DNA of 64,000 nt from Bacteroidia bacterium (GTDB lineage Bacteria > Bacteroidota > Bacteroidia > Cytophagales > JAAEPT01). Under the pieces are notes generated by a model. The model made no database searches and had not been told where the DNA came from. It saw nothing but the letters and a program-made list of their open reading frames with translations. The position numbers and the translations under genes were made by a program. The DNA lies in assembly GCA_030431525.1 (NCBI GenBank), contig JAUIJC010000021.1:1-64000 (forward strand), written 5' to 3'. This document shows positions 1 to 64,000 of this stretch, one piece after another. The number at the start of each line of letters is the position of its first letter. Positions within the stretch are counted from its first letter, which is position 1.

Positions 1-403
1 TGTAAACTTTCTCATCCAAGCGTAATTCCTTGAGAATGCTTTTCAGCAGTGATTTGCAGTCGTCCGTATCGTAGATGGTGAAGTCCGGCTTATAGCCAAG
101 CACCTTGCCCTCAATCCGCAGAATCTTCGCGAAGGTGGAGTGGAAGGTACCCATCCAAATGTCCTTGGCTTGTTCGCCCACCACCTGCTCAATCCTGTCG
201 CGCATTTCGCGGGCCGCCTTGTTGGTAAAGGTCAGCGACAGAATGTTCCAAGGGTTGGTTCCCTGCTCAATGAGGTAGGCAATGCGGTAGGTCAGTACTC
301 GGGTTTTTCCCGAACCTGCGCCTGCGATAATCATTGAGGGGCCTTTGGTGTTGACTACAGCTTCCCGCTGGGAAGGGTTCAAGCCTTCAAGGAATTGGGA
401 CAT
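1..403 (-). CDS. UvrD/PcrA-type ATP-dependent DNA helicase, N-terminal part (runs off the window)
   Basis: Reading the minus strand from an ATG at 403 gives about 134 residues of a superfamily 1A helicase, which unwinds DNA in excision repair and replication restart. The order of motifs is typical: the Q motif region (LNPSQREAV, about residues 8-16), Walker A (AGAGSGKTRVL, about 27-37), motif Ia (LTFTNKAAREMRDR) and motif Ib (GTFHSTFAKILR). The rest of the gene, including Walker B and domain 2, lies to the left of base 1. UvrD, PcrA and Rep cannot be told apart from this part, so no symbol is given. The start follows from the family, whose proteins begin only a few residues before the LNxxQ motif. 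Confidence 0.93.
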   Translation of the reverse strand, partial: MSQFLEGLNPSQREAVVNTKGPSMIIAGAGSGKTRVLTYRIAYLIEQGTNPWNILSLTFTNKAAREMRDRIEQVVGEQAKDIWMGTFHSTFAKILRIEGKVLGYKPDFTIYDTDDCKSLLKSILKELRLDEKVY

Positions 404-918
404 AATAATCTGCGATTGTAGGTCGAAGAGGTAAGAATTTGCCTGCTTGCAATGATTCTCAGCATTCAACGCTTTGACCTATGAAATGGAACAAAATCCC
501 ACTGGGTGGGGTTCCTCGGAAATCTCCGCAAGTTACGGCTTATGAATGGAAGTTGGAGGGTGGCTGTGCTCACCGTAGGATTGCGTAACTTTGTGGGGAG
601 AAGTTGAAAGAAAGATGTTTGAAGGATTTGGGCTTGCGAACTGTGTTCGGTAGGTGTAAAACCCAATGCTGTCAACTTAAGAGTAGGGCTATACGCCCCA
701 CTCTGACATATTTCGCCCTTACAGGGCTCTTAGGAATTGGATTACAGACCTTACTCGATGCTTAAGTTGACAACATTGGGTGTAAAACCTACCGCTAAGG
801 ACCGTGCATGGCTTTCTCCATAGCGTCAGGTTTCATACCTGACACCGACAATTGGGATGCCTCCATGAGCTCATAAATTCAATATTCTCCTTTGTTATCC
901 ACCAAGCCATTTCCCACC
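404..918. other. Gene-free stretch made of palindromic repeats
   Basis: About 500 bases lie between the helicase start and the DUF3109 gene. I see no convincing gene here: the 69-codon open frame on the minus strand at 466-675 has no family features. The stretch holds a MITE-like insertion at 653-789, a second hairpin at 825-843 (GTCAGGT, 5-base loop, ACCTGAC), and an imperfect inverted repeat around 530-540 and 583-594. The promoters of the two divergent genes must also lie here, but no clear TAnnTTTG element could be chosen. Confidence 0.6.
653..789. mobile_element. MITE-like palindromic element with 11-bp flanking direct repeats
   Basis: The element proper spans 664-778. It starts with CAATGCTGTCAACTTAAG (664-681) and ends with the inverted counterpart CTTAAGTTGACAACATTG (761-778), one mismatch apart. 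It is flanked on both sides by the identical 11-mer GGTGTAAAACC (653-663 and 779-789). Removing the element and one 11-mer restores a perfect palindrome, CGGTAGGT-gtaaa-ACCTACCG, so the insertion seems to have gone into the loop of an older hairpin repeat. The inside (703-728) matches the repeat at 44368-44393 in 25 of 26 bases. It has no coding capacity. Confidence 0.7.
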
Positions 919-1485
919 GTGATTATCCACCAAAATACCCTAATCAGCGAAGACGTTTTTGAGAAGCAGTTTGTGTGCAACCTTGACAAGTGCAAGGGCG
1001 CCTGCTGTGTGGAAGGAGATTTGGGAGCGCCATTGGAGCAAGAGGAACTCGCGATTTTCGAGGAAATCTACGACAAGGTGGAGCCTTATCTTTCTGAGGA
1101 AGGCAAGAAGGCGATTGCCGAGCAAGGCTTGTTTATCAAGGATTGGGAAGATGATTGGTCTACAACCACCATTGACAACAAGGAGTGCGCCTATGCCATT
1201 TATGATGATAAGGGCTATTTGAAGTGCGCCGTGGAGCAGGCTTATTTGGATGGGAAAATTGATTACAAAAAACCGATTTCCTGTCACCTTTATCCAATCC
1301 GTGTGCAGAAGCTCAAGGAGTATGACGCTCTGAATTATGACCGTTGGGATATCTGCTCAGATGCTTGTGACTTCGGCGAAAAGTTGGGCGTTACTGTGTT
1401 CAGTTTCCTAAAAGAGCCATTGATTAGAAAGTACGGCAAGGAGTGGTACGAGTCCTTGGAGCAGGCCTTTGAAAACGAGAAGTGA
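919..1485 (+). CDS. DUF3109 family protein with Cys-rich putative metal-binding site
   Basis: A cytoplasmic protein of 188 residues (from the GTG at 919) of the DUF3109 family, widespread in Bacteroidota and of unknown function. The clustered cysteines typical of the family are present: CNLDKCKGACCVEGD near the N terminus, then CAYAIYDDKGYLKC, SCHLYPIR and CSDACDFG. Such patterns suggest binding of zinc or iron. The reading frame is open back to a TTG at 892, but relatives begin directly with a short strand before the first Cys motif, so I prefer the GTG at 919. A strong hairpin terminator follows. The function is unknown; metal binding is an inference from the Cys spacing. Confidence 0.85.
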   Translation: MIIHQNTLISEDVFEKQFVCNLDKCKGACCVEGDLGAPLEQEELAIFEEIYDKVEPYLSEEGKKAIAEQGLFIKDWEDDWSTTTIDNKECAYAIYDDKGYLKCAVEQAYLDGKIDYKKPISCHLYPIRVQKLKEYDALNYDRWDICSDACDFGEKLGVTVFSFLKEPLIRKYGKEWYESLEQAFENEK

Positions 1486-1515
1486 TTTGGTGAAACACCA
1501 TTGATAAACAAGGAA

Positions 1516-1553
1516 GATCTGACTGGCAACGATTGCCGGTCAGGTCTTTTTTA
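1516..1553 (+). terminator. Rho-independent terminator after the DUF3109 gene
   Basis: Stem GATCTGACTGGCAA pairs with TTGCCGGTCAGGTC over a 3-base loop and is followed by six T residues. It lies 31 bases after the stop codon at 1485. Confidence 0.85.
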
Positions 1554-1578
1554 TGGGTTCGACAAGTATTTTCAGGCT

Positions 1579-1947
1579 CTATTTTTTTACAAACCGCAAG
1601 GTGAACCGCTGGTGGTCCTCGGTCTGGATGTTTAGGAAGTAAATTCCTTGTTCAAGTTCGCTCACATTCATTTGCTCATAGCTTTGGATGGTCGCCGATT
1701 TCTGGGGATTTCCCAACACGTCCACCACACGGAGATGCAGGGTTCCGGTGATGCCTTTGACCCCAAGCTGGTCGGTAATGGGTTGCGGATAAATAGAAAC
1801 GGTGTCCGCGGTATCCTTTTCCTTGAGGTCTTGGAGATAGGCTTGGGAATTGGCCCGAATGGCTTTGGCACTGTGAGCGTTATATACATTGAGTGACATC
1901 AGTAGCAGGCAGGTGAGGGTGCACCCCCACAGTAGGAGTTTCTTCAT
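1579..1947 (-). CDS. Small exported protein consisting almost only of a T9SS type A sorting domain
   Basis: A protein of 122 residues. Residues 1 to about 26 are a signal peptide (KK, then a hydrophobic LLLWGCTLTCLLLMSL core). After a short polar linker, residues of about 51-122 fit the C-terminal sorting domain used by the type IX secretion system: YPQPITDQL, LRVVDVLGN, then LEQGIYFLNIQTED and a basic end, FVKK. No separate cargo domain fits in the space between. Normal T9SS cargo carries a large folded domain before this tag, so this is either a minimal tagged peptide, a remnant of a larger gene, or a protein that uses the sorting fold for another purpose. It is not obviously part of an operon. 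Confidence 0.8.
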   Translation of the reverse strand: MKKLLLWGCTLTCLLLMSLNVYNAHSAKAIRANSQAYLQDLKEKDTADTVSIYPQPITDQLGVKGITGTLHLRVVDVLGNPQKSATIQSYEQMNVSELEQGIYFLNIQTEDHQRFTLRFVKK

Positions 1948-2172
1948 AATTACAGGCTTTCTTCACTATTTTGTACGCATTAATTGCGTAAGAAACCTGT
2001 GTTTTTTTAATGTTAAATGATGAGTTCTAATCCATTAAGGACGAATGAGATGAACGGTTCGATGAGATTTTGTTGTTACTTTGTGTATTCCGTGATTTTG
2101 CCATAAAATCAGGGTGTGAGAAAAAGCCGAATTTTCAAAGAAAAAGCACTGGCTTACAGTGTGGAAGACTAC

Positions 2173-3714
2173 ATGATGCAATCATTTAAGAGCGTATTCA
2201 GTTTTTGTTTTTTGATGGCCTTGAGCCTGATGGCCGTGACGGGGCAAACCCTGAGCACCCCAAGGGAGGCCATTGAAAATGTTCACAAGCATTGGGAGGA
2301 CAATCCGGAGCAGGCCCTCAAGTCCTTGGACGTATCCGGCTTGGATAAAAAGGAGCAGAAAAAGGTCCTACGTAAGCTGGCGTTGCTGATTAACAGCGGG
2401 CAGGTTTTGCAGGCAAAAATGCCCGAGCAGGCGGCCTATTACGATACCTTGAAAGGTCATTTTGAGCCATTCCCTGAACTCAAGCCAATTTGGATGGAGC
2501 GCAAGGGGAATAACTGGCGTTTTTCCACTGCCTCGGTTCAGGCGATTCCCGATGTCTACCACGAACAATTCCCTTTTGCTGTAAAGGTTGTCCACAAATT
2601 TTCGGATGGTCGAACCAAAAAGCTTTTTGGGTTCCCTGTCTGGAAAATGTTGGGCTTGGGCATTTTGATCGCCATGTTGGTCCTTGTTCACTGGATGTTG
2701 ATGTTGTTGACCGAGCCGATTTTCAAGCGTCTGCTCAGGAAATATCAGGAAGTGCTTGAACCGAAGAAATTCACTCAGCCACTCAGTTTTATGGCCGTAT
2801 CGCTGTTGTTGGTTTTCTTCCTTCCAGCCTTACAGCTCGGTCCAGAGGTTGGCGCTTGGAGTTTGAAGATTGCCAAGGTGACCGTGCCGGTGTTCACCAC
2901 CATTTTGTTCTACCGAATGGTGGATTTGGTTTCGGATCACTTGATGTATTTGGCTTCCTTGACCGAAGGAACCTTGGACGATCAGTTGGTGCCACTTGTG
3001 CGCAAGACGCTGAAAGTTTTCGTGGTGGTATTGGGAGTGTTATTCGGACTCCAAAACTTGGATTTCAACATCATGTCCTTGGTCGCAGGTCTTTCCATCT
3101 CCGGTATTGCTGTGGCCTTGGCGGCGCAGGACACCATTAAGAACTTCTTCGGTTCGGTGATGATTTTTGTGGACCGTCCGTTCCAGATTGGCGACTGGAT
3201 CGTGGCTGATGGCATCGATGGCGATGTGGAGGAAGTCGGTTTCCGTTCCACGCGCATCCGTACATTCCACAACTCGGTGACCTCCATCCCGAACGGCAAG
3301 ATTGCCGATATGTGTGTGGATAACATGGGTCAGCGGAAATACCGTCGCTACAAAACCTATATTACTGTAACCTACGATACCTCTCCGGAGAAGCTGGACG
3401 CCTTTGTGGAAGGCATGCGCCAAATCGTGCTCGACCATCCACTCACCCGAAAGGATAGCTTCCATGTGTATTTCAACACCTTTGGAGCTCATTCCTTGGA
3501 CATCCTTTTCTACATCTTCTTTAAGGTGCCAGACTGGGGGGCGGAATTGAAAGCCCGTCATGAGGTCAATCTGGCCATCATGAGACTGGCCCAGAAAATG
3601 GGCGTTGAGTTTGCCTTCCCAACGCAAACCATTCATATGGAAACGGGAGATTCCTCAAAGGGCTTGACAGACGAGGAAGTCAAGCGGGAGATGGCTACCA
3701 TCACACAGAAATAA
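2173..3714 (+). CDS. MscS-family mechanosensitive ion channel with extended exported N terminus
   Basis: This inner membrane channel opens under membrane tension and releases solutes during osmotic downshock. The protein has 513 residues from the ATG at 2173; the frame is open back to a GTG at 2116, but the ATG directly precedes a signal peptide (core FSFCFLMALSLMAV, ending near GQT). A periplasmic region of about 130 residues follows, then hydrophobic helices at about 156-178, 200-222, 236-255, 282-297 and the pore helix at about 299-325. The MscS hallmark AAQDTIKNFFGSVMI and DRPFQIGDWI follows, with the beta domain and C-terminal domain to the end. It is larger than E. coli MscS (286 residues) because of the extra N-terminal part. 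A terminator follows the gene. Confidence 0.93.
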   Translation: MMQSFKSVFSFCFLMALSLMAVTGQTLSTPREAIENVHKHWEDNPEQALKSLDVSGLDKKEQKKVLRKLALLINSGQVLQAKMPEQAAYYDTLKGHFEPFPELKPIWMERKGNNWRFSTASVQAIPDVYHEQFPFAVKVVHKFSDGRTKKLFGFPVWKMLGLGILIAMLVLVHWMLMLLTEPIFKRLLRKYQEVLEPKKFTQPLSFMAVSLLLVFFLPALQLGPEVGAWSLKIAKVTVPVFTTILFYRMVDLVSDHLMYLASLTEGTLDDQLVPLVRKTLKVFVVVLGVLFGLQNLDFNIMSLVAGLSISGIAVALAAQDTIKNFFGSVMIFVDRPFQIGDWIVADGIDGDVEEVGFRSTRIRTFHNSVTSIPNGKIADMCVDNMGQRKYRRYKTYITVTYDTSPEKLDAFVEGMRQIVLDHPLTRKDSFHVYFNTFGAHSLDILFYIFFKVPDWGAELKARHEVNLAIMRLAQKMGVEFAFPTQTIHMETGDSSKGLTDEEVKREMATITQK

Positions 3715-3721
3715 ATAAAGC

Positions 3722-3757
3722 AAAGGGCGAAACAATACAGGTTTCGCCCTTTATTTT
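3722..3757 (+). terminator. Terminator after the mscS-type gene
   Basis: AAAGGGCGAAAC (3722-3733) pairs with GTTTCGCCCTTT (3741-3752), followed by a T-rich run. Confidence 0.85.
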
Positions 3758-3782
3758 TGCCTTAGGTTTTCATCGTATTTCA

Positions 3783-4232
3783 ATGCCCGCCAAACCACCA
3801 TTTAAACTACTTCTCGACGGGAAATTCCATGTCCCTCGTTTTTGGGAATTGCTCTTGGGAAAGGGCCAAAAACGACGCTCATTTGATTTCTCTCTGCCCG
3901 ATGCCGCGCCAAACCGTTGGCGGATTTATCAACGGCTCAATCCGCGTGAAATGGAGGTCAGCTTTTCCGATAGTTTTTGGAAACAACGGGAAAAGGAGCG
4001 CGCCAAGGGGGAAACCTTGTTGGAGGTATTGAACGAAAGCAAGAAGCTGTTTGATTTCAAATATCAGCCTGCCGAGAACGATTTGCTGCTGTTAAAAATG
4101 GAGCAAGTCGTTTTCGCTTTTGTCTATCAGGAAGGGGAGTGGCAGGGCTATGACCCCGAGGAGATGATTTCGTGGGAATATTGGTTGAAAGGAAGAGGGG
4201 ATATTAAGGCGAAAATTCGTCCGCAAGGGTGA
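3783..4232 (+). CDS. Hypothetical protein, 149 residues
   Basis: I do not recognise this protein. It begins with ATG 26 bases after the terminator of the previous gene, so it is transcribed on its own. The sequence has no signal peptide or membrane segment, is rich in Lys, Arg, Trp and Phe, and has a charged middle segment (EVSFSDSFWKQREKERAKG). It looks like a soluble, probably cytoplasmic protein. Codon use resembles that of its neighbours, and the frame is intact over the full length, which supports a real gene. No catalytic motif is visible. Confidence 0.65.
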   Translation: MPAKPPFKLLLDGKFHVPRFWELLLGKGQKRRSFDFSLPDAAPNRWRIYQRLNPREMEVSFSDSFWKQREKERAKGETLLEVLNESKKLFDFKYQPAENDLLLLKMEQVVFAFVYQEGEWQGYDPEEMISWEYWLKGRGDIKAKIRPQG

Positions 4233-4262
4233 TTTCCGAGGTGCTGTGTTTTAAGCCTAACT

Positions 4263-4328
4263 GGCGCAAGCGTCTTGCTTGTGCCTTAGGTTCAACCCCA
4301 CCTCTGTCCTCCCCTTTCTAAGGGGAGG
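4263..4328. repeat. Two short hairpin repeats in tandem
   Basis: First, GGCGCAAG (4263-4270) pairs with CTTGTGCC (4278-4285) with one mismatch. Second, CCTCCCCTT (4308-4316) pairs with AAGGGGAGG (4320-4328). Both are typical intergenic palindromes, and the second could act as a weak terminator for the gene ending at 4232, though no T run follows. Confidence 0.55.
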
Positions 4329-4349
4329 AGAATGTTACAGGCTATCTTG

Positions 4350-4763
4350 TCAAAGTTGGCTCAAAGCCCAAAAGGCCCCAGACCGCAACTGATAATCCAA
4401 GGAATTGATATAAGTGTCAATCTCCCCGAATTTTTTGAGCAAGGCATCATAGGCTTCGCCCAATGCCTTATAATAATCCAGCCATTTTAGGTCCGAGCTG
4501 TTCAGCCCGTTTTGTCGGCACCAGACTAAATAATCGTCACTGTCGGCATAATCCTCCAAGGATTGTAGCGCAAGGAACAGGCACATTAAGGGCTTGTTTT
4601 CATCAAAATCCTTGTACTCATCATCAACAAAAATCTGGAAAATCAGTGTCTCCGTCCGCAATTCCACCAAGATGAAATCCTCTTCTTCGGAAGGAAGCTG
4701 GCGGATGGAAATCCCATGCTTTTCTTGAAGAGCCTTTAGACGTTCGATTTCTGGATAGTCCAT
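4350..4763 (-). CDS. Hypothetical acidic cytoplasmic protein, 137 residues
   Basis: I do not recognise this protein. From the ATG at 4763 it has 137 residues, no signal peptide and many acidic and aromatic residues (for example FVDDEYKDFDENK and DYADSDDYLVWC). The frame is open upstream to 4895, but that extension is encoded by the palindromic repeat at 4791-4884 and gives an unlikely N terminus, so the ATG at 4763 is chosen. Predicted by eye as mostly helical in its second half. Function unknown. Confidence 0.65.
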   Translation of the reverse strand: MDYPEIERLKALQEKHGISIRQLPSEEEDFILVELRTETLIFQIFVDDEYKDFDENKPLMCLFLALQSLEDYADSDDYLVWCRQNGLNSSDLKWLDYYKALGEAYDALLKKFGEIDTYINSLDYQLRSGAFWALSQL

Positions 4764-4790
4764 TTTGTTGAATTGGAGATGTGAAGGGTT

Positions 4791-4884
4791 CACCTGCCAA
4801 CAGCCGGAGGCTTTGGCAGTGTGATGGTTCCAAGGAGATAGTGGTACATAACACACTGCCAAAGCTTTCAGCTGTTGGCAGGTG
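4791..4884. repeat. Large palindrome with 33-bp inverted arms
   Basis: The left arm at 4791-4823 (begins CACCTGCCAACAGC, ends TTGGCAGTGTG) is repeated in inverse at 4852-4884 (begins CACACTGCCAA, ends GCTGTTGGCAGGTG) with a few mismatches. A 28-base loop separates them. It lies upstream of the minus-strand gene starting at 4763 and may be a small non-coding mobile element. Confidence 0.75.
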
Positions 4885-4990
4885 ATATGAACCACTATCC
4901 GCAGGTTTAGATGTGTTCCGTGAAACCCGAATCACGGCAAGTCCCGTAGAATGTAAATAGATTTTTTGGCAGATGCCCTGCTTTGTAATT

Positions 4991-5069
4991 GGACGCAAGA
5001 CACGAGTATCAAGTAGCAAGATTCCAATAATGAGGAATCCATGATACCTGATGCTTGCTACCGGTGTCC
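4991..5069. repeat. TATCAAGTA-family hairpin repeat, copy 1
   Basis: It contains GAGTATCAAGTAGCAAG followed, after a short loop, by an imperfect inverse counterpart (GATACCTGATGCTTGCTAC). Related copies occur near 7488, 8308, 15171, 47141, 49814 and 60411. Confidence 0.6.
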
Positions 5070-5085
5070 CCAAAATCAAACTTTT

Positions 5086-5496
5086 ATGTGGAACATTGAA
5101 CGGGTTTTTCGCGGTGTCTTTTTATTGGCCGCAGTCTATAATATTGTTTGGGGAACGGTGACCGTGGCCTTTCCTAATCTTTTATTGGTACAGACGGGCT
5201 TGGAGCCCTTGAACCATCCGTTTGTAATGAGTGCCGTGGGCATGCTGGTAGCCGTTTATGGCTATGGCTTTTGGGTGGTGTCCAAGGATTTGAAGTCCTA
5301 TCCTCAGTTGATTGTCATCGCCACCATCGGTAAAACCCTCGGTACCTTGGGGACACTCCTTTATGTGGCCAGAGGCATGCTCAATCCCGCTTTGGTGCAA
5401 ATGATTTTCTTCAATGACTTTGTGTGGTTGCCGTTCTTCTATTGGTATTTGGTGTGGGTAAAAAAGGAGGTGAAGATGCAGGCGGTGGAGGTTTGA
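5086..5496 (+). CDS. Small integral membrane protein with four predicted helices
   Basis: The protein has 136 residues from the ATG at 5086. The open frame extends upstream to 5041, but that part is encoded by the hairpin repeat and reads as soluble sequence, so I start at MWNIERVF. Four hydrophobic segments are visible at about 8-28, 47-65, 75-93 and 103-121, followed by a basic tail (WVKKEVK) that probably faces the cytoplasm. I cannot assign a family. A gene at 59065-59448 encodes a different four-helix protein of similar size. Function unknown. Confidence 0.7.
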   Translation: MWNIERVFRGVFLLAAVYNIVWGTVTVAFPNLLLVQTGLEPLNHPFVMSAVGMLVAVYGYGFWVVSKDLKSYPQLIVIATIGKTLGTLGTLLYVARGMLNPALVQMIFFNDFVWLPFFYWYLVWVKKEVKMQAVEV

Positions 5497-5540
5497 ATAA
5501 AGCCTAAAGGTGACAACTGTTTTGTGGTCTTATTAAATAT

Positions 5541-5628
5541 GGGCTGTCATTCTGACGAAGGAAGAATCTGGAAGAAAGAAATAGTGTGTTTTTTCCAGTT
5601 CCTTCGCTAACGCTCAGGATGACAGCCC
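5541..5628. repeat. Long hairpin repeat of the GTCATTCTGACGAAGGAAGAATCT type
   Basis: GGGCTGTCATTCTGACGAAG (start 5541) has its inverse counterpart ending GGATGACAGCCC at 5628, with arms of about 31-34 bases and a loop of about 23. Sequences of this kind recur in many Bacteroidota genomes; the second arm has the wording TTCCTTCGCTAACGCTCAGG. Confidence 0.75.
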
Positions 5629-5651
5629 GCGGTTTGATGTAGGAATAAAAG

Positions 5652-5681
5652 AAAAGGCCAGTCCCGCGACTGGCCTTTTTC
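5652..5681. terminator. Bidirectional terminator between the membrane protein gene and nadE
   Basis: AAAAGGCCAGTC and GACTGGCCTTTTT form a perfect stem with T runs on both strands. It ends 3 bases from the nadE stop codon. Confidence 0.85.
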
Positions 5682-5683
5682 CA

Positions 5684-7483
5684 TTAAAGCTGTTCCAACT
5701 CCTCCTTAAACCCGCTACTCAAAATCGGGAAACGCAACCACGTTCTTGGGTCCACGTTCATCTCGTCGAGGTGGAAGGCAGGGGCGAGGCGCTCGCGCTT
5801 CCATTGGTTGCGAGACCAGAGGCGGTAGAATTTTTTGACGTAGCCTTTGAGTTGCTCGTCGGTGAAATTCCAATCGGCTTTTAGAGTTTCGAAAGTTGCC
5901 TTTGGGGAAAGGCGTTCGATAAAGGCCAATCGCTCGATGGCCACCATCAAGTCATATGGCATCAAGTCGTCCTCGTCGGTTTGATGCTGGTCGGATGGGC
6001 GAAGCTCGGCGGTAGGGGCCATGCTGTTCACGCGCTGTAGGCCATCATAACCCAATTCCGATTCTGCGTAGCGCAACCACTGACGGATAAAATGCTTGTC
6101 CACAGCGGAAATTGGCGCCAAACTGCCAGAGGTATCGCCGTCCATGGTGGCGTAACCCACGTCGCCCTCACTTCGGTTGGAGGTGGTGAGCAACAAGGTG
6201 TCTGTCACGTTGGTGAGCATCCAAATGATGGGCGAACGGCTCCGTGCCTGAATGTTTTGCAGGGCGATGTCGTCGGTTTCCCAAGCGAGTTTTCTGCCCA
6301 AGGCGTTTTCCAGTTTGTCGGTATAGCCGTGCACTTCGTCGTCAATCAACCAATGGTAGAAGGTCGCTCCGATGGAGTCCGCCAAGTCTTTGGCTGAATT
6401 GAAGGTGTCGTCCGAGGAGTTTTTGGTGCCTTGGTAGGCGGTGAAAAGGATGTCGTGGACAATCTCTTTTTCGGAAGTATAAGGCTTATTCAGATGAAGC
6501 TTTTCGCAAAAATGCTCTATCCCCAGTTCCTCCACGCCTCGGCGTACCATTTCGGCCACCAATACAGCACAGGCTGAGGAATCCGCGCCACCGCTTAGGG
6601 AAAGGGTGAATCCTTTGCTCCAGCTTTTGCGCATGTAGTCGAACAGGCCGAGGGCAACAGCTCTTGGGAACTCCTCTTCTTTGGGTAATACCTCCAAGTC
6701 AATGCCGTGCGCTTCCTCCAAATCGACGACCATCAAGTTGGCGTCCAAGAAGGAGAGGAGCTGGTTTTGGGCCAAGAATTCACCGTTTCTGGCGACCAAT
6801 ACTTCGCCGTCGTAAATCATGCGACCAGCTTCATCACCCAATAGGTTGGCGTAGATATAGGTGCAATTCCAGCGTTTGGAGGCTTTCAAAACCAAATCCT
6901 CACGTTGGCGGGATTTGCCGAAGGCGAAATGACTGGCGCTTGGGTTGAGGACAATGTCCACATGGGAATGCTCCTCCAAGGTGCGTGGTTCCTGCCAAGC
7001 ATCTTCGCAAATCTCAAAACCGATGTGCTGACCATTGAGGTCGATGGCGATGTTTCCGAAAGGATAGCTTTTTCCTTCAACAGTGATTTCGCTGATGCCT
7101 GCGGTCCACGACTCAAACCAGCGTGGTTCGTAATGGACGCCGTCTTTTGCCAAATGGCGTTTGGCATAAAATCCGAGAATCTCGCCGTTGGAAACGAGAC
7201 AGGTGCAGTTGTAGCGACGGCCCTCATGCAAGATGGGTAGGCCGATGGCCACGGCAATGTTTTGGGTATGTTCGCGGATGGAGAGTAAAACCTCCAAGGC
7301 TTTTTGATAGAGCCATTCGCTCAGAAAAAGGTCTTCGCAGCCGTAGCCTGTGATGCAAAGTTCTGGAAGACAAAGGAGCTCGACTTGGGCCTCTTGGGCC
7401 TCAGTGATGGCAGTGAGGATATTGGAACGGTTGCCTTTCCAGTCCATCGGGAGCTGGTTGAGGGCGGCGCCGGCGATAATCAT
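5684..7483 (-). CDS. nadE: Glutamine-dependent NAD+ synthetase
   Basis: This cytoplasmic enzyme makes NAD+ from deamido-NAD+ with ATP and ammonia released from glutamine, the last step of NAD biosynthesis. The protein has 599 residues. The N-terminal nitrilase-fold amidase domain (about 1-270) shows the Glu-Lys-Cys triad in LLCLPELCITGYG, FYAKRHLAKDG and GFEICEDAW. The C-terminal synthetase domain (about 290-599) shows the ATP pyrophosphatase loop LSLSGGADSSA and TSNRSEGDVGY. I start at the ATG at 7483 (MIIAGAALNQ); the open frame continues to 7558, but that part is encoded by a hairpin repeat. It lies 110 bases downstream of rnc on the same strand and ends at a strong terminator. Confidence 0.95.
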   Translation of the reverse strand: MIIAGAALNQLPMDWKGNRSNILTAITEAQEAQVELLCLPELCITGYGCEDLFLSEWLYQKALEVLLSIREHTQNIAVAIGLPILHEGRRYNCTCLVSNGEILGFYAKRHLAKDGVHYEPRWFESWTAGISEITVEGKSYPFGNIAIDLNGQHIGFEICEDAWQEPRTLEEHSHVDIVLNPSASHFAFGKSRQREDLVLKASKRWNCTYIYANLLGDEAGRMIYDGEVLVARNGEFLAQNQLLSFLDANLMVVDLEEAHGIDLEVLPKEEEFPRAVALGLFDYMRKSWSKGFTLSLSGGADSSACAVLVAEMVRRGVEELGIEHFCEKLHLNKPYTSEKEIVHDILFTAYQGTKNSSDDTFNSAKDLADSIGATFYHWLIDDEVHGYTDKLENALGRKLAWETDDIALQNIQARSRSPIIWMLTNVTDTLLLTTSNRSEGDVGYATMDGDTSGSLAPISAVDKHFIRQWLRYAESELGYDGLQRVNSMAPTAELRPSDQHQTDEDDLMPYDLMVAIERLAFIERLSPKATFETLKADWNFTDEQLKGYVKKFYRLWSRNQWKRERLAPAFHLDEMNVDPRTWLRFPILSSGFKEELEQL

Positions 7484-7487
7484 AATG

Positions 7488-7590
7488 AGTACAAAGTATT
7501 TAGTACCAAGTACCAAGAATGGAGTGTTGAGCTGACATTGACTGCCATAGTTACTCAACTTGGTACCCTATACTCAATACTTGGTACCCA
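7488..7590. repeat. TATCAAGTA-family repeat, copy 2, between rnc and nadE
   Basis: It holds the runs TTAGTACCAAGTACCAAGAA and, inverted, ACTCAATACTTGGTACCC, which form an imperfect long hairpin. The repeat fills the whole gap between rnc and nadE and creates a false N-terminal extension for NadE. Confidence 0.6.
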
Positions 7591-7594
7591 AAAC

Positions 7595-8296
7595 TTATTT
7601 AATAATTCCAAGAGCCTTACAGGCCTGCTCAGCGGCGGACTGTTCCGCTTTTTTCTTGCTGAAACCAGTGCCAGAGGCAATGGCCTCGCCGTCGACAACG
7701 GCTTGTGAGGTGAATTGCTTTTGGTGCTTTTTGCCTTTCTCCTCAATGATTTCGAAGGAGGCTTTTTTCCCGCCTTTTTGTGCCCATTCAATCAGCGTAC
7801 TCTTGAAGTTGAGGTTCTGCTCGATGAGTTGTGGGAGGTCAATATGTGGCTTGACGAGGTGGGAAATGATGAACTTTCGGGAGAATTTGTATCCCTTGTC
7901 CAAATAAACAGCGCCAACGAAAGCTTCCAAAGCGTTGCCATAAATAGAGGCTGTTCGTCCGCCACGGGCATTTTCATTGAACTCAATGATTTTATCCAGT
8001 CCAATTTTTTGGGCGATGGTGTTCAGGCTGTCGCGCTTGACAATGCGTGAACGGATTTCAGTGAGAAACCCCTCGTCTTTATAAGGGTATTTTTTGAAAA
8101 GGTATTCCGCTACCACAGAGCCCAAAATAGCATCTCCCAAAAATTCCAGCCGTTCGTTCGACTCCTTGGACACCGAGGAGTGGCGCACAGCCAGCTGGTA
8201 GAGGGCTAAGTTTGATGTTTTTTTGCCGATGATGCCCTTGACGTTGGAAAGAAGGGTCTTTTCTTTTTCGGTGCGTGGACGGAAAATCTTCAGCAT
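7595..8296 (-). CDS. rnc: Ribonuclease III
   Basis: The enzyme cuts double-stranded RNA and matures rRNA. The protein has 233 residues, close to the usual 225-250. The endonuclease domain (about 20-150) has the signature NERLEFLGDAIL and the second acidic site EAFVGAVYLDKG. The double-stranded RNA-binding domain (about 165-233) begins at FKSTLIEWAQK and ends in KKAEQSAAEQACKALG. The gene is third in the minus-strand order acpP-fabF-rnc, common in Bacteroidota. A hairpin at 8392-8421 and a repeat at 8308-8370 separate it from fabF. Confidence 0.96.
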   Translation of the reverse strand: MLKIFRPRTEKEKTLLSNVKGIIGKKTSNLALYQLAVRHSSVSKESNERLEFLGDAILGSVVAEYLFKKYPYKDEGFLTEIRSRIVKRDSLNTIAQKIGLDKIIEFNENARGGRTASIYGNALEAFVGAVYLDKGYKFSRKFIISHLVKPHIDLPQLIEQNLNFKSTLIEWAQKGGKKASFEIIEEKGKKHQKQFTSQAVVDGEAIASGTGFSKKKAEQSAAEQACKALGIIK

Positions 8297-8307
8297 TATT
8301 CAGGGTT

Positions 8308-8370
8308 ATGGTATCAAGTAGCAGGGATGATGTAGCAAGAGCAAGTCTTGGTATTTGCTACCTTTTTCTT
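8308..8370. repeat. TATCAAGTA-family repeat, copy 3, between fabF and rnc
   Basis: GGTATCAAGTAGCAGG and, in inverse, CTTGGTATTTGCTACC form an imperfect hairpin. It lies 12 bases upstream of the rnc start codon. Confidence 0.5.
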
Positions 8371-8391
8371 GGCAATAAACTTATAAAATAA

Positions 8392-8421
8392 CACAGGCCA
8401 AAGCATACGCCTTGGCCTGTG
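8392..8421 (-). terminator. Hairpin terminator or attenuator after fabF
   Basis: On the minus strand CACAGGCCAAGGCG pairs with the inverse TTTGGCCTGTG, followed by TTATTTTA. It lies 46 bases past the fabF stop, before rnc. Confidence 0.7.
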
Positions 8422-8466
8422 GAATAAAATTTCAAGTCAAGTTTTTTGACCAATCATGGGGTATTC

Positions 8467-9717
8467 TTACTTGATCTTCTTGAAAATCACGGATGCGTTG
8501 TGACCGCCAAATCCAAAGGTGTTGCTCAATGCAACATTGATTTCACGCTCCTGAGGCTTGTTGAACGTGAAGTTCAATTTCTCGTCGAAACGCTCGTCGT
8601 CGGTGAAGTGGTTGATGGTCGGAGGCACCGTTTGTGTCTCAATAGACTTAATACAAGCGGCGGCCTCGATGGCGCCAGCAGCACCCAACAAGTGTCCAGT
8701 CATGGACTTTGTGGAGCTGATGTTCAAGTCATAGGCATGCTCGCCGAAAACCTGCTTGATAGCAGCAGTCTCAGCCAAATCACCCAATGGGGTAGACGTA
8801 CCGTGAACGTTGATGTAATCCACTTCAGAGAAGTCCATCTCAGCATCGTTCAAGGCATTGATCATCACGTTCTTGGCGCCCAAACCTTCTGGGTGTGGAG
8901 CAGTCAAGTGGTGAGCGTCGGCAGACATACCGCCACCTACGATTTCGCAATAGATCTTAGCGCCACGAGCCTTAGCGTGCTCGTATTCCTCAAGGATGAT
9001 GGCCGCAGAACCTTCGCCCATTACAAACCCATCACGCTCAGCGTCGAATGGACGTGAAGCAGTTTCAGGAGAGTCATTGCGCTCAGAAAGTGCCTTCATA
9101 GCGTTGAAACCGCCGATACCACATGGGGTAATGGCTGCTTCAGAACCACCAGTCACCATTACGTCCGCCTTGTTCAAGCGGATGTAGTTAAAGGCGTCGA
9201 TGATGGCGTTTGTGGAAGATGCACAAGCAGAAACTGTGGAGAAGTTAGGTCCACGGAATCCGTATTTCATCGAGATCCAGCCAGCGCTGATGTCGATGAT
9301 CATCTTCGGGATGAAGAATGGGTTAATCTTAGGTGTGCCGTCGCCAGTGGCGTACTTGCTCACTTCTTCTTCGAAGATGCCGATACCACCGATACCTGCA
9401 CCCCAAATAACGCCGACGCGGTCCACGTCAACTTTTTCTGGGTCCAAAGCAGCATCTTCAACTGCTTCAGTGGAGGTAGCCATGGCAAACTGGACGAAAC
9501 GGTCCATTTTGCGAGCGTCCTTGCGGTCGATGAAGTCGGTTGGGTTAAAACCCTTAACCTCGCAAGCAAATTTTGTCTTATGCTTTTCGGTGTCGAACAA
9601 GGTGATAGGAGCGGCACCGCTCACACCTTTCAACAAGTTATCCCAATATTCTTGGGCGGTATTCCCGATGGGCGTCATGGCCCCGAGGCCCGTTACAACT
9701 ACTCTTCTCAGTTCCAT
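8467..9717 (-). CDS. fabF: 3-oxoacyl-[acyl-carrier-protein] synthase II
   Basis: This condensing enzyme elongates acyl-ACP with malonyl-ACP in fatty acid synthesis. The protein has 416 residues, the usual size. The catalytic Cys lies in VSACASSTNA, and the two active-site His residues in NVHGTSTPLGD and in TKSMTGHLLGAAGA, with the C-terminal glycine-rich FGFGGHNAS. The N terminus RRVVVTGLGAMTPIG is canonical, so the ATG at 9717 is secure. The gene follows acpP on the same strand, with a strong hairpin in the 267-base gap between them. Confidence 0.97.
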   Translation of the reverse strand: MELRRVVVTGLGAMTPIGNTAQEYWDNLLKGVSGAAPITLFDTEKHKTKFACEVKGFNPTDFIDRKDARKMDRFVQFAMATSTEAVEDAALDPEKVDVDRVGVIWGAGIGGIGIFEEEVSKYATGDGTPKINPFFIPKMIIDISAGWISMKYGFRGPNFSTVSACASSTNAIIDAFNYIRLNKADVMVTGGSEAAITPCGIGGFNAMKALSERNDSPETASRPFDAERDGFVMGEGSAAIILEEYEHAKARGAKIYCEIVGGGMSADAHHLTAPHPEGLGAKNVMINALNDAEMDFSEVDYINVHGTSTPLGDLAETAAIKQVFGEHAYDLNISSTKSMTGHLLGAAGAIEAAACIKSIETQTVPPTINHFTDDERFDEKLNFTFNKPQEREINVALSNTFGFGGHNASVIFKKIK

Positions 9718-9920
9718 AATGCGTCGTTGTGGCTTTCTAATCAGACCTACCTTATATATAGGAGTACTCTAAAAATGTAGATTCCCCAAGGTGGGCCATT
9801 GGCACTTGGCTCGTTCAAAAGCTCAACCGAAGAACGAATAATCGGTTGAACAAGTTCGTTGGTGTTCAGTCAAAAGCCAATGGCAAAGGTAATTGGACTG
9901 AAAAAGCGCACAAACTAAAA

Positions 9921-9960
9921 ACTGCCACTTTCGAAACCCAAAAGGGTCAAAAGTGGCAGT
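9921..9960 (-). terminator. Strong hairpin terminator between acpP and fabF
   Basis: On the minus strand ACTGCCACTT (from 9960) pairs with AAGTGGCAGT, with an inner stem of GACCC/GGGTT, and is followed by TTTTTAGTTTG. It lies 24 bases after the acpP stop. Partial termination here would give more acpP than fabF transcript, as needed for an abundant carrier protein. Confidence 0.8.
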
Positions 9961-9984
9961 AACGTATTCTTTCGTAGCGAAAAA

Positions 9985-10221
9985 TTACTTTACATTCTGC
10001 TCAATGTAGGAAGTAGCTTCCCCTACAGTTGAGATGTTTTCAGCCTGCTCGTCTGGAATGGAGATGTTAAACTCCTTTTCAAATTCCATAATGAGCTCAA
10101 CGGTGTCGAGTGAGTCTGCACCCAAATCGTTAGTGAAGCTAGCTTCAGGAGTTACTTCAGAAGCCTCAACGCCTAACTTGTCAACGATGATGCCTTTTAC
10201 CTTCTCTGCAATCTCTGACAT
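9985..10221 (-). CDS. acpP: Acyl carrier protein
   Basis: The small acidic cytoplasmic protein carries growing fatty acids on a phosphopantetheine arm. It has 78 residues, the normal size, with the attachment serine in the motif [15 protein letters not shown]. The start at 10221 gives the typical opening [17 protein letters not shown]. The gene heads the minus-strand block acpP-fabF-rnc-nadE, with a good promoter at 10267-10296 and a terminator directly after the gene. Confidence 0.98.
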
Positions 10222-10266
10222 TTTACCCTATGCTTTTAGGTTGGAAATCAGTTTTAAGAACGGATG

Positions 10267-10296
10267 CAAAAATAGGTAATCGGCGTAAAAGTCAAA
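10267..10296 (-). promoter_or_regulatory. Bacteroidota-type promoter for acpP
   Basis: On the minus strand TTTG (10296-10293) is followed after 18 bases by TATTTTTG (10274-10267), which fits the TTTG-N18/19-TAnnTTTG pattern of the primary sigma factor in this phylum. It ends 45 bases before the acpP start codon. Confidence 0.7.
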
Positions 10297-10630
10297 CAAC
10301 TTATTTAAAGTTTCTTCAAAAAAGTGTTCCCTGTTCGTCTTGGGTTTTGGAATGTAGTATATTTGCAGGATTCTCAGTAAAACATGCGTTTTGCTGTTAT
10401 ATGAAATTGATTCACATCTATAGGTGTGTGTTTCTTGGTAAAAGGCGGCCTATTGGCAACTAAACAGCAAGAACCAAACCACCCAGACCGACAAATGGGT
10501 AGAGGATATTACCCTTGGTGAGTTGGCGGAAAGGGTTGTGTTTTGATGATTAGCTGGTATGTAAGAAAAGTTGTCGATTGGCTGTTTTTATTTGGGAATC
10601 ACGCAGATTTGTATTCAACCAGAAAGCTTT
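10297..10630. other. Upstream region of pyk without a gene
   Basis: About 330 bases separate the acpP promoter from the pyk start. A possible -7 element TATATTTG is at 10358-10365, but the TTG upstream of it is spaced too closely, so the pyk promoter is not settled. No open frame of note; the frame joined to pyk from 10571 adds 20 residues that do not belong to the family. Confidence 0.45.
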
Positions 10631-12055
10631 ATGCAAAGCAAAAAGGCCAAAATTATCGCCACGGTGGGCCCTGCCAGCCGTTCCAAAGAAATGCTCTGGA
10701 AGCTTCACCAAGCTGGGGCAAACATTTTCCGTTTGAACTTTTCTCACGGCGCCCACTCTGACCACCAAATGGTCATTGACTGGGTTCGCGAGTTGAACCA
10801 AGAGCACGGAACCAACATCTGCTTGTTGCAGGACCTTCAAGGACCAAAAATTCGTACCAACCAGATTGTTGACGGTGGCGTTGAGATTAAGCGTGGCGAT
10901 TTGATCAAAATTGAGGCTGGTGACTTTGAGGGTAATGCTGAGCGCATCAGTACTACTTATGAGACCATTGCTCAAGACGTAAAAGCGGGTGAAACAATCC
11001 TGATTGACGATGGTAACTTGGAGTTGGTTGTTAAGGAGACCGACGGTAAGGCTGTTACCTGTGAGGTGATTTTTGGTGGTACGTTGAAATCCCGCAAGGG
11101 CATCAACCTTCCTGAAACTGATATCAACCAGCCTGCATTGACCGAGAAAGACCGCGAGGACTTGTTGTTCGGTATTGAGCAGGGTGTTGACTGGATTGCC
11201 CTTTCCTTCGTTCGTTCCGCTAAGGATCTTATGGAATTGAAGGAAATCGTTGAGGCGAAAGGCAAGGACATCAAGGTGGTTTCCAAAATCGAGAAGCCTG
11301 AGGCTATCGAGAACATGGACGAAATCATCGAAATCACTGACGGTTTGATGGTTGCCCGTGGTGACCTCGGTGTTGAAGTGGACATGGCCAAGGTTCCTTT
11401 GATTCAGAAGGAATTGATTACTAAATGTAATGCCGCTGGAAAGCCTGTAATCGTTGCTACCCAAATGTTGGAGAGCATGATTACCAACCCACGTCCGACT
11501 CGTGCGGAGGCTGGTGACGTTGCAAACGCCATCATCGACGGTGCTGACGTAGTAATGCTTTCTGCTGAGTCAGCTGCTGGTGATTTCCCAATTGAGTCTG
11601 TAACGGCAATGGCCCGCATCATCAAAGATGTTGAGGACAACGCGAAGGACATCTACCACAAATACTACGATATCGACCCTACTTCTGACACAGTATTGAG
11701 CGACAGCTTGTTGCTTTCTGCTTGTAAGGTGGCTGAGTTTACGCACGCCAAGGCTGTTGTTTGTATGTCTGAGAGCGGTTATTCTGCACAGACTATCTCC
11801 AGCCATCGTCCGGACGCACACATTTATGTGTTCACTCCAGATGATCGTTTGGTAACTCGTCTTAGCTTGGTTTGGGGTGTAACTGCTTTCCACTACGACG
11901 GCAACATCAACACTGATGCTACGTTGGAGGAAGTGAAAAACATCCTTCTTTCTAAAGGTCTTGTTGAGAAAGGAGACGCTATCGTTCACACTGCTAGCAT
12001 GCCTTCTTGGAAGAAAGCTCGCACCAACATGGTGAAGGTTGCTACTGTTGAGTAA
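10631..12055 (+). CDS. pyk: Pyruvate kinase
   Basis: The enzyme converts phosphoenolpyruvate and ADP to pyruvate and ATP in glycolysis. The protein has 474 residues from the ATG at 10631, whose start QSKKAKIIATVGPAS is canonical. Visible sites are the substrate-binding RLNFSHGAH, the catalytic lysine segment VVSKIEKPEAIENMDEI, the effector/domain segment ARGDLGVEVDMAKVP and MLSAESAAGDFPIE. The C-terminal domain (about 350-474) is complete. The gene stands alone and ends at a strong terminator. A 304-codon open frame on the opposite strand is only a shadow of this gene. Confidence 0.97.
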   Translation: MQSKKAKIIATVGPASRSKEMLWKLHQAGANIFRLNFSHGAHSDHQMVIDWVRELNQEHGTNICLLQDLQGPKIRTNQIVDGGVEIKRGDLIKIEAGDFEGNAERISTTYETIAQDVKAGETILIDDGNLELVVKETDGKAVTCEVIFGGTLKSRKGINLPETDINQPALTEKDREDLLFGIEQGVDWIALSFVRSAKDLMELKEIVEAKGKDIKVVSKIEKPEAIENMDEIIEITDGLMVARGDLGVEVDMAKVPLIQKELITKCNAAGKPVIVATQMLESMITNPRPTRAEAGDVANAIIDGADVVMLSAESAAGDFPIESVTAMARIIKDVEDNAKDIYHKYYDIDPTSDTVLSDSLLLSACKVAEFTHAKAVVCMSESGYSAQTISSHRPDAHIYVFTPDDRLVTRLSLVWGVTAFHYDGNINTDATLEEVKNILLSKGLVEKGDAIVHTASMPSWKKARTNMVKVATVE

Positions 12056-12097
12056 GATAAAAGGACGTTAGACTTAGTCTAGCTTCTAAAATATATG

Positions 12098-12131
12098 AAA
12101 GCCCTGCTGAGAAATCAGCAGGGCTTTTTTT
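12098..12131 (+). terminator. Terminator after pyk
   Basis: AAAGCCCTGCTGA pairs with TCAGCAGGGCTTT over a short loop, followed by seven T. Confidence 0.9.
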
Positions 12132-12148
12132 GTGGGTGTCACTGTAGG

Positions 12149-12270
12149 GGCGGACCTGTGTGTCCGCCTGTCTGGGATTTTGAAAACGTAGGGCGCAAGG
12201 CCCTACGCAACGGAGAGACAACAACTGAACAAAAATCTGTTATCCGTAACGTAGGGCCTTGTGCCCTACG
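12149..12270. repeat. Cluster of three palindromic repeats
   Basis: GGCGGAC-N6-GTCCGCC lies at 12149-12168. CGTAGGGCGCAAGGCCCTAC begins at 12187 (self-complementary, 21 bases) and its inverted copy lies at 12250-12270 with one mismatch. The rest of the 280-base gap between pyk and the next gene holds only a TACCTTTG element at 12306-12313 that may be the -7 box of the gene at 12336. Confidence 0.7.
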
Positions 12271-12335
12271 ATTAAGGTGCACACTGCAATCTTGAGAAAG
12301 CTCACTACCTTTGTTCCCTGCAAGAACTTTTAATT

Positions 12336-13055
12336 ATGGCTGAACAAATAGGAGCACTGATTTTTAGTCACTGGTGGGTGACCTTCTTGGCAAGCCTGCT
12401 GTTTTTTGGAATGCAATATTATGGTGCCGTGGGTTTGGCAAAGTTTGTCCGTCATTTCTGGGCTTTGGAACCGATAGGAAAACTGGGGAGCCAAAAGGAG
12501 CAGGTTCGTTTTGAGCAACGCCACTCCATGGTTTCCATTCTGGTGTTCAGCCTTCAGGCAATTCCAATTCAATGGGCAGTGGCAAATGATTGGGTGAGGA
12601 TTGACTATTCGTGGAGTTGGGCGATTTTACCTGAAATGCTTGTCCTGTTTTTGTGGAACGAACTCCACTTTTATACCTGTCATCGACTGTTGCATTTTCC
12701 ATGGCTATATAATAAGGTGCATCGCGTCCATCACCTGTCCATTCACCCGACGGAATATTCCACCTACAGCTTTCATTGGATTGAGGCTTTTATGCTGGGT
12801 TCAGTGCCCTATTTGCCATTGTTGCTTTGGGATTTCCACTATCAAGCCCTGTTATTCCTTCCGCTTTCCAGCATCACTTTGAATATGTTGGGGCATTGGA
12901 ATCATGATTTGGCGCCAGAAAAACGACCGAATCATTGGTTGCGCTTTAGCTTTAGGCACAGTTTACACCATCAAAAGGTGAAGGGGAACTATGGATTCTT
13001 TTTGCCGTGGTTGGATCAGGTTTTAGGTACCTCATTGACTGGAAACAAGGATTAG
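12336..13055 (+). CDS. Fatty acid hydroxylase / sterol desaturase superfamily membrane protein
   Basis: A membrane-bound diiron oxygenase family that hydroxylates or desaturates lipid chains. The protein has 239 residues with hydrophobic segments at about 10-30, 65-85, 95-112 and 150-180. The family's histidine boxes are present: HFYTCHRLLH, HRVHHLSIHP and, near the end, HSLHHQKVKGN, with a further His pair in LGHWNHD. It starts at the only suitable ATG and has a TACCTTTG box 23 bases upstream. It is followed by the ketosynthase fusion gene, which points to a shared role in a special lipid or pigment, but the substrate cannot be read from the sequence. Confidence 0.88.
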   Translation: MAEQIGALIFSHWWVTFLASLLFFGMQYYGAVGLAKFVRHFWALEPIGKLGSQKEQVRFEQRHSMVSILVFSLQAIPIQWAVANDWVRIDYSWSWAILPEMLVLFLWNELHFYTCHRLLHFPWLYNKVHRVHHLSIHPTEYSTYSFHWIEAFMLGSVPYLPLLLWDFHYQALLFLPLSSITLNMLGHWNHDLAPEKRPNHWLRFSFRHSLHHQKVKGNYGFFLPWLDQVLGTSLTGNKD

Positions 13056-13180
13056 TAAGTAAAATTCATCTTCACAAAAGTCCGTGAACGAAGTTGATTT
13101 GGTGAAGGAGATATTGGAGGTGAGTCTATATTCCGAGGTTCTTTTTTTATAAAGAAGTTTTTAAGTGAAAGTTGAATTGT

Positions 13181-13277
13181 ACCACTGAGGGCACAGAGAT
13201 GAGGAGAAAAGGAGGCTGTTTTGGCTGTTTTGGATTCATGAGTCTCTTTCCCTCCGGTCCTCTGTGCTCTCCGTGGT
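13181..13277. repeat. Hairpin repeat of the ACCACNGAGGGCACAGAGA type, copy 1
   Basis: ACCACTGAGGGCACAGAGA starts at 13181 and its inverse CTCTGTGCTCTCCGTGGT ends at 13277. Copies at 29475-29544 and 59464-59528 share the same arms. It lies 23 bases upstream of the start codon of the next gene. Confidence 0.7.
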
Positions 13278-13299
13278 TCCTTTTCAAAAGCATGATTTT

Positions 13300-15165
13300 A
13301 TGAAAGACAATAAAGTATACATCACCTCGGCGGGAAGCTTCCTGCCTGGAGAGCCTGTTTCCAACGAAAAGATGGAAGCAGTTTTGGGCATGGTGAACAA
13401 TCAGCCTTCTCGCACTCGCGAATTGGTGTTGAGGCAAAACGGTATCCAACAACGGCATTACGCTCTTGACGAAAACCAAACTGCTCAATATCAGTTGAGT
13501 GAAATGACTGCCAAGGCGATTGATGATTGTTTGAAAGATGCCCCTGTGAATAAACAGGAAGTCAGCTTCCTTTCGGCGGCGACAACCCAAGGCGATTTGC
13601 CTGTGCCAGGCTTTGCCAGCATGGTTCATGGAGAGTCGGGCTTGGAGCGCTGTGAGATTTCCACCCATCACGGGGTATGTGGAAGTGGCATGATGGCGTT
13701 GAAAAACGCTTGGTTGAATGTGCGAAGCGGTGAGCATAAAACCGCTTTGGCCTGTGCTGGGGAGTTTGCCAGCCGTATGTTCAAAAAACAGCGTTTTGAG
13801 GGTCAAGAAGGAGTAGGTGAGGATGGACGCTTGCCTTTCGAGGTGGACTTTTTACGCTGGATGCTTTCGGATGGCAGTGGCGCGCTGTTGTTGCAAAACG
13901 AGGCGGCAGCAAAGGGCCTGAGCCTTGAAATCAAATGGGTGGATATCCAGTCCAATGCCCACCGTTTTGAGGAGTGCATGTATGCTGGCCAAAACAAGGA
14001 AGAGGGCAAGTCGTGGTTGGATTACAATGCTTTTTCACATGCCGATGCCGCTGGCGCCATCAATCTGAAGCAGGATATCAAGATTGTGGATAACATCGTC
14101 AAGTTGGGTGTTCAGCGTTATTTTGAGTTGATTGATGAAGGCAAGATTAAGGTGGATGCCATCGATCATTTCCTATGTCATTACTCCTCGCATTATTTCA
14201 GAAAGCCAATCATCGATTTGTTGGAGAAAGGTGGGGGCATGATTCCCGAAGAGAAATGGTACACTAATTTGTATCAACGTGGCAACACGGGTTCGGCTTC
14301 CATCTATATCATGTTGGAGGAATTCCTTCGGACAAAAGACCTGAAAGCTGGCCAGCAGGTGTTGTGCATGGTGCCCGAAAGCGGTCGTTTCCTCACTTCC
14401 TTTATGATGCTGGAAGTGGTAGAGGGTACCTCGAATAAAGCACCAAAGAACTATTACGTTGAGCCGAAGGCGCCAGAAATTCACGCTACTGGTGGCGAGG
14501 TGCAACAATGGTTGGTGCGTGAACTGACCAAGTTGTGGGTGGATTTCGAGACCCGACTCAATAAGGTGCCAGTGGTGGAGAAATTGAATCGTGGCATGTT
14601 GACCTTAGAGGAATATAAGCTGTTGATTTTGAATATCCGCCAACAGGTAATCGACGGTTCGCAGTGGATTGCCCGCGCCGCTTCCAATGTAAGCATGGAG
14701 TTCTTTGATATCCGTTCGGCCTTTATTTCACATTCGGCCGATGAGCATAAGGATTATCAAATTTTGGAGAAGAACTACCTTAACTTGGGCGGAGCCAAGG
14801 AGGACCTTTACAACACGGAAAAGAACTTGGGCAGTGAGGCTTTAAGTGCCTATATGTTTCATCGGGCCAGTCAGGCTAACCCGTTTGACTTGTTGGGAGG
14901 TATGTTCATTATCGAAGGCTTGGGCAACCGCGTGGCCGGAAAATGGGGACGCGCCATCAAGGATCAACTCGATTTGGACGACAATCAGGTTTCTTTCCTT
15001 ATTTATCACGAAAGCAGTGATGCCAACGACAATCACTTCGCCCGTTTTGAAAATGCCGTCAATTCCGAGATGCTCACCATGGAACTCGCCAAACGTGTGG
15101 TGAAAACCGCCAAAACCGTGGGCAGGTTGTATGTGATGCAGTTGGAGGAATTGGGGAATTATTGA
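13300..15165 (+). CDS. Ketosynthase III-like enzyme fused to a haem-oxygenase-like diiron domain (StlD/DarB-like)
   Basis: The protein has 621 residues from the ATG at 13300; the upstream extension to 13264 is repeat-encoded. Residues about 1-375 form a thiolase-fold condensing enzyme of the 3-oxoacyl-ACP synthase III type, with catalytic Cys127 in THHGVCGSGM, His294 in FLCHYSSHYF and Asn329 in RGNTGSAS. Residues about 395-621 are an added all-helical domain with scattered ligand-like residues (HSADEHKDY at 478-486, IIEG at 537-540, YHESSDANDNHF at 569-580), which resembles iron-containing redox enzymes with the haem oxygenase fold. Long ketosynthases of the StlD/DarB type, which join two beta-ketoacyl units on the way to dialkylresorcinol and flexirubin-like compounds, are the closest guess. 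The assignment is by motif only. Confidence 0.78.
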   Translation: MKDNKVYITSAGSFLPGEPVSNEKMEAVLGMVNNQPSRTRELVLRQNGIQQRHYALDENQTAQYQLSEMTAKAIDDCLKDAPVNKQEVSFLSAATTQGDLPVPGFASMVHGESGLERCEISTHHGVCGSGMMALKNAWLNVRSGEHKTALACAGEFASRMFKKQRFEGQEGVGEDGRLPFEVDFLRWMLSDGSGALLLQNEAAAKGLSLEIKWVDIQSNAHRFEECMYAGQNKEEGKSWLDYNAFSHADAAGAINLKQDIKIVDNIVKLGVQRYFELIDEGKIKVDAIDHFLCHYSSHYFRKPIIDLLEKGGGMIPEEKWYTNLYQRGNTGSASIYIMLEEFLRTKDLKAGQQVLCMVPESGRFLTSFMMLEVVEGTSNKAPKNYYVEPKAPEIHATGGEVQQWLVRELTKLWVDFETRLNKVPVVEKLNRGMLTLEEYKLLILNIRQQVIDGSQWIARAASNVSMEFFDIRSAFISHSADEHKDYQILEKNYLNLGGAKEDLYNTEKNLGSEALSAYMFHRASQANPFDLLGGMFIIEGLGNRVAGKWGRAIKDQLDLDDNQVSFLIYHESSDANDNHFARFENAVNSEMLTMELAKRVVKTAKTVGRLYVMQLEELGNY

Positions 15166-15170
15166 GTTGG

Positions 15171-15250
15171 GTAGCAAGTATCAAGTATCAAGAATCAAGT
15201 AGCATGATGCAGGTTGTGGTCCTGTGTCATGCTACTTGATACATGTGTCT
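15171..15250. repeat. TATCAAGTA-family hairpin repeat, copy 4
   Basis: ATCAAGTAGCATGA (from 15193) pairs perfectly with TCATGCTACTTGAT (ending 15240), with an inner AGG/CCT pair; a run of GTATCAAGTATCAAG precedes it. It separates the ketosynthase gene from the next gene, leaving only 6 bases before that start codon. Confidence 0.7.
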
Positions 15251-15256
15251 AAAACT

Positions 15257-16168
15257 ATGGACTTCCAAAAACACATCGACTATTATGAGCAAATGGAGCA
15301 CGATCCCAAGGATCCAATGCCTTGGCATGCTTTGTTTCTCGACCTAAGCATTCCTTTTGACCAAAAGGCGAAGGGTGCTTTCCTCTATGATTCGGACCGC
15401 AAGACAAGGCAGTATTTGTTGCCCTTTATGCGGGTATTGGCCCGATTGTCCATAGTCTTGATCCAAATCTTAAAGATTTTCACACCACGGTTTTTGAGCT
15501 CTTCCAAGGCATTGCATTACTGCCTGTATTGGGGTATGAAATACTGGATTACGCCCGAGGCGAACTTCCTTATCCTTCGTCATTTTGTGATGGGAAGCGA
15601 AGTCTTGCAATTCATTAAGGATAATGTGAAAGGGGCGGAGGACCAGCCCATGAATCCGCTAAAACCCTTCGAGTTAAATGAGGTCAAGAACGACTTGTTT
15701 CTGGAGCATGACCTCAATCTTTACAACTTCATTATCCGACTGAACAAGGGTCTGCGTGAGCGAGGAGAGGAAGTGGAGCGCATTGAAAGGCCAGATTTCA
15801 GCGCCCTAACTGAAGGTGATTTCCCTTTTGAGAATTTCCGTAATGGCTGGACCAACTTCCTCGATTTGAACACCGCCATTGAGATTTTCACCCCAGTTTA
15901 CCAATTCTTCCTCACGGACGGCGATTTCTGGAGGGCCAGTCACTCGCTTCAATTCGATGAGGTCATCGGCATTTACGTCGCAAAAATCCTCGGTAACCCC
16001 GAGCGTTTGGTTCACCTCAACAACAAGCATCCGATGGTTCCTGAATCAACCTTGAGGACTGGTCACCGCTTGTTGTTACACGGGCTTTCTACAGAGATTT
16101 TGCATGCGTATTTGGTGGAGAGCAAAAGGAAACAACGCGCATTAGTTGGGGAAAAGGTTGGAATGTAA
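15257..16168 (+). CDS. Unrecognised His- and Glu-rich helical protein next to the ketosynthase
   Basis: The protein has 303 residues from the ATG at 15257; the frame extends to 15224, but those codons lie in a repeat. One hydrophobic stretch at about 58-76 (VLARLSIVLIQILKIF) may be a membrane anchor. The rest reads as helical with several His/Glu pairs on helices (FLILRHFVMGSE, FLEHDLNLYNF, HSLQFDEVIG, GHRLLLHGLSTE), which might bind a metal pair. I cannot name a family with confidence. It lies 91 bases after the ketosynthase fusion on the same strand, so the two are probably co-transcribed and may act on the same product. Confidence 0.7.
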   Translation: MDFQKHIDYYEQMEHDPKDPMPWHALFLDLSIPFDQKAKGAFLYDSDRKTRQYLLPFMRVLARLSIVLIQILKIFTPRFLSSSKALHYCLYWGMKYWITPEANFLILRHFVMGSEVLQFIKDNVKGAEDQPMNPLKPFELNEVKNDLFLEHDLNLYNFIIRLNKGLRERGEEVERIERPDFSALTEGDFPFENFRNGWTNFLDLNTAIEIFTPVYQFFLTDGDFWRASHSLQFDEVIGIYVAKILGNPERLVHLNNKHPMVPESTLRTGHRLLLHGLSTEILHAYLVESKRKQRALVGEKVGM

Positions 16169-16173
16169 TGCCC

Positions 16174-16200
16174 GTAGAGACAAGGCACTGCCTTGTCTAC
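16174..16200. repeat. GTAGAGACAAGGCACTGCC palindrome, copy 1
   Basis: The 27-base palindrome, GTAGAGACAAGG with the inverse CCTTGTCTAC, begins 6 bases after the stop codon of the preceding gene. A near-identical copy lies at 17220-17248; the two bracket a two-gene unit. Confidence 0.8.
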
Positions 16201-16222
16201 AAATGATAAACGCGCTAAATCA

Positions 16223-16762
16223 ATGAACATCATAATTAGACAGGAGACCAATTTTCTGGTAGTTCTATGGATTGCCCTGACCTGCATTTTTTCAGGGGCA
16301 TTGATTGGCGGGACCACAAATGCAATAAACGGGTTTGTAAGTCCAACCTATTTTGAGGTTATCCTCGGTTGGGACTTTCCTTCTATATGGGAGGCAAGCA
16401 TTGTCCAAGGAATTTTCGAGGGGTTGATCAATGGGTTCTTGTTCTCCGTTGTTTTTGGGACATCATTTGCCCTTGTGACAAAAGGAAGGGCCCCTTATTC
16501 TTTTGGCTTGAAGTATCTCCTTCGAGTCATCGGAATTGTTTATTGCTGTTGGGCATTGGGTGGCTTGCTTGCAATGGGATTGGCCACGTTTAGCCCTGAT
16601 TTTTATAGGGCAACTTTTAAAGGAGTTCCAAATCAATTTAAGGACATGATGGGTTATGCTTGGGTTGGTGGTTCCATTTGGGGAGCAATGCTAGGCGGAG
16701 TGCTCGGCTTATTGATCGGAGTGCTCAATTTGAGGTCTGCTTGGAAAGGGAAATTCGTGTAA
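16223..16762 (+). CDS. Glycine-rich integral membrane protein, 179 residues
   Basis: I do not recognise this protein. From the ATG at 16223 it has four or five hydrophobic segments (about 10-30, 55-85, 95-115 and 145-170), several with GxxxG-like spacing such as GALIGGTTNA and GAMLGGVLGLLIG. An upstream TTG start at 16193 would lie inside the repeat and is rejected. The last base pairs overlap the start of the following gene (TAATG), so the two genes are translationally coupled. Both are bracketed by identical short palindromes. Confidence 0.7.
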   Translation: MNIIIRQETNFLVVLWIALTCIFSGALIGGTTNAINGFVSPTYFEVILGWDFPSIWEASIVQGIFEGLINGFLFSVVFGTSFALVTKGRAPYSFGLKYLLRVIGIVYCCWALGGLLAMGLATFSPDFYRATFKGVPNQFKDMMGYAWVGGSIWGAMLGGVLGLLIGVLNLRSAWKGKFV

Positions 16763-17223
16763 TGAGAAAAGATGCGATGCATATCAGCTTTGACTTGGAT
16801 GGCACCTTGATTCCCCACAATGATGAGTTTACAACAGAACCCATCGGGCTGTTGGGAAAACTATTTGGGGTTGAAAAATTGCGAAAAGGAACTCCTGCAC
16901 TTTTTCGGAAACTAAAGGGTGAAGGGCATCAATGCCATATTTATACAACCTCATTTCGTTCAACTTTTCGGATACGAATGATGCTTGCTTATTATGGGGT
17001 TTCTGCAGGTAAAGTCATTAATGAGGAGAAGAATCGTCAGTTGCTATCCAATCAAAATGTAAATGCTTCAAAATACCCACCTGCTTTTGGTTTCGAGTTG
17101 CATGTGGATGATTTGGAAGGGGTAGGTATGGAAGGTGAAAAATTGGGGTTTAAGACAATTATTATTTCTCCAAATGAGGAGGATTGGTTAGCTGTGATTT
17201 TGGGAGAAGTTCAGCACTGGTAG
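16762..17223 (+). CDS. HAD-superfamily hydrolase-like protein
   Basis: The protein has 153 residues. It shows the four HAD motifs: FDLDGTLIP with the nucleophile Asp near residue 10, YTTSFRS as motif II, a Lys in the segment GKVINEEKNRQ, and the acidic motif HVDDLEGV. The cap is very small, so the substrate may be a protein, or the protein may act only as a binding module. The start codon overlaps the stop of the membrane protein gene by one base; a second ATG lies five codons on. The TAG stop lies inside the second palindromic repeat, so the end of the protein is set by the repeat. The substrate is unknown. Confidence 0.75.
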   Translation: MRKDAMHISFDLDGTLIPHNDEFTTEPIGLLGKLFGVEKLRKGTPALFRKLKGEGHQCHIYTTSFRSTFRIRMMLAYYGVSAGKVINEEKNRQLLSNQNVNASKYPPAFGFELHVDDLEGVGMEGEKLGFKTIIISPNEEDWLAVILGEVQHW

Positions 17224-17248
17224 AGACAAGGCACTGCCTTGTCTCTAC
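17220..17248. repeat. GTAGAGACAAGGCACTGCC palindrome, copy 2
   Basis: The 29-base palindrome, GTAGAGACAAGG with the inverse CCTTGTCTCTAC, contains the stop codon of the HAD gene. It differs from copy 1 at 16174 only by a two-base indel in the right arm. Confidence 0.8.
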
Positions 17249-17284
17249 GACATAAATTGCCCAATCCACTCACAACAAATAAAA

Positions 17285-17316
17285 AAGGGACACAGTCATA
17301 CTACCTGTGTCCCTTA
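17285..17316 (-). terminator. Terminator after the Ser-rich lipoprotein gene
   Basis: AAGGGACACAG pairs with CTGTGTCCCTT over a short loop. On the minus strand a T-rich stretch follows. Confidence 0.8.
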
Positions 17317-17334
17317 AAAACAAAACGCTAAACC

Positions 17335-18204
17335 TTATTTCCTGCGATAGGTAGAACGAGAGCTTGAGCTACTTGTAGTTGAAGATGAGCTTGATGATTT
17401 ATAGCTGCTTGTGGAGCTCGAAGAGCTTCCTGAGTAGGATGAGCCACTTTTATAAGTGCTACTGCTCGAACTGGAACTTGGCTTACTGGTAGAAAGCGAA
17501 GAGCTGCTGGTGCTCGATGAAGTTTTTGAACTGTAAGGCTTGGTTGAGGTTGTTGATGAAGACTTTGATGTTGTCAATGGTTTTGTGCTGACGGTGCTTG
17601 TTGGCTTTTGAGTGCTATAACTTTTTGACTGCACAGTCGTCGATTTTGGTTTGTGGTAGCTAATGTACGATTTTGATTTATACGGCTTGTAGCTTGAATA
17701 GGAAGTGTATCCTCCCTTTGGCGAATAAGATCTGTAATGACGGTATTTTTTGAAGCGTGGGCTGCTGCGGAATTCCAAATCGTCGAAATCGATTTCTTCA
17801 TAAACGAATTCATCGTGGTCGTAGAATTGCTCGTTGCCGTAGATGTAAATGCCGATGTTATGCGGACTAAGATAGGCTAAGTCAATCACAGCAATTTCAT
17901 TTTGGTTGGCGTAAATGGAGGTGCGTTTGGTGAACGCATCTGTCCAGCTCTCTTGAACTCGCAGACGATCTACAACGCCATCGCCGTTAAAATCAATGCG
18001 GTTGATGGAGCCTGCCCGATTCAAGGAGCGCTGTAAATCTTGAGCAGACTCAGCCTCCAAGGCAAGTTCTCTGAGGTCGTGCAAGTCAATGGTTCGAACG
18101 ATGGTCCGAGGACTCCGTTTGTCTCCACCGCAGGAGGTAGTGAGGGATACTAGAGCCAAAAAGGCACCTACGAGGGACGGGCGAGAAAGGGGTAAAAGAT
18201 TCAT
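17335..18204 (-). CDS. Lipoprotein with Ser/Thr/Lys/Tyr-rich low-complexity tail
   Basis: The protein has 289 residues from the ATG at 18204 (an ATG two codons upstream is equally possible). A lipoprotein signal ends at the lipobox LTTSC near residue 25. A folded segment of about 40-140 contains an EF-hand-like calcium site, DFNGDGVVDRL. From about residue 155 to the end the protein is low complexity, first Tyr/Lys/Ser-rich (YTSYSSYKPYKSKSY) and then almost only Ser, Thr and Lys. It is probably anchored in the outer membrane with an extended, possibly glycosylated, surface tail. It is transcribed alone and has its own terminator. Function unknown. Confidence 0.78.
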   Translation of the reverse strand: MNLLPLSRPSLVGAFLALVSLTTSCGGDKRSPRTIVRTIDLHDLRELALEAESAQDLQRSLNRAGSINRIDFNGDGVVDRLRVQESWTDAFTKRTSIYANQNEIAVIDLAYLSPHNIGIYIYGNEQFYDHDEFVYEEIDFDDLEFRSSPRFKKYRHYRSYSPKGGYTSYSSYKPYKSKSYISYHKPKSTTVQSKSYSTQKPTSTVSTKPLTTSKSSSTTSTKPYSSKTSSSTSSSSLSTSKPSSSSSSSTYKSGSSYSGSSSSSTSSYKSSSSSSTTSSSSSRSTYRRK

Positions 18205-18300
18205 TTGCATACAATGCATTAATGTGAAAAAGAGTGGTGACAAAGGTTTAAATGTAGCCAAATATGTGACGGGAAGCACATTCTGGAAGGAGTTCAGAAA

Positions 18301-18339
18301 AAAACCGTTTGGTAGTGCAGAACTACCAAACGGTTTTTA
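18301..18339 (-). terminator. Terminator after the oxoamine synthase-GNAT gene
   Basis: AAAACCGTTTGGTAGT pairs with ACTACCAAACGGTTTT, a perfect 16-base stem with A/T tracts on both sides, 7 bases past the stop codon. Confidence 0.9.
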
Positions 18340-18345
18340 CAGGCT

Positions 18346-20769
18346 TTAAGCTACCTCAATCTTGGATTGCCCCATCAGCATATCCAAACGCTCCATGGCA
18401 TAATTGCTTGGGCTGGTAACAAACCCGAAGGTTTCTTTCCTAACGACGCCCAACTTCCTTTTTTCAATATCAGCCGAGAAGCCGAAGTCCACGATGTCGT
18501 AATTCAGTTCGCGGGATCTCACGATGCTTTGATACAAGAGCTGACGATAGATGCCGAAGTCTTGGTTGAAGTCATAGTTCAAACCAATGAGCAATGGCGT
18601 GTAGCGTGAGGATTTATGTGAGAATAGCACACCCACCAAGGCTTTGTCCTCTTTGTTGTCAAGATGGGCGAGGATGAATTCAAAATCATCCGACTTGTTC
18701 ATTTCCTTAAACAGGTTGTTTGGATAAGGGTAGAGGTTGATGCCCAAGTTGGATTTTTGAACGTTTCGATAAAGCTGGATCGCCGTCTCAAGCTCCTCTT
18801 CAGTCAACTGTTCCTTTACCGAAATGGAGACCGCGTCTCGGTTTCTGAGGATGTTTTCCCTGAAGTGTTTTCGGTTTCGTTTTGACAGGGAATTGATGTA
18901 ATCCTCCTCCGTCTGGATGTCTTTGTTGTTGTAGTAATAGTTGGAGGAAGGCATGTTGACGGACACATATCCTTTGTCCAAGAAGAAGTTTTTGAGGGCG
19001 TCGCTACAATCCACAAAGTCTCGGATAAAGGTGTACTCGGCGTTTTCTTTGGTGGCCGTTCGTTGCACATCCGAAAGCATCATGGACAAGGCCTGTTTCC
19101 AATGCGAATGGCCTTCGTTCACAAACAGGCATTTGCCTTCCGTGGCGATGGTGCCCATCGTAATGATTTTGGCAGAGAGGTAATACGGGTCTTTTTCTCG
19201 TTCCTTTTCAATAATGGCGGACACCTCCTCGTGCATCAACATATCTATTTTGCCCAAGGTTTGGGTGAAGAATGTTGCGGCGACCACCTTTTGCTTGTCC
19301 TTGACAAGGTAGTAACTGAAGTGGTAGTTTTCCTCCTCTTTCTCATTGCCACTGAACGCCTGCTCCAAGAACTTCATGGTGTCCCAGTTAAAGCAGGTTT
19401 CCTCATTGAAAATGCCATTCCATTCCTCTTTGCTAATGGCTGAAATGGACTCGTGTTTTTCGAGCTCCAGTCCCGTTTTTTCGGTTTCTGTTTTTTCCTC
19501 AATCAACGGCAGCTTGAAGGTGGTGCGCACCTCGTTCATGGAGCTATATTCCTCTTCCAAGGCCTTGTAATAGTTGCGGTCAAGGGCGGAAACAAAGTCT
19601 GCAATGTCCTGCTTTTCTAAGAGGCGATGGATGGTCACGCGGAGACCAGATTTCTTGGCGGCCACTACAGGGAAAGCGGCGAGGTTTACATAGAAGCCTT
19701 CATCATACATTTTGCGAGCGAGGTTGGCGCCTACGGCGGGCTGACCTGTACAGATGAAGTTTACAGGGCAATCATTTTCCACAATGAGTGGAACATCCGT
19801 TTCCTTGATTAAGGCGTTGAAATAATCTTGTTTGTCTCTGATGTCTTTTTGAATGATGTCAATTTCCGAGGTCATGTGGATTTCCTTGGCTGAGGCGATG
19901 GCCGCGCCTGTGTCGCCAGGAGGAAGCTGGGCGCTGAATGAACCTGGCCCACCATAAAGTTTTACGCGCAAATAGGTTTCCTCATCAGGGAAGACGACGA
20001 AAGCGCCATTGGCTCCAAATGATTTGCTTAAAGTGCCAACCAAAATCACATTGTAGGGAAGTTTTCCCAATTCACTCATCACGAAGCCTGTCCCGTGCTT
20101 GCCTTTCCAGCTTTGGCCGTGCACGTCGTCCACATAAATATGTAGGTGTGGATATTTCTTGGAAAGCTCCATCAATTCCAAGATGGGCGTCACATCTCCG
20201 TACATGGAGTACACGCCATCCACCATGTACCAAACCTTCTTGAATTTGTTGCCCGCCTGTTTCAGGGCGTCCTCCAATTGGTTAATGTCGTTGTGCTTGA
20301 TGGTATCCACCGGAACACCTTTGATTTTCACATGGTCGCAGGCGCGCACCACACTGAAATGTACCTGTTGGTCAAGCAACACCATGTCCTCCTCGGAAAC
20401 CAAATGGGGGATTACTCCGGCATGTGCCAGCGAAGAGTTCTTGGTCACCACCACAGGAGCCTGATACATTTCCCGAAGGACTTGCTCCAATTCGTCAAAA
20501 AGTGGGTGTTTGATATATGCGCTACTCAAAGGAAAGCTCGTACCATAGCGTTGGATACTTTCGCAACAGGCGTCTTTAATGGTCTGGTGTAAGCAAAGTC
20601 CGGTATAGGTGGTGGTTCCGAAGTTTTTCAACTTCTTTCCTCTAACCGTAAAGTGCCTTCCATCAAAGGCTTGGTCTTCAGCATATTGGTGGGTAACGCC
20701 CTGTTTGCGGTAACTCAAAAAGGACTGGTGGATAGTTTCCAAGACGGAATTGTGACGGATTTTGGCCAT
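18346..20769 (-). CDS. Bifunctional PLP alpha-oxoamine synthase / GNAT acyltransferase
   Basis: A protein of 807 residues. Residues about 1-405 are a pyridoxal phosphate enzyme of the serine palmitoyltransferase/KBL/AONS family, which condenses an amino acid with an acyl thioester: VDDVHGQS holds Asp214 and His217, and GTLSKSFG holds the PLP lysine at 249. Residues about 430-807 resemble the GNAT fold of the BioF2/FemAB-like type (SKRNRKHFRENILRNRD, LGINLYPYP, YDIVDFGFSADIEKRKLG). One chain could thus make an amino ketone and then acylate its amino group, as in sphingoid or sulfonolipid synthesis. That reading is an inference. The ATG at 20769 is preferred to a TTG two codons upstream. It is monocistronic with a strong terminator. 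Confidence 0.85.
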   Translation of the reverse strand: MAKIRHNSVLETIHQSFLSYRKQGVTHQYAEDQAFDGRHFTVRGKKLKNFGTTTYTGLCLHQTIKDACCESIQRYGTSFPLSSAYIKHPLFDELEQVLREMYQAPVVVTKNSSLAHAGVIPHLVSEEDMVLLDQQVHFSVVRACDHVKIKGVPVDTIKHNDINQLEDALKQAGNKFKKVWYMVDGVYSMYGDVTPILELMELSKKYPHLHIYVDDVHGQSWKGKHGTGFVMSELGKLPYNVILVGTLSKSFGANGAFVVFPDEETYLRVKLYGGPGSFSAQLPPGDTGAAIASAKEIHMTSEIDIIQKDIRDKQDYFNALIKETDVPLIVENDCPVNFICTGQPAVGANLARKMYDEGFYVNLAAFPVVAAKKSGLRVTIHRLLEKQDIADFVSALDRNYYKALEEEYSSMNEVRTTFKLPLIEEKTETEKTGLELEKHESISAISKEEWNGIFNEETCFNWDTMKFLEQAFSGNEKEEENYHFSYYLVKDKQKVVAATFFTQTLGKIDMLMHEEVSAIIEKEREKDPYYLSAKIITMGTIATEGKCLFVNEGHSHWKQALSMMLSDVQRTATKENAEYTFIRDFVDCSDALKNFFLDKGYVSVNMPSSNYYYNNKDIQTEEDYINSLSKRNRKHFRENILRNRDAVSISVKEQLTEEELETAIQLYRNVQKSNLGINLYPYPNNLFKEMNKSDDFEFILAHLDNKEDKALVGVLFSHKSSRYTPLLIGLNYDFNQDFGIYRQLLYQSIVRSRELNYDIVDFGFSADIEKRKLGVVRKETFGFVTSPSNYAMERLDMLMGQSKIEVA

Positions 20770-21013
20770 AAGCAATCAAAAATTTATGGTGGACAGTTTC
20801 AAAAAGGTGGCTGTGCATCATGCTTTTAAAAGGAGGCCTTTGTGACAAAAAGATGAACAGCCGATTCAAAAGTCAGGCCCTGAAAAGCATGTAAGGTTCT
20901 TTGTAAAAACCGTGCCTATTTTTTGGGGAGTAAAAAGCAGAATGGCTTGGATGCCGTATTTTCTTTAAGATTTAGTAGTTTTTCACTTTGCACACCTTGT
21001 TAACTGCTTTTAG

Positions 21014-22063
21014 ATGAATATTTCTCTGCTCAAAAAAATCTGTGAAGAAAGTGGCGCTCCTGGCTTTGAGGGACCTATCCGAAAATTGGTCCTCAAGGAA
21101 TTGAAAGGCTTGGCCGATGATGTTTCTGTGGATAACCTTGGCAACGTGACGGCCATCAAAAAAGGAAAGTCCTCGGATAAGAAGATTATGGTGGCTGCCC
21201 ACATGGATGAAATCGGTTTCATTGTCACTCATATCGACGATCGTGGTTTTGTCCGTTTCCACACGCTTGGTGGCTTTGATCCTAAGACTTTGGTTTCTCA
21301 GCGTGTAATCATCCACGGAAAGAAGGACGTCGTGGGAGTGATGGGTAGCAAGCCTATTCACGTCATGTCACCAGAGGAGCGCAATCGTCCTGTAAAAATC
21401 ACGGACTTCTATATTGACCTCGGACTCTCCAAAGAGGAGGTGGAAAAAGTGGTGTCCATCGGTGATTCCATCACTCGCGACCGCGAGCTGATTGAGATGG
21501 GCAACTGCGTCAACTGCAAGTCCTTGGACAACCGCGTTTCCGTCTTTGTGTTGATCGAGGCGCTCAAGGAATTGAAGGGTAAGAAAATCCCTTATGATTT
21601 ATATGCCGTGTTCACCGTGCAGGAGGAAGTTGGCATCCGTGGGGCCAATGTGGCCGCGCACCGCATTAACCCAGATTTCGGAATTGGTTTAGACACCACC
21701 ATCGCCTATGACTTGCCGGGCGCACAGCCCCATGAATATGTGACCAGCTTGGGCAAGGGTGTGGCCGTGAAAATCATGGACGCTTCCACCATCTGTGATT
21801 CCCGCATGGTCGAGTTCCTCAAATCCACCGCCGACAAAAAGAAGATTACTTGGCAGCCTGAAATCCTCACTGCCGGAGGGACTGACACGGCTGGCATCCA
21901 ACGCATGGGCCGTGATGGCGCCATCGCCGGAGCGATTTCCATCCCAACACGCCATATTCACTCGGTGATTGAAATGGTGAATAAGGATGATGTGCAGGGC
22001 GCTATTGATTTGTTGGCTTCGGCTGTGAAGGAGGTGAAGGTGTTGGAGAGTATGGAGCAGTAA
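21014..22063 (+). CDS. M42 family metallo-aminopeptidase
   Basis: A cytoplasmic enzyme that removes N-terminal residues from peptides, usually as a large tetrahedral dodecamer. The protein has 349 residues, normal for the family. Two-metal-site residues are visible: His in VAAHMDEIGF, Asp in CKSLDNRVS, the catalytic Glu pair in VQEEVGIRGA, Asp in IGLDTTIAYD, and the final His in TRHIHSVIEM. The start at 21014 gives the usual short lead before SGAPGFEGP. It stands alone between the divergent oxoamine synthase gene and a terminator. Specificity (glutamyl or general) cannot be decided. Confidence 0.94.
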   Translation: MNISLLKKICEESGAPGFEGPIRKLVLKELKGLADDVSVDNLGNVTAIKKGKSSDKKIMVAAHMDEIGFIVTHIDDRGFVRFHTLGGFDPKTLVSQRVIIHGKKDVVGVMGSKPIHVMSPEERNRPVKITDFYIDLGLSKEEVEKVVSIGDSITRDRELIEMGNCVNCKSLDNRVSVFVLIEALKELKGKKIPYDLYAVFTVQEEVGIRGANVAAHRINPDFGIGLDTTIAYDLPGAQPHEYVTSLGKGVAVKIMDASTICDSRMVEFLKSTADKKKITWQPEILTAGGTDTAGIQRMGRDGAIAGAISIPTRHIHSVIEMVNKDDVQGAIDLLASAVKEVKVLESMEQ

Positions 22064-22105
22064 AGTGAAGTTTTTATTTACAAAACATCATGTTTATTTG
22101 ATATC

Positions 22106-22139
22106 AAAAGACCAGTCAGAATAACTGACTGGTCTTTTC
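22106..22139 (+). terminator. Terminator after the M42 peptidase gene
   Basis: AAAAGACCAGTCAG pairs with CTGACTGGTCTTTT over a 5-base loop, ending in T residues. Confidence 0.9.
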
Positions 22140-22199
22140 TATTTTTCTATAATTGGACACCTTATCTTTGCCCCCTGATTGCCAAAAGACTATCCAAAG

Positions 22200-25100
22200 A
22201 TGAAAACCCTTTTACGCCTTTTTTTAGCTGTATTCTTGGTGTTTCCAAGTATTGTGCACGGACAGGATACAGATCCAATACTTTACTATTCCTTTGATGA
22301 TGCTACTTCTAATGCCGTCAAGGATAATTCCTCTAATGGAAGTGATGGGAAAATTATTGACGACCCAAAATATGTGAATGAACAGCCCTGTAGTGCCAAA
22401 AGTGGCTACAGTTTTGATTTTGGGGGTGGAGATTATTTGGATGTTCAAAATCCAGATCCGCTGTTTTTTAGTTCAGCAACTTCTTTTACCTATAGTTTTT
22501 GGGTCAATCCACACACTATAAAGCCGATGACTATCCTTGCCCAAGGACATAACAATTCTTCAAGCAATGCAGATTTTAGTTTTGAGATTGGTGGTGGAGG
22601 TGAGTTTATCATTCATTGGGAAGAGATAGCGTATCAAAAAATTGCTCCAGCCGGTACCTTTAAAGCGAATAAGTGGTACCATGTTGCTGTAGTGTACACA
22701 GTTGGAACAGATGATTCTCAAAATACTTTTGAGCTTTTTCTGGATGGACAATTCAAGGGAAAAAAACAGGGCGTAACCTTTGGGAAGAAGGCTACCAATC
22801 TCTTCATAGGTAGACATTATAAAAATGGTTTGGGAGAGTATCAGGGACTCATTGATGAGTTCAAGATTTTTAATTATTCATTGGATGAGAGTGATGTTAG
22901 GGACTTGTATGATTCCCATTCCCTTCCAATAATTAACCAGCCCATTGCAGACCAGTCTGTTTGTATGGGAAGTACTGTGAACCTCTCTGTAGATTCCCCA
23001 AATGCACAGACTTACCAATGGTTGAAGGATGGGGATCCACTATCAGGCGAGACAGGAAAGAATTTGATTTTTTCAAATGTTGGGGTTGGAGATGCTGGTG
23101 GCTATTCGGTAGAGGTTAAAAATGCCTGCGGGGTAACACCTTCCAATATGGCAAAGCTGACAGTCTCAGAATTGCTGGAACCAAAAGCAACCGTGGTTTC
23201 AGACAAGTCGAGTTACTGTAAAAATGAAACAGCTCATTTTACCCTCGATACAGTTAATCTCGGCAATGCCCCTGTTTTCGATTGGTTCTTCAACAGTAAT
23301 TCTGTTGGGGAATATTCAGCTGAATATTCTAACTCCTCCATGTCTGATGGGGATTATGTGTATGTGAAGGTGAGAAGCAGTCTTCAGTGCGTTTCGCCGA
23401 AGGATATTATAACTGAGTCCTTTATTATTAAAGTGAAGACACCAGTTAAACCTACGGTAAAAATCCAGCAAGACAAGTCGGCGATTTGCGAGGGGGAGAC
23501 GGTGAATTTTACAATCAGTGACACGACGAATCTGGGAGCTACGCCAACCTTTCGTTGGATATTGAATGGTAAATCCGCCGTAGGCGATGAGTTGGGTACT
23601 GGTTCGAGCTTGGCCTACAACCAGTTCAATGATGGCGACAAAGTGAAATTGGAGGTGACAAGTAGCCTTGCTTGCGTGAGTACCAATGTGGTGGAGTCAG
23701 ATGAATTGAAAGTGAATTCCGCCCAAGCGCCAGACATGACTTTGGGAGGGGGAGGCCACGTATGTTGGATGGGTACCAATCATAATGTTACTATTACAGC
23801 AACGAAGGATCGAGGATATTTTAAGGATTGGCATTCACCTTCTAATAGTGCTGGCGTGTTTGCTGATGTTACCTCCGCAAACACAGACTATACGGTGGAT
23901 GCCGTTGACTCAGCCAACGGAGAGGTCGTGCTGGTGGCATTGGCCGAAAACGGGGTGTGTCAAGAGCGCGATACGCTTCACGTTACCATTTCTAATGCAC
24001 CGACACCAGCACTGACCATCGAGCCTTTGAACCCGACAACTTGTAATGGTTCGCCAGTGACATTTAGCATTGCCTCCAAGGAAAATGAGGGAGGATATCC
24101 GACCTACCAGTGGTTTGTTGATAATATCGCCGAGGCAGGTGCCACGGGTGAGATCTTTAGCACTTCCACGCTTCAGGATGGGCAGGTGGTAAAATGTGAG
24201 ATGAATGTCAAAGAGGCTTGTGTGATGTTCAACGACGCCTATTCCAATGAGGTGGCGGTCAGTGTGATTCAGGGATATAATGAAACTGCCTCAGAGGAAA
24301 TATGTGATGGAGACAGCTACACTTTTGGTTCCCAGAATTTGACGACTTCGGGCACTTATTCACATACTTTCCAGTCGCAGGCCGGTTGTGATTCCGTGGT
24401 GACGCTTCAATTGACTGTCCTGCCGAAGAACACAGAGTCCATCAGTGCGACCATCAAGGAAGGTGAAACTTATCAGTTAGGTACGCAAACCTTGGGTCAA
24501 ACAGGAAGTTATTCTGAAATCTTCCAATCAGCCAAAGGCTGTGACTCCACAGTTACCTTGGACTTGACTGTCCTCGATACAAAGTATTCCCAAGTAGATG
24601 CATCCATTTGCGATGGCGAGTCATACACTTTTGATGGGAATGATTATTCAACCGCTGGTTCTTACACCGGAACTTGGATGGCCAGTGATGGTGCAGACTC
24701 AGTTGTGACTTTAAACCTCACAGTAAATCCGACCTATTCAGAAACGCTTTATGAGACGATTTGTGAATTTGATAGTTACACCTTTGGAGGTCAGAATTTG
24801 ACGGCAGAGGGCACCTACACTGAGAACTTACAAACGGTTAATGGTTGTGATTCCACGGTTACCCTTTACCTGACGGTATTGCCAAACTACAATGGGCATG
24901 AGCTTGCCACAATAAATGAAGGAGAGACCTATATTTTTGGAAGCCAAACGCTCACTACTTCCGGATCATATACTGAAACCTTCACAGCGGTAAATGGCTG
25001 TGATTCCACGGTAGCCTTGGATTTGGCTGTTTTACAAGCTAAAGACGGTGAAACGTATGCTTCCATTTGTGAAGGGGAAAAGTATGATTTCAATGGAACG

Positions 25101-27266
25101 GAATATGATGTCTCTGGCAGTTATTCACAAACTCTTCAAGCCCACGATGGTACTGATTCCATCGTGACACTTCACCTCACGGTGAATGATGTTCCCGTGG
25201 TAACAGTAAATGGTAAGACTACTTTTTGTCCGAATGAAACCTTAACGTGGACGGCCTCTGGAGCGGATGGTTATGTGTGGAAAGATCCGTCGAATACCGT
25301 GATTGGAAATGGTTTCACGGTAGATGTCAGCCCAAGTGGTGGACCACAGGTATATTCGGTTGAAGGGACGACCCAAGAAGGCTGTTCAGCTACGCAGTCG
25401 ATTAATATTAATCCGGTAACATCTACTCCAACCAATTATAACTTGACCTTACAAGAGACTGAGGTTTGCGAAGGCACCGAGGGCGTTTTGGAAATTGCCT
25501 CTTCTGAGTATTGGGTGGAGTATCAACTTTTGGTGGATAATAGTCCAGTGGGAGGTACACAAACTGGAACGGGTAGTAAAATGACTTTTTCCATTCCAGA
25601 GTCAGCACTTAGTGCTGGGCCAAATACCATTGAGTTGGAAGCGAAGGATACACAATGTCCAGCTAAGAAAATGCCTCAGAGCAACACGCTTCATTACCAC
25701 CTTCAGCCATCAATAACCCTGACTGTAGAAAAGGAGAAAGATTCTCTATGTGTAGGTGAGGCGACTGGCTTGTTAGTGAAAGGAGCACAGCAAAATGTAG
25801 AGTATTGGGTGGAAGTTGGCAACCAATCGGTCAGCCAGCGTTTCACTGGGCAAAATGCTGATTTGAGTATTCCCCTTGATGCATCCAAATTGACGGATGG
25901 TGTGAACCAGCTGACTGTGAAGGCTGAGAGCGGAGTTTGTGGCGAAGTTACTTTGAATGCGGACCCTCAGGTCTTCCAGCGCAAAGATCCAGATTTGACT
26001 AAGCAGATTCTTGTTTCTGATATCTGCGGAAATGAAGATGGGCAAATCGAGTTGGTGGCTTCGGAAACCAAAATGGGTTACGCTTTTTATGTGAACAGCC
26101 AGCAGGTCGGTCCGATTGTCATCGGCAATAACAGTAACCTCATTGTTCCTGTACCTGCATCCAATTTTAGTCAGGGAGCGAATTCGGTTACGGTCAAGGT
26201 GAAGGAAGGGGTGCTTTGTTCCTTCAAGGATTTGAATGCGACGGAAACCATTCAGGTATCGCCAAGTCCTTCGGCCAATCCTGTTACCGCCAATGATGGC
26301 ACAGTCATTTGCGGTGGCCAAGCCATTTCGTTGGAAGCGGTAAGTGGAATGGATGCTTACAAGTGGTTGAAGGATGGTCAGGCCTCAAGTCTGCCAAACA
26401 ATCAAATGGTCAGCGTTCCACAAGGTGGAGATTACCAAGTGGTAGTGAATAAGGCTGGTTGTTCTGACACTTCCGATGTGATCACGGTTTCAGATGTTGG
26501 CGGTTCGGGCATTACCATTCAGTCTTCCGGCAATGATCTCTGCCAAGGCAGTGTGAACCTCAGTGTTCCTTCGAGTTCAGGTGCTACTTATCAATGGTAT
26601 TTCGGTGCTGATACTTCAGTGATTGCAGGAGCTGATGAGGCATCGGTACAAGCCTTTTATCCGGGCAAGTATGGGGTAGAGGTCAGTACTCCACAGGGTT
26701 GTAAGCTACGTGCCTCTTATGATGTGTCCCCAATGGCTGGCGTTCAGGTGCCGGTCATCCAGTTTGCCAACCAGATTTTGAGCAGTAGCGTTTTAGGTTC
26801 CGCTTACCAATGGTTTGTGGAATTGGACGGAAAACGTTGGCCGATTGTTGGTGCTACGAGCCAAAGCTATCAGCCTTATTACAATGGAATTTACTCGGTG
26901 AATGTGCTCCAGCAGAGCTGTGATGTGCTATCCAAATCATTTACTGTGAATGTGTCCTCGTGGCAGGTTTTACAGAAAAATGCGGTGTCCTTCACCAGCG
27001 AAGGGGTGGAAATTGGGCTTGAGCCTGTTTTATATCCAAACCCGACTACTGGAAGGTTCTATGTGGATTTCCAAGGAACTGGCAATCCGGTGGTGTTGCG
27101 CCTTTACGATGCCCAAGGCATCCAGCGCCAAGTGGTGAAGGCTTCGACCCAGTTTGGTCGAAACACTGTTTTCTTAGAGTCCGAGGGACTGACTTCTGGT
27201 ATTTACCTTTTGCGCATCGAGCAGGAGAACGGAAGCAATGAAGTGGTTAGCGTGGTCGTGAAGTAA
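22200..27266 (+). CDS. Giant T9SS-exported adhesin-like protein with LamG, Ig-like and tandem repeats
   Basis: The protein has 1688 residues from the ATG at 22200; a -7 box TATCTTTG lies at 22163-22170. The order is: signal peptide (about 1-22), a LamG/concanavalin-like domain (about 25-235, with YSFWVNPH, NKWYHVAVVY, GLIDEFKIFN), several Ig-like/PKD-like modules (GDAGGYSVEVKNACG and similar), then six tandem units of about 50 residues (24290-25190) built on CDGESYTF...GSYTETF...NGCDSTVTLxLTV, further Ig-like modules, and a type A sorting domain from LYPNPTTGRFYV to the end. It is probably displayed on or released from the cell surface through T9SS. The next two genes, a lipoprotein and a beta-barrel, may help anchor it. 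Ligand unknown. Confidence 0.9.
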   Translation: MKTLLRLFLAVFLVFPSIVHGQDTDPILYYSFDDATSNAVKDNSSNGSDGKIIDDPKYVNEQPCSAKSGYSFDFGGGDYLDVQNPDPLFFSSATSFTYSFWVNPHTIKPMTILAQGHNNSSSNADFSFEIGGGGEFIIHWEEIAYQKIAPAGTFKANKWYHVAVVYTVGTDDSQNTFELFLDGQFKGKKQGVTFGKKATNLFIGRHYKNGLGEYQGLIDEFKIFNYSLDESDVRDLYDSHSLPIINQPIADQSVCMGSTVNLSVDSPNAQTYQWLKDGDPLSGETGKNLIFSNVGVGDAGGYSVEVKNACGVTPSNMAKLTVSELLEPKATVVSDKSSYCKNETAHFTLDTVNLGNAPVFDWFFNSNSVGEYSAEYSNSSMSDGDYVYVKVRSSLQCVSPKDIITESFIIKVKTPVKPTVKIQQDKSAICEGETVNFTISDTTNLGATPTFRWILNGKSAVGDELGTGSSLAYNQFNDGDKVKLEVTSSLACVSTNVVESDELKVNSAQAPDMTLGGGGHVCWMGTNHNVTITATKDRGYFKDWHSPSNSAGVFADVTSANTDYTVDAVDSANGEVVLVALAENGVCQERDTLHVTISNAPTPALTIEPLNPTTCNGSPVTFSIASKENEGGYPTYQWFVDNIAEAGATGEIFSTSTLQDGQVVKCEMNVKEACVMFNDAYSNEVAVSVIQGYNETASEEICDGDSYTFGSQNLTTSGTYSHTFQSQAGCDSVVTLQLTVLPKNTESISATIKEGETYQLGTQTLGQTGSYSEIFQSAKGCDSTVTLDLTVLDTKYSQVDASICDGESYTFDGNDYSTAGSYTGTWMASDGADSVVTLNLTVNPTYSETLYETICEFDSYTFGGQNLTAEGTYTENLQTVNGCDSTVTLYLTVLPNYNGHELATINEGETYIFGSQTLTTSGSYTETFTAVNGCDSTVALDLAVLQAKDGETYASICEGEKYDFNGTEYDVSGSYSQTLQAHDGTDSIVTLHLTVNDVPVVTVNGKTTFCPNETLTWTASGADGYVWKDPSNTVIGNGFTVDVSPSGGPQVYSVEGTTQEGCSATQSININPVTSTPTNYNLTLQETEVCEGTEGVLEIASSEYWVEYQLLVDNSPVGGTQTGTGSKMTFSIPESALSAGPNTIELEAKDTQCPAKKMPQSNTLHYHLQPSITLTVEKEKDSLCVGEATGLLVKGAQQNVEYWVEVGNQSVSQRFTGQNADLSIPLDASKLTDGVNQLTVKAESGVCGEVTLNADPQVFQRKDPDLTKQILVSDICGNEDGQIELVASETKMGYAFYVNSQQVGPIVIGNNSNLIVPVPASNFSQGANSVTVKVKEGVLCSFKDLNATETIQVSPSPSANPVTANDGTVICGGQAISLEAVSGMDAYKWLKDGQASSLPNNQMVSVPQGGDYQVVVNKAGCSDTSDVITVSDVGGSGITIQSSGNDLCQGSVNLSVPSSSGATYQWYFGADTSVIAGADEASVQAFYPGKYGVEVSTPQGCKLRASYDVSPMAGVQVPVIQFANQILSSSVLGSAYQWFVELDGKRWPIVGATSQSYQPYYNGIYSVNVLQQSCDVLSKSFTVNVSSWQVLQKNAVSFTSEGVEIGLEPVLYPNPTTGRFYVDFQGTGNPVVLRLYDAQGIQRQVVKASTQFGRNTVFLESEGLTSGIYLLRIEQENGSNEVVSVVVK

Positions 27267-27290
27267 CGGAGTGTGCTTACCACATTGTTG

Positions 27291-27333
27291 TTCCGTAGCG
27301 TCGTCCGCCAGCTGGCGGACGACGTTTTCGAAA
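27291..27333. repeat. GTCGTCCGCCAGCTGGCGGAC palindrome family, copy 1
   Basis: The core GTCGTCCGCC-AGCT-GGCGGACGAC is flanked by CCGTAGC on the left and GTTTTCGAAA on the right. A copy on the other strand at 48656-48698 differs at one of 43 bases. Confidence 0.85.
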
Positions 27334-27410
27334 TTTCCCGATTATGTTAAAAATGTAATCATTTCCAAAACCCAAAGGCGCAGTCTATTTTTGTGCTCTA
27401 ATTCTTTCCA

Positions 27411-28391
27411 ATGGAATTGAAATTGAAAATTAAGCTTATTGGTCTCTTGGCCATTTTTCTCGGTTTTTTCGCTTGTAAGGAAACCTTGGTAGATCCTACC
27501 GACACCGCTTTGAGTGTGGAGGTGAAGGATGATTTGGGGCAGACGCTTTCGGAAAATGATATCGAGGTTTACCTCTTCATGGATTCCCTTTCCTACATGC
27601 AAAGTGTGGTGAACAAGTTGCCATCCGGTTATGTGGCCAAGGCAACCACCAGCAATGGCGTGGCGAAGTTCACGGGATTGAACAGCACGACGCTCTATTG
27701 GGTATATATCGATTACCAAGGAAAGGGTTATACGCTGAACAACTACTTCGCACAGAACAAGCTTTATAACTATTTGCCATCTGAAGCGACCACTTTTGTG
27801 ACGATTCAGTTGGAGGCCTTTAACATTGGTCACCTCTCATTTTGGAGTGCTGACCAGAACATTCAACAAGAGGGCATTGAGGTCTTCTTCCAAGACGAAC
27901 AAAATTCTCGTGGAATTATTGAGGTGGCTACTTCCAAACCATCGGAGCCGAACCAGCCAAATACAGTTTCTGTGTTGTATCAAAATGCTGGTGATTACAC
28001 GTGGTATGCCAAAGGTGATAAGGGCTGTGTGTGGCAAGGGCAGGTGACGATTCCAGAAGGACAACAATATTTTGAGGCCATTGAGTTGGAAGCTTGTGAG
28101 CAAGGGCGTGCAGGTTTTTGGATAATGAACGATGCTTTGTCGCAAGCTGGCGGACAGGTTTTAGTGATTTTGAACAATGCCGACACCTTGGGAGTGATTG
28201 GCCAAGGCAGGTCGAACAGCCCAGCGAATTGCGCGGATAATGGCGTGCTTTCCATCATGCGTCCAAAGGGGTCAAAAGCTATTTATAAGGCTTACTCCAA
28301 AGACAAGAAATGTGTGTGGATGGGAGATGTCACTTTTAGCCAACTTACTTGTGGGTCGGCTCAGTTGATAGAACTTGAAAAGTGCCAGTAA
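27411..28391 (+). CDS. Lipoprotein with repeated carboxypeptidase-regulatory-like modules
   Basis: The protein has 326 residues. The signal peptide ends at the lipobox FFAC (Cys near residue 22), so it is lipid-anchored, most likely in the outer membrane. The rest seems to contain two or three beta-sandwich units with a shared theme: SVEVKDDLGQTLSENDIEVYL, GVAKFTGLNSTTLYWVYIDY, then two units that each contain GHLSFW/GRAGFW and CVWQG/CVWMG. A -7 box TATTTTTG lies at 27386-27393. It follows the giant T9SS protein by 144 bases and precedes the basic beta-barrel gene by 50, so it may belong to the same surface complex. I cannot name a family. Confidence 0.75.
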   Translation: MELKLKIKLIGLLAIFLGFFACKETLVDPTDTALSVEVKDDLGQTLSENDIEVYLFMDSLSYMQSVVNKLPSGYVAKATTSNGVAKFTGLNSTTLYWVYIDYQGKGYTLNNYFAQNKLYNYLPSEATTFVTIQLEAFNIGHLSFWSADQNIQQEGIEVFFQDEQNSRGIIEVATSKPSEPNQPNTVSVLYQNAGDYTWYAKGDKGCVWQGQVTIPEGQQYFEAIELEACEQGRAGFWIMNDALSQAGGQVLVILNNADTLGVIGQGRSNSPANCADNGVLSIMRPKGSKAIYKAYSKDKKCVWMGDVTFSQLTCGSAQLIELEKCQ

Positions 28392-28441
28392 GGCAGAATA
28401 GGCAAGCACTCTTTTTACTTTGAGATTCTTATTCTTTTAAA

Positions 28442-29458
28442 ATGTCGCAATTGATAGGAGGTCGGATTCAAGGAAAGACGCTAAGCAGACTTTGGGGTCT
28501 CTTAGTGGTTATTTTCCTATGCCTGTTGGCGAGTCCGCAAGAGGCGAAAGCGCAATACAACACACCCAAGAAGCAGTACAAGGGGGTGTTGCGTCCGAAG
28601 ACGGCAGGTAAAAGGCGCAAGAAGTACAAGCACCTCAGAAATAAGAAGTCGAGGAAGAATATTAAGTACAAGTCAAAGTACAAGAGCCGTTCTCGTCGCG
28701 CTTCCCGCAAGCGTGTCCGCAACTTCAAGCGGAAAAAATCCCTTTACAGCAGTAAGAAGCGTAGGCCGAAAGGCAAGTACGCCCGCACCAAGAAGGACTT
28801 TGGAAGCAAGGCCAGTATCTCTGTTTATGTCGGTGGCACGGCCACAGGTCAGGAGCAGTTGTTGGGTGTGGAAAACACCGATGTCAGCTCGGATATGGAA
28901 GTCTTGAGCACGGAAGTCAGGCAGGTGCAACCGCTGATTGGTGTTGGTGGAGAGATTCGTCTGTTGCCACGCGTACTGTTCATTTTCGACGCTTCCTATT
29001 TGATGCTCGGTACCGAGAATGTCAAGATGAGTTCGGGCTCGGCCAGTGTAGGATTGAAATTCAGTTTTGCGCATCCGCGCAATGCATTCCGTCCTTATGC
29101 CTCTTTGTCGGTAGGACTTTCCAGTGCCAATATGAGTTGGGACCCAACGGTCGTTCGCTGGTATCCTGAGGATAATAGCACAAGCGGAGATGGCATTCCG
29201 GTTTCCTATTTTGAAAAGACTTACGCCGGAGGTTCAACGGGAACAATCCCAATGCTCGGAACTAAGATTGGCCTTGGCGCTGATTTCAAAATCAACAATA
29301 AAGTGGACTTCTTCTTCCAAGTCAACCTACATTACCGAATGCTAAGCGAGGAGGCGGATTTCATTGAACAGTATCCAAACGCAAAAACCAATTTCAGCTT
29401 TATGAGCGGAGTCGTTGGGGTGCGCATTGGGCTGTTCCGTTCCAAGTCATTGTATTAA
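28442..29458 (+). CDS. Outer membrane beta-barrel-like protein with a very basic N-terminal region
   Basis: The protein has 338 residues. The signal peptide ends near AKAQ at residue 38. Residues 41-120 contain 40 Lys or Arg in 80 positions, with Tyr and Ser making up much of the rest (for example KSRSRRASRKRVRNFKRKK). From about 123 on, the protein has alternating beta strands with aromatic ends (SISVYVGGTATG, LFIFDASYLML, ASVGLKFSF, FRPYASLSVGLS, FFFQVNLHYRML, GVVGVRIGLF), as in outer membrane barrels of the OmpA/porin-family type. The basic stretch would lie in the periplasm or at the surface and could bind polyanions such as peptidoglycan acids, LPS or DNA; this is an inference. Confidence 0.8.
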   Translation: MSQLIGGRIQGKTLSRLWGLLVVIFLCLLASPQEAKAQYNTPKKQYKGVLRPKTAGKRRKKYKHLRNKKSRKNIKYKSKYKSRSRRASRKRVRNFKRKKSLYSSKKRRPKGKYARTKKDFGSKASISVYVGGTATGQEQLLGVENTDVSSDMEVLSTEVRQVQPLIGVGGEIRLLPRVLFIFDASYLMLGTENVKMSSGSASVGLKFSFAHPRNAFRPYASLSVGLSSANMSWDPTVVRWYPEDNSTSGDGIPVSYFEKTYAGGSTGTIPMLGTKIGLGADFKINNKVDFFFQVNLHYRMLSEEADFIEQYPNAKTNFSFMSGVVGVRIGLFRSKSLY

Positions 29459-29474
29459 GTAGAGGTGAAAGTTA

Positions 29475-29544
29475 ACCACAGAGAGCACAGAGGAAAGGAG
29501 GAATTGTGCCTCTGAGTTCTCCTTTCCTCTGTGCCCTCTGTGGT
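29475..29544. repeat. ACCACAGAG-type hairpin repeat, copy 2
   Basis: ACCACAGAGAGCACAGAGG and the inverse CCTCTGTGCCCTCTGTGGT form arms of about 26 bases around a short loop. It lies between the beta-barrel gene and the WD40-caspase gene and could act as a transcript end. Confidence 0.8.
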
Positions 29545-29599
29545 CCTTGTTGATTAATCTGAGTCTATCCTCGCTGTCTTTTAGTGCCAATAGCGCAAT

Positions 29600-31708
29600 A
29601 TGAAAAAGCAACTACTATTCATTTTCAGTCTTTGTTTGTCCTTGCTTGCCCAAGCCCAAGATTTTAGAATGCTTGAGGCAAGAGGCTTGGACGCCATCAC
29701 CCTTGACTTTAGTCAGGATGGAAACCTCCTCGCTGTTGGTGGCGGTGGAGGGCAAGTCATTGTATGGGACGTTCCACGTGGGGAGGTGCTCACCGAAATG
29801 GACGGCCATGAGGATATGGTGTTGGATGTGGCGTTCAGCCCAGATGCTTACTATGTAGCATCCGCCAGCGCCGACAATTCCATCCATGTTTGGAATGTGA
29901 CCCAAGGCTTTTTGGAAAAGCGTTTTACTGGCCACACCGCTGAGGTTACTTCTTTGGCCTTTAGCCTCGACGGCAAATACCTTTTTAGCGGTAGCGCGGA
30001 CCATTCCATCTCCGTTTGGGACTTGAACAAAAATATGAAGCTTACTGAGCTTCGTGGTCACCGCGAGGCTGTATCAAGCTTGGCCATTACGCCTGCCGGC
30101 GATAAGGTGGCTTCTGGTTCTTATGATGGCAAGGTGAAAATCTGGGATGTTAAGACTTTCAGTGAGTTTGCATCCATCGATATTAAAGGCAAGCAGATTC
30201 GTGCCTTGGATTTCAGCTTGGACGGAAAATCATTGGTGGTTTCAACCGACGACAAAGCGGTCCGTGTCCTTGATATGGAGACTTTGACACCAACCTTATT
30301 GATGTTGGGGCACAAGGACGTGGCCTACGATGTAGATTTCAGCGCCGATGGCAAATGGATTTTCAGTGCTGGATTGGACAACAAAATCATTGTTTGGGAT
30401 GCCGAAACGGGCATGCAACACAAGGAATATCCTAAAGTTGGTAAGAATGGTTTGGTGGTGATGTCCGCCAGTTCCCAAGGCGATTACTTGGCCGTAGCGA
30501 ATTTCACCGACAAGATTAAGCTCTATAAAACGGGTTATTTGGACATCAAACCAGCCAAGTCCCGTGTGATGGCGCAGACTCATAAGAAAGCACAACCTGA
30601 TTACACCAAACCAACTAAAACGGTGTTGGTGCATGACAAGACTGCTCCACAGGTGACGATTGTTCAGCCCGCCACCGAGTCAGGAAAGCCTTTCCTTTGG
30701 CTGGAGAAAGACTTGACGGTAAAAGGCCAATGTTCCTCAAAAAATGGTTTGTATGAGCTGACCATCAACAAACAGGAAGTGTTGGTTGACGAGAATGGTC
30801 GCTTTGATTTCCCTTTAAAGCTGGCTTTCGGAAACAATACCGTGGAAGTGAAGGCGGTGGATATCTTCAACAATGTGACCACCCAGACTTTTGTGGTGCA
30901 ACGCCAGTTGAAAATCGATGAGTACAACGATACCACAGCCCGCTTTGGTAAGGACTACGCACTTATCATTTGTACCGACGAGTACGATAATTACAATAAC
31001 CTGAGCAACCCTGTGTTCGACGGTGAATCCATCGGCCAAGAGCTCAAGGACAATTTTGGTTTTGAGGTAGAGGTTATCAAAAACCCATCAAGGCTGGAAA
31101 TCTATCAGGCTTTGAGGGCCTATGGCAAACGTCAATATTCCGATGATGACCAGTTGTTCATTTTCATTGCTGGACATGGTGAGTTTGATGAAGTTTTCCA
31201 CGAAGGGTATTTGGTGCCAAAGGATGCTCAGGATAACGATGAGGTACGTGCTTCTCTCATCTCACATTCCAATTTGAAAACCATTGTGAACAACATTCCT
31301 TGCAAGCATATTTTCCTCACCATGGATGCTTGTTTTGGAGGAACTTTGGGCTACAATATTGACCGTCAAAACAGGGTGATTGCTACGCGTCGAACCAGTT
31401 CGGAGCAAGCCTCCTTTATTCAAAAGCGTTTGGAGCCGACCACACGACAGTTTCTTACTTCTGGAGGACAGCAATACGTTCCAGATGGCATTGCAGGTCA
31501 TCATTCGCCATTTGCCTCAAAATTCATAGAGAGTCTTCAGGCAGGAGCAGGTAAGGATGATATCCTTGTATTGGATGAACTCTACAGTTATTTGGAAGGT
31601 GTGAAACCACATCCAAATTCAGGGACATTTGGGCGAAACCAACACGGCAGTGATTTCTTGTTTATCAGACAGAATCAAGAAGCTCAAGTTGGAAGTAACG
31701 AGCACTAA
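29600..31708 (+). CDS. Exported WD40-repeat protein with caspase-like (C14) peptidase domain
   Basis: The protein has 702 residues. A signal peptide (KKQLLFIFSLCLSLLAQAQ) precedes seven WD40 blades (about 25-310), each with a GH...D...W[DN] pattern such as GHTAEV...SGSADHSISVWD; this would make one closed propeller. A beta-sandwich linker follows (about 345-440). Residues about 450-690 are a C14 caspase-fold peptidase with the His-Cys dyad: His526 in FIAGHGEFD and Cys578 in MDACFGG. The protein thus looks like a periplasmic or surface protease guided by a protein-binding propeller. There is no T9SS tag. It is followed by a terminator. Substrate unknown. Confidence 0.9.
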   Translation: MKKQLLFIFSLCLSLLAQAQDFRMLEARGLDAITLDFSQDGNLLAVGGGGGQVIVWDVPRGEVLTEMDGHEDMVLDVAFSPDAYYVASASADNSIHVWNVTQGFLEKRFTGHTAEVTSLAFSLDGKYLFSGSADHSISVWDLNKNMKLTELRGHREAVSSLAITPAGDKVASGSYDGKVKIWDVKTFSEFASIDIKGKQIRALDFSLDGKSLVVSTDDKAVRVLDMETLTPTLLMLGHKDVAYDVDFSADGKWIFSAGLDNKIIVWDAETGMQHKEYPKVGKNGLVVMSASSQGDYLAVANFTDKIKLYKTGYLDIKPAKSRVMAQTHKKAQPDYTKPTKTVLVHDKTAPQVTIVQPATESGKPFLWLEKDLTVKGQCSSKNGLYELTINKQEVLVDENGRFDFPLKLAFGNNTVEVKAVDIFNNVTTQTFVVQRQLKIDEYNDTTARFGKDYALIICTDEYDNYNNLSNPVFDGESIGQELKDNFGFEVEVIKNPSRLEIYQALRAYGKRQYSDDDQLFIFIAGHGEFDEVFHEGYLVPKDAQDNDEVRASLISHSNLKTIVNNIPCKHIFLTMDACFGGTLGYNIDRQNRVIATRRTSSEQASFIQKRLEPTTRQFLTSGGQQYVPDGIAGHHSPFASKFIESLQAGAGKDDILVLDELYSYLEGVKPHPNSGTFGRNQHGSDFLFIRQNQEAQVGSNEH

Positions 31709-31734
31709 TCCAATAAGGCTTTACTATAGAAGGG

Positions 31735-31768
31735 CCTGACAGGTGTTAAAAACCAGTCAGGTCTTTTT
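31735..31768 (+). terminator. Terminator after the WD40-caspase gene
   Basis: CCTGACAGGTG and the inverse CCAGTCAGG form an imperfect stem, followed by TCTTTTTTG. Confidence 0.75.
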
Positions 31769-31827
31769 TGTGTTTAGCTCATACAACCCTTTCCTTTGCA
31801 GGATAAAACTGAACGTATTTAGAAACA

Positions 31828-32607
31828 ATGGCTCAACATAACTTGATAGAGACCCACGCCCATATTTATTCCCGAAAATTCGATAGTGACCGCGAGGAAG
31901 TGATTGACCGTGCCAAGGAGGCAGGCATTTCCCGCATTTATATGCCCAATGTGGATTCCGAGTCCATCGATGCCATGATGGAAGTGGAGCACCGCCACCC
32001 TTATTATTGCATTGCCCAAATGGGCATTCATCCTTGCTCCATTAAAAAGGAGACAATGGACAAGGAGCTTTATGTGGTGGAGGATTGGTTGAACAAGCGT
32101 AAGTTCTCGGCGGTAGGGGAGATTGGCATCGACCTCTATTGGGATAAGTCCACTTTGCCTTATCAAACCGAGGCTTTTAAAATTCAGATTGAATGGGCCA
32201 AGCAGAAAGACCTGCCTATCGTGATTCACGCCCGTGAGTCCATGGAGGAAATCATTACGGTATTGGAAGAGGTGAAGGATGATAAGCTCAAGGGTGTATT
32301 GCACTGCTTCTCTGGCAATCTCGACCAAGCCGAGCGATTGGTGAACCTTGGTTTTTATCTTGGCATTGGTGGCGTTTCAACTTTCAAAAACGGTGGTCTT
32401 GACCAAGTCATTCCATCCATTGATTTGAAACATCTTGTGGTGGAAACCGACTGTCCTTATTTGGCACCAGTGCCTCACCGTGGTAAGCGCAATGAACCTT
32501 CATACGTCCAGCTTGTCGCAGAGCGTATCGCCGACCTTAAAGGAACAGGCTTGACAGAAGTAGCTGAGGCTACCACCAAAAACGCCTTGGACCTCTTTGC
32601 GATGTAA
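31828..32607 (+). CDS. TatD-family metal-dependent hydrolase/DNase
   Basis: The protein has 259 residues, the family norm. Metal ligands of the amidohydrolase-like barrel are visible: ETHAHIY near the start, Glu in VGEIGIDLYWD, His in IVIHARES, His in VLHCFSGN and Asp in VVETDCPYLAP. Relatives are 3'-5' exonucleases or deacylases that act on DNA or D-aminoacyl-tRNA. The ATG at 31828 gives the usual lead. It lies directly upstream of the tRNA-Ser promoter. Several paralogues are common per genome, so no symbol is given. Confidence 0.94.
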   Translation: MAQHNLIETHAHIYSRKFDSDREEVIDRAKEAGISRIYMPNVDSESIDAMMEVEHRHPYYCIAQMGIHPCSIKKETMDKELYVVEDWLNKRKFSAVGEIGIDLYWDKSTLPYQTEAFKIQIEWAKQKDLPIVIHARESMEEIITVLEEVKDDKLKGVLHCFSGNLDQAERLVNLGFYLGIGGVSTFKNGGLDQVIPSIDLKHLVVETDCPYLAPVPHRGKRNEPSYVQLVAERIADLKGTGLTEVAEATTKNALDLFAM

Positions 32608-32624
32608 GTTTTCTCAATTCTCTT

Positions 32625-32654
32625 TTTGAAACTTCCAGCAAATCCCTACCTTTG
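32625..32654 (+). promoter_or_regulatory. Promoter of tRNA-Ser
   Basis: TTTG ending at 32628 is followed after 18 bases by TACCTTTG (32647-32654), a good match to the Bacteroidota pattern. It ends 50 bases before the mature tRNA 5' end. Confidence 0.75.
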
Positions 32655-32704
32655 CATCATCAAATCGGGACAAGAGCTGTCAAAAGCACCTGTTCCTTCG
32701 GAAT

Positions 32705-32789
32705 AGAGAGGTGGCCGAGCGGTTTAAGGCGCACGCCTGGAAAGCGTGTTGGGTTCACGCCCTCGAGGGTTCGAATCCCTTCCTCTCTG
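32705..32789 (+). tRNA. tRNA-Ser (anticodon GGA)
   Basis: The 85-base cloverleaf has the acceptor stem AGAGAGG/CCTCTCT with discriminator G. The D loop is GCCGAGCGGTTTAAGGC, the anticodon stem-loop is CACGC-CTGGAAA-GCGTG with anticodon GGA, then a long variable arm typical of serine tRNAs (about TTGGGTTCACGCCCTC) and the T loop GGGTTCGAATCCC. CCA is not encoded. It reads serine codons UCC and UCU. A terminator follows directly. Confidence 0.96.
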
Positions 32790-32792
32790 CTA

Positions 32793-32826
32793 AAAACCCC
32801 TTCAGATTAACTTCTGAAGGGGTTTT
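32793..32826 (+). terminator. Terminator after tRNA-Ser
   Basis: AAAACCCCTTCAGA pairs with TCTGAAGGGGTTTT, a perfect stem followed by ACTTTTTG. Confidence 0.92.
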
Positions 32827-32889
32827 ACTTTTTGTTTCAAATAATCCCTTGGTAATTTGTGGGTGAACAAGCCCTGCTTCCCTGGTTTT

Positions 32890-33432
32890 ATGATTTCGTT
32901 TTTACGCCTTGCTCTTCTTTTGTTCTCCTTTGGTGCTCTGTGTGGCTTTCTTTCAACCCAAGAAGCTGTCCAGTTGCCCAATCCTAAGCATTATACGGTT
33001 TTGGATTCGGCTTTTGCAGATATCAATGGAGACCAGGTGGTAGACAAGGTGCTAGTTTATACCCTTAAGGAGGGGGTTCCTTCCGATGATGATTTTGACC
33101 CGCGTCCCACGGTGGTGTTTTATGGTAGAGGGGAGGATACGTTTGAGCCCATATTGAGAAATGATGCTGTGGTGGCGTGCAAAATTTGTGGTGGTGTATT
33201 TGGAGATCCTTATGAAGGTATGGATCTGAGTGAGGGAAAGATGACGTTTTATGCTTTTGGCGGAAGCTCGTGGCGTTGGAGTAGGACGACGAGTTTTACT
33301 TTAGTAGGAAAGGAGTGGTTGTTGACTGAGTGCAAGGAGGTGAGTTTTCATGCGAGTGATCCAGAAAAGCAATCGACTGAATATTATCACAAGGAGCAGT
33401 ACGGAAGGATGAAGTTTGAGGACTTTGAATAG
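32890..33432 (+). CDS. Exported protein with a calcium-site-like motif, 180 residues
   Basis: From the ATG at 32890 the protein begins with a signal peptide (FLRLALLLFSFGALCGF). The frame is open back to 32857, but that lacks the pattern of a signal start. The segment AFADINGDQVVDKVLVY resembles FG-GAP/EF-hand-like calcium loops, followed by VVFYGRG and a cysteine pair in ACKICGG. The remainder is beta-rich (MTFYAFGGSSWRWSRTTSFTLVGKEW). It may be a periplasmic or surface protein. A related DFNGDGVVDRL motif is in the lipoprotein at 17335. I cannot name a family or role. Confidence 0.7.
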   Translation: MISFLRLALLLFSFGALCGFLSTQEAVQLPNPKHYTVLDSAFADINGDQVVDKVLVYTLKEGVPSDDDFDPRPTVVFYGRGEDTFEPILRNDAVVACKICGGVFGDPYEGMDLSEGKMTFYAFGGSSWRWSRTTSFTLVGKEWLLTECKEVSFHASDPEKQSTEYYHKEQYGRMKFEDFE

Positions 33433-33509
33433 GTCTTGCTTTGGGGAGCTAATCCCACAAAAGTGAATTTATAGGACCTGACCTTTGAAATGAGAGATTT
33501 GGTTCTCAA

Positions 33510-33740
33510 TCATTTGTGATTTCGGATGGCCAAGATGATTTCTTCCGCGGTCTGGTAGTCCACCGAAGGGACATCATCACCAACTTTGGCATCGTCCCAT
33601 CCATGCTCATAAGCTCTTTTTTGCAATGGATGGTTAAACTCCCGCTTGTTGTTTAGGTCTAAGTAGTCATGCCATCCCATTTTGTAGATGGAAAGCAGTT
33701 CGTTATCGGAAAAGTCGTATTGCTTGATTTCTTTATTCAT
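33510..33740 (-). CDS. Small hypothetical protein, 76 residues
   Basis: Starts at the ATG at 33740 (MNKEIKQYDFSDNELL); the frame extends upstream into the leader of the divergent gene, which I reject. The sequence is soluble, charged and aromatic (YKMGWHDYLDL, RAYEHGWDDAKVGDD), and looks like a small helical protein. It is divergent from the lipoprotein gene at 33783, with a 42-base shared promoter region. Function unknown. Confidence 0.55.
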   Translation of the reverse strand: MNKEIKQYDFSDNELLSIYKMGWHDYLDLNNKREFNHPLQKRAYEHGWDDAKVGDDVPSVDYQTAEEIILAIRNHK

Positions 33741-33782
33741 CGAGAAGTGAAGGGGATAGAAAAAGAAGAGGTGAAAACAACT

Positions 33783-34802
33783 ATGAAACAACTTACAATC
33801 ACCCTTTGCATCATTATTAAAATACTATGTTTGACTTCTTGTATCCGTTATACAAATAACAAGAAAGACATTGTAAAGCACGACTGGAGTGGCCCAGTGA
33901 AAACGATTGATGAAAGTTACTACAAAGCCACTCAAGAATTTGGCGAAATCAGGAAGGATAGCCTGATTCATAAAACGTTCCTTTCTTACGATTTGAATGG
34001 GAATTTAATTGAAAGCTATGAATATAATCCTAATGGGAAATTGAAATTTAAGACCATTTGCAAATACGATAATCAGGGAAACCCAACCGAAGGAGCTATC
34101 TATGATTCTGCTGGAATAATAAACTATAAGTCCATCTTAGACTATGGTAAGAAAGGAAATATTGTTGAAGAGACAGCTTATAATTCCAAGGGTACACTAA
34201 TTTATAAATCAACAATTAGTTATAGTGAAAAAGGAGTGCGAAAGGAGGAGAAAAAATACTTTTCCGACGGTTCGATTGGGGAGAGAAGGGTTTATAATAA
34301 TAGAGGAAATCTAAGTTTGATAGAAAAATATAATGAAGATGGGACCTTGGATGAAAAATTTGTCTATGTCTATAGTCGCAGAGGGAAACAAATTGAAGGT
34401 GCTTTATATTCTGCTGATAGTACTCTGAAAAAAAGGGTGCTCTTTATCCAAGATAAGAAAGGAAATCTCTTGGAACGTGTGCAATACAATTCTGAAGGCG
34501 TAATGGAAGATAGATTCACTTATGCCTATGATAAGAAGGGTAATCAAATAAGAGAGGAAAGGTACAATGCAGACGGAGTATTAGAAGAGAAAGATGTCTA
34601 TAACTATGATGATAAAGGAAATTTAATAAAAGGGGAAGAATTCTTTCCTGACGGTACATCGCTGGCTTATGTTGCCTTTATCTATGTTTATGATGATAAA
34701 GGAAATTGGATTCGTGAAATTCAATACCAACAAGATAAGATGAATTGGAAAAGCTTGAGTCCAACAAGAATTACAGAACGAAAAATTACCTACTGGGATT
34801 GA
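33783..34802 (+). CDS. Lipoprotein with YD-like tandem repeats
   Basis: The protein has 339 residues from the ATG at 33783, where a lipoprotein signal with lipobox LTSC follows. The frame is open to 33669, but that region overlaps the opposite gene. From residue 60 onward it consists of tandem units of 20-25 residues built on YDxxGNxIEExxYNxxGxLxxK, like the YD/RHS-type or MORN-like repeats in Bacteroidota surface proteins. The visibly AT-rich coding sequence differs from the housekeeping genes nearby. It is probably attached to the outer membrane and forms an elongated beta structure. Partner unknown. Confidence 0.75.
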   Translation: MKQLTITLCIIIKILCLTSCIRYTNNKKDIVKHDWSGPVKTIDESYYKATQEFGEIRKDSLIHKTFLSYDLNGNLIESYEYNPNGKLKFKTICKYDNQGNPTEGAIYDSAGIINYKSILDYGKKGNIVEETAYNSKGTLIYKSTISYSEKGVRKEEKKYFSDGSIGERRVYNNRGNLSLIEKYNEDGTLDEKFVYVYSRRGKQIEGALYSADSTLKKRVLFIQDKKGNLLERVQYNSEGVMEDRFTYAYDKKGNQIREERYNADGVLEEKDVYNYDDKGNLIKGEEFFPDGTSLAYVAFIYVYDDKGNWIREIQYQQDKMNWKSLSPTRITERKITYWD

Positions 34803-34849
34803 GGAAGGCAGATTCAGGTTTTCAATGCAGTCTGTATAGCAATGACATC

Positions 34850-34890
34850 AAAAGAGCCGTGTTTATCAAAGTGATAAGCACGGCTCTTTT
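34850..34890. terminator. Bidirectional terminator between the YD-repeat gene and parB
   Basis: AAAAGAGCCGTG and CACGGCTCTTTT form a perfect stem with an inner TTATCA/TGATAA extension and T runs on both strands. Confidence 0.9.
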
Positions 34891-34920
34891 GATGGGTTGA
34901 AGTGAACATGAATTGGACTT

Positions 34921-35877
34921 TTACCGCCCCTTGAACTCCTTCCCAAAAAATCCCTGCTCCATCAACTTATCCACATCCTTCTCACCTATTTCCACCACCA
35001 CGGTTTCTTCTCCAACTTTCATCGAGACTTTCAGCTTTCCTTTTTTCGAAGCCTTGTTTGTAGGGGTTTCAAAAAGGATTGACGTGATACCTTTGGCTTT
35101 CTTAACTGATACAGGTTTTGAGGCCTTCGTTCCTTTTCGCCCCTTGATTTCTGTCACCAACTTTTTGACATCCTCCGGAGAGCTGATGGTTTGAGGCTTT
35201 TTATCCAACACCTCATTGGCCTTGGCAAGCGCTTCAATATCCGACTTGCTCACCTTCACTGCACCCGACAGGATATCCCGTTTTAGCTCGGGGTTGGCCT
35301 GTTCGATGAAGTCCATGCCTTGTGCGTAATTGCCGTCGCGCTGGATGGTTTTTGGGCTGACGTTAAGCTCTTCCGAGAGGCGTTCGTGGGTCTTTTTGTC
35401 CAAGTGGTCATTTTGACTACTTGGGGTCAGACGGTCTGTTCCGCCGTGTCCTTGTTTGGCGGTGTTGTAGAGCTGTCCACGTAGGTAGGAGGCCTGCGTA
35501 GGGCTGAGGTTCCTTCGTCCGAGTTGGTTGAGAATCATCCAGTCTTTGACCTCGATAAGGCTGTCTAAGTCATCAACAACCTTGAACGGGAAGTCTTTTA
35601 TTTCCAGCTCTTGGGCAATGGAGTAGCGGTTATGACCGTCGATGACAATGTGCTTGTCCTCGTTTTTCCAAAGGAGGATAGGCTCGCGGATACCCTCGGC
35701 GTCAATGTTTTCCTTGAGCTGTTCCCGTTCAGATGTCTGAAGTGGAGGAATAAGATCTTCCAGCTCTTTGAGGACGGTAATGGTCGAACGGATGTCCGTT
35801 TTTTCTTGGGACAAGGCCTGAGCGAGTGGGGTGGCGACCAGTGATTGGCTTTTGAGGCTGGCGAATTTCTTGGCCAT
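34921..35877 (-). CDS. parB: ParB-like partition protein
   Basis: ParB-family proteins bind parS sites and use CTP to spread on DNA, and segregate replicons together with ParA. The protein has 318 residues. The N-terminal ParB/sulfiredoxin-like domain (about 40-130) contains NIDAEGIREPILLW and the signature DGHNRYSIAQEL (relatives have GxRR or GHNR here). A central helical domain (about 130-230) includes SEELNVSPKTIQRDG, an HTH. The Lys-rich C-terminal part is probably a dimerisation unit. It starts 3 bases after parA. The GHNR form is typical of plasmid or mobile-element ParB rather than chromosomal ParB. Confidence 0.88.
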   Translation of the reverse strand: MAKKFASLKSQSLVATPLAQALSQEKTDIRSTITVLKELEDLIPPLQTSEREQLKENIDAEGIREPILLWKNEDKHIVIDGHNRYSIAQELEIKDFPFKVVDDLDSLIEVKDWMILNQLGRRNLSPTQASYLRGQLYNTAKQGHGGTDRLTPSSQNDHLDKKTHERLSEELNVSPKTIQRDGNYAQGMDFIEQANPELKRDILSGAVKVSKSDIEALAKANEVLDKKPQTISSPEDVKKLVTEIKGRKGTKASKPVSVKKAKGITSILFETPTNKASKKGKLKVSMKVGEETVVVEIGEKDVDKLMEQGFFGKEFKGR

Positions 35878-35880
35878 GAC

Positions 35881-36639
35881 TTAGGCAGTTACTGGTTGGT
35901 GGGCAAGGAGCTCTTCACAAAGATGTTTGAATTCGGCAGTGGCCACGCTTTCAGGCGCATAGCCAAATACGGATTCCTTGACCATGGCGGTTTCTGCCAA
36001 TACAATGGCCTCGCGCAAGGTGGTATCGAAGACACGCAAGTCACCGTAGGTTTGTCGGACGTCCTCGATAAGTTGCTTGTGCAAGGTGGTGTTTCCCTTC
36101 ACACGGGTGAAGACGATGCCCTCGATTTGCAAGTCGGAGTTTAGCTCCTTGCAATCGGATATGAGTTGCAAAATGGATCCTACACCGAGTACGGCGTCCA
36201 ACTCAGGAGTGACGGGAATCAACACGCTATCGGCGGCGACAAAAGCATTGGATACAATCATGCCCACGGATGGCGGACAGTCCATGAGGATGTAGTCGTA
36301 GTTGTCCTTGTAAGGCGCCAACGCTTTTTCCAATACTTTGAATCCTTTTACGCCATCCGTCATCAAGGCTTTTTCGGCTAATGATAAGTGGAGGTTTGCG
36401 GGAATCAAGTCAAGTTCAGGAAGGTGATGCAAGGCCCTTGAATTTCCCTGTAACAGCAAGTCGTGCAGGGTTTTTTCGGCTGGACGCAAGTTGTTCGCAG
36501 AGGAGAGGTTGCCTTGTGGATCGCAGTCCACCAAAAGTACCTTTTTGCCTGCGCGGGCAAGTGCATGACCCAAGTTGTTGGTCATGACGGTTTTTGAAAC
36601 GCCTCCTTTGTGGTTGGCGATGGCGATGGTCTTAGCCAT
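35881..36639 (-). CDS. parA: ParA-family partition ATPase
   Basis: The Walker-type ATPase positions DNA cargo with ParB. The protein has 252 residues. It shows the deviant Walker A NHKGGVSKTVMTNNLG (relatives have KGGVGKT; here Ser replaces the second Gly), switch LLVDCDPQGNLSS, and Walker B ILMDCPPSVG. The signature Lys of the deviant P-loop (first K of KGGVSK) is present. It overlaps the upstream HTH gene by 8 bases and is 3 bases from parB, so the three form one operon. The chromosome should have its own ParAB elsewhere, so this set looks like a plasmid-type module. Confidence 0.92.
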   Translation of the reverse strand: MAKTIAIANHKGGVSKTVMTNNLGHALARAGKKVLLVDCDPQGNLSSANNLRPAEKTLHDLLLQGNSRALHHLPELDLIPANLHLSLAEKALMTDGVKGFKVLEKALAPYKDNYDYILMDCPPSVGMIVSNAFVAADSVLIPVTPELDAVLGVGSILQLISDCKELNSDLQIEGIVFTRVKGNTTLHKQLIEDVRQTYGDLRVFDTTLREAIVLAETAMVKESVFGYAPESVATAEFKHLCEELLAHQPVTA

Positions 36640-36859
36640 TGTTCAGTGGTTTGGGGCTGCGGTATTCCTTGATGGCTTGGTCAACAAGCCTCAATTCCTC
36701 GGGGCTGAAATTGCCCGAGCGCAGTTTGTCGTACAACTTGGTTCGGCTCCATCCCAATGATCGGGAGAGGGATGCCTTGGGGATGTGGTTCACCTCCAAG
36801 ACACGCTCGATGGAGTGACACATGCGGTCGTAGGCCTCTATGACTTCGGTGTTCAGCAC
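36632..36859 (-). CDS. Small HTH protein at the head of the parAB operon
   Basis: The protein has 75 residues. The middle (ASLSRSLGWSRTKLYDKLRSGNFS) fits a helix-turn-helix of the Cro/C1 or MerR type. Its last 8 bases overlap the start of parA, a sign of translational coupling. A perfect inverted repeat at 36883-36900 just upstream is a good candidate for its operator, so it may autoregulate the operon. It could alternatively be a copy-number or partition-site adaptor. The start is at 36859; a Met at residue 12 would cut into the first helix. Confidence 0.75.
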   Translation of the reverse strand: MLNTEVIEAYDRMCHSIERVLEVNHIPKASLSRSLGWSRTKLYDKLRSGNFSPEELRLVDQAIKEYRSPKPLNNG

Positions 36860-36882
36860 GTTGTGGAAGGTGTAGTGTTTTT

Positions 36883-36900
36883 CCTTACACGAATGTAAGG
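36883..36900. promoter_or_regulatory. Inverted repeat, putative operator or parS-like site
   Basis: CCTTACA-cgaa-TGTAAGG is a perfect 7+7 palindrome starting 24 bases upstream of the HTH gene. A related half-site, GCTTACA, follows at 36907-36913. It may be the binding site of the HTH protein or of ParB. Confidence 0.6.
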
Positions 36901-36964
36901 GTTTTGCTTACAGCCTACAATTGGGCAGTGGAAATTGGGAAAGGGGAAACTTCAGTCCATAAAA

Positions 36965-36999
36965 AAATCCCTTTCCAAGAAACTTATGGAAAGGGATTT
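36965..36999 (-). terminator. Terminator after the T9SS protein gene at 37048
   Basis: AAATCCCTTTCCA pairs with TGGAAAGGGATTT, with a run of A/T on the minus-strand exit side. Confidence 0.85.
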
Positions 37000-37047
37000 A
37001 GAACATCCGCTTAGCTCAATACTGAGCTTGATTATGCATTATTCATT

Positions 37048-38541
37048 TTAACGAGCAATGGTAAAGGTTTTTGTTACAATGCCGTTTGGAAGGTTAAGGC
37101 GAATCATAAAGATTCCCTGCTCCAGCTGACCAAGGGTAATTTGGATTTCCTCTTGCCCTCGTTCTAAGGACATTTCGCCAGCCAAAATTTCTTCCCCAAC
37201 CAATGAAATGATCTGGTAGGAAAATGCCCCTTCCATACTTGGGATATGGATGGTCAATTCCTCCGTGGTCAAGGGGTTTGGGTAAAGGCTCACCTGATTT
37301 GATAAGTCCCTTTTTACCGAGGCTACTGGGCTAAGGCTGTATTGACCATTATAGTCCACTTGGCGAAGGCGATAATAAATTGTGCCGCGTCGTTTACTCT
37401 GGTCAACCCATTGATATACTTGTTCCTGTGCGGTTGATCCAGCACCATCTACTATGGTCAGTGTTTCGAAGTCTTTCCCGTTTGTAGAATATTCGACAGC
37501 AAAATGGCTGTTATTTCGCTCAGAGGCAGTTTTCCAGTTCAACACGACTGATCCATCATTACTTTCTTTTGCCGAGAAATAGATAAGCTCTACAGGAAGG
37601 GCAACCGCACAATCCGATAAGCTGGAGCCATCGGTGTAGGTGAAGTCAACGTTTTGTTCAGATCCACAGACCATGTCCGTACCGTCATTGGGCACCGCAT
37701 CCACAATGTTTATCTCACCAATGTAAGTGTTGCCGCAGTTAATAGTCGTGGTGTTTGTAACATTGAATAATGCACATTTGGCGATTGCCTGGTAGGTTCC
37801 GGAGGTGAATACCAAATCTCTTGAATAGAATAGCCCACCCTCAAGATCCAGTGTTCCGTTTCCGCCTAAGCGTAATTCCCCATCAGTACGAAAAGTACCG
37901 TAGTTATTGGTTGTTCCAGAAGCACGTTCAAAGTTTCCTACTACATATATTTCTCCACCTGTTTGATTGGATAAAATGGAATTTGCACCTGACCCCAATC
38001 CACCCGTAACCTCGAAGTAGCCATGGTTTTCTAAATCGCCCTCACTACTGAGGGCAAAATTACCATCGATGATGAAATCTCCATAGTTGATGATTTTACC
38101 AACAGAGCCATTCTTATTCAGGCTAATATTCTTTGTAGTAACAGTACCATAATTCTCAAAGGTCATCCCTTTGAATTGCTCACCATCCACATTGAAATTC
38201 AAAGTGGAGCTATTGACCATTTTTCCGTCTGGACTTACACCCCATTGGTCGTCAATAGTTGCATCCACTTGAATGGAACCATTTGGAGCACAGAAATGGA
38301 GCTCTCCACCATCAAAACCAAAGACTCCAGTCAAGACCCCTACACCTGTTCCAGTGTATTTGATGCAGACTACATCTCCTGTAGAAATAGGATCAGGAGA
38401 CATGGCATGGGAAATAGTCGCAGAGCCACTGTTCCACTGAATGGTCTCCGTTGTACCTGCTGGACAATCGCATTGTGCATGGATATTACTCCACGCCAAA
38501 CCAAAGATCAGTAGGAAAAGAATTTTAGTAAAGTTGTGCAT
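37048..38541 (-). CDS. T9SS-exported protein with beta-helix-like repeats
   Basis: The protein has 497 residues from the ATG at 38541. The signal peptide ends near WSNIHAQ. Residues about 90-260 hold irregular beta-helix-like units with recurring NYG, INYGDF, ENHGYF and NNYGTF motifs, reminiscent of right-handed helix or filamentous surface proteins. Then follows a fibronectin type III-like segment (ALPVELIYFSAKESNDGSVVL and WKTASERNNSHFAVEYS), common just before the tag in T9SS cargo. The type A sorting domain starts at VSLYPNPLTTEELT and ends at TKTFTIAR. It is single and convergent with the partition module. Ligand or activity not visible. Confidence 0.88.
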   Translation of the reverse strand: MHNFTKILFLLIFGLAWSNIHAQCDCPAGTTETIQWNSGSATISHAMSPDPISTGDVVCIKYTGTGVGVLTGVFGFDGGELHFCAPNGSIQVDATIDDQWGVSPDGKMVNSSTLNFNVDGEQFKGMTFENYGTVTTKNISLNKNGSVGKIINYGDFIIDGNFALSSEGDLENHGYFEVTGGLGSGANSILSNQTGGEIYVVGNFERASGTTNNYGTFRTDGELRLGGNGTLDLEGGLFYSRDLVFTSGTYQAIAKCALFNVTNTTTINCGNTYIGEINIVDAVPNDGTDMVCGSEQNVDFTYTDGSSLSDCAVALPVELIYFSAKESNDGSVVLNWKTASERNNSHFAVEYSTNGKDFETLTIVDGAGSTAQEQVYQWVDQSKRRGTIYYRLRQVDYNGQYSLSPVASVKRDLSNQVSLYPNPLTTEELTIHIPSMEGAFSYQIISLVGEEILAGEMSLERGQEEIQITLGQLEQGIFMIRLNLPNGIVTKTFTIAR

Positions 38542-38713
38542 AAGCGGATGTCGTGTTTTTCCACTTGAGTACAACATCCATTCCTAAAAAATAGTTTGTA
38601 TACAATAAAAACTTACATGAGTATTTTTGGACTGTATATGTCTAGTAAAATAAATAGCTAAGAGAACTCGTCTGGAAATCATAATTTTGCATGCTATCCA
38701 AAAACATACATTT

Positions 38714-39184
38714 ATGAAAAACAGGATTACTTTGTTTGCTGTTTTGACAGCATTGGTACTTTCCCTGACTGCGTTTGTGCAACTCAGCAAGAAGGAAATG
38801 GCTACCGGAAAGTGGCAAATGACCAACTTGGAAATTAGCCCTAACCCAATGGAGGCTTTTGTTTCACAGTTGCCAAAAGAGCAACAGGCAATGTTCTGGG
38901 AAAAGTGGGATGCGGAGATCAAAGAGTCTTGCAAAGTATCGCACTTGTCGCTGAATGCAGATGGTACTTATGAATTGGTGTTAAAAACAGGTAAGGAGGT
39001 ATCAGAGGAGACAGGTACATGGAGCATCAACAGTGATGGAAAAAGCATAACCTTTATTGAAGAGGGGACTGAAGAGGAAGATGTGTTAGAGGTGAGGGAA
39101 CTTAGCTCGGACTCTCTTACGCTTGCCATGTCAGAAGAGGGAGAAGGAAATGAAATGACAATCATTATGGAGTTCGCCAAGTAA
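38714..39184 (+). CDS. Exported lipocalin-like protein
   Basis: The protein has 156 residues from the ATG at 38714, which begins a signal peptide (NRITLFAVLTALVLSLTAF). A TAATTTTG box at 38682-38689 is a likely -7 element. The mature part (about 25-156) has the order expected of small Bacteroidota lipocalin-like domains: GKWQMTNLEI at the start, a strand pair LSLNADGTYELVLK, then GTWSINSDGKSITF and DSLTLAMSEEG. Such proteins are thought to bind small hydrophobic ligands in the periplasm. It ends at a strong terminator. Confidence 0.75.
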   Translation: MKNRITLFAVLTALVLSLTAFVQLSKKEMATGKWQMTNLEISPNPMEAFVSQLPKEQQAMFWEKWDAEIKESCKVSHLSLNADGTYELVLKTGKEVSEETGTWSINSDGKSITFIEEGTEEEDVLEVRELSSDSLTLAMSEEGEGNEMTIIMEFAK

Positions 39185-39201
39185 TTCCAATCTATCCTTT
39201 T

Positions 39202-39242
39202 AAATAAGCCCATGGGGAAAGATTCCCCATGGGCTTATTTTT
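39202..39242. terminator. Bidirectional terminator between the lipocalin-like gene and aconitase
   Basis: AAATAAGCCCATGGGGAA and TTCCCCATGGGCTTATTT form a perfect 18-base stem with T tracts. Confidence 0.93.
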
Positions 39243-39251
39243 TATGGTTGA

Positions 39252-41246
39252 TTATGCGGCTTGGGCGCCTCGACCAAAATCCTGGTTTTGTTGACTATGT
39301 TTTTCTTTCACAAAGTTGATCATTCCACCCTTCAGTAGAACCTGTACCTGTCGTTCGCTGATGTTGTAAGTCAGTGGAATTTTCAGATTTTTCCCTTTTA
39401 CAGTTGCGTTGATGTCCTTACGGTTTTTGATGGCATTTCGTAGCCCAGAGATTTGGATGATGTCGCCTTGTTCGAGTTTGTCGTAGTCCGTTGGGTTGAC
39501 GAATTCAAAAGGCACCATTCCAAAGTTGATCAGGTTCTGCCAGCCAATGCGGGCGTATGACTTGGCGATTGTGAATTTTTGGCCAAGATAGCGTGGTGCT
39601 AGAGCGGCATGTTCCCGGGAGGAGCCTTGCGCATAGTTTTCTCCAGCCATCACACAAAACCCTTCAAACTGTTTTTGGTTTTCAACAGCTCTTTCATAAA
39701 ACTTCGGATCCACTACGATATAGCTGTACTTACTGATTTCGGGGATATTGGAGCGTAGGGGAAGCACTTCAGCACCAGCTTTAAGGATTTCGTCTGTGGA
39801 AATATTATCTCCCATGCTTAGCAGAATGGGAATTTCCAGTTCATCAGGGAGTTCCTCAAAGTCGGGTAATGACTTGATGTTTGGGCCTTTGATGATTTCT
39901 ACCCGTTCATGGCCATTTGGATGGACAAGCATTTGGTCATTGCGCCTCACTGCTTTTGGTTCCTGCCATTTTGGATAGGGGATGCCAAGCTCTGTTTCCA
40001 AGTCGCGAGGGTCAGTAATTTTTCCCGTCAAAACAGAGGCAATAGCAGTTTCTGGGCTACACAAGTACACTTGGTCATCCAGGGTTCCCGATCGTCCAGG
40101 GAAGTTACGGGGCATAGTCCGCAGGCTGATGGTATTGGTGGCAGGTGCTTGTCCCATTCCAATACAACCCATGCATCCCGATTGGTGTAGCCGAGCTCCT
40201 GCCTGAATCAAGGGCCCCAAGGCTTTCATGTCAAGAAGGTTTTCCAAACATTGTCTTGATGGTGGATTGGCATCGAAGGATACATTGGAAGCGGAAAATC
40301 GGCCTTTCACGATTTGAGATGCAATCCAAAAGTCCCGTGTTCCTGGATTGGCAGAAGAGCCAATAACCACTTGTCCAACGGGTTTTCCAGCCACTTCTCG
40401 AACTGTTTTTATCTTTCCAGGACTGCTTGGCAGTGCAATCAATGGCTCTAACTCAGAGAGGTTGATTTCCTCATGGGCATCATAAGTCGCCCCTTCATCC
40501 GCCTTCAGTTCCACCCATTCGTTTTCACGCCCCACGCTTTTTAGAAACTCTTTGGTCACTTCATCAGATGGGAAAACGGTGGAGGTAGCACCCAGTTCAG
40601 TGCCCATATTGGCAATCACATGACGGTCCCAAGCACTGAGGTTCTTTAGTCCAGGGCCATAATATTCAAGGATAAAGCCTCGTCCGCCTTTTACATCATA
40701 GCGTCGAAGCATTTCCAGTACCACATCTTTGGCACTGACCCAGTCGGGTAATTCTCCAGTCAGTTTGATACCCATGATTTTGGGCATTTTAAAGAAATAG
40801 GGTTCTCCCGCCGAGGCCATGGCCACATCCATTCCGCCTGTCCCAATCGCCAACATGCCTACGCCACCGCCTGCACAAGTATGGCTGTCTGAGCCCAAAA
40901 GTGTTTTGCCTGGTCGCCCAAACTGTTCCATATGGACTACATGACTGATGCCATTACCTGGTCTACTGAACCAATAGCCAAACCGTTCCGCGCTGGACTG
41001 TAAAAACAGGTGATCGTCCATGTTTTTGTAGTCCGTTTGAAGAAGGTTATGGTCCACGTATTGAACGGCGACCTCGGCCTTGGTGCGGGACAGGTTCAGT
41101 GCCTCCAACTCCAGCATAACCAATGTGCCCGTGGCATCCTGTTGTAGCACGTGGTCAATGGAGATGCCAATTTCCTCTCCTGGAACCATCCTTCCAGAAA
41201 TGAGGTGACTACTAATCAGTTTGTGAGCGACGGTCTGTTTTCCCAT
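39252..41246 (-). CDS. Aconitate hydratase, short (Aquifex-like) type
   Basis: The [4Fe-4S] enzyme interconverts citrate and isocitrate in the TCA cycle. The protein has 664 residues, near the 650 of the Aquifex-type group and shorter than AcnA (about 890). Cluster ligands are visible in GSDSHTCAGG and SGCMGCIGMG. The swivel domain (about 500-630) has NYAQGSSREHAALAPRYLG, and the active-site segment DNISTDEIL precedes it. The ATG at 41246 gives the normal start KQTVAHKLISSH. It is single-gene, convergent with the lipocalin gene. It could be mistaken for a 3-isopropylmalate dehydratase, but both halves are in one chain and the aconitase motifs fit. Confidence 0.92.
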   Translation of the reverse strand: MGKQTVAHKLISSHLISGRMVPGEEIGISIDHVLQQDATGTLVMLELEALNLSRTKAEVAVQYVDHNLLQTDYKNMDDHLFLQSSAERFGYWFSRPGNGISHVVHMEQFGRPGKTLLGSDSHTCAGGGVGMLAIGTGGMDVAMASAGEPYFFKMPKIMGIKLTGELPDWVSAKDVVLEMLRRYDVKGGRGFILEYYGPGLKNLSAWDRHVIANMGTELGATSTVFPSDEVTKEFLKSVGRENEWVELKADEGATYDAHEEINLSELEPLIALPSSPGKIKTVREVAGKPVGQVVIGSSANPGTRDFWIASQIVKGRFSASNVSFDANPPSRQCLENLLDMKALGPLIQAGARLHQSGCMGCIGMGQAPATNTISLRTMPRNFPGRSGTLDDQVYLCSPETAIASVLTGKITDPRDLETELGIPYPKWQEPKAVRRNDQMLVHPNGHERVEIIKGPNIKSLPDFEELPDELEIPILLSMGDNISTDEILKAGAEVLPLRSNIPEISKYSYIVVDPKFYERAVENQKQFEGFCVMAGENYAQGSSREHAALAPRYLGQKFTIAKSYARIGWQNLINFGMVPFEFVNPTDYDKLEQGDIIQISGLRNAIKNRKDINATVKGKNLKIPLTYNISERQVQVLLKGGMINFVKEKHSQQNQDFGRGAQAA

Positions 41247-41334
41247 GATTCCATTGGCCTTTTTTATAGCCTACGGGGAAATTGGTTTTTGGGGAAAACT
41301 AATTTTTGAAGAGTACAGAATTGGGAATTATTCT

Positions 41335-41997
41335 TTACTGAAGACTGAGTTGGTTGATATCTGGGTTTTCGAGGTGTTTTTTGGGGTTTGGATGCCTAAG
41401 AGTTGCTAACATCGCTTTCCCAACATTAGTGGTTGTGGTTACGTTTTTTGAACGTTTCAGCAAACCAAAAAATGGACGTAACAACACATAGCTGGCATTG
41501 TACCAAGCAGTTTTTGATTTTATTCCCTTTTCGGGAAGGATTACCCCAGGTCGAAATGCGTATGCATCTTTAAAGCCCTTGTTCAATACCATGTTTTCCG
41601 TTCTTCCCTTCACACGCGCCCACATCTGTTTGCCTTTTTCTGAGCTGTCGGTTCCCATGCCCGAGACGTAGTTGAACACCAAATTTGGGTTCGATGCAAA
41701 AAGCACATCAACGAAGGCTTTGGTGGTGTCGAAGGTGATTTTTGTATAATCCTCCTCGGTCATACCCAGCGCGGACACACCCATGCAATAAAAGCAGGCA
41801 TCCAATCCTGTTAGTTTATCCTTGACAGAGGAAATGTCTAAGAAGTTGTCCAACAGGATTTCTTCCAATTTTGGATGTTCGATATCGATTGGGCTTCGGT
41901 TGACAAGTAATACCTTATCAATTTGGGATGATTCCAAGCATTCCAAGAGAACCCCTTTACCCACCATGCCTGTGGAGCCTGTGATGATGACCTTCAT
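41335..41997 (-). CDS. NAD(P)-binding Rossmann-fold protein (atypical short-chain reductase/HTATIP2-like)
   Basis: The protein has 220 residues. The N terminus has the nucleotide-binding motif ITGSTGMVGKGVLLECL. A CFYCMGVSA strand end and YVSGMGTDSS follow the pattern of extended short-chain dehydrogenases, and the usual YxxxK appears replaced by a MWARVKGRTE segment. The family lacks a settled substrate; many members act in quality control or redox adaptation. It lies 88 bases downstream of the acn start region in reverse order and is probably transcribed alone. Function cannot be narrowed. Confidence 0.82.
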   Translation of the reverse strand: MKVIITGSTGMVGKGVLLECLESSQIDKVLLVNRSPIDIEHPKLEEILLDNFLDISSVKDKLTGLDACFYCMGVSALGMTEEDYTKITFDTTKAFVDVLFASNPNLVFNYVSGMGTDSSEKGKQMWARVKGRTENMVLNKGFKDAYAFRPGVILPEKGIKSKTAWYNASYVLLRPFFGLLKRSKNVTTTTNVGKAMLATLRHPNPKKHLENPDINQLSLQ

Positions 41998-42165
41998 GTG
42001 ATTGCGGTTTTATCGATTGGTAATATAAATCTTGACAAATCATGTTCACAAGTGAATGCAATTCATCCTGAGCGAATCTTATAAAAAGGTCCGTTAACCA
42101 AGAAAACGGGTAAAAAGCTCAGATTATCTACCAACAACTTTGTGGGACATCAATTAGATAACGGT

Positions 42166-42429
42166 ATGAAAAAGAAAAGTTGGGGGTTTGGGCTTTTGGG
42201 GTCAACATTGTTTTTGGCCCTTTCATTTGTGTTCACCTTTTACATACATGTGGATTTGGGGGAACTCCGAGATTTCTTGTTTATGTTTCATCTGATTCCC
42301 TTTGGATATGGGTTTAGTGGAGGTGGGAATGCCCTGTTCTATGTCGGGTATTATGGTGCATTGTGGTTGGCACTTGCCATCGTTTTGATGGGAGCTTATC
42401 GTTTAGTGGCTTTTGTTCGAACGCAATAG
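42166..42429 (+). CDS. Small membrane protein with two helices, 87 residues
   Basis: From the ATG at 42166 (KKKSWGFGLLG) there are two long hydrophobic segments at about 8-27 and 55-80, separated by a polar loop that contains GELRDFLFMFHLIPFGYGFSGGG. The basic N terminus suggests both ends are in the cytoplasm. I cannot place it in a family. A weak terminator follows. Confidence 0.6.
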   Translation: MKKKSWGFGLLGSTLFLALSFVFTFYIHVDLGELRDFLFMFHLIPFGYGFSGGGNALFYVGYYGALWLALAIVLMGAYRLVAFVRTQ

Positions 42430-42444
42430 AAAGTGCAAAAAAAG

Positions 42445-42471
42445 AGGCCAACTCAGTTTGTGAGTTAGCCT
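42445..42471 (+). terminator. Possible terminator after the 87-residue membrane protein gene
   Basis: AGGCCAACTCA and TGAGTTAGCCT form an imperfect stem with a short loop. The T run is weak on the plus strand and better on the minus strand, so it may serve the gene at 42499 instead. Confidence 0.5.
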
Positions 42472-42498
42472 TCGGAATAAGTTTAATGCTTTTGTTTC

Positions 42499-42924
42499 CT
42501 ACAGAGGAATAGCTTCCAATGCTTGTTGGCAATGTTCCTCGTAAGTTTCACTTACTTCAATGCCCAATTCAATTTTTTGGGAAATGTACACCACGCATTC
42601 GGTATGGTGTGGGTCGCGGTCGTCAATGGGGAAGAGTTTTACCTGCTTGGAGACACGCTCGTACACTTTGGGAAAGCGTTCAAAGCCATCGAGGGAAGCT
42701 AGGTCTTCATCGCTTAGTCGATAGACCTTACCGATTAGTTTGTTCTCGGCTTTTGGTCGGATGGAGTAAACTCCGCCGTCCCATTTTGGGGAAAAGTGCG
42801 AGACGAAGACCTCAAAATCATGTAAGATGGCATGGCCCACCAGTTCCGATTCAGGGCATCGTCGTTGCATTTGTGTTTCACATAAATTGGAGCCGTAAGC
42901 GAAATATAGATGGGGTTTCTGCAT
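42499..42924 (-). CDS. Gamma-glutamylcyclotransferase-like protein
   Basis: A small cytoplasmic enzyme fold (AIG2/GGCT) of 141 residues, whose members release 5-oxoproline from gamma-glutamyl compounds. The N-terminal signature LYFAYGSNLCETQM is clear. The segment IGKVYRLSDEDLASLDGFE carries the acidic residue expected as the catalytic base, and FPKVYERV matches the usual third motif. The start at 42924 gives the family's short lead. The gene may be co-transcribed with the porin upstream at 42990, 65 bases away. The exact substrate is unknown. Confidence 0.87.
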   Translation of the reverse strand: MQKPHLYFAYGSNLCETQMQRRCPESELVGHAILHDFEVFVSHFSPKWDGGVYSIRPKAENKLIGKVYRLSDEDLASLDGFERFPKVYERVSKQVKLFPIDDRDPHHTECVVYISQKIELGIEVSETYEEHCQQALEAIPL

Positions 42925-42989
42925 GCTATTCTTTTGGAACGTTGTACACGCAAGTTACGAAAATCGTTCCTGCCCCCTTTTTTCAGCAC

Positions 42990-44264
42990 TTAGTCGATGC
43001 GCACCTGATACTGCAAAACCAGTTCGTTCCTTCGTGCCGATAAGTCCCCATTTTCAAAATAGGGGCGGTTTTGCAAGCCCAAGGTCAGCTTGGAATGAAT
43101 GCCGTTAAAATAGTGGGTAAAACCAGCCCAATAGACCGTAACGGGATTATTGAGCGCCTCAAAATCCGAGAGCTGGAAGTAGCCGAATACTTCCCATTGG
43201 CCGATTTCGGAGGCCAAAGTGCCTTGGTCCAAGGTATAAAAGGCTTGTATCATCAGGCTGTTTCCAGTCCCAACCGCAGGATAGGCATTGCCCGCTCCCC
43301 GAAACGGGTTGTTCAGCCCATAAGTCCGCAAGTAGTTTGGTCCAAAGTCCGTGTAGAACGCCCCTATATAGCACCCGATGGCGCGGTGAGTAGTGGTGTC
43401 CAAGGGGATTTCCATATACAGGTCGGTGGCCAACAGAATCATCGAATGCCTTACAGTATCGGTTCCCTCTAAAGATGCGGTCGCATTCTTCTGCATTTCA
43501 AAGCCTGCGCCCCAAGAATATATTTTTCGACGTCCTCGGTAAGTGCCAATGTGCAATGGATTTTTGAAGCGTTCTTGTTCCAAAAACTCCCAAAGGAAAT
43601 AACCAGAGTAGTTCATCCTTTGTCGGCCACCGATATAGCCCGCCTCATTTTCCCCGATGCTGGTTGTTGGAGCCAAGGGTTTGGCCACTACTAAGCGGTA
43701 ATCCAAATGCCCGATTTTTCCTTTGGCGTAAATCGCATTTCGACGAATGATGTAATCCCCTCGGTTAACGGTAATGTTTGTTAGGCCAGTGAGGTCCAAT
43801 CCAGTAATCGTGGAGGAAGATGGACTTGTAAATCGACTAAGTCCTCGCCAAGCAGTCTGCCCTAAGCCCAAGGCAAAGGCTTCGTGGAAAGTGTAGTCGG
43901 CGTGCAGGTCAAGGACATTTATGCTTGGGTTGTTGTTATTGGCAAGACCAAAATTGTTTTGCCCAAACTGGGAGAAAAAATACAGGCGTTCAGTCAGTTG
44001 TGCGTTGACGCCCATTCGGACTCGGCGGACACTGATGTCCACATAGTCGTTCACGGGTTCTCCGTCCTGCTCCGTATTGGGGTTGGTTTCCAAGTAGCGC
44101 ACCCAAAATTGGTTGTTGAACAGGAATTTCACCCATGTGCCTTTCTCCTTGTTCAGCCATAGAACGGGAAATTTGAACCCCTTTGGCTCCTGAACTTGGG
44201 CTTTTGCCAAGGGAGAAAGGAGCTGAAGCGCGATAAAAAAGAGGAGAAGACGTCTGGATGGCAT
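42990..44264 (-). CDS. Outer membrane porin-like protein (phosphate-selective porin type)
   Basis: The protein has 424 residues. A signal peptide (LLLFFIALQLLSPLAKAQ) is followed by amphipathic strands throughout, such as LFNNQFWVRYLE, DISVRRVRMGVNAQLTERLYFFSQFG and TVYWAGFTHYFNGIHSKLTLGLQ, and ends in an aromatic or hydrophobic strand LVLQYQVRID. The pattern of RVRMGVNAQLTERL near the N terminus and the strand order resemble OprO/OprP-type porins. The barrel would let small solutes through the outer membrane; solute choice cannot be read from the sequence. It is upstream of the cyclotransferase gene. Confidence 0.82.
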   Translation of the reverse strand: MPSRRLLLFFIALQLLSPLAKAQVQEPKGFKFPVLWLNKEKGTWVKFLFNNQFWVRYLETNPNTEQDGEPVNDYVDISVRRVRMGVNAQLTERLYFFSQFGQNNFGLANNNNPSINVLDLHADYTFHEAFALGLGQTAWRGLSRFTSPSSSTITGLDLTGLTNITVNRGDYIIRRNAIYAKGKIGHLDYRLVVAKPLAPTTSIGENEAGYIGGRQRMNYSGYFLWEFLEQERFKNPLHIGTYRGRRKIYSWGAGFEMQKNATASLEGTDTVRHSMILLATDLYMEIPLDTTTHRAIGCYIGAFYTDFGPNYLRTYGLNNPFRGAGNAYPAVGTGNSLMIQAFYTLDQGTLASEIGQWEVFGYFQLSDFEALNNPVTVYWAGFTHYFNGIHSKLTLGLQNRPYFENGDLSARRNELVLQYQVRID

Positions 44265-44367
44265 TCGGAAAAAGTTTCCCTAAAGGAATGCCTTCGAGGG
44301 CTTATTTGCAAATCCCTTGCAGATAGAATGTGATATTTGAAGTTTAATAAAAGGGCTAAACACTGGA

Positions 44368-44412
44368 AGCCCTGTAAGGGCGAGATATGTCAGCAAAGGA
44401 CAACGTCCTTTG
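44368..44412. repeat. Palindromic repeat pair, matching the MITE interior at 703
   Basis: AGCCCTGTAAGGGCGAGATA (from 44368) is the inverse of 703-728 with one mismatch in 26 bases. A separate hairpin follows at 44394-44412: CAAAGGAC-AAC-GTCCTTTG. Together they fill the space before the start codon at 44430. Confidence 0.75.
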
Positions 44413-44429
44413 AATTATCAAAAAACATC

Positions 44430-45491
44430 ATGACGATTGACGATTTAAAACAGCAAAGCCTTATCATTTTTGAATGCTTCAGTGGCAGTCGAGCTTATGG
44501 CACCAACACGCCTAAATCTGACACGGATATTCGTGGGGTGTTTGTCTTGCCAGAGGATGACTTTTTTGGTTTTTCGGAGATCGATCAGGTTTCCGATGCC
44601 ACCAATGATATCGTCTATTACGAGTTGGGCAAATTTGTGAGGCTATTGCTCAGGAACAATCCCAATATCATGGAGTTGCTTTTCACGCCAGAGGATTGTG
44701 TGCTCCATCGTGACCCGCTGATGGATTTGTTTGATGGGCTACCCATCCTTTCCAAATTATGTAAGGAGACGTATGGGGGATATGCCTACGCCCAAATCAA
44801 CAAGGCCAAGGGCTTGAATAAAAAGGTGAACAATCCCGAGGAGCCTGTACGTAAGTTGGTGTTGGATTTTTGCTTTGTGCTGGAAGGGCAAGGGACTGTT
44901 CCCGTCAGTGAATTCCTGAAATCAAAAGGCTGGAAGCAAGAGGGGTGTGGCGTTTCTAAAATTCCGAAGACCAGAGGAATGTATGCCTTGTTCCATCAGG
45001 AAAACGGGAATTTCCGTGGGATTTATCGAAAGGAAGAATCCAATGACATTTGCCTGAGTTCCATTCCAAAGGGAATTGAGCCCGTGGCCCACATGAGTTT
45101 TAATGTGGATGAATATTCCGTGTATTGTAAAAAATACCGTCAGTATTGGGAGTGGGTGGAAAAACGAAATGAGGAACGCTATCTCACCAACCAGCAACAT
45201 GAGAAAGGCTATGACAGCAAAAACATGATGCATGTTTTTCGCCTGTTGGAAACGGCCTTGGAGATTGCGGAGGGAAAGGGCTTGGTGGTCCGCCGACCAA
45301 ATCAAGAGGAGTTGTTGAGGATTAGGGCAGGGGAGTTTGCCTATGATGATTTGCTGGGTCATGCCGAGGAAATGATGGCGCAAGTGGATCGGGCTTTTGA
45401 GGCTTCACACCTTCCTGAACAACCGAATAGAGAGGATTTTGAAAAAGTGTTGATTGAAATTCGTCAGGCTTTTTATGATCGAGGTGCTTAG
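44430..45491 (+). CDS. Nucleotidyltransferase-fold protein (YcgL/RlaP-like)
   Basis: The protein has 353 residues from the ATG at 44430; the frame is open to 44337, but that part is repeat-encoded. The N terminus has the DNA polymerase beta-fold signature GSRAYGTNTPKSDTDIRGVF, with the metal-binding Asp pair in SDTDIRG. ELLFTPEDCVLHRDP and the helical second half (YAQINKAKGLNKK, KNMMHVFRLLETA) fit YcgL-type proteins, which may transfer a nucleotide to RNA or protein. No partner gene is close. Activity unproven. Confidence 0.85.
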   Translation: MTIDDLKQQSLIIFECFSGSRAYGTNTPKSDTDIRGVFVLPEDDFFGFSEIDQVSDATNDIVYYELGKFVRLLLRNNPNIMELLFTPEDCVLHRDPLMDLFDGLPILSKLCKETYGGYAYAQINKAKGLNKKVNNPEEPVRKLVLDFCFVLEGQGTVPVSEFLKSKGWKQEGCGVSKIPKTRGMYALFHQENGNFRGIYRKEESNDICLSSIPKGIEPVAHMSFNVDEYSVYCKKYRQYWEWVEKRNEERYLTNQQHEKGYDSKNMMHVFRLLETALEIAEGKGLVVRRPNQEELLRIRAGEFAYDDLLGHAEEMMAQVDRAFEASHLPEQPNREDFEKVLIEIRQAFYDRGA

Positions 45492-45523
45492 CAGTATTTG
45501 TGACTTTATTCCTTAGGTAAGAA

Positions 45524-45892
45524 TTAGTGAAATTTAATCGATAGCAATTTTGAGTCCTCCGAAAGTACGGCCAGCATGATAAAGTCTTTGGTTACTATAA
45601 CGTGTCGTTTGCGGATTCCTGCCTCGGTTTTTAAATAGTATCTGATGCTCTCATCACCATTTTGGGAAACGGAGGTTTCTATTTTTTCTATGGTAAATGA
45701 ATGGTCTTGGTCCTCAGTGACTATGCGGAGTTTTTCATTATTTTTCTCAACAAGCCAAACGGATGAAAAAGATCGCAGACCTTTTTCATCCTTGACGGTA
45801 ATGTTTTCGCCATTGCGAGGTAGAGGAGAAAGGCTTCCTGCAGTTGCAATGTGAATTATCGTAGTTGCCAGGAAAGTTAAGATTAGTTTCAT
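45524..45892 (-). CDS. Hypothetical exported protein, 122 residues
   Basis: The protein has a signal peptide (LILTFLATTIIHIATAGS) and about 100 mature residues rich in beta strands, Lys, Glu and Ser. Features are FSSVWLVEKNNEKLRIVTED and a C-terminal strand LLSIKFH. No family is recognised. It is convergent with the nucleotidyltransferase gene (31-base gap), and lies 79 bases after safE on the same strand, so its own promoter is possible but not proven. Confidence 0.6.
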   Translation of the reverse strand: MKLILTFLATTIIHIATAGSLSPLPRNGENITVKDEKGLRSFSSVWLVEKNNEKLRIVTEDQDHSFTIEKIETSVSQNGDESIRYYLKTEAGIRKRHVIVTKDFIMLAVLSEDSKLLSIKFH

Positions 45893-45970
45893 GTTGCAAT
45901 ATAGGGAGGTAAGGTATTAGGTCGTCATGATTTTGGAGTACCATCAACAAAAAATAAGTGGGCAAATTCC

Positions 45971-46681
45971 CTAATCCTTATGGCAACTCACCTCCACGCT
46001 CTTTCCAGTCTGTTCAAATTCAGGACTCAGGTAAGGAATGCCCAATCCCAAACCACGGACGATGAAAAGTCCGCCAAGGAAGATTCCCAAAGCCATGGTT
46101 GTTTTGGCTGAGGAAAGGAAGGAGAAGCGATTTTTCAACAATTGCCCAGAAAGAGCAATACCCAACATCATAGGGAGAGTTCCCGCTCCAAACACTGCCA
46201 TGTAAAGCGCGGAATGCGCAATGCTTTCCTGTCCCAAGGAAGCCACCAAAGCAAAATAAGTTAGTCCGCAAGGCAACAGTCCATTGAGCAAACCAAAGGT
46301 GAACTGACTTCTAATGGATTGGTGGGTGAGGTATTTCCCCAAACCGCTTTTTACTTTTTGGACGCCTTTGGCCAGAATTGGGGTGTTGAACATGCGGTTT
46401 TTTCCCGCTGTGGATAAGCTCACCAAAATGATAAGCGCTCCAGACAAAATGGAAACCAGTTGTTGTGCGCCTGTCAACCGCAATCCCTCACCAATAAAGC
46501 CGAACAGCATTCCCAAAAGGGCATAAGTCAAAATTCGACCTGCGTTATAGGAAAATCGGCCCAGCAAGAATCTGCTTTTGGAAGGAGAGGACGACATAGC
46601 CAAGACCAACGGTCCACACATTCCCGCACAGTGCAAACTGCCGGCAAAGCCCAAAACCATTGCTGTCCAAAGCATGTTCAT
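45971..46681 (-). CDS. Sulfite exporter TauE/SafE-family membrane protein at the end of the cbb3 cluster
   Basis: The protein has 236 residues and about six hydrophobic helices, with the family's GSLHCAGMCGPL (Cys pair in the first helix) and GLLPCGLTYFAL. The CxxxC and PCG features match the DsbD-like branch that sits in cco clusters (often called CcoH-associated or SafE) and is thought to help move copper or reducing power for oxidase assembly. Its ATG overlaps the ccoH stop by one base (TGA/ATG), so the two are coupled. Substrate unknown. Confidence 0.88.
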   Translation of the reverse strand: MNMLWTAMVLGFAGSLHCAGMCGPLVLAMSSSPSKSRFLLGRFSYNAGRILTYALLGMLFGFIGEGLRLTGAQQLVSILSGALIILVSLSTAGKNRMFNTPILAKGVQKVKSGLGKYLTHQSIRSQFTFGLLNGLLPCGLTYFALVASLGQESIAHSALYMAVFGAGTLPMMLGIALSGQLLKNRFSFLSSAKTTMALGIFLGGLFIVRGLGLGIPYLSPEFEQTGKSVEVSCHKD

Positions 46682-47115
46682 CAGCCTATCAAAACGCTTT
46701 TGGTGAAATAGTATTCCTTGCCATTAACCGAGTAGCGAACTTGCACCTCCCAATGGCCTGATGGAATTTTTGCGGTAGACAACGCCACCTCACGTTCTCG
46801 GCTTTTCAATGGAATGCTCAAGTCCAAATCACTGTCTGAAGGACGGTAAAAGATAACCTGCCCGTCCACAGGTGCGCCATGATTTGGGAGCGTGATTTTG
46901 AGTTGGTTTGCCTCGGCAACATAGTTCATTACAAACTCCGTGTCCAAGGCCTTTGATCGGCGTTCGGTATCGATTTGTCGCTGGTAATCGATTTCCCGAG
47001 CATAGTAATCTTCGCTGACCAGATTGACCTTGTGCTGGGTGCTTCTATAGACGAATTGCCCAATAAATCCAGCAAACAGGACAAATACGCCGATGATGAT
47101 ATGAGGGATTTTCAT
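46681..47115 (-). CDS. ccoH: FixH/CcoH-like cbb3 oxidase assembly protein
   Basis: The protein has 144 residues from the ATG at 47115. One membrane helix at about 6-25 (IIIGVFVLFAGFIGQFVY) is followed by a periplasmic domain of the FixH fold, with VSEDYYAREIDYQRQID near the start, typical of the family. FixH/CcoH stays with the oxidase and stabilises it. The gene lies between ccoG and safE, with a hairpin repeat in the gap to ccoG. The start at 47154 in the same frame is inside the repeat and is rejected. Confidence 0.88.
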   Translation of the reverse strand: MKIPHIIIGVFVLFAGFIGQFVYRSTQHKVNLVSEDYYAREIDYQRQIDTERRSKALDTEFVMNYVAEANQLKITLPNHGAPVDGQVIFYRPSDSDLDLSIPLKSREREVALSTAKIPSGHWEVQVRYSVNGKEYYFTKSVLIG

Positions 47116-47140
47116 GCTTTTTGGTTTTAGTCCGGTTTTG

Positions 47141-47186
47141 GACACAGGTATCAAGTATCAGGACACAAGACTTGCTACAAGAGTCC
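47141..47186. repeat. TATCAAGTA-family repeat, copy 5, inside the cco cluster
   Basis: GACACAGGTATCAAGTATCA and the following GGACACAAGACTTGCTAC match the family. It ends 3 bases from the ccoG stop codon and lies between ccoG and ccoH. Confidence 0.6.
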
Positions 47187-47188
47187 CC

Positions 47189-48589
47189 TTATTTCCGTGA
47201 TTGCGGTCCAAGAAACTTCACTTTTTCCGTGCTGATTCGTTCGCCACTGGCTGAATTGTACACCCCAATATTTAGCTGGGTAATCATCCCTGAGAGGGAT
47301 TCTCGCGGAATGATAATGATGACCGTTCGGCTGACTTTTCCTTGTCTTGGTACAGTTAGATCACCTCCCACAATTTCAATGGTGCCTTTTTCCACATTCT
47401 CAAGCTTCAATTCGGCGGGAATTTCTTCCACTGTTTTGTTGATAAGCGTGATGGTGTAGTGGTTGCGGATGCCAGCCTCTGTTTTTCTATAGAGATTGCC
47501 TCGCGCTTGGAGCATGGTGGTTTCAATGTCCGAGCGAGTGGCAATGAGGCTGGAGAGTAGGGCCACCAAACCAAAGAGAACCACCGTGTAGCTGATTACC
47601 CTTGGCGTCCATTTGAAAGGTTCGCGCTTGGCGATGCCGTCCTCGGAGGCGTAACGGATAAGTCCACGGTCAAATCCCACCCGATCCATGATGGAGTCGC
47701 AGGCATCCATGCAAGCCGTACAGTTAATGCACTCCAGCTGGGTGCCGTTGCGGATGTCAATTCCCGTTGGGCAGACCTGAACGCATTGGTGGCAGTCGAT
47801 GCAATCACCTTCCGTGCGAACCTCCTTCTTGCGGAATTTGCCACGGATTTCCCCACGGATGTAATCGTAGGCCACCACCAAACTGTTTTTGTCAAGCATG
47901 GCGCCCTGCAAACGGCCGTAGGGGCAAGCAATGATGCAAACCTGTTCGCGGAACCAAGTAAAAATCCAGTAGAATACGCCTGAAAAAACCAAGATGGCCA
48001 CTAAGCCAACGATGTGCTTTTCTGGTGGATCGGTGATGATGGTATAAAGCTCATCTACCCCGATGATGTAGGCCAAGAAGATGTTGGAAATGCCGAAGGC
48101 AAGGGCAAAGAAAATAAAGTGTTTCAGCCCTTTTTTGAACAGCTTCTCGCTGTTCCAAGGCATCTTGTCCAATGCTTTTTGTTTGTTGAAATCTCCCTCA
48201 ATCAGGTATTCGATTTTCCGGAAGACCATTTCCATAAAAATGGTCTGCGGACATACCCATCCACAGAAAATCCTTCCATAAACCACAGTGAACAGGATTA
48301 TGCCTACAATTCCTGTCACAAAAGCCAAGGCTAATAAATAGAAGTCCTGTGGCCAAAAGGTTGCCCCGAAGATGATAAAACGACGCTCCAAGATGTTGAA
48401 CAGCAAAAGGGGCTGTCCATTCATTTTAATGAAGGGCGTTCCCACCAAAAAGGCAAGCAAGATAATGGCGACTATGGTGCGCCAGTTATGGTACCGTCCC
48501 TTTGGTTTGCGAGGATAGACCCATACCCGTTTCCCCTCGCTGTCAACCGTGGAAATGGATTTCCGGAAATCTTCTGGGGTTTGGCTCAT
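47189..48589 (-). CDS. ccoG: Cytochrome c oxidase accessory protein CcoG
   Basis: A membrane protein of 466 residues with polyferredoxin centres, needed for cbb3 oxidase assembly, probably through copper reduction. Transmembrane helices lie at about 35-55, 85-110, 155-178, 195-212 and 340-358. The Cys motifs CGWVCPQTIFME, CIIACPYGRLQG and the double 4Fe-4S set CIDCHQCVQVCP and CINCTACMDACD are complete. The C-terminal periplasmic domain (about 360-466) is immunoglobulin-like. The ATG at 48589 is normal. It is separated from ccoP by a 202-base gap with two repeats. Confidence 0.95.
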   Translation of the reverse strand: MSQTPEDFRKSISTVDSEGKRVWVYPRKPKGRYHNWRTIVAIILLAFLVGTPFIKMNGQPLLLFNILERRFIIFGATFWPQDFYLLALAFVTGIVGIILFTVVYGRIFCGWVCPQTIFMEMVFRKIEYLIEGDFNKQKALDKMPWNSEKLFKKGLKHFIFFALAFGISNIFLAYIIGVDELYTIITDPPEKHIVGLVAILVFSGVFYWIFTWFREQVCIIACPYGRLQGAMLDKNSLVVAYDYIRGEIRGKFRKKEVRTEGDCIDCHQCVQVCPTGIDIRNGTQLECINCTACMDACDSIMDRVGFDRGLIRYASEDGIAKREPFKWTPRVISYTVVLFGLVALLSSLIATRSDIETTMLQARGNLYRKTEAGIRNHYTITLINKTVEEIPAELKLENVEKGTIEIVGGDLTVPRQGKVSRTVIIIIPRESLSGMITQLNIGVYNSASGERISTEKVKFLGPQSRK

Positions 48590-48655
48590 TGGGGCGTTTT
48601 TTTTAAGAGGTAAAGGAGAGTCCCATTAGCTGTTTACAATGCATATATTTTGGGC

Positions 48656-48698
48656 TTTCGAAAACGTCGTCCGCCAGCTGGCGGACAACGCTACGGAA
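48656..48698. repeat. GTCGTCCGCCAGCTGGCGGAC palindrome family, copy 2
   Basis: Inverse copy of the 27291-27333 repeat with one mismatch in 43 bases. It lies between ccoP and ccoG. Confidence 0.85.
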
Positions 48699-48729
48699 AT
48701 AGCATATGCCAAGTATGGACTGTCCAAAG

Positions 48730-48750
48730 CGGTAGGTTTTATATCTACCG
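48730..48750. repeat. GGTAGGT-type hairpin
   Basis: CGGTAG-gttttatat-CTACCG lies between ccoP and ccoG and resembles the hairpin interrupted at 649-793. Confidence 0.6.
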
Positions 48751-48791
48751 ACTGGAAGGATAACAGGACCCTCCCTTACCTCTCATTTTCT

Positions 48792-49628
48792 CTATTTCTC
48801 AGCAGGCTCGTATTTCTCGCCTTGAGGAGGCAAAGCGTTCGGAGGATTGGTGCCTTGGAGGCTCAACACGAAGCTGGCCAAGTGGTAGATTTCCTCGTTG
48901 CTATACTTGTCCTTCCAAGCAGGCATCCCTTTTTCCTCGATACCGTATTTCAGGGTTTGGTAGATGTCGTTGACACCACCGCCGTGCAACCAGTATTCAT
49001 CGGTCAGGTTCGGGCCAGCGCTACCGCCACCTGTTTTGGTATGGCAAGTAGCACAAGTGCTTTCGAAGTTTGTGCGGGCCACGGCAAGAATGGATTCGTC
49101 CGTTTCAGGAGCTTCATATTCTTGGTCCACACCAGCGTATTTTGCCTCTGCCCATTCCAACTCGGCCTGATATTCTTCGGCTTGGAGCTTTCCAGTATCG
49201 AGCACGTGGTAGTTGATAAGGTAAAGGACACCGAAAACGATGGTCACCACGAACAACCATTTCCACCATGGCGGAAGGTCGTTGTCATATTCATGGATGC
49301 CGTCAAAGTCATGGCCTTCCACCACCACATCGGCATACTTACCTGTGAAGAGGGTAGCGTCACCTTCGAACAAGCCGAAGACGTTCATCAGACCAGAGAC
49401 TTCCTTGCCCTGATCGATGGTTTTTTGACGGACGATTTTTCCCATGTCCACCACAATGCCGAGCAAAAGGAAGACGGCAAGGAAGCAGAAGAAAAGGAGC
49501 AATCCGATGGCAATGAGCCATTGCAAAGGCATTCCGCCGACAGTTCCCGACTGTTCGCCTTGGGCTAAAGCGGGGCTCATGCCCATCAGGGAAAAAAGAA
49601 GGGATAAGAGTAAAGATTTATTTTTCAT
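48792..49628 (-). CDS. ccoP: cbb3-type cytochrome c oxidase subunit III, single-haem
   Basis: This membrane-bound cytochrome c passes electrons to the CcoN core. The protein has 278 residues, with a signal-like first helix (LLLSLLFSLMGMSPALAQ), a second helix (LQWLIAIGLLLFFCFLAVFLLLG) and a third (WWKWLFVVTIVFGVLYLIN). Only one haem c motif, CATCHTKTGGG, is present, whereas the proteobacterial CcoP has two. This is the usual Bacteroidota form. The C-terminal methionine ligand is likely in GMPAWKDKYS. The gene overlaps ccoQ by 11 bases, so the two are coupled. Confidence 0.93.
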   Translation of the reverse strand: MKNKSLLLSLLFSLMGMSPALAQGEQSGTVGGMPLQWLIAIGLLLFFCFLAVFLLLGIVVDMGKIVRQKTIDQGKEVSGLMNVFGLFEGDATLFTGKYADVVVEGHDFDGIHEYDNDLPPWWKWLFVVTIVFGVLYLINYHVLDTGKLQAEEYQAELEWAEAKYAGVDQEYEAPETDESILAVARTNFESTCATCHTKTGGGSAGPNLTDEYWLHGGGVNDIYQTLKYGIEEKGMPAWKDKYSNEEIYHLASFVLSLQGTNPPNALPPQGEKYEPAEK

Positions 49629-49806
49629 GGCTACTGTCGCTTGGTTTGTGGGATTCCAAAGGCAGTTCTTTCATCTCGCGCATAAAGTCCGTGCGGGCAG
49701 TCAGGGCGTAAACCCATGCGCCGACGAGCACGATGCCGAAGAGAATCAAGGCGATTACCTGAAAGATTTCAGCGCCCTCAATCGAGCGTAAGACGTCTTT
49801 GTACAT
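49618..49806 (-). CDS. ccoQ: cbb3-type oxidase subunit IV-like small protein
   Basis: The protein has 62 residues and one membrane helix (about 14-35, IFQVIALILFGIVLVGAWVY) followed by a charged tail. CcoQ stabilises the cbb3 complex. Its position between ccoNO and ccoP and the overlap of 11 bases with ccoP support the call. The start at 49806 has a repeat 7 bases upstream. Sequence conservation in this family is poor, so the symbol rests mostly on context. Confidence 0.8.
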   Translation of the reverse strand: MYKDVLRSIEGAEIFQVIALILFGIVLVGAWVYALTARTDFMREMKELPLESHKPSDSSHEK

Positions 49807-49813
49807 AGAAAGG

Positions 49814-49877
49814 GTGTATCAAGTACCATGTATCAAGTACAAAGACTCATTGTACTTGATACACGATACGTTGTACT
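49814..49877. repeat. TATCAAGTA-family hairpin repeat, copy 6, between ccoNO and ccoQ
   Basis: GTGTATCAAGTACCATGTAT and, in inverse, TGTACTTGATACAC form a strong hairpin (GTATCAAGTACA pairs with TGTACTTGATAC). It reaches the ccoNO stop codon at 49876-49878. It may damp transcription or stabilise the upstream message. Confidence 0.75.
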
Positions 49878-51978
49878 ACTTCTTGATATCGGTTCCGAGT
49901 CGTTGCAGGTAGGCAATTAAGGCGATGATTTCCGCATCTGCATCGGTTTCAATCTCGTTGTTCCTTAGGTCCTCAGCGATTTCATTGGCCTGACTTACGA
50001 GGTCTGCCATGGCCTCCTTTTCAAAACCTTCTGGATAGGGCACGCCAAGGGTACGCATGGCTGAGATTTTATCCTCCAAAGTGGAGTTGTCAATCTTGTT
50101 TTCAAGCAACCATGGGTATGGAGGCATGATGGAACCTTCGGAAACGTTGGTCGGATCGAGCATATGGAGGTAATGCCACTTGTTCGGGTTTTTGCCACCC
50201 TCACGGTGGAGGTCTGGACCAGTTCGTTTCGATCCCCAAAGGAATGGGTGGTCATAGACGAACTCACCAGCTTTGGAATACTCTCCGTAGCGCATGGTTT
50301 CTGAACGGAACGGTCTAATCATTTGTGAGTGGCAGACGTTACAGCCCTCGCGGATGTAGATGTCTCTTCCTTGAAGTTCCAATGGACGGTAAGGTTTCAC
50401 GCTGGAAATCGTTGGTACATTGGATTTCACCAAGAAGGCCGGAATGAACTCAAAGGCCGTAGCGATAACGACCAACACAGCGGCGAAGACGGTCATCTGA
50501 ATAGGGCGTTTCTCAATCCAGCTGTGCCAGTGTCTTCCTTTGGTATGTGGGTCTGCAGGTTGCAAGGCAGGAGCCTGAGCCTCCTCGTTGGCCACCAAGC
50601 TACCAGACTGGATAGTCTTGATTTGGTTGTAAATCATCAAGATGACACCAGAGAGGTACAAGACACCACCAATTCCGCGCATGGCGTAAAGAGGAATCAA
50701 CTCAACGACAGTCTCCAAGAAGGTTTTGTATTGGAGCTGGCCAGTGGCAGTGAATTCTTTCCACATCAAACCTTGGGTGAAGCCCGCCCAGTACATTGGA
50801 ATGGCATAAACCAAGATGCCCAGCGTGCCCAACCAGAAGTGGATGTTGGCCAATTTCTTCGAGTGAAGCTTCGTATTGAACAGCTTTGGGATCAGCCAGT
50901 AGAGCATACCGAAGGTCATGAAGCCGTTCCAGCCCAAGCCTCCCACGTGTACGTGAGCGATAATCCAGTCCGTGAAGTGGGCGATGCCGTTCACTTCTTT
51001 CAAGGAAAGCATTGGACCCTCAAAAGTGGCCATACCATAGGCCGTCAAAGCCACCACCATGAATTTTAAGGTAGGTTCCTCGCGGACCTTGTCCCATGCT
51101 CCACGAAGCGTCAACAGCCCGTTGATCATACCACCCCATGATGGCGCGATCAGCATGATGGAGAATACCACACCCAGCGACTGTGCCCAGTCAGGCAATG
51201 AGGTGTAAAGCAAATGGTGGGGACCCGCCCAGATATAGATGAAAATCAGTGACCAGAAGTGGATGATGGAAAGGCGATAAGAGTATACCGGACGCTCCAC
51301 TATCTTCGGAACGAAGTAGTACATCAAGCCTAAATATGGCGTGGTCAAGAAGAAGGCTACCGCGTTGTGGCCATACCACCATTGCACCAAGGCATCCTGA
51401 ACACCAGCGTACCATGAGTAACTTTTCATCATGGAAACGGGCAACTCGAAGGAGTTAACAACGTGGAGGATGGCAACCGTGATGAAGGTGGCCAAATAGA
51501 ACCAAATGGCTACGTAGAGGTGACGCTCACGGCGTTTGATGATGGTACCAATCATGTTGATACCGAAAATCACCCAGACCACCGTGATGGCGATGTCAAT
51601 CGGCCATTCCAGCTCGGCATATTCCTTACTGGTAGTGTACCCCATCAAGAGGGAAACAGCGGCGGAAACGATGATGCCCTGCCATAGCCAGAAGTGCAGG
51701 TTACTGAGCAGGTCGCTGAACATCCGCGCCTTACAAAGCCGTTGGAGCGAATAGTAAACAGCGGTGAAAATGCCGTTGCCCACAAAGGCGAAAATCACGG
51801 CATTGGTGTGGAGCGGACGTGTCCGGCCAAAGGTGCCGTACTCGGTCAGGTTCATGGCGGGGTCCACCAATTGGAAGGCAACCAGAATGCCCACCAGCAT
51901 GCCGACAACTCCCCATAGCATGGTCGCGAGGGCGAAGTTTCTGACAATGCGGTTGTCGTAGTGGAAAGTTTCTACCAT
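49876..51978 (-). CDS. ccoNO: cbb3-type cytochrome c oxidase, fused subunits I and II (CcoNO)
   Basis: The 700-residue chain joins the 12-helix haem-copper core CcoN (about 1-460) and the membrane-anchored cytochrome c CcoO (about 490-700), a common fusion in Bacteroidota. In CcoN, haem and copper His ligands appear in RTRPLHTNAV, WWYGHNAVAFFL, WAGPHHLLYTS and WIIAHVHVGGLGWN. In CcoO, one haem c motif is in REGCNVCHSQMI, with ligand methionine likely in EGSIMPPYPWL. The enzyme reduces oxygen with high affinity and pumps protons in the inner membrane. The start at 51978 is secure. The stop lies at the edge of a repeat. Confidence 0.96.
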   Translation of the reverse strand: MVETFHYDNRIVRNFALATMLWGVVGMLVGILVAFQLVDPAMNLTEYGTFGRTRPLHTNAVIFAFVGNGIFTAVYYSLQRLCKARMFSDLLSNLHFWLWQGIIVSAAVSLLMGYTTSKEYAELEWPIDIAITVVWVIFGINMIGTIIKRRERHLYVAIWFYLATFITVAILHVVNSFELPVSMMKSYSWYAGVQDALVQWWYGHNAVAFFLTTPYLGLMYYFVPKIVERPVYSYRLSIIHFWSLIFIYIWAGPHHLLYTSLPDWAQSLGVVFSIMLIAPSWGGMINGLLTLRGAWDKVREEPTLKFMVVALTAYGMATFEGPMLSLKEVNGIAHFTDWIIAHVHVGGLGWNGFMTFGMLYWLIPKLFNTKLHSKKLANIHFWLGTLGILVYAIPMYWAGFTQGLMWKEFTATGQLQYKTFLETVVELIPLYAMRGIGGVLYLSGVILMIYNQIKTIQSGSLVANEEAQAPALQPADPHTKGRHWHSWIEKRPIQMTVFAAVLVVIATAFEFIPAFLVKSNVPTISSVKPYRPLELQGRDIYIREGCNVCHSQMIRPFRSETMRYGEYSKAGEFVYDHPFLWGSKRTGPDLHREGGKNPNKWHYLHMLDPTNVSEGSIMPPYPWLLENKIDNSTLEDKISAMRTLGVPYPEGFEKEAMADLVSQANEIAEDLRNNEIETDADAEIIALIAYLQRLGTDIKK

Positions 51979-52006
51979 AGGTCAGATAGCGGTTAAAACA
52001 AAGAGC

Positions 52007-52186
52007 TTAGGGTTGGTTATTGAGCTTAGTGTCCTTAGGTTTTGGTGGCTCGTCATCGAGGAGAATTCGCACCGAAGGGGTGTAATCGTCATCGTATTGA
52101 CCAGAGCGCACCGACCAGATAAAGGCGCCCAGAAAAATCAGGGCGACCATCAGGCTGATACCGATAAGCAGTAGGATGATGCTCAT
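52007..52186 (-). CDS. ccoS: cbb3 oxidase maturation protein CcoS
   Basis: A short gene of 59 codons from the ATG at 52186 to the TAA at 52007-52009, too short for many gene finders. One membrane helix (IILLLIGISLMVALIFLGAF) is followed by the family signature WSVRSGQYDDDYTPSVRIL, which is characteristic of CcoS/FixS. CcoS is needed to load haem b and copper into the oxidase. Its place between ccoI and ccoNO is the classic one. The gap to ccoI is 95 bases. Confidence 0.92.
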   Translation of the reverse strand: MSIILLLIGISLMVALIFLGAFIWSVRSGQYDDDYTPSVRILLDDEPPKPKDTKLNNQP

Positions 52187-52281
52187 GCGTAGGACTGTTT
52201 GCTTGTGGGCAAAATTATGTTGGGCATATAAGGGGACTTATGAGAAGCCTCAGTTCTGGAGGTGATAAAACTCAGTTTTTC

Positions 52282-54705
52282 TTACCTACGAGCATTACCC
52301 TTTTCAGTTGTGCTCGGTAGCCATTGATTCCCAAGGAGATTCGTGGAGAGCATGGCGAACAAAGCCACGGAAATGGAGCTCAAAGGCATCAAAATCGCGG
52401 ACACCACTGGGGATAAATCACCCCGAACGGCGAAGAAAAGGCCGACCAAGTTGTACAGGAATGACAATCCGAAGCTGACATAAACCAGTTTTACACCCAG
52501 ATGGGAGAATTTCAGGAAGTGCTCCAGTTTTGGCAGTTGGCTGGCCTCCAAGATGGCGTCCGAGGCAGGGGTGAAGTGGGCGACATTGTCCGATACGGCC
52601 ACGCCAACATTACTTTCCTTTAATGCGCCGGCATCGTTCAGTCCGTCACCCAGCATCATCGTGGCTTCGCCGGAGGCCTTCTTTTCCCTGATTTTTTGAA
52701 GCTTGTCGTGCGGACTTTGACTGAAATGCAGGTCGGCTTGTTGCCCCATCAGGGCTTCCAGACGTGGCTTTTCGGCATCGCCGTCACCAGATAAAAGGGA
52801 AAGGGTATAGGAATGCCCGAGCTGTTCCAAGGCTTCAGAAATGCCTTGGCGGTAGTGGTTGCTCACCGTAAAATGCCCACGGTAAATACCGTTGATGGCT
52901 AAGTGCACCGTGGTTTCATTCGTGTGACTTTTTAGGCCTTTATCCACAAAAGAGGCCTTTCCGATTCTCAGGTTTTGGCCATCGACCAAGCCTTCAATAC
53001 CCTTGCCTGTCAGCTCTTGGAAGTTATCCACAGGAATGATTTTCCCGTCCACGGAAAGCTGTTCGCTCACCAATCGGCTCAGAGGGTGCCCCGACTGCTC
53101 CAACAGGGATTTTACCAGCAGTTTTTCTTCTTCGGAAAGGGCTTCACCTTCAAAGTGAACACTGGCTTTTTGGGCATTGGTCAGGGTGCCCGTTTTGTCA
53201 AAAACGATGGAGGAGATACGGCTCAGCTGTTCGATGACGCCGATGTCTTTCAAGTAGAACTTATGCTTGCCGAAAATCCGCAGAATGTTCCCCATGGTGA
53301 AGGGAATGGCCAAGGCCAAGGCGCATGGGCAGGCAATAATCAGCACCGAGGTGAAGGCGTGGAGACCCACCTCAGTTTTTCCCTGATACGTCCAATAACC
53401 AAAGGCGCTGATGGCGATGGCGATGACCACCAAGGTGAACCATTTGCTCACGGCGTTGCTGATGCGGTCCAAGCCATTTTCCCGTTCCTTGTCAAAGGCT
53501 TGGTCGTTCCAAAGGCTGGTCAGGTAGCTCTGCGAAGGCGGTTTTTGGATTTCAATCTCGATGGCGCCACCGTGCTGACGGCCACCGGCATACAGCAATT
53601 CCCCCAGTTCCTTGTGGACAGGGTCCGATTCTCCCGTCACAAAACTGTAGTCGATATCCGCCTGACCTTTAATAAGGAGTGCATCGGCGGGAATCAGCTC
53701 GCTGTTGCGCACCAACACGCGTTGGCCGACCTCCAGTTTGGCCAAGGGAATGCTCTGTGCCTTGCCGTTGGAAACGGTGGTGACCGAAAGCGGGAAATAC
53801 GCCTTGTAATCACGTTCGAAAGAAAGGCGGTGGAAAGTCTTTCGCTGGAAGATTTTTCCCAAAAGGAGAAAGAATATCAGTCCGGCCAAGGAGTCGAGAT
53901 AGCCGGCGCCCGTGCCTGTTAGAATCTCGTAAGTACTGACGGTAAACAGGCAAATAATGCCCAAGGAGATGGGCACGTCGATGTTGATGCCTCGGTTTTT
54001 TAGGGCGATAAAGGCCGACCGCAGGTAATCGATGCCCCCATAAAACAGGATGGGCAGGGAAAGCGCCAAGCTGAGGTAGCCAAAGGTGCCCGACAGTGTG
54101 CCCTCGATGGAAAAGCCCTTGGACACATATTCGGGGAAGCTCAGCAACATGATGTTGCCAAAGCAGAAGAAGGTCAGGCCCAATCGGAACCATTCCTTTT
54201 TCTCGATGCCGTGTTCGCGTGGCTTTTCGTCGCCGTCCGACAGACTGATGCTCGGTTCATAGCCCAAGGAGGCCAGCAGGCGGATTACCTCGGAGAGTTT
54301 CCGTTCGTTGGGATTATAGGAAATGGTCAGCTCCTTTTTCAAAAAGTTGACCCGCGAGGAGCTGATGTGCTCGTCCAATCGGTCGAGCTTTTCCAAGAGC
54401 CAGATGCAGGAGTGGCAGTGGATTTGGGGAATTTTCAGCGTCAGGCGCGCCGTGTTGCCCTCGCAGAAGTCCAACAGCTTTTGGCTGACGGTCTCATCGT
54501 CCAAATAGTCGAAGGCCGAACCCTCCTTGGCGTCCTTTAAGGAAAGGCGCGGATTCTCCTTCAACGAATAAAAACCGTCAAGCTCATTTTCCTTCAAAAG
54601 GCTGTACACCAATTGACAGCCGTTGCAACAGAAGTCCTTGGCCTCATACACCACGGCCTCCGAACCGCACTCGTCTCCGCAGTGGTAGCAGTTGCTCTTT
54701 CCCAT
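52282..54705 (-). CDS. ccoI: Copper-transporting P-type ATPase of the cbb3 cluster
   Basis: This P1B-type ATPase moves copper to the oxidase. The protein has 807 residues from the ATG at 54705 (an upstream TTG at 54747 is rejected). The N terminus has a zinc-like Cys cluster, CYHCGDECG and FCCNGCQLVY, usual for CcoI, followed by an HMA domain with a modified metal motif HCHSCIW. Eight membrane helices, the ion-path motif IIACPCALALAIP, the phosphorylation site SSIVFDKTGTLTN, and the ATP-binding LSGDGDAEK plus MLGDGLNDAGAL are complete. It heads the cluster. No FNR-type box is evident in the short region upstream, which holds a REP end. Confidence 0.94.
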   Translation of the reverse strand: MGKSNCYHCGDECGSEAVVYEAKDFCCNGCQLVYSLLKENELDGFYSLKENPRLSLKDAKEGSAFDYLDDETVSQKLLDFCEGNTARLTLKIPQIHCHSCIWLLEKLDRLDEHISSSRVNFLKKELTISYNPNERKLSEVIRLLASLGYEPSISLSDGDEKPREHGIEKKEWFRLGLTFFCFGNIMLLSFPEYVSKGFSIEGTLSGTFGYLSLALSLPILFYGGIDYLRSAFIALKNRGINIDVPISLGIICLFTVSTYEILTGTGAGYLDSLAGLIFFLLLGKIFQRKTFHRLSFERDYKAYFPLSVTTVSNGKAQSIPLAKLEVGQRVLVRNSELIPADALLIKGQADIDYSFVTGESDPVHKELGELLYAGGRQHGGAIEIEIQKPPSQSYLTSLWNDQAFDKERENGLDRISNAVSKWFTLVVIAIAISAFGYWTYQGKTEVGLHAFTSVLIIACPCALALAIPFTMGNILRIFGKHKFYLKDIGVIEQLSRISSIVFDKTGTLTNAQKASVHFEGEALSEEEKLLVKSLLEQSGHPLSRLVSEQLSVDGKIIPVDNFQELTGKGIEGLVDGQNLRIGKASFVDKGLKSHTNETTVHLAINGIYRGHFTVSNHYRQGISEALEQLGHSYTLSLLSGDGDAEKPRLEALMGQQADLHFSQSPHDKLQKIREKKASGEATMMLGDGLNDAGALKESNVGVAVSDNVAHFTPASDAILEASQLPKLEHFLKFSHLGVKLVYVSFGLSFLYNLVGLFFAVRGDLSPVVSAILMPLSSISVALFAMLSTNLLGNQWLPSTTEKGNARR

Positions 54706-54813
54706 ACTCTGCAAGTACGGGAGAAGCTTTAGCTGGGGTGCTGACAAAAGTCAGGGTTGGGGCGGGGGTTTGTCATTGGGGGAGGTTGAAAAATGGTGAT
54801 TGGGTTGGGTGGT

Positions 54814-54880
54814 TGGCAAGTCAGGAGAATTGAATGTAGTGGGCACGAGAGCGCTACGCTGAACTCTCGTGCCAGAGAAG
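54814..54880 (-). repeat. REP-like element, solo right-type end (copy A1)
   Basis: It contains TTGGCAAGTCAGGAGAATTG, then the hairpin GGCACGAGAG-cgctacgctga-ACTCTCGTGCC at 54842-54873. It is close to the right end of the deleted element at 57423-57482, including the trailing AGAGAAG. It lies between the ccoI start and the 3' end of the propeller gene. Confidence 0.85.
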
Positions 54881-54885
54881 AAGGA

Positions 54886-57120
54886 TTAATTGATTATAAC
54901 TTTGGTTACATAAGTTTGACTGTTGTCAGTGAAACGAATATAGAAAAGCCCTTTTTTGGTGTTAAAATCATACTTGAAATATTCGCCTTTATTCTTTTCG
55001 TCATTGAAAATTATGATGCCATTAGTATTCAAAATCTCAATATTTGTTCTTTTGCTTATATAAACATTTACCAATCCATTTGATGGGTTTGGATAAACAA
55101 CATATTCATCTTGTTTAGGGAAGTGCTTTTCAAAGCCTAAAATATCAGAGTTTTCAGATGAAATGATTTCGAATAGCCCGTTGCCTTTTGTTCCAACAAA
55201 AATATTTCCGTTATCGCTAAATGCAATTGAGCTTGTGAATGAAAGTGATGCGTTAGTTAGGTGATAACTCCATTCTTCGCCATCAAATGATGATATTTTC
55301 ATGCTTGAACCAACCCATAGTGTGTTGTCATTGTCAACATGTAATGTCCTAACCCAACCTGGTAGTCCAGCTTTTGAGTCGGAGTATTCCATCCATTTAG
55401 TGCCGTCAAAACGTAGTAATCGATAGTTTGTGCCAACCCAAATATCTTTATTCTTATCAATAGCTAAAGCATATATGCTCTCACATGTAGTACAAGATGT
55501 GCCAGAAATAGTATAGTGGGTCCAAGTATTGCCATTAAATTTTGACAAGTATGTTTTGTATCCAATCCAAACAATTCCATTTTCATCCAAAGTCATTGTT
55601 TTGGAGTTGTTGTCAATTAATCCTGAGTTAGTCTCGTTATAGGTGGTCCAGTTTGTTCCGTCAAACTTCACTAATCCTTTGTCTGTCAGACACCATAGGA
55701 TGCCATTATTGTCAATAGATAATTTTCTAATTTGGTTAGAAGGTAGATCAGTATTATTTATGTTGAATGTCTCCCAATTATCTCCGTTATATTTACCAAT
55801 TCCGTGGTCTGTTCCGACCCATATATTTCCTAAGCTATCTTTTGTTATAGTGTTTATAACGTTGGATGGGATGTTTGATTGAGAGGCTTTATGGATAAAC
55901 CATTTTTTCCCATCATATATAGCTGCACCACGACCTCCAGTTCCAACCCATATATTTCCATTGTTGTCCTTGATTAAATCTGTAACTCCACCTGATGGTA
56001 GGCCGACATTGAACTTATCATTGTAATTATTGTCTGAGTAAAATTTCCAATAATTACCATCGAATTCAGTCAACTGGGCTGAGGACATAGACCAAACATT
56101 ACCATTTGTATCGATGGAAATATATTCAACTTTATAATCAGGTATGGGAGATACTGAAGATGTGAAGTCAGTGAATTCTTCATTGTTAAATCTAACCAAC
56201 CCAGAATCAAGACCAAGCCAAATATTTCCCTCATTATCCCCCTTTAAAGAGTGGATGTAAATACGCCTCCATTCCGAATGAAGTACACCAAATCGCTTCC
56301 AAGATACCCCGTCAAATTTATTGAGACCATATCTAGTACCAGCCCAGACATTGTCGTTACTGTCAATCCATAAACTTGTAACAGTTCCTGACGATAATTC
56401 TGAATAACCTCTAAAATTTACCCAGTTTACACCATCATATCTACAAACTCCATCACCCTCAAATCCAAGCCAAATATTTCCTTTTGAATCTACTTCAATA
56501 GAGGTAATGTTATCTCTGCTTGGTATGTCAGAGTTTTCTGTATTGAATACTTCCCAAGTAACTCCATCATACTTGACAAGACCAAAATAGCCAGTACCCC
56601 AAAAAATTCCATTATCATCAAAAATAATGTTATCGTAGGAGTTATGTGAAATGCCTGAAATGTTTACATCGTAAACAGTCCATTTTTCATTCCTATCAAA
56701 CTTAACTAAAGCTCCTTGTGTTCCTAGCCAAATATTTCCCTCCTTATCTTCAGAAATACAATAAATTCGATTAGATGGTATGCCTGAGTTTTCAACATTA
56801 TAAAAATCCCACTTCCACCCATCATAATGAGCTAATCCATTGTTTTGAGTTCCTACCCATTTAGTCCCATCTTTAGCCAGATAGAAAACATCGAGTACGT
56901 AAGATCTCTGTGGAAAACTCACAGCATTCATTTTAATGATTCTATTGTCATCACATCTGGTGAGTCCGTTTCCTTCCCACCATTGAGAATCTTCTTCACA
57001 ATAAGTTGTATAGCTGTGATATTCATATGTGTTTCCTGAATGTCTTTTCCATTCTAATTTTTGAGAAAAAACATTTGTTATAAAAGCAAAATAAATTAGT
57101 ATCACTAATGATTTTTTCAT
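54886..57120 (-). CDS. Exported Reg_prop propeller protein with T9SS sorting domain
   Basis: The protein has 744 residues from the ATG at 57120. The signal peptide (SLVILIYFAFITNVFS) is followed by at least 14 units of about 40-45 residues with the pattern W[VL]GTxxGLxxFDGxxW (for example GTDHGIGKYNGDNW, CLTDKGLVKFDGTNW, VGTNYRLLRFDGTKW). Fourteen units suit two seven-bladed propellers, as in the sensor part of hybrid two-component regulators. Here, however, no membrane helix, kinase or DNA-binding domain follows; the chain ends in a type A sorting domain from YVVYPNPSNGLVNV to KVIIN. So it is likely a surface protein. The gene is notably AT-rich and bracketed by REP ends. Confidence 0.88.
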   Translation of the reverse strand: MKKSLVILIYFAFITNVFSQKLEWKRHSGNTYEYHSYTTYCEEDSQWWEGNGLTRCDDNRIIKMNAVSFPQRSYVLDVFYLAKDGTKWVGTQNNGLAHYDGWKWDFYNVENSGIPSNRIYCISEDKEGNIWLGTQGALVKFDRNEKWTVYDVNISGISHNSYDNIIFDDNGIFWGTGYFGLVKYDGVTWEVFNTENSDIPSRDNITSIEVDSKGNIWLGFEGDGVCRYDGVNWVNFRGYSELSSGTVTSLWIDSNDNVWAGTRYGLNKFDGVSWKRFGVLHSEWRRIYIHSLKGDNEGNIWLGLDSGLVRFNNEEFTDFTSSVSPIPDYKVEYISIDTNGNVWSMSSAQLTEFDGNYWKFYSDNNYNDKFNVGLPSGGVTDLIKDNNGNIWVGTGGRGAAIYDGKKWFIHKASQSNIPSNVINTITKDSLGNIWVGTDHGIGKYNGDNWETFNINNTDLPSNQIRKLSIDNNGILWCLTDKGLVKFDGTNWTTYNETNSGLIDNNSKTMTLDENGIVWIGYKTYLSKFNGNTWTHYTISGTSCTTCESIYALAIDKNKDIWVGTNYRLLRFDGTKWMEYSDSKAGLPGWVRTLHVDNDNTLWVGSSMKISSFDGEEWSYHLTNASLSFTSSIAFSDNGNIFVGTKGNGLFEIISSENSDILGFEKHFPKQDEYVVYPNPSNGLVNVYISKRTNIEILNTNGIIIFNDEKNKGEYFKYDFNTKKGLFYIRFTDNSQTYVTKVIIN

Positions 57121-57228
57121 TTCCAATTAGTTTTAGGATTGGTGATTATTTCAAATTTTTCAGTGGGATGAAATGAATCAGATATGCAATATAGTTACAA
57201 GGATTGTTTTTTTGATGTACCACCCGAG

Positions 57229-57482
57229 CTGGTTCGAGAGTTCAGCGAAGCGCTCTCGGACCTACAACCGCTCAAGTCTCCCGACTTGAATCCAATAATC
57301 ATCCACAACCTAACATTCAGACCTTTGTCCTTCCAAGGGCACAAGGACTTTTCTTTGAATGGGCTGGAGAAACAAATGTTTAGGGATTGGGAGAAGGTGG
57401 CGTTTTTTGTTTGGGTGATTGGCAAGTCAGGAGACTTGAATGTAGTAGGCACGTGAGTGCTATGCTGAACTCTCGCGCCAGA
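57229..57482. mobile_element. Internally deleted derivative of the RAYT element (MITE-like)
   Basis: The left end at 57229-57297 is identical for about 69 bases to that of the full element at 57902. The next part (CTTCCAAGGGCACAA, then TTTTCTTTGAATG) matches the leader and first 13 or so codons of the RAYT gene with decay. The sequence then jumps to the right end at 57423-57481 (GGCAAGTCAGGAGACTTGAA, CTGAACTCTCGCGCC). About 500 bases of the transposase gene are missing. This 254-base form could be moved by a RAYT in trans. The open frame over 57184-57456 is not a gene. Confidence 0.85.
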
Positions 57483-57506
57483 GAAGAGTCCTGCTTTGGA
57501 ATACAA

Positions 57507-57875
57507 CTACTCTTGTTTCAATACGACATCCACTTTATCTACTCCTTTTACTTTCTTCAAGCGATATCCTGTTTTATTGAGAGATAACTTGAAGCGAGGA
57601 GGAATTAGAACATATCCTATAAGTCCTGATTCTAGTTTGTAATGCCCGTTGGAATCTAAATAAAAAATATGTGGGGAGACTTCATTTGTGCTATCATCAA
57701 TAACTGCAGGAACTCCCATTCTATTACAATTTCTACAGTCAATTCTTACTCCTTGCAAAGGAGTTCCATCCTCATCGTAGATAGAACCGCTTATTGTTCT
57801 ATACCCTTCACATGAAAAAAGAGAAAAAATCAAACCTAGAATACTAAGCCATTTCAACTTATCAAGTACACCCAT
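57507..57875 (-). CDS. Small lipoprotein with carboxypeptidase-regulatory-like domain
   Basis: The protein has 122 residues. The signal peptide ends at the lipobox LFSC (Cys near residue 22). The mature part is one beta-sandwich module of the carboxypeptidase regulatory type: YRTISGSIYDEDGTPLQGVRIDC, then GHYKLESG and PRFKLSLNKTGYRLKK. A Cys pair DCRNCNRMG is unusual in this fold. It lies alone on the minus strand between the deleted and full RAYT elements, with only 24 and 26 bases to them, and is AT-rich like its neighbours. Function unknown. Confidence 0.75.
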   Translation of the reverse strand: MGVLDKLKWLSILGLIFSLFSCEGYRTISGSIYDEDGTPLQGVRIDCRNCNRMGVPAVIDDSTNEVSPHIFYLDSNGHYKLESGLIGYVLIPPRFKLSLNKTGYRLKKVKGVDKVDVVLKQE

Positions 57876-57901
57876 ATCCTGAATTATTAATCTGAAAGAT
57901 A

Positions 57902-58656
57902 CTGGTTCGAGAGTTCAGCGAAGCGCTCTCGGACCTACAACCGCTCAAGTCTCCCGACTTGAATCCAATATCGCCCACAACCTAATACTCATAGCTTCGT
58001 TCTTCCAAGGGCACAACAATTTTTCTTTGAATGAGCCGGAAGTACAAGATTAGGGATTCTAAGGAGGTGTATTTTGTCACCTTTGCCACTGTGAATTGGG
58101 TTGATGTCTTCACACGCCCTCTCTACAAAGATATTTTTATTGAAAGTCTGAGGTTCTGCATCCAAAACAAAGGCTTGGTGGTTTATGGTTATGTGCTGAT
58201 GACAAACCATGTGCATCTAATAATTGCCAGTGAGGGCGATGAATTGGAACACATTATCCGAGACTTGAAAAAGTTTACATCCCGAAAAATCATTCATGCC
58301 ATTGAGCAGAATATCCAAGAGAGTAGAAGGGAGTGGCTATTGTGGATGTTTCGATTGGCTGGAAAACGAAACCCCAATAACACGATTCATCAGTTTTGGA
58401 GGCAGGATAATAAGCCAATCAGCTTAGGCACTGGTGCAATGGTGTTACAGAAACTGGAGTATATCCATCAAAATCCAGTTGTTCAAGGTATTGTTGGCTC
58501 TGCTGAAGATTATGTTTATAGCAGTGCTTGAAACTATGCGGGGGTTAATAATGACTTAGTGCTTGGTGAGGTGGAGTTTGTTTTTTGATGGTTTGGCAAG
58601 TCTGGAGACTTGAGCTGTTATAGGTCCGAGAGCGCTTCGCTGAACTCTCGAACCAG
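57902..58656. mobile_element. Full RAYT transposable element with inverted REP-like ends
   Basis: The 755-base unit has terminal inverted repeats of about 60 bases (57902-57961 and 58597-58656). Each end holds two hairpins: GGTTCGAGAG...CTCTCGGACC-like with loop TTCAGCGAAG, and CAAGTC-tccc-GACTTG. The ends differ by only a few bases from each other. Inside is one RAYT gene, 58031-58531. No direct target repeats are visible at the borders, as expected for single-strand HUH/Y1 transposition. The element and its close copies within 4.3 kb point to recent activity. Confidence 0.85.
58031..58531 (+). CDS. REP-associated tyrosine transposase (RAYT, Y1 family), C terminus cut by a stop codon
   Basis: RAYT proteins are related to the IS200/IS605 Y1 transposases and act on single-stranded hairpins. 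The protein has 166 residues: SRKYKIRDSKEVYFVTFATVN at the start (20-residue core strand), the metal motif TNHVHLII, LKKFTSRKI, FWRQDNKP, and the catalytic Tyr likely in LEYIHQNPV. The frame ends at a TGA (58529-58531) after DYVYSSA. In the same frame, NYAGVNNDLVLGEVEF follows up to the next TGA at 58586-58588, as in intact relatives, so a CGA to TGA change has probably removed about 19 residues. The protein may be weakened or inactive. Confidence 0.9.
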   Translation: MSRKYKIRDSKEVYFVTFATVNWVDVFTRPLYKDIFIESLRFCIQNKGLVVYGYVLMTNHVHLIIASEGDELEHIIRDLKKFTSRKIIHAIEQNIQESRREWLLWMFRLAGKRNPNNTIHQFWRQDNKPISLGTGAMVLQKLEYIHQNPVVQGIVGSAEDYVYSSA

Positions 58657-58975
58657 TGATTGGACTAAAACTCCTGTTCAAAAAATCACTTAAATCAGCT
58701 TTCAGGGCTTGTATCTTTTCTTGCTCACTTTTGCCTTCATTGTCCATCCTAAATTGAGCAAACCAATTCATATTATGAGCTACTGAACCTCTTCCACTCT
58801 TATTATACCACATGGAGATTTCTCGCTCAGCATTAAAATTCAACATTGAATTTGTACACCAGAAAAACCCTTCCAGAAATGTTAGGTAACTATCAACTGA
58901 CTCATAGTTGCCAGTGATAAACAATGCTGGTCTTGCAAAAAGAAAACGAATAGGATGGTAAACCTTTTCTTTCAT
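58556..58975 (-). CDS. Hypothetical protein with repeat-encoded C-terminal tail
   Basis: I do not recognise this protein of 139 residues. Residues about 1-106 look native: helical, aromatic (GFFWCTNSMLNFNAEREISMW) and charged (NEGKSEQEKIQALKADL). The last 33 or so residues (from ITGSRVQRSALGP on) are encoded by the right terminal repeat of the RAYT element at 58597-58656 and the bases beyond, so the original 3' end was probably lost or replaced when the element landed. The gene may therefore be a truncated remnant. A solo REP end lies just upstream at 59000. Confidence 0.6.
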   Translation of the reverse strand: MKEKVYHPIRFLFARPALFITGNYESVDSYLTFLEGFFWCTNSMLNFNAEREISMWYNKSGRGSVAHNMNWFAQFRMDNEGKSEQEKIQALKADLSDFLNRSFSPITGSRVQRSALGPITAQVSRLAKPSKNKLHLTKH

Positions 58976-58999
58976 TATGTATTCCTAGTTAACTCTGTT

Positions 59000-59060
59000 C
59001 TGGTTCGAGAGTTCAGCGAAGCGCTCTCGGACCTACAACCGCTCAAGTCTCCTGACTTGA
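59000..59060 (+). repeat. REP-like element, solo left-type end (copy A4)
   Basis: It matches the left end of the full element over 60 bases with one mismatch (CTCC-TGACTTG instead of CTCC-CGACTTG). It lies 4 bases before the stop codon of the gene at 59065 and upstream of the gene at 58975. Confidence 0.88.
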
Positions 59061-59064
59061 CCCC

Positions 59065-59448
59065 TTAAATTATCGAATACCCCATCACCAACAAATACCC
59101 ACCATAGCCCACCACCAAACCAAGAGCAACAAAAGGCATTGCTGGATTATTGAATTTTCCCAAGGTAGTCGACACGTTATGCGGGAGGAGGAAGCGCAAG
59201 GCGCCTTTCAGGATGGAAAGGTAGCCCAACACGGTGATGTTGGTTTTCCAGTTGAAGCCCCATTCATTGTGAAGCAGGACGGTGATGAGTCCCAAGATAA
59301 GGGTGGTGAATCCTGTGGACCAGAGGAATTTTTCGTCCTTGGAGGCTTCAATCATCTTGGTGGTCATTTGCCGATTAACCAAAGCAGAAATGCCAAGGAT
59401 AACAAGGAGCCAACCCCAGAGTTTTGCGAGGATTAAGGAGTATTCCAT
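59065..59448 (-). CDS. Integral membrane protein with four predicted helices, 127 residues
   Basis: Hydrophobic segments lie at about 6-25, 43-62, 70-88 and 100-124, with short charged loops (KMIEASKDEKFLW between the first two). The end GYGGYLLVMGYSII is hydrophobic. I cannot name a family; the size and shape resemble small DUF-type inner membrane proteins. It follows the stress-protein gene at 59541 by 93 bases on the same strand, and may be co-transcribed across an ACCATGG-type repeat. Its stop lies next to a REP end. Confidence 0.7.
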   Translation of the reverse strand: MEYSLILAKLWGWLLVILGISALVNRQMTTKMIEASKDEKFLWSTGFTTLILGLITVLLHNEWGFNWKTNITVLGYLSILKGALRFLLPHNVSTTLGKFNNPAMPFVALGLVVGYGGYLLVMGYSII

Positions 59449-59463
59449 AAGTGTTTTTTTTTA

Positions 59464-59528
59464 ACCATGGAAAAAGGGAGTCGAAATGGGCTTTTAACTG
59501 CATTTGAACAGCTCCCTTTCTCCGTGGT
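59464..59528. repeat. ACCA-type hairpin repeat, copy 3
   Basis: ACCATGGAAAAAGGGAG and the inverse CTCCCTTTCTCCGTGGT form an imperfect hairpin related to copies at 13181 and 29475. Confidence 0.6.
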
Positions 59529-59540
59529 TTCCTTTCAAGT

Positions 59541-60365
59541 TTAGTAGCTCACCATAGATTTCAGCGCGATAACAGGCTTGTGGCAGTGGTCCACAATATT
59601 ATCGGTATGGGTGCCGAAAAGGCGTTCCACAAAGGAATGGCGATGGGTGAGGGTGGCCACCAAATCCACGTCCAGCTGTTTGGTGAAATCGCTGATTCCT
59701 TGGGAAACAGTGGAGGCGGTAATGGTGTTGACCGTGTGGTTTTCCAATTGATGGTCTTCGGCCAAAACGTGTAAGGGGCGCATGTTGACGTGCTCACCTT
59801 TTTTGGTGTTCACCCTGAGCAGATGGAGCTTGGCGCCAAAGAGTTTTTGAAGGAGTCGCAAGCGATTTAGGGATTCTTCAAAGCCCTTTTCGTTGCCTGT
59901 TGTAGCCAGCAAAATATGGTCAATGGAATTGGTTTGGCCTTCGGCACCAACAACCAAAACAGGGCATTGCGCTTCGATAAGCACCTGCTTGGCATGGGAA
60001 ACCTCCAGTACTTCCCTTCGTTTTTCCGCTTCCCGATGCCCCATCACAATCAACCATGGATTGTGGGTTTCTAAAAAGTCGTCAATCTCTTCGTCGATGT
60101 CACCAAAGCGGACAATTTCCTGTACTTGACCTTTTTCAAGCTGATACTCAAGCTCCAATTCTCGCGCCTTCCTTTTGGTGAAAATCAGTTCTTCGGCCAT
60201 CAACTCTTTCACCATGGATTTTGAAACGACCTGTTGTTCTCGCTCAAAGTCGGCCACATGCAGGAGGCAGATTTTCCCGCCAATCTGTTTTGCGATGTTG
60301 GAGGCCATGGCAAAGGCGTTGTCTGCTTCTTGGGAAAAATCGGAGAGGACGAGGATGTTTTCCAT
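59541..60365 (-). CDS. Universal stress protein, two UspA domains
   Basis: The cytoplasmic protein of 274 residues holds two Usp domains in tandem (about 1-140 and 145-274). The first starts with ILVLSDFSQEADNAF and has a strand-loop ending VMGHREAEK. The second domain is less conserved (HILLATTGNEKGFEES, VDLVATLTHRHSFVERLFG). The ATP-binding GxxG-9x-G[ST] motif is not clear in either domain. Usp proteins bind nucleotides and support survival in stress or low oxygen; the nearby cbb3 cluster is consistent with that. A second usp gene lies upstream on the same strand. Confidence 0.9.
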   Translation of the reverse strand: MENILVLSDFSQEADNAFAMASNIAKQIGGKICLLHVADFEREQQVVSKSMVKELMAEELIFTKRKARELELEYQLEKGQVQEIVRFGDIDEEIDDFLETHNPWLIVMGHREAEKRREVLEVSHAKQVLIEAQCPVLVVGAEGQTNSIDHILLATTGNEKGFEESLNRLRLLQKLFGAKLHLLRVNTKKGEHVNMRPLHVLAEDHQLENHTVNTITASTVSQGISDFTKQLDVDLVATLTHRHSFVERLFGTHTDNIVDHCHKPVIALKSMVSY

Positions 60366-60410
60366 GGAGGGGTTTCAGTTAACAGTTATCGGTTAGCAGT
60401 TAACGTGGGG

Positions 60411-60480
60411 GTATCTGGTATCAGGTATCAAGTATCAAGACACAAGATGTGCTGTATCTTGATACTTGATACCAGATACC
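60411..60480. repeat. TATCAAGTA-family hairpin repeat, copy 7, between the two usp genes
   Basis: GGTATCAAGTATCAAG-type sequence pairs with CTTGATACTTGATACC over a loop containing CACAAGATGTGCTG. This is the most regular copy in the window; the arms are about 20 bases each. Confidence 0.8.
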
Positions 60481-60485
60481 AAAAA

Positions 60486-61319
60486 TCAAATGTGATAAGA
60501 AAGCACAGGCTGGTTCAAGTGATTGACCAATTCCTCGGTTTGGCTACCATTCAGGATGTGGCTGATGCCAGTACGTCCGTGGGTGCCAATAAGGATGAGG
60601 TCGGCTTGGATGCGTTTGGCGTATTTGCGGACGCCACTTTCAAAGTCATCGCAGTCCACTTGCTCATAGGAAATGTGCCCCAAGTCCCATTTTTCCACAA
60701 AGGCCTGCATCTTGTTCTCCGCCTTGTCGGTAGGGAGAAAGTTGGAAATGGAGTTGAGGCGCACCATAAACAGGTCGGCCTTGATGCCTTTGATAAATTG
60801 GGTGATGGCCTCGAAGCTTTCGCTTGGCTCCTCAGCGAAGTCAGAAACCAAGAGCACACGTCGTGGGTCGAAATCCGTGATGGTATCAGGAATCGAAAGC
60901 ACAGGGATTTTGGAATTGCGCACGAAACGCTCAGTGTTGGTGCCGATAAGGATATCCTCCAAACCTTTGGCGCCATGGGTACCGCTCACCACCAAATCAT
61001 AGTCCTTGGCTTCAAGGGTATTTTTCATCACATCGTCCAAAAGACCGACTTGGGATATAGTCTCCACGTTTGCCCCAAGGAGCTTTAACTCGTCCTCCCA
61101 TTTGCTGAGTTTCTCACGGCTTTCCTCGATGGCGATTTGAAGCGCCTTGTCTGGATACTGTGAAAGCGCCGTTGCAAAAGTCTCGGCGTATTGGAGTGGA
61201 AAGTCCACCGCATTTAATAGGGTGATGCTTCCTCCATTATCCTGAGCGATGCCGAAGGCGATTTTGGTGGCTTTATAAGAGAGCTCTGAGAAGTCGATTG
61301 GAACGATGATGTTTTTCAT
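60486..61319 (-). CDS. Universal stress protein, two UspA domains
   Basis: The protein has 277 residues from the ATG at 61319 (an upstream frame to 61358 is rejected). Two Usp domains lie in tandem. The first starts KNIIVPIDFSELSYKATK and has the nucleotide-binding tail SGTHGAKGLEDILIGTNTE, a good Gx2G-x9-G-type motif. The second ends with IGTHGRTGISHILNGSQTE, again with the motif, so both may bind ATP, unlike the neighbouring usp gene product. The two usp genes are separated by a hairpin repeat of 70 bases and are likely co-transcribed. Confidence 0.92.
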   Translation of the reverse strand: MKNIIVPIDFSELSYKATKIAFGIAQDNGGSITLLNAVDFPLQYAETFATALSQYPDKALQIAIEESREKLSKWEDELKLLGANVETISQVGLLDDVMKNTLEAKDYDLVVSGTHGAKGLEDILIGTNTERFVRNSKIPVLSIPDTITDFDPRRVLLVSDFAEEPSESFEAITQFIKGIKADLFMVRLNSISNFLPTDKAENKMQAFVEKWDLGHISYEQVDCDDFESGVRKYAKRIQADLILIGTHGRTGISHILNGSQTEELVNHLNQPVLSYHI

Positions 61320-61478
61320 AGCAAAAAGAGTTTTGTCCTTACTTGTTGACACGAGCAATATGGGGATAAGGTGCAGGATATCAGGGTGAAGAAACTCATC
61401 TTTTCAGCTGAGTTTTGTCAGTGCCTCAGGGGGCGTTCATGCCCGTCCTTTGTAACACAAACAAAAACCACCGATGCT

Positions 61479-61742
61479 ATGAGCTATAACATGTCTTTCT
61501 TCGATATCATCATCCGTCTGTTCCTTGGAGCTTTAGTGGTGATCACAGGTTGGTTGTTGAACACCTTGGTACTTTTTCCAGTAGGGATGGCTTTGGTCGT
61601 GGTAGCACTTTCTGGCTATTGCCCCATCAATCACTTGTTGGGACGCAACCCTAACAAGGAAGAAGAGAAACCTCAAGTGAATAAAACTCCCCGTACTTAT
61701 GAAGTTAACCATCAGTCATCCCAAGTTCAGCGCGCATCCTGA
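61479..61742 (+). CDS. DUF2892-type small membrane protein
   Basis: The protein has 87 residues from the ATG at 61479; the upstream frame to 61371 is rejected because it lacks the membrane start. Two hydrophobic segments (FFDIIIRLFLGALVVITGWL and LVLFPVGMALVVVALSG) are followed by the family's CPINHLLGRNPN, which matches the YgaP-like inner membrane domain. The charged tail (NKEEEKPQVNK) is cytoplasmic. Its 3' end overlaps the hpf start by 44 bases in another frame, a strong sign of coupling. The biochemical role is unknown. Confidence 0.85.
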   Translation: MSYNMSFFDIIIRLFLGALVVITGWLLNTLVLFPVGMALVVVALSGYCPINHLLGRNPNKEEEKPQVNKTPRTYEVNHQSSQVQRAS

Positions 61743-62013
61743 GTTGCTCGCCTTCGTTGAGAAGAAAATCGAAAAGTTGGGCACTTTTTACTCGGACATT
61801 TTGGAGGCGGACGCCACCTTGATTCTCGACAAGCGAGACAACAAGGAAAACAAGGTGTTTGAATTGAAGGTACATATCCCCAACCATAGCCTTTTTGCCA
61901 AGGAGCAGTGCGCTTCCTTTGAGGAGGCGACTGACAAGGCCGTTGAGGCATTGCGCAAGCAACTCTTGCGTTACAAAGGGAAGGAGGCTCCTTCTCATGA
62001 GAAGGTCGTTTAA
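61699..62013 (+). CDS. hpf: Ribosome hibernation promoting factor (HPF/RaiA family, short form)
   Basis: The protein of 104 residues binds the 30S ribosomal subunit in stationary phase and blocks translation. The start KLTISHPKFSAHPELLAFVEK and the continuation FYSDILEADATLILD fit the family, with FELKVHIPNHSLFAKEQ and FEEATDKAVEALRKQL as the second helix. It lacks the C-terminal dimerisation domain of the long form. The gene begins inside the DUF2892 gene, in a different frame. A strong terminator follows. Confidence 0.93.
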   Translation: MKLTISHPKFSAHPELLAFVEKKIEKLGTFYSDILEADATLILDKRDNKENKVFELKVHIPNHSLFAKEQCASFEEATDKAVEALRKQLLRYKGKEAPSHEKVV

Positions 62014-62048
62014 TTACTTCTCGAATCCATTTTTGGTTTGTTGGCTTT

Positions 62049-62083
62049 CCACCGTCAGAGGGTTTTCTGGCGGTGGTTTTTTT
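62049..62083 (+). terminator. Terminator after hpf
   Basis: CCACCGTCAGA and the inverse TCTGGCGGTGG form a stem, followed by seven T. A partial ACCACAGAG-type repeat at 62127-62165 lies beyond it. Confidence 0.85.
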
Positions 62084-62255
62084 GTGTCAGATGATTATTT
62101 AACAACTTTCTGAATAGGGTAGATGGACCACAGAGTTCACAGAGAGAAGGAGAAAAGGAGGCCTCTTATTTTCAAAAACACAATCTGTTTTAGAGAATGG
62201 GAATCTCATAACCTCCATTCCTCTTATTTTTGAACTTCATTTGATAGCATTCTAT

Positions 62256-62978
62256 ATGAGAACATTTGTCCTCGGAGATATACACGGTGGATATAAAGCA
62301 TTGGTTCAGGTGTTGAAACGGGCCAAGTTTAGCAAGAAGAAGGACAGACTTATTATTCTTGGAGATGTGTGTGATGGTTGGAGCGAGGTGAAGGAGTGCA
62401 TGGATTTTTTAATGGAATTGCCCAATCTCGTGTTTATCCGAGGCAATCACGATGAGTTGACGCTTTGCTACTACAAAGAGGAGGATCACTACCTGACCGA
62501 AAAGAGCGATGAGATCTGGTTGAAACAGGGAGGCAAAGCCACCTTGAAGTCACTGGGCAAAAATATTGGCTACCGCTACATCCGCTTTTTGGAGTCTTCC
62601 ATTTATTACTTCGAGGAGGAAGGTCGGTTGTTCGTCCATGCTGCGGCGCCTTATGCCGAGGAAGAAAGAATGCTTCAGAATTTGGAGCATGTGTCTCCGC
62701 ATACCTTTGCGTGGAGTCGTGATATGGTCAGGGATGCGTGGAATAACCGTGATTCCAAGGACTATCAGTGGGGCACAAAGTGGAAAGAAATATATGTAGG
62801 GCATACGCCCACCACCAAAATGAATAGCAAGGTGCCTCTTCATTTGGGCAATGTGATTATGATGGACACTGGAGCGGCTTTTCTTGGAAAACTTTCTTTG
62901 ATGAATGTGGAGACAAAAGAGCTGTTTCAATCGGACCCTGTGTATAAGCTTTATCCGAAGGAGAAGGGGAGAAACTAA
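62256..62978 (+). CDS. Metallophosphoesterase (PP2A-like serine/threonine phosphatase fold)
   Basis: A two-metal hydrolase of 240 residues from the ATG at 62256 (the frame is open to 62241). The motifs appear in order: LGDIHGGYKAL, LGDVCDGWSEV, IRGNHDELTL, then FVHAAAPY and YVGHTPTTKMN. This is the set for bacterial PrpA/PrpB-like or ApaH-related phosphatases, which may remove phosphate from protein or a dinucleotide. A TATTTTTG box at 62225-62232 is a possible -7 element. It is single-gene and followed by a possible terminator. Confidence 0.93.
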   Translation: MRTFVLGDIHGGYKALVQVLKRAKFSKKKDRLIILGDVCDGWSEVKECMDFLMELPNLVFIRGNHDELTLCYYKEEDHYLTEKSDEIWLKQGGKATLKSLGKNIGYRYIRFLESSIYYFEEEGRLFVHAAAPYAEEERMLQNLEHVSPHTFAWSRDMVRDAWNNRDSKDYQWGTKWKEIYVGHTPTTKMNSKVPLHLGNVIMMDTGAAFLGKLSLMNVETKELFQSDPVYKLYPKEKGRN

Positions 62979-63050
62979 TAAGGTTCATAGGCTTTTGGTA
63001 CATGGATGATGGTTCTGCTTCGTGCTTTTATCTGTAGTTCTTGGAGCGCA

Positions 63051-63110
63051 ACATACCTAGGGGTAGGGTGGCAATCCTTACTTTCCCTCCATAGGTTTAG
63101 GTATGTTTTC
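63051..63110 (+). terminator. Possible long hairpin terminator after the phosphoesterase gene
   Basis: ACATACCTA (63051-63059) pairs with TAGGTATGT (63098-63106), with a partly paired interior (GGGTAGGG and CTTTCCCTCC), then TTTCTC. The inner pairing is loose. Confidence 0.5.
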
Positions 63111-63212
63111 TCATCCTTTTGAGGGGTGGATTAGATGTGGTGTAAGGTATCGGTGGTTTTTGTGGTTTGTACCTTTATATTTGCGGAAGCACTTTGAAAT
63201 AAGACTGATTCC

Positions 63213-64000
63213 ATGAAAAGGTACTTGAGGGCTTTGACCCTTGTTTCGCTTTTTGGCATTTCTTCCGTTGCGGGGACAGCGGTAGCCGATACAACTCAGC
63301 AGGCAGATACGACAGTAATGGCGGACACCACCGCTAAAGTTGCTGACTCGTTGGCCACAGACAGCATGGCGGCGGTAACTCCTGCCAAGCCTGAGCCAAA
63401 GAAAACAGAGGAAAAGAAAGCCGAGGCTCCAAAGGAGACTTTGCACCAAGTCATCAAGAAGAAGTTTGTGGAGGGCGGACCGCTCTTTATGGGCATCGTG
63501 TTGGCCTGTTTGATTCTCGGTTTGGCTGTAGCTATTGAGCGTGTCATCGCTTTGAACTTGGCTTCTGTGAACGTGAAGCGCTTGTTGGACCAAGTGCGTG
63601 GTGCGCTTGCCAATGAAGGTGTGGATGCTGCCAAAGACGTTTGTGCTCGTACACAAGGTCCTGTAGCTGCCATTTATGCCCAAGGTTTGCAGCGTTATAA
63701 CCAAGGCTTGGCCGAGGTGGAGAAAGCCATCATTTCTTACGGTTCCGTAGAAGCTGGTAAGTTGGAGCGTGGCATGACTTGGATTGCCTTGTTCATCTCT
63801 TTGGCTCCGATGTTCGGATTCATGGGTACGGTAATCGGTATGATCGACGCCTTCGACAAGATTGAGGCAGCCGAGGATATGAAAATTGCCGACGTTGCAG
63901 GAGGTATTAAAGTGGCCCTTTTGACCACGGTTGGTGGTTTGATTGTAGCCGTTATCCTTCAGATTTTCTACAACTATTGTAGCAGTAAAATCGACAAGTT
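63213..64000 (+). CDS. exbB: ExbB/MotA/TolQ-family proton channel subunit, 5' part (runs off the window)
   Basis: ExbB with ExbD and TonB uses the proton gradient to drive outer membrane uptake. From the ATG at 63213, 262 codons are in the window. A signal-like helix (LTLVSLFGISSVAG) is followed by an Ala/Pro/Lys/Glu-rich linker (about 20-75), then the first conserved helix (GPLFMGIVLACLILGLAVAI) and the second and third helices in LAPMFGFMGTVIGMIDAF and ALLTTVGGLIVAVILQIFY. The extra periplasmic leader is usual for Bacteroidota. Whether it is ExbB or a TolQ paralogue depends on the genes to the right. Confidence 0.9.
   Translation, partial: MKRYLRALTLVSLFGISSVAGTAVADTTQQADTTVMADTTAKVADSLATDSMAAVTPAKPEPKKTEEKKAEAPKETLHQVIKKKFVEGGPLFMGIVLACLILGLAVAIERVIALNLASVNVKRLLDQVRGALANEGVDAAKDVCARTQGPVAAIYAQGLQRYNQGLAEVEKAIISYGSVEAGKLERGMTWIALFISLAPMFGFMGTVIGMIDAFDKIEAAEDMKIADVAGGIKVALLTTVGGLIVAVILQIFYNYCSSKIDK

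Follow-up and report, generated by a model that had tools for sequence, protein, structure and literature searches.

What does a protein make that joins an alpha-oxoamine synthase (AOS) to an acyltransferase-like domain in one chain, and what is the product for? A gene in the window, the whole stretch of 64,000 nucleotides analysed here, raises this question, and a sequence-only reading of it had proposed that one protein makes and N-acylates an amino ketone for sphingolipid, sulfonolipid or other aminolipid synthesis. At NCBI, such proteins presumably go by a product name along the lines of 'bifunctional aminotransferase/GNAT', and the open-access literature yielded no recognisable paper on an AOS-FemX or AOS-GNAT fusion and no paper containing 'DUF7793' or 'PRK07505', two names that recur below. 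Judged from sequence and structural models, we give the fused protein about an even chance of being a bifunctional enzyme that synthesises a small, diffusible signal.

Two domains in one chain

The gene lies on the minus strand at 18346..20769, with its ATG at 20769, and its open reading frame and translation, Pfam matches and an AlphaFold model of the full chain (m7315496dc9d2; mean pLDDT 88.8) describe a fused AOS/FemABX-like protein of 807 aa, confirming that a single frame holds both of the domains first noticed in the sequence. Residues 1-410 (19540..20769, minus strand) form the AOS domain, with a Pfam match to Aminotran_1_2 at residues 50-391 (E 7e-22). A linker at about residues 411-427 (19489..19539, minus strand) is poorly conserved (alignment A1), with pLDDT dropping in a block past residue 420, and residues 428-807 (18346..19488, minus strand) form a FemABX-like double-GNAT domain (model m82b6314b27fa), matched by FemAB_like (PF04339; residues 441-701, 33.2 bits, cut-off 27) and Acetyltransf_6 (PF13480; residues 631-770, 22.6 bits, cut-off 22). 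Because the same genome encodes a second fused protein elsewhere (796 aa, 35% identical) and the best 80 of 567 relatives are likewise fused, the fusion in the window is no artefact of assembly or frame.

The PLP-site residues that had been recognised in the N-terminal half are all present and extend to its homologues: His137, Asp214, His217, Lys249 and Arg377, which we take by analogy to be the stacking His, the Asp, the His, the Schiff-base Lys and the carboxylate Arg of an AOS site, are unchanged in 59/59 aligned fused homologues (alignment A2, its 59 sequences drawn from 87 cluster rows; an earlier tree used 89 cluster rows minus L047, which is broken, and L077, which has no start). The expected Schiff-base lysine, Lys249 (codon 20023..20025, minus strand), sits in the motif GTLSKSFG. 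Model residues 2-402 best match the solved AOS Alb29 (8xha; Z 45.9, rmsd 2.2, 385 residues), and other matches include serine palmitoyltransferase (SPT; 2jg2, Z 43.2), a cysteate enzyme (7u7h, Z 39.9) and 2wk9 (Z 38.2); those read among the matches listed are AOS-family enzymes. By its residues and modelled fold the N-terminal half is a member of the AOS family.

The nearest NCBIfam model for this half is PRK07505 (257.6 bits, below the cut-off of 342), and its scores against SPT, CqsA, KBL and BioF models are all well below the cut-offs. For SPT they are 125.4 bits with NF047600 (cut-off 640) and, with the proteobacterial models, 131.4 bits for NF047599 (cut-off 500) and 113.6 for NF047603 (cut-off 670); the signal synthase model PRK07179 (CqsA/LqsA) is matched weakly (71.9 bits, cut-off 428), and no cysteate-enzyme model appears among the profile-model matches. 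A separate, SPT-like AOS is also encoded in the window genome (295 bits, likewise below cut-off). In a FastTree tree of 74 AOS, a branch with support 100 separates this protein and 20 controls, which are other Bacteroidota AOS with SPT activity unproven for them, from every fused and free-standing member of the clade considered here. The window copy, on a long branch, groups with DUF7793-adjoining fusions, with L172, L060 and L092 nearest by path. At the amino-acid gate, residue 81 by alignment with Alb29, Leu is found in 58/59 fused homologues; the available part of PMC11906848 gives Leu for Alb29 and Ser for SPT.

The C-terminal half had been read as a GNAT fold, an assignment that holds and can be refined to a double-GNAT fold of the FemABX-like kind. 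Modelled alone (pLDDT 91.5), it best matches Sbb17 (9wqw; Z 22.5, rmsd 3.1, 274 residues), together with FemX (6snr; Z 22.5, rmsd 4.8, 306 residues), Sba18 (Z 22.4), FemA (1lrz; Z 21.9) and Weissella FemX (Z 20.4-21.1), and Foldseek also ranked FemX first; lower matches are tandem GNATs (Z 17.3-17.9), N-myristoyltransferases (about 17) and MprF (17.1). The model most resembles the aminoacyl-tRNA-dependent FemX, FemA and Sbb17, being closer to these than to CoA-dependent tandem GNATs or N-myristoyltransferases; its fold is no proof of donor identity. Ceramide synthase is not in the list of fold matches, an absence that excludes nothing. By hhalign, this half aligned with FemAB-family proteins at 95.4% probability (E 1.8e-8, 198 columns), the target being seven PF02388-matching proteins of which five are weak members, and with an unrelated kinase, as control, at 0.1%. 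Because no solved structure was matched by sequence at E 10 or better, the FemABX case for this half rests on fold and profile comparisons only; PF02388 itself gave no match to the window protein at E 0.001.

CoA-dependent GNATs have a pyrophosphate loop of the form Q/R-x-x-G-x-G/A. This loop has no shared position in the 59 aligned sequences, where matches occur as if by chance in five sequences and four different columns. Lys770 (codon 18460..18462, minus strand) is invariant in 59/59, within a K-x-x-L-G motif whose spacing resembles that of the K-x-x-F-G motif holding the lysine in FemAB relatives. In the accessible text of PMC12945691, one lysine is used by FemX (Lys305) and by DhpH-C (Lys329). 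Lys770 is a candidate counterpart of FemX Lys305, a correspondence that is only inferred because the profile alignment ends short of it.

Relatives, neighbouring regulators and mobile elements

A scan of named genomes gave 567 confirmed relatives, of which the best 80 are fusions matched over almost the whole query at 40-45% identity, mostly from Flavobacteriaceae with some from Cytophagales. One copy (L113), on a contig filed as Rickettsiales, groups with Marinoscillum and probably comes from a mislabelled metagenome bin. In the copy of the flavobacterial genome G057 (L047:8934-11361), stops split the gene into two frames. With the paralogue as query, 67 of 395 genomes of the class matched at 1e-50; the proteins matched include further fusions, of about 800 aa, as well as same-clade AOS of about 430 aa that are free-standing and have no second domain. 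Among the nearest relatives of the window genome, 3/39 genomes matched at this threshold, one of the three being the window genome itself. A plasmid scan returned 573 matching records, none of which covers more than 80% of the query; in the 25 of 573 listed, the AOS half alone is covered, and of two plasmid contexts one has fatty-acid and carboxylase genes and the other is without annotation. In a Rosetta-stone test, a homologue of the C-terminal domain lay within three ORFs in 0/20 free-standing AOS loci, and the idea that the fusion arose by the joining of two neighbouring genes was rejected on this ground. Distant free-standing homologues of the domain occur elsewhere in 10/20 of these genomes (E 1e-15 to 3e-6), in mixed contexts that point to no function.

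Sensor and regulator genes recur beside members of this clade. A signalling neighbour lies within three ORFs in 80/80 fusions of the window type (the best 80 of 567) and in 20/20 further fusions, one of which (L172) is itself of window type, compared with 2/20 control AOS from the same phylum, hand-picked from a longer list and spread over 17 genomes (Fisher test of the further fusions against controls, 3e-9). Within the same distance, a kinase or receiver gene was found for 15/20 free-standing AOS (7e-5 against controls); these Fisher values are rough because the loci are related. The fused relatives combined have a DUF7793, PAS-AraC or kinase/receiver gene adjoining in 100/100 loci. DUF7793 is the next ORF upstream, and divergent, in 80/80 of the best 80 of 567 fusions, and 77/80 have a PAS-AraC regulator within the fetched stretch. 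Matches to a BLAST panel of neighbours, which was derived from the test loci themselves, were to DUF7793 in 18, to a histidine kinase in 19 and to a response regulator in 16 of the 20 further fusions, and to a histidine kinase in 14 and a receiver in 12 of the 20 free-standing loci, with at least one of these two in 15; both sets of 20 were picked from longer lists and include some genomes twice. By Pfam, representatives of the neighbours carry PAS, HisKA, HATPase_c, Response_reg, GerE and HTH_18 domains.

The regulators differ between the two forms of the enzyme. A regulator is present in 94 fused loci, and in 92 of these the nearest one is without a membrane segment, whereas in 12/13 free-standing loci it has 2-5 such segments (p 5e-13 against the fused loci, with ORFs called by length only and membrane segments by a hydropathy threshold); the extra domain therefore accompanies a different type of sensor. 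Two motifs were also common to stretches before the fused gene: GAAAACTGG in 18/80 intergenic stretches (L068 and related loci) and AAAACTGGT in 19/80, again in related loci, each with 0 occurrences in shuffles. The first is a possible operator before fused genes; it was not seen in the upstream stretch of the window copy.

On the downstream side, RteC is the next ORF in 55/80 of the best 80 of 567 fusions, and TraG/TraM-family clusters lie inside the fetched stretch in 23/80; judged from such sequence surroundings, many fused relatives are cargo of conjugative elements. Other neighbours in the same 80 are SusC/SusD-type (62), MauE-type (54), DUF6520 (52) and peptidase (52) clusters. Beside most element-borne fusions (L042-L046, L052-L131) are genes for a SusC/SusD-type pair, a MauE-type membrane protein, a DUF6520 small peptide and a peptidase, the last being of S9, M16 or met-zincin type. 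In the 15/80 loci without mobile-element and SusCD genes, DUF7793 is kept in 15/15 and PAS-AraC in 13/15.

Neither the window copy nor its in-genome paralogue has a signalling neighbour within three ORFs, and a sensor-kinase panel match, adjoining in 19/20 further fusions and 14/20 free-standing AOS, adjoins neither of them. This missing sensor is the main gap in reading the product as a signal and, because it concerns both fused copies, makes that inference indirect for the window organism. The window genome (4.24 Mb) has 18 DUF7793 domains, compared with 0 in 14 control genomes; in the 14 stretches fetched around its DUF7793 hits, neither kinases nor receivers of the panel nor PAS-AraC genes were found. 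In the window itself, an FA_hydroxylase gene (12336-13055, Pfam match, on the strand opposite to the fused gene), a StlD/DarB-type ketosynthase joined in one chain to an iron enzyme domain of haem-oxygenase-like type (13264-15165, plus strand; 428.9 bits, cut-off 450; PF14518, E 3.4e-7) and, directly behind the latter, a gene for a DUF6999 protein (15224-16168, plus strand; 401.5 bits) may belong together as a gene group for a lipid or a resorcinol. Farther along (29600-31708, plus strand), a single chain combines WD40-like repeats with a caspase-like peptidase behind them, as seen by eye in the translation.

Candidate products and uses

Because relatives nearly always adjoin sensor genes, a chemical signal is a more probable product than a membrane lipid. 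The best reading is an autoinducer-type synthase that would make an alpha-aminoketone and then N-acylate or N-aminoacylate it; as chemistry, amino ketone formation followed by N-acylation in one chain is the simplest reading, plausible and in keeping with both modelled domains. From its fold and residues, the PLP domain would catalyse a condensation between an acyl thioester and an amino acid with loss of CO2, and the FemABX-like domain, from its fold, would acylate the resulting amine, using either aminoacyl-tRNA as source of an aminoacyl group or a fatty acyl donor. The product would then be read by DUF7793 and a cytosolic PAS regulator, either PAS-AraC or a PAS histidine kinase with its response regulator, as the neighbourhoods of the relatives suggest; in the window organism, with no sensor adjacent to either copy, it would have to be read in trans. 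Against a signal stand the bare neighbourhoods of these two copies, the matches in just three of the 39 nearest relatives, the five of 20 free-standing AOS without a signalling neighbour and the weak PRK07179 score. Moreover, the relatives are not independent, the test loci supplied the panel, the DUF7793 family is common, with 18 copies in the window genome, and the adjoining regulators could also control a metabolite that is not a signal.

In one alternative, the product is a secreted secondary metabolite (antibiotic, metallophore or enzyme inhibitor) and the adjacent regulators control its production rather than its detection. We consider it unlikely. The closest solved AOS, Alb29, does belong to a natural-product pathway, the closest C-terminal folds, Sbb17 and Sba18, are peptide synthases that depend on aminoacyl-tRNA and were solved with streptothrisamine, and the SusC/SusD-type, MauE-type, DUF6520 and peptidase clusters of the relatives would suit it; however, no further biosynthetic gene was found among the conserved neighbour clusters read, and the 15/80 loci without SusCD and mobile genes still have DUF7793 and mostly PAS-AraC. 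The lipid destination of the sequence-only reading, an N-acylated amino ketone toward a sphingo-, sulfono- or other aminolipid with the second domain using acyl-ACP or acyl-CoA as CerS does, has little probability in our view and did not find support. The AOS fold is common to SPT and the cysteate enzyme; in Caulobacter, the available portions of PMC11324152 and PMC11087976 indicate that ceramide needs Spt and the N-acyltransferase CerS and that N-acylation may precede reduction; and the FA_hydroxylase and ketosynthase genes lie 3-8 kb from the window copy, on the opposite strand. Against this, all three SPT cut-offs are missed by far, the window AOS falls outside the clade of 20 other AOS, the gate residue is that of Alb29 rather than the Ser of SPT (PMC11906848, in the part available), and the conserved neighbours of relatives are sensors and regulators, with no lipid genes.

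The frequent RteC and TraG/TraM-family neighbours, together with the G057 copy disrupted by stops, would also fit a gene that serves conjugative elements in regulation or transfer; its product would act through RteC to set the timing of excision or transfer, and chromosomal copies, that of the window among them, would be domesticated leftovers. This is improbable: 15/80 named loci and the window are without such genes in the fetched stretch, and no conjugation cluster was seen among the shared neighbours of free-standing AOS (names, by eye). It would moreover be a different role rather than a different chemistry, compatible with a synthase of a signal.

Within the preferred reading, that of a signal, an N-acyl amino ketone is the plainer product, and analogy suggests a bolder one, a pyrazinone. 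The protein would be a dedicated one-chain synthase of an autoinducer resembling DPO or AI-3, sensed by PAS-AraC or PAS-kinase proteins; synthase and sensor would be carried through Bacteroidota by conjugative elements, beside rteC. We advance this proposal tentatively and hold it to be doubtful. The alpha-aminoketone of the AOS domain would be N-aminoacylated from aminoacyl-tRNA by the FemX-like domain and then close to a pyrazinone, which the neighbouring cytosolic PAS regulators would detect as VqmA does DPO. Pyrazinone signals, DPO among them, have an N-aminoacyl aminoketone as their direct precursor, and for DPO no dedicated synthase is known (PMC12930378; PMC10979472); because DPO is said to have none, a pyrazinone synthase here would, if true, be the missing kind.

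The AOS clade described here has free-standing and fused members, gene order links it to two kinds of sensor, and conjugative elements carry many of its copies. Quorum sensing by small molecules has been little charted in Bacteroidota, and a signal product would open cell-cell signalling in this major phylum with a possible link to horizontal gene transfer. Use of aminoacyl-tRNA by the FemX-like domain would, if confirmed, give N-aminoacyl aminoketones and pyrazinones a genetically dedicated route.

Comparison with known systems

Alb29, of albogrisin biosynthesis, is the nearest solved AOS by sequence (E 3.6e-33) and by fold, and has the same Leu at the gate position as the fused homologues; it differs in having no second domain, and is not known to have a sensor link. 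It is a Streptomyces enzyme with a single domain of about 400 aa and uses L-glutamate (PMC11906848, in the part available). With FemABX proteins and the natural-product aminoacyl-tRNA transferases (FemX, FemA, Sbb17, VlmA, DhpH-C), the C-terminal half shares a profile match, the conserved Lys in its K-x-x-[FL]-G motif and the double-GNAT fold (Z 20.4-22.5 for FemX, FemA, Sbb17 and Sba18), but it sits behind an AOS in one chain and leaves PF02388 unmatched at E 0.001.

CqsA and LqsA, as described in the available part of PMC3376566, are AOS-type autoinducer synthases encoded beside the sensor kinases CqsS and LqsS, which have six membrane helices, and their signals are alpha-hydroxyketones or amino forms of these. 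The clade described here shares with them the AOS fold (2wk9, Z 38.2) and, in most of the free-standing relatives and further fusions, the placing of a synthase beside a sensor kinase, with a receiver. The free-standing relatives, mostly adjoining membrane histidine kinases, look like the layout of CqsA/CqsS and LqsA/LqsS in another phylum. In contrast, the window AOS half falls below the PRK07179 cut-off, the fused form carries a further domain and goes with PAS sensors that are cytosolic, and the window copy is without an adjoining sensor.

VqmA is a PAS-HTH regulator, and regulators of PAS type likewise lie beside the fused relatives. With the DPO and AI-3 pyrazinones, the predicted common chemistry would be the joining of an aminoketone and an aminoacyl group followed by ring closure. 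DPO is made without a dedicated synthase, Tdh giving aminoacetone and adenylate-forming enzymes giving Ala-AMP, as the accessible text of PMC12930378 has it.

Follow-up and report, generated by a model that had tools for sequence, protein, structure and literature searches.

A probable REPtron of RAYT subclass 2.6 with two-hairpin ends in a Bacteroidota genome

The best-studied REP-associated tyrosine transposases (RAYTs) are single-copy, apparently domesticated genes of REPtrons and, therefore, the question of how REPs spread is still open. The stem of E. coli REPs contains a conserved bulge on which their activity depends (PMC8266576), and single REPs (singlets) of Pseudomonas were interpreted as dead remnants (PMC3116915). 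RAYTs of Bacteroidota are known as subclass 2.6, which corresponds to group 5 of Bertels in the numbering of Quentin et al. 2018 (PMC6006769). According to the main text of that paper, subclass 2.6 genes are flanked by “atypical secondary structures” which recur in the genome, and the proteins have the motifs NH[LIV]H, W and YIH[QN]NP, an HUH-Y spacing of about 82 and a C-terminal tail with a conserved SS motif; on average, 1.8 copies are present, with 40.7% identity (PMC6006769). An enzymatic test of subclass 2.6 was not found in the literature covered.

The locus described here lies in a stretch of 64,000 nucleotides (the window) from a Bacteroidota genome of 4.24 Mb in 75 contigs. The initial annotation had listed six copies of one REP-like end, three of a left (L) and three of a right (R) type, and all six were recovered, with the coordinate 54814 corrected by 3 bases and 57482 by 1. 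Two of these ends enclose a RAYT gene, two enclose a miniature unit without a gene (MITE) and two stand alone; hp1 and hp2 denote the outer and the inner hairpin of an end:

54817..54875, + strand: solo right-type end, in the order hp2 then hp1, with hp1 on the outer side
57229..57481, + strand: non-autonomous unit (MITE) of 253 bp, with an L end (57229-57288), a RAYT-derived remnant (57289-57411) and an R end (57423-57481)
57902..57961, - strand: end on the left of the RAYT unit; its outward strand reads 5'-hp2-GTAG-hp1-AG-3'
58031..58531, + strand: RAYT, Y1 HUH transposase of subclass 2.6, 166 aa, with H60/H62 and Y144; in-frame TGA at 58529-58531
58532..58588, + strand: open continuation of the RAYT frame past the TGA (NYAGVNNDLVLGEVEFVF), resembling the C-terminal tail of relatives
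58597..58656, + strand: right end of the RAYT unit, 95% complementary to 57902-57961
59000..59059, - strand: solo left-type end, found by covariance model and BLAST, one base off the other two L ends

Read outward, an end consists of hp2 (CAAGTC-loop-GACTTG), a spacer of ~10 nt which ends in a GTAG-like foot, hp1 (GGYNCGAGAG-CGCTTCGCTGAA-CTCTCGNRCC), the dinucleotide AG and then the flank. Both hairpins predicted for each end (CGAGAG/CTCTCG and CAAGTC/GACTTG) fold as described. The end measures about 60 nt, or about 74 nt if a T-rich leader is counted. As claimed before, the left ends are identical or one base apart over 60: L57229 and L57902 agree throughout (60 of 60), and a single base sets L59000 apart. 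The L and R arms in the window are 78-95% complementary, and hp1 of R58597 is of the L type in sequence despite its right position. The solo end R54817 is preceded by a T-rich R leader at about 54797-54816, is 80% identical to the L end by BLAST and scores 75.3 bits with the covariance model; one pair of its hp2 is broken, and no opposite partner was found within 2.3 kb. A foot of the canonical form GT[AG]G was read from the alignment in only about 7 of 22 ends, which speaks against the REPtron reading, although five of the six window ends are among them.

The structure was tested on an alignment of 23 ends against 500 shuffles and by sliding it by 1-3 columns. The two-hairpin structure paired 95.4% of the cells, compared to 88.1% in the shuffles, none of which reached 95.4%; after sliding, at most 45.5% of the cells were paired. 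Cells compensated on both sides amounted to 31 in 6 pairs, again a number reached by none of the 500 shuffles. In hp2, for example, CAAGTC/GACTTG is replaced by GAGGTC/GACCTC, and in hp1 CGAGAG/CTCTCG by CAGGAG/CTCCTG. Since single-strand folding energy by itself gives only modest values at the L ends (z about -1.4) and a stronger one at R54817 (z -4.0), the case for the structure rests on covariation. Pairing and compensation that beat all 500 shuffles, together with BLAST E-values as low as 1e-25 against the own genome, show that the window ends do not arise by chance. Further, one position of hp1 is unpaired in 20 of the 21 distinct sequences that have letters there; ends of the L type show C·A and those of the R type A·C. 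The stem bulge of E. coli REPs may be a parallel to this mismatch, and we take the likeness as a lead only. A search of Rfam gave no match.

The ends are not confined to the window. A search of the genome with the end, as suggested by the initial annotation, gave 23 matches by BLAST, and a covariance model built from 23 ends detected 30 at E<0.01, a number that rises to 32 at E<=1, whereas the search for close relatives of the window RAYT found only the one gene. Eight L–R units were identified, one of which (57902-58656, 755 bp) holds the RAYT. The other seven are gene-less pairs with ends within 150 bp of each other and a unit size of 148-253 bp; all seven have the same orientation with hp1 outermost and, like REPINs, they are dispersed inverted doublets with a short spacer. 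About half of the ends in the genome stand alone. The identity of the ends suggests recent movement in this genome, as far as sequence can tell.

In the MITE at 57229-57481, 122 bases downstream of the L end align with the leader of the RAYT unit and its first ~15 codons (score 98; shuffle maximum 26), and beyond this stretch the sequence passes to the R end. Because leader and codons are retained, the MITE is, judged by this alignment, derived from a RAYT unit by internal deletion, in line with the non-autonomous form proposed earlier. By eye, a similar short stretch of the RAYT (GAGGTG..TTTTGT and GAGGTGGAGTTTGT) lies near both break points and could have been the deletion joint.

Intervals between R and L ends enclose genes. 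In the window, the gene at 54886-57126 (- strand), bracketed by R54817 and L57229, encodes a propeller protein of the two-component-regulator kind, which bears a C-terminal signal for type IX secretion and has a weak similarity to PorZ. In window positions 54876-59000 and on contigs C3, C27, C70 and C73, each R-to-L interval between adjacent ends encloses one or more genes, whose reading direction is from L to R, and on C27 facing solo ends R and L bracket a single gene. This direction may reflect only gene orientation as such. An array of R-gene-L cassettes was considered and rejected, as the enclosed ORFs in the window genome look like ordinary chromosomal genes, which leaves clustering of ends; similar R-gene-L arrays in Bernardetia are striking. 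Two further repeats were seen: a 29-bp inverted repeat, 93% complementary (TGGTATCAGGTATCAAGTATCAAG...), at 60416-60481 of the window between two UspA-like genes, and direct repeats, long and tandem-like, with a length of about 255 bp within or beside a large protein gene on C73 (L107, 1-720 and 5740-6282).

The RAYT was identified by several lines of evidence. It matched the NCBIfam equivalog NF047646 (REP-associated tyrosine transposase) with 87.7 bits (cutoff 80), a family matched at E<=0.001 by all 39 aligned members, and PF01797 was the only domain found in the ORF. With a profile of 39 Bacteroidota relatives, the best solved chain was TnpA_REP of E. coli (4ER8), with Y144 aligned to its catalytic Tyr115; H60 and H62 are invariant among the relatives. 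The AlphaFold model (pLDDT 91) had 4er8 as first Foldseek match (E=3e-7), followed by the transposases of ISDra2 and IS608. The protein carries NHVH, W123 and YIHQNP and a spacing from 62 to 144 of 82, and on either side of the gene stands an inverted REP-like palindrome which recurs at other places in the genome. By motif and spacing, this REP-associated tyrosine transposase bears the subclass 2.6 signature, and the proposed RAYT/REP system was borne out by the family match above cutoff, the best structure and the genome-wide ends with one RAYT. It is not a new enzyme family, since subclass 2.6 is already known from Bacteroidota.

Three features of the window copy deviate. The published WQ motif is mostly WQ in relatives and WR here (R124), S131 stands where relatives mostly have E, and the C-terminal tail has SS at 164-165 but meets the TGA directly after A166, where relatives run on for about 17 residues. 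For these reasons, activity of this RAYT is doubtful; the gene may be decaying, and a sequencing error may also account for the TGA. Since it is the only RAYT in the genome, the family of ends may be near dormant.

Borders and copy numbers were analysed in relatives. In G020, a genome of the same order, a RAYT unit of about 718 bp occurs four times; the copies are 94-98% identical and have unrelated flanks and borders at the outer foot of hp1, and a second kind of unit is present in three copies with 94% identity. In G036, a MITE of 276 bp was counted about 22 times, 95-100% identical and with sharp borders, likewise at the outer foot of hp1; no target duplication was found at the 14 sites inspected. 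G036 probably belongs to the genus of Bernardetia sp. ABR2-2B, as indicated by a matching 35,014-bp plasmid, and a RAYT unit of G036 is shared with the ABR2-2B plasmid at 95%. These multicopy, duplication-free units suggest, from their sequences, a movement like that of insertion sequences. Many sites of G020 also matched a single end of ~74 bp with nearly full scores, and at the 17 sites sampled no opposite partner was present up to about 300 bp away; these near-identical singlets suggest recent production or movement of single ends.

Comparisons of occupied with empty sites gave no clean case. A G036 MITE in an IS110-type gene was discarded as paralogous empty site because the two flanks are not from one gene, and orthologous empty sites between G020 and G035 because the flanks are too diverged. 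A search of plasmids returned only distant RAYTs, and two Bernardetia plasmids carry a RAYT at non-syntenic places; two RHS-repeat genes flank the RAYT of one Bernardetia plasmid (NZ_CP147014.1, L265, 3339-3893). On the G036 contig C1 at 3997-4009 kb (L212), 379-400 kb and 441-451 kb, the 276-bp MITEs stand ~1 kb apart in arrays between short ORFs; several of these ORFs are fused in frame to the right end of a MITE, and one holds a metallopeptidase-like fragment. A copy outside the arrays adjoins a truncated IS110-type transposase, and several copies share a left flank, which is a truncated RAYT start, and differ in their right flank.

Most ends of the window genome are intergenic and some near-identical ones sit near one another, as would be expected if the ends served the host, for instance as terminators or mRNA-stability hairpins, and had been amplified by recombination without being mobile; besides, hairpins followed by G runs are common for REPs, and so are clusters beside genes. 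We consider this explanation very improbable, since the borders are sharp at unrelated sites on many contigs, and since the ends form paired units and the MITE has RAYT-derived cargo. The apparent damage to the RAYT gene, next to three L ends that are nearly identical, could also mean that a different cellular enzyme transposes the ends and that the RAYT is a passenger. The association of ends and RAYT argues against it. In 64 of the 76 RAYT relatives with enough flank, the inverted repeat between left and right flank exceeded the 95th percentile of pairs from different loci, and in 36 of the 76 the own partner matched best; two hairpins per side were seen at many RAYT relatives of the phylum. 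The end model of the window matched seven of 58 relatives of the order, all seven of which have RAYTs, compared to 27 of 58 overall (p=0.003), and three of the matches adjoin the RAYT gene; in the single genome of the same family that was examined, the ends do not match those of the window. The MITE, too, contains RAYT sequence, and a passenger role is very improbable. Hardly credible at all is a reading as insertion sequence of the IS200/IS605 type, in which the hairpins would be ordinary subterminal ones: the HUH-Y1 fold, a match to NF033573 (IS200/IS605 transposase) and the lack of target duplications in relatives are shared, but this match (22.9 bits) is far below the cutoff of 55, the ends are inverted and the Y motif is YIHQNP and not the published Y---Q of IS200 TnpA.

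Most probably, then, the system in the window is a REPtron with a RAYT of the Bacteroidota subclass 2.6, in which the ends are recognised by a Y1 HUH transposase and MITEs, generated by deletion, are moved in trans. The RAYT would most likely bind the folded end, with its inner hp2, loosely GTAG-like foot and outer hp1 with the conserved mismatch, on single-stranded DNA, and the foot would guide cleavage. Two inverted ends with hp1 outermost would bound one unit, which the RAYT would copy or move by cleavage and rejoining outside hp1. Internal deletion of RAYT units would give rise to MITEs, on which the RAYT would act in trans, and ends would also persist alone. Beyond the anatomy, the covariation, the genome-wide copies, the tie to the RAYT, the deletion origin of one MITE and the duplication-free borders in relatives, which were established here, we propose tentatively, at slightly less than even confidence, that the Bacteroidota RAYT is a working insertion sequence family and not a domesticated single-copy gene, with a two-hairpin end of ~75 nt that serves as the unit of recognition and is mobile alone, as an inverted pair (MITE) or as a pair around a RAYT. 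Near-identical RAYT units, MITEs and single ends of Bacteroidota are natural material with defined borders, which opens to experiment whether one end or a pair moves, on which strand, and where the cut falls. Specific predictions on recognition follow from the mismatch conserved in the stem and from the covariation of the second hairpin.

With the REPtrons and REPINs of E. coli and Pseudomonas (PMC2817692, PMC3116915, PMC8266576), the window system shares a RAYT gene enclosed by inverted REPs, the dispersal of REPs both as inverted doublets and as singlets, and a mismatch or bulge in the stem, but its ends have a second hairpin, about 60-75 nt, a loose foot and a low copy number (about 30). 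Unlike the Pseudomonas singlets, near-identical singlets recur in one Bacteroidota relative. In TIRtrons (Di Nocera et al. 2013, PMC3733652), too, long terminal inverted repeats with self-complementary tracts enclose the gene of a tyrosine transposase, but their TIRYTs are mostly of subclass 2.1 with a C-terminal HTH-like domain, whereas the window protein is short and has the 2.6 signature; with 166 aa, PF01797 alone and no long protein with an HTH-like domain, a TIRYT was rejected. IS200/IS605 elements (IS608, ISDra2) share the Y1 HUH fold, the catalytic residues and the lack of target duplication, but the IS200-type TnpA motif and the directly oriented subterminal hairpins are absent here. 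Closest is subclass 2.6 as described in the main text of PMC6006769, with the same Bacteroidota host, motifs, spacing of about 82 and flanking hairpins copied elsewhere; that main text does not contain two-hairpin ends, the conserved mismatch, MITEs derived from RAYT units or multicopy near-identical RAYT units. The earlier proposal of a family of its own is, therefore, answered in two parts: Bacteroidota RAYTs with unusual flanking repeats were already classified there, and the anatomy is in part new. The system is of an ordinary class and belongs to a little-described branch, with an anatomy that is clear and partly new.
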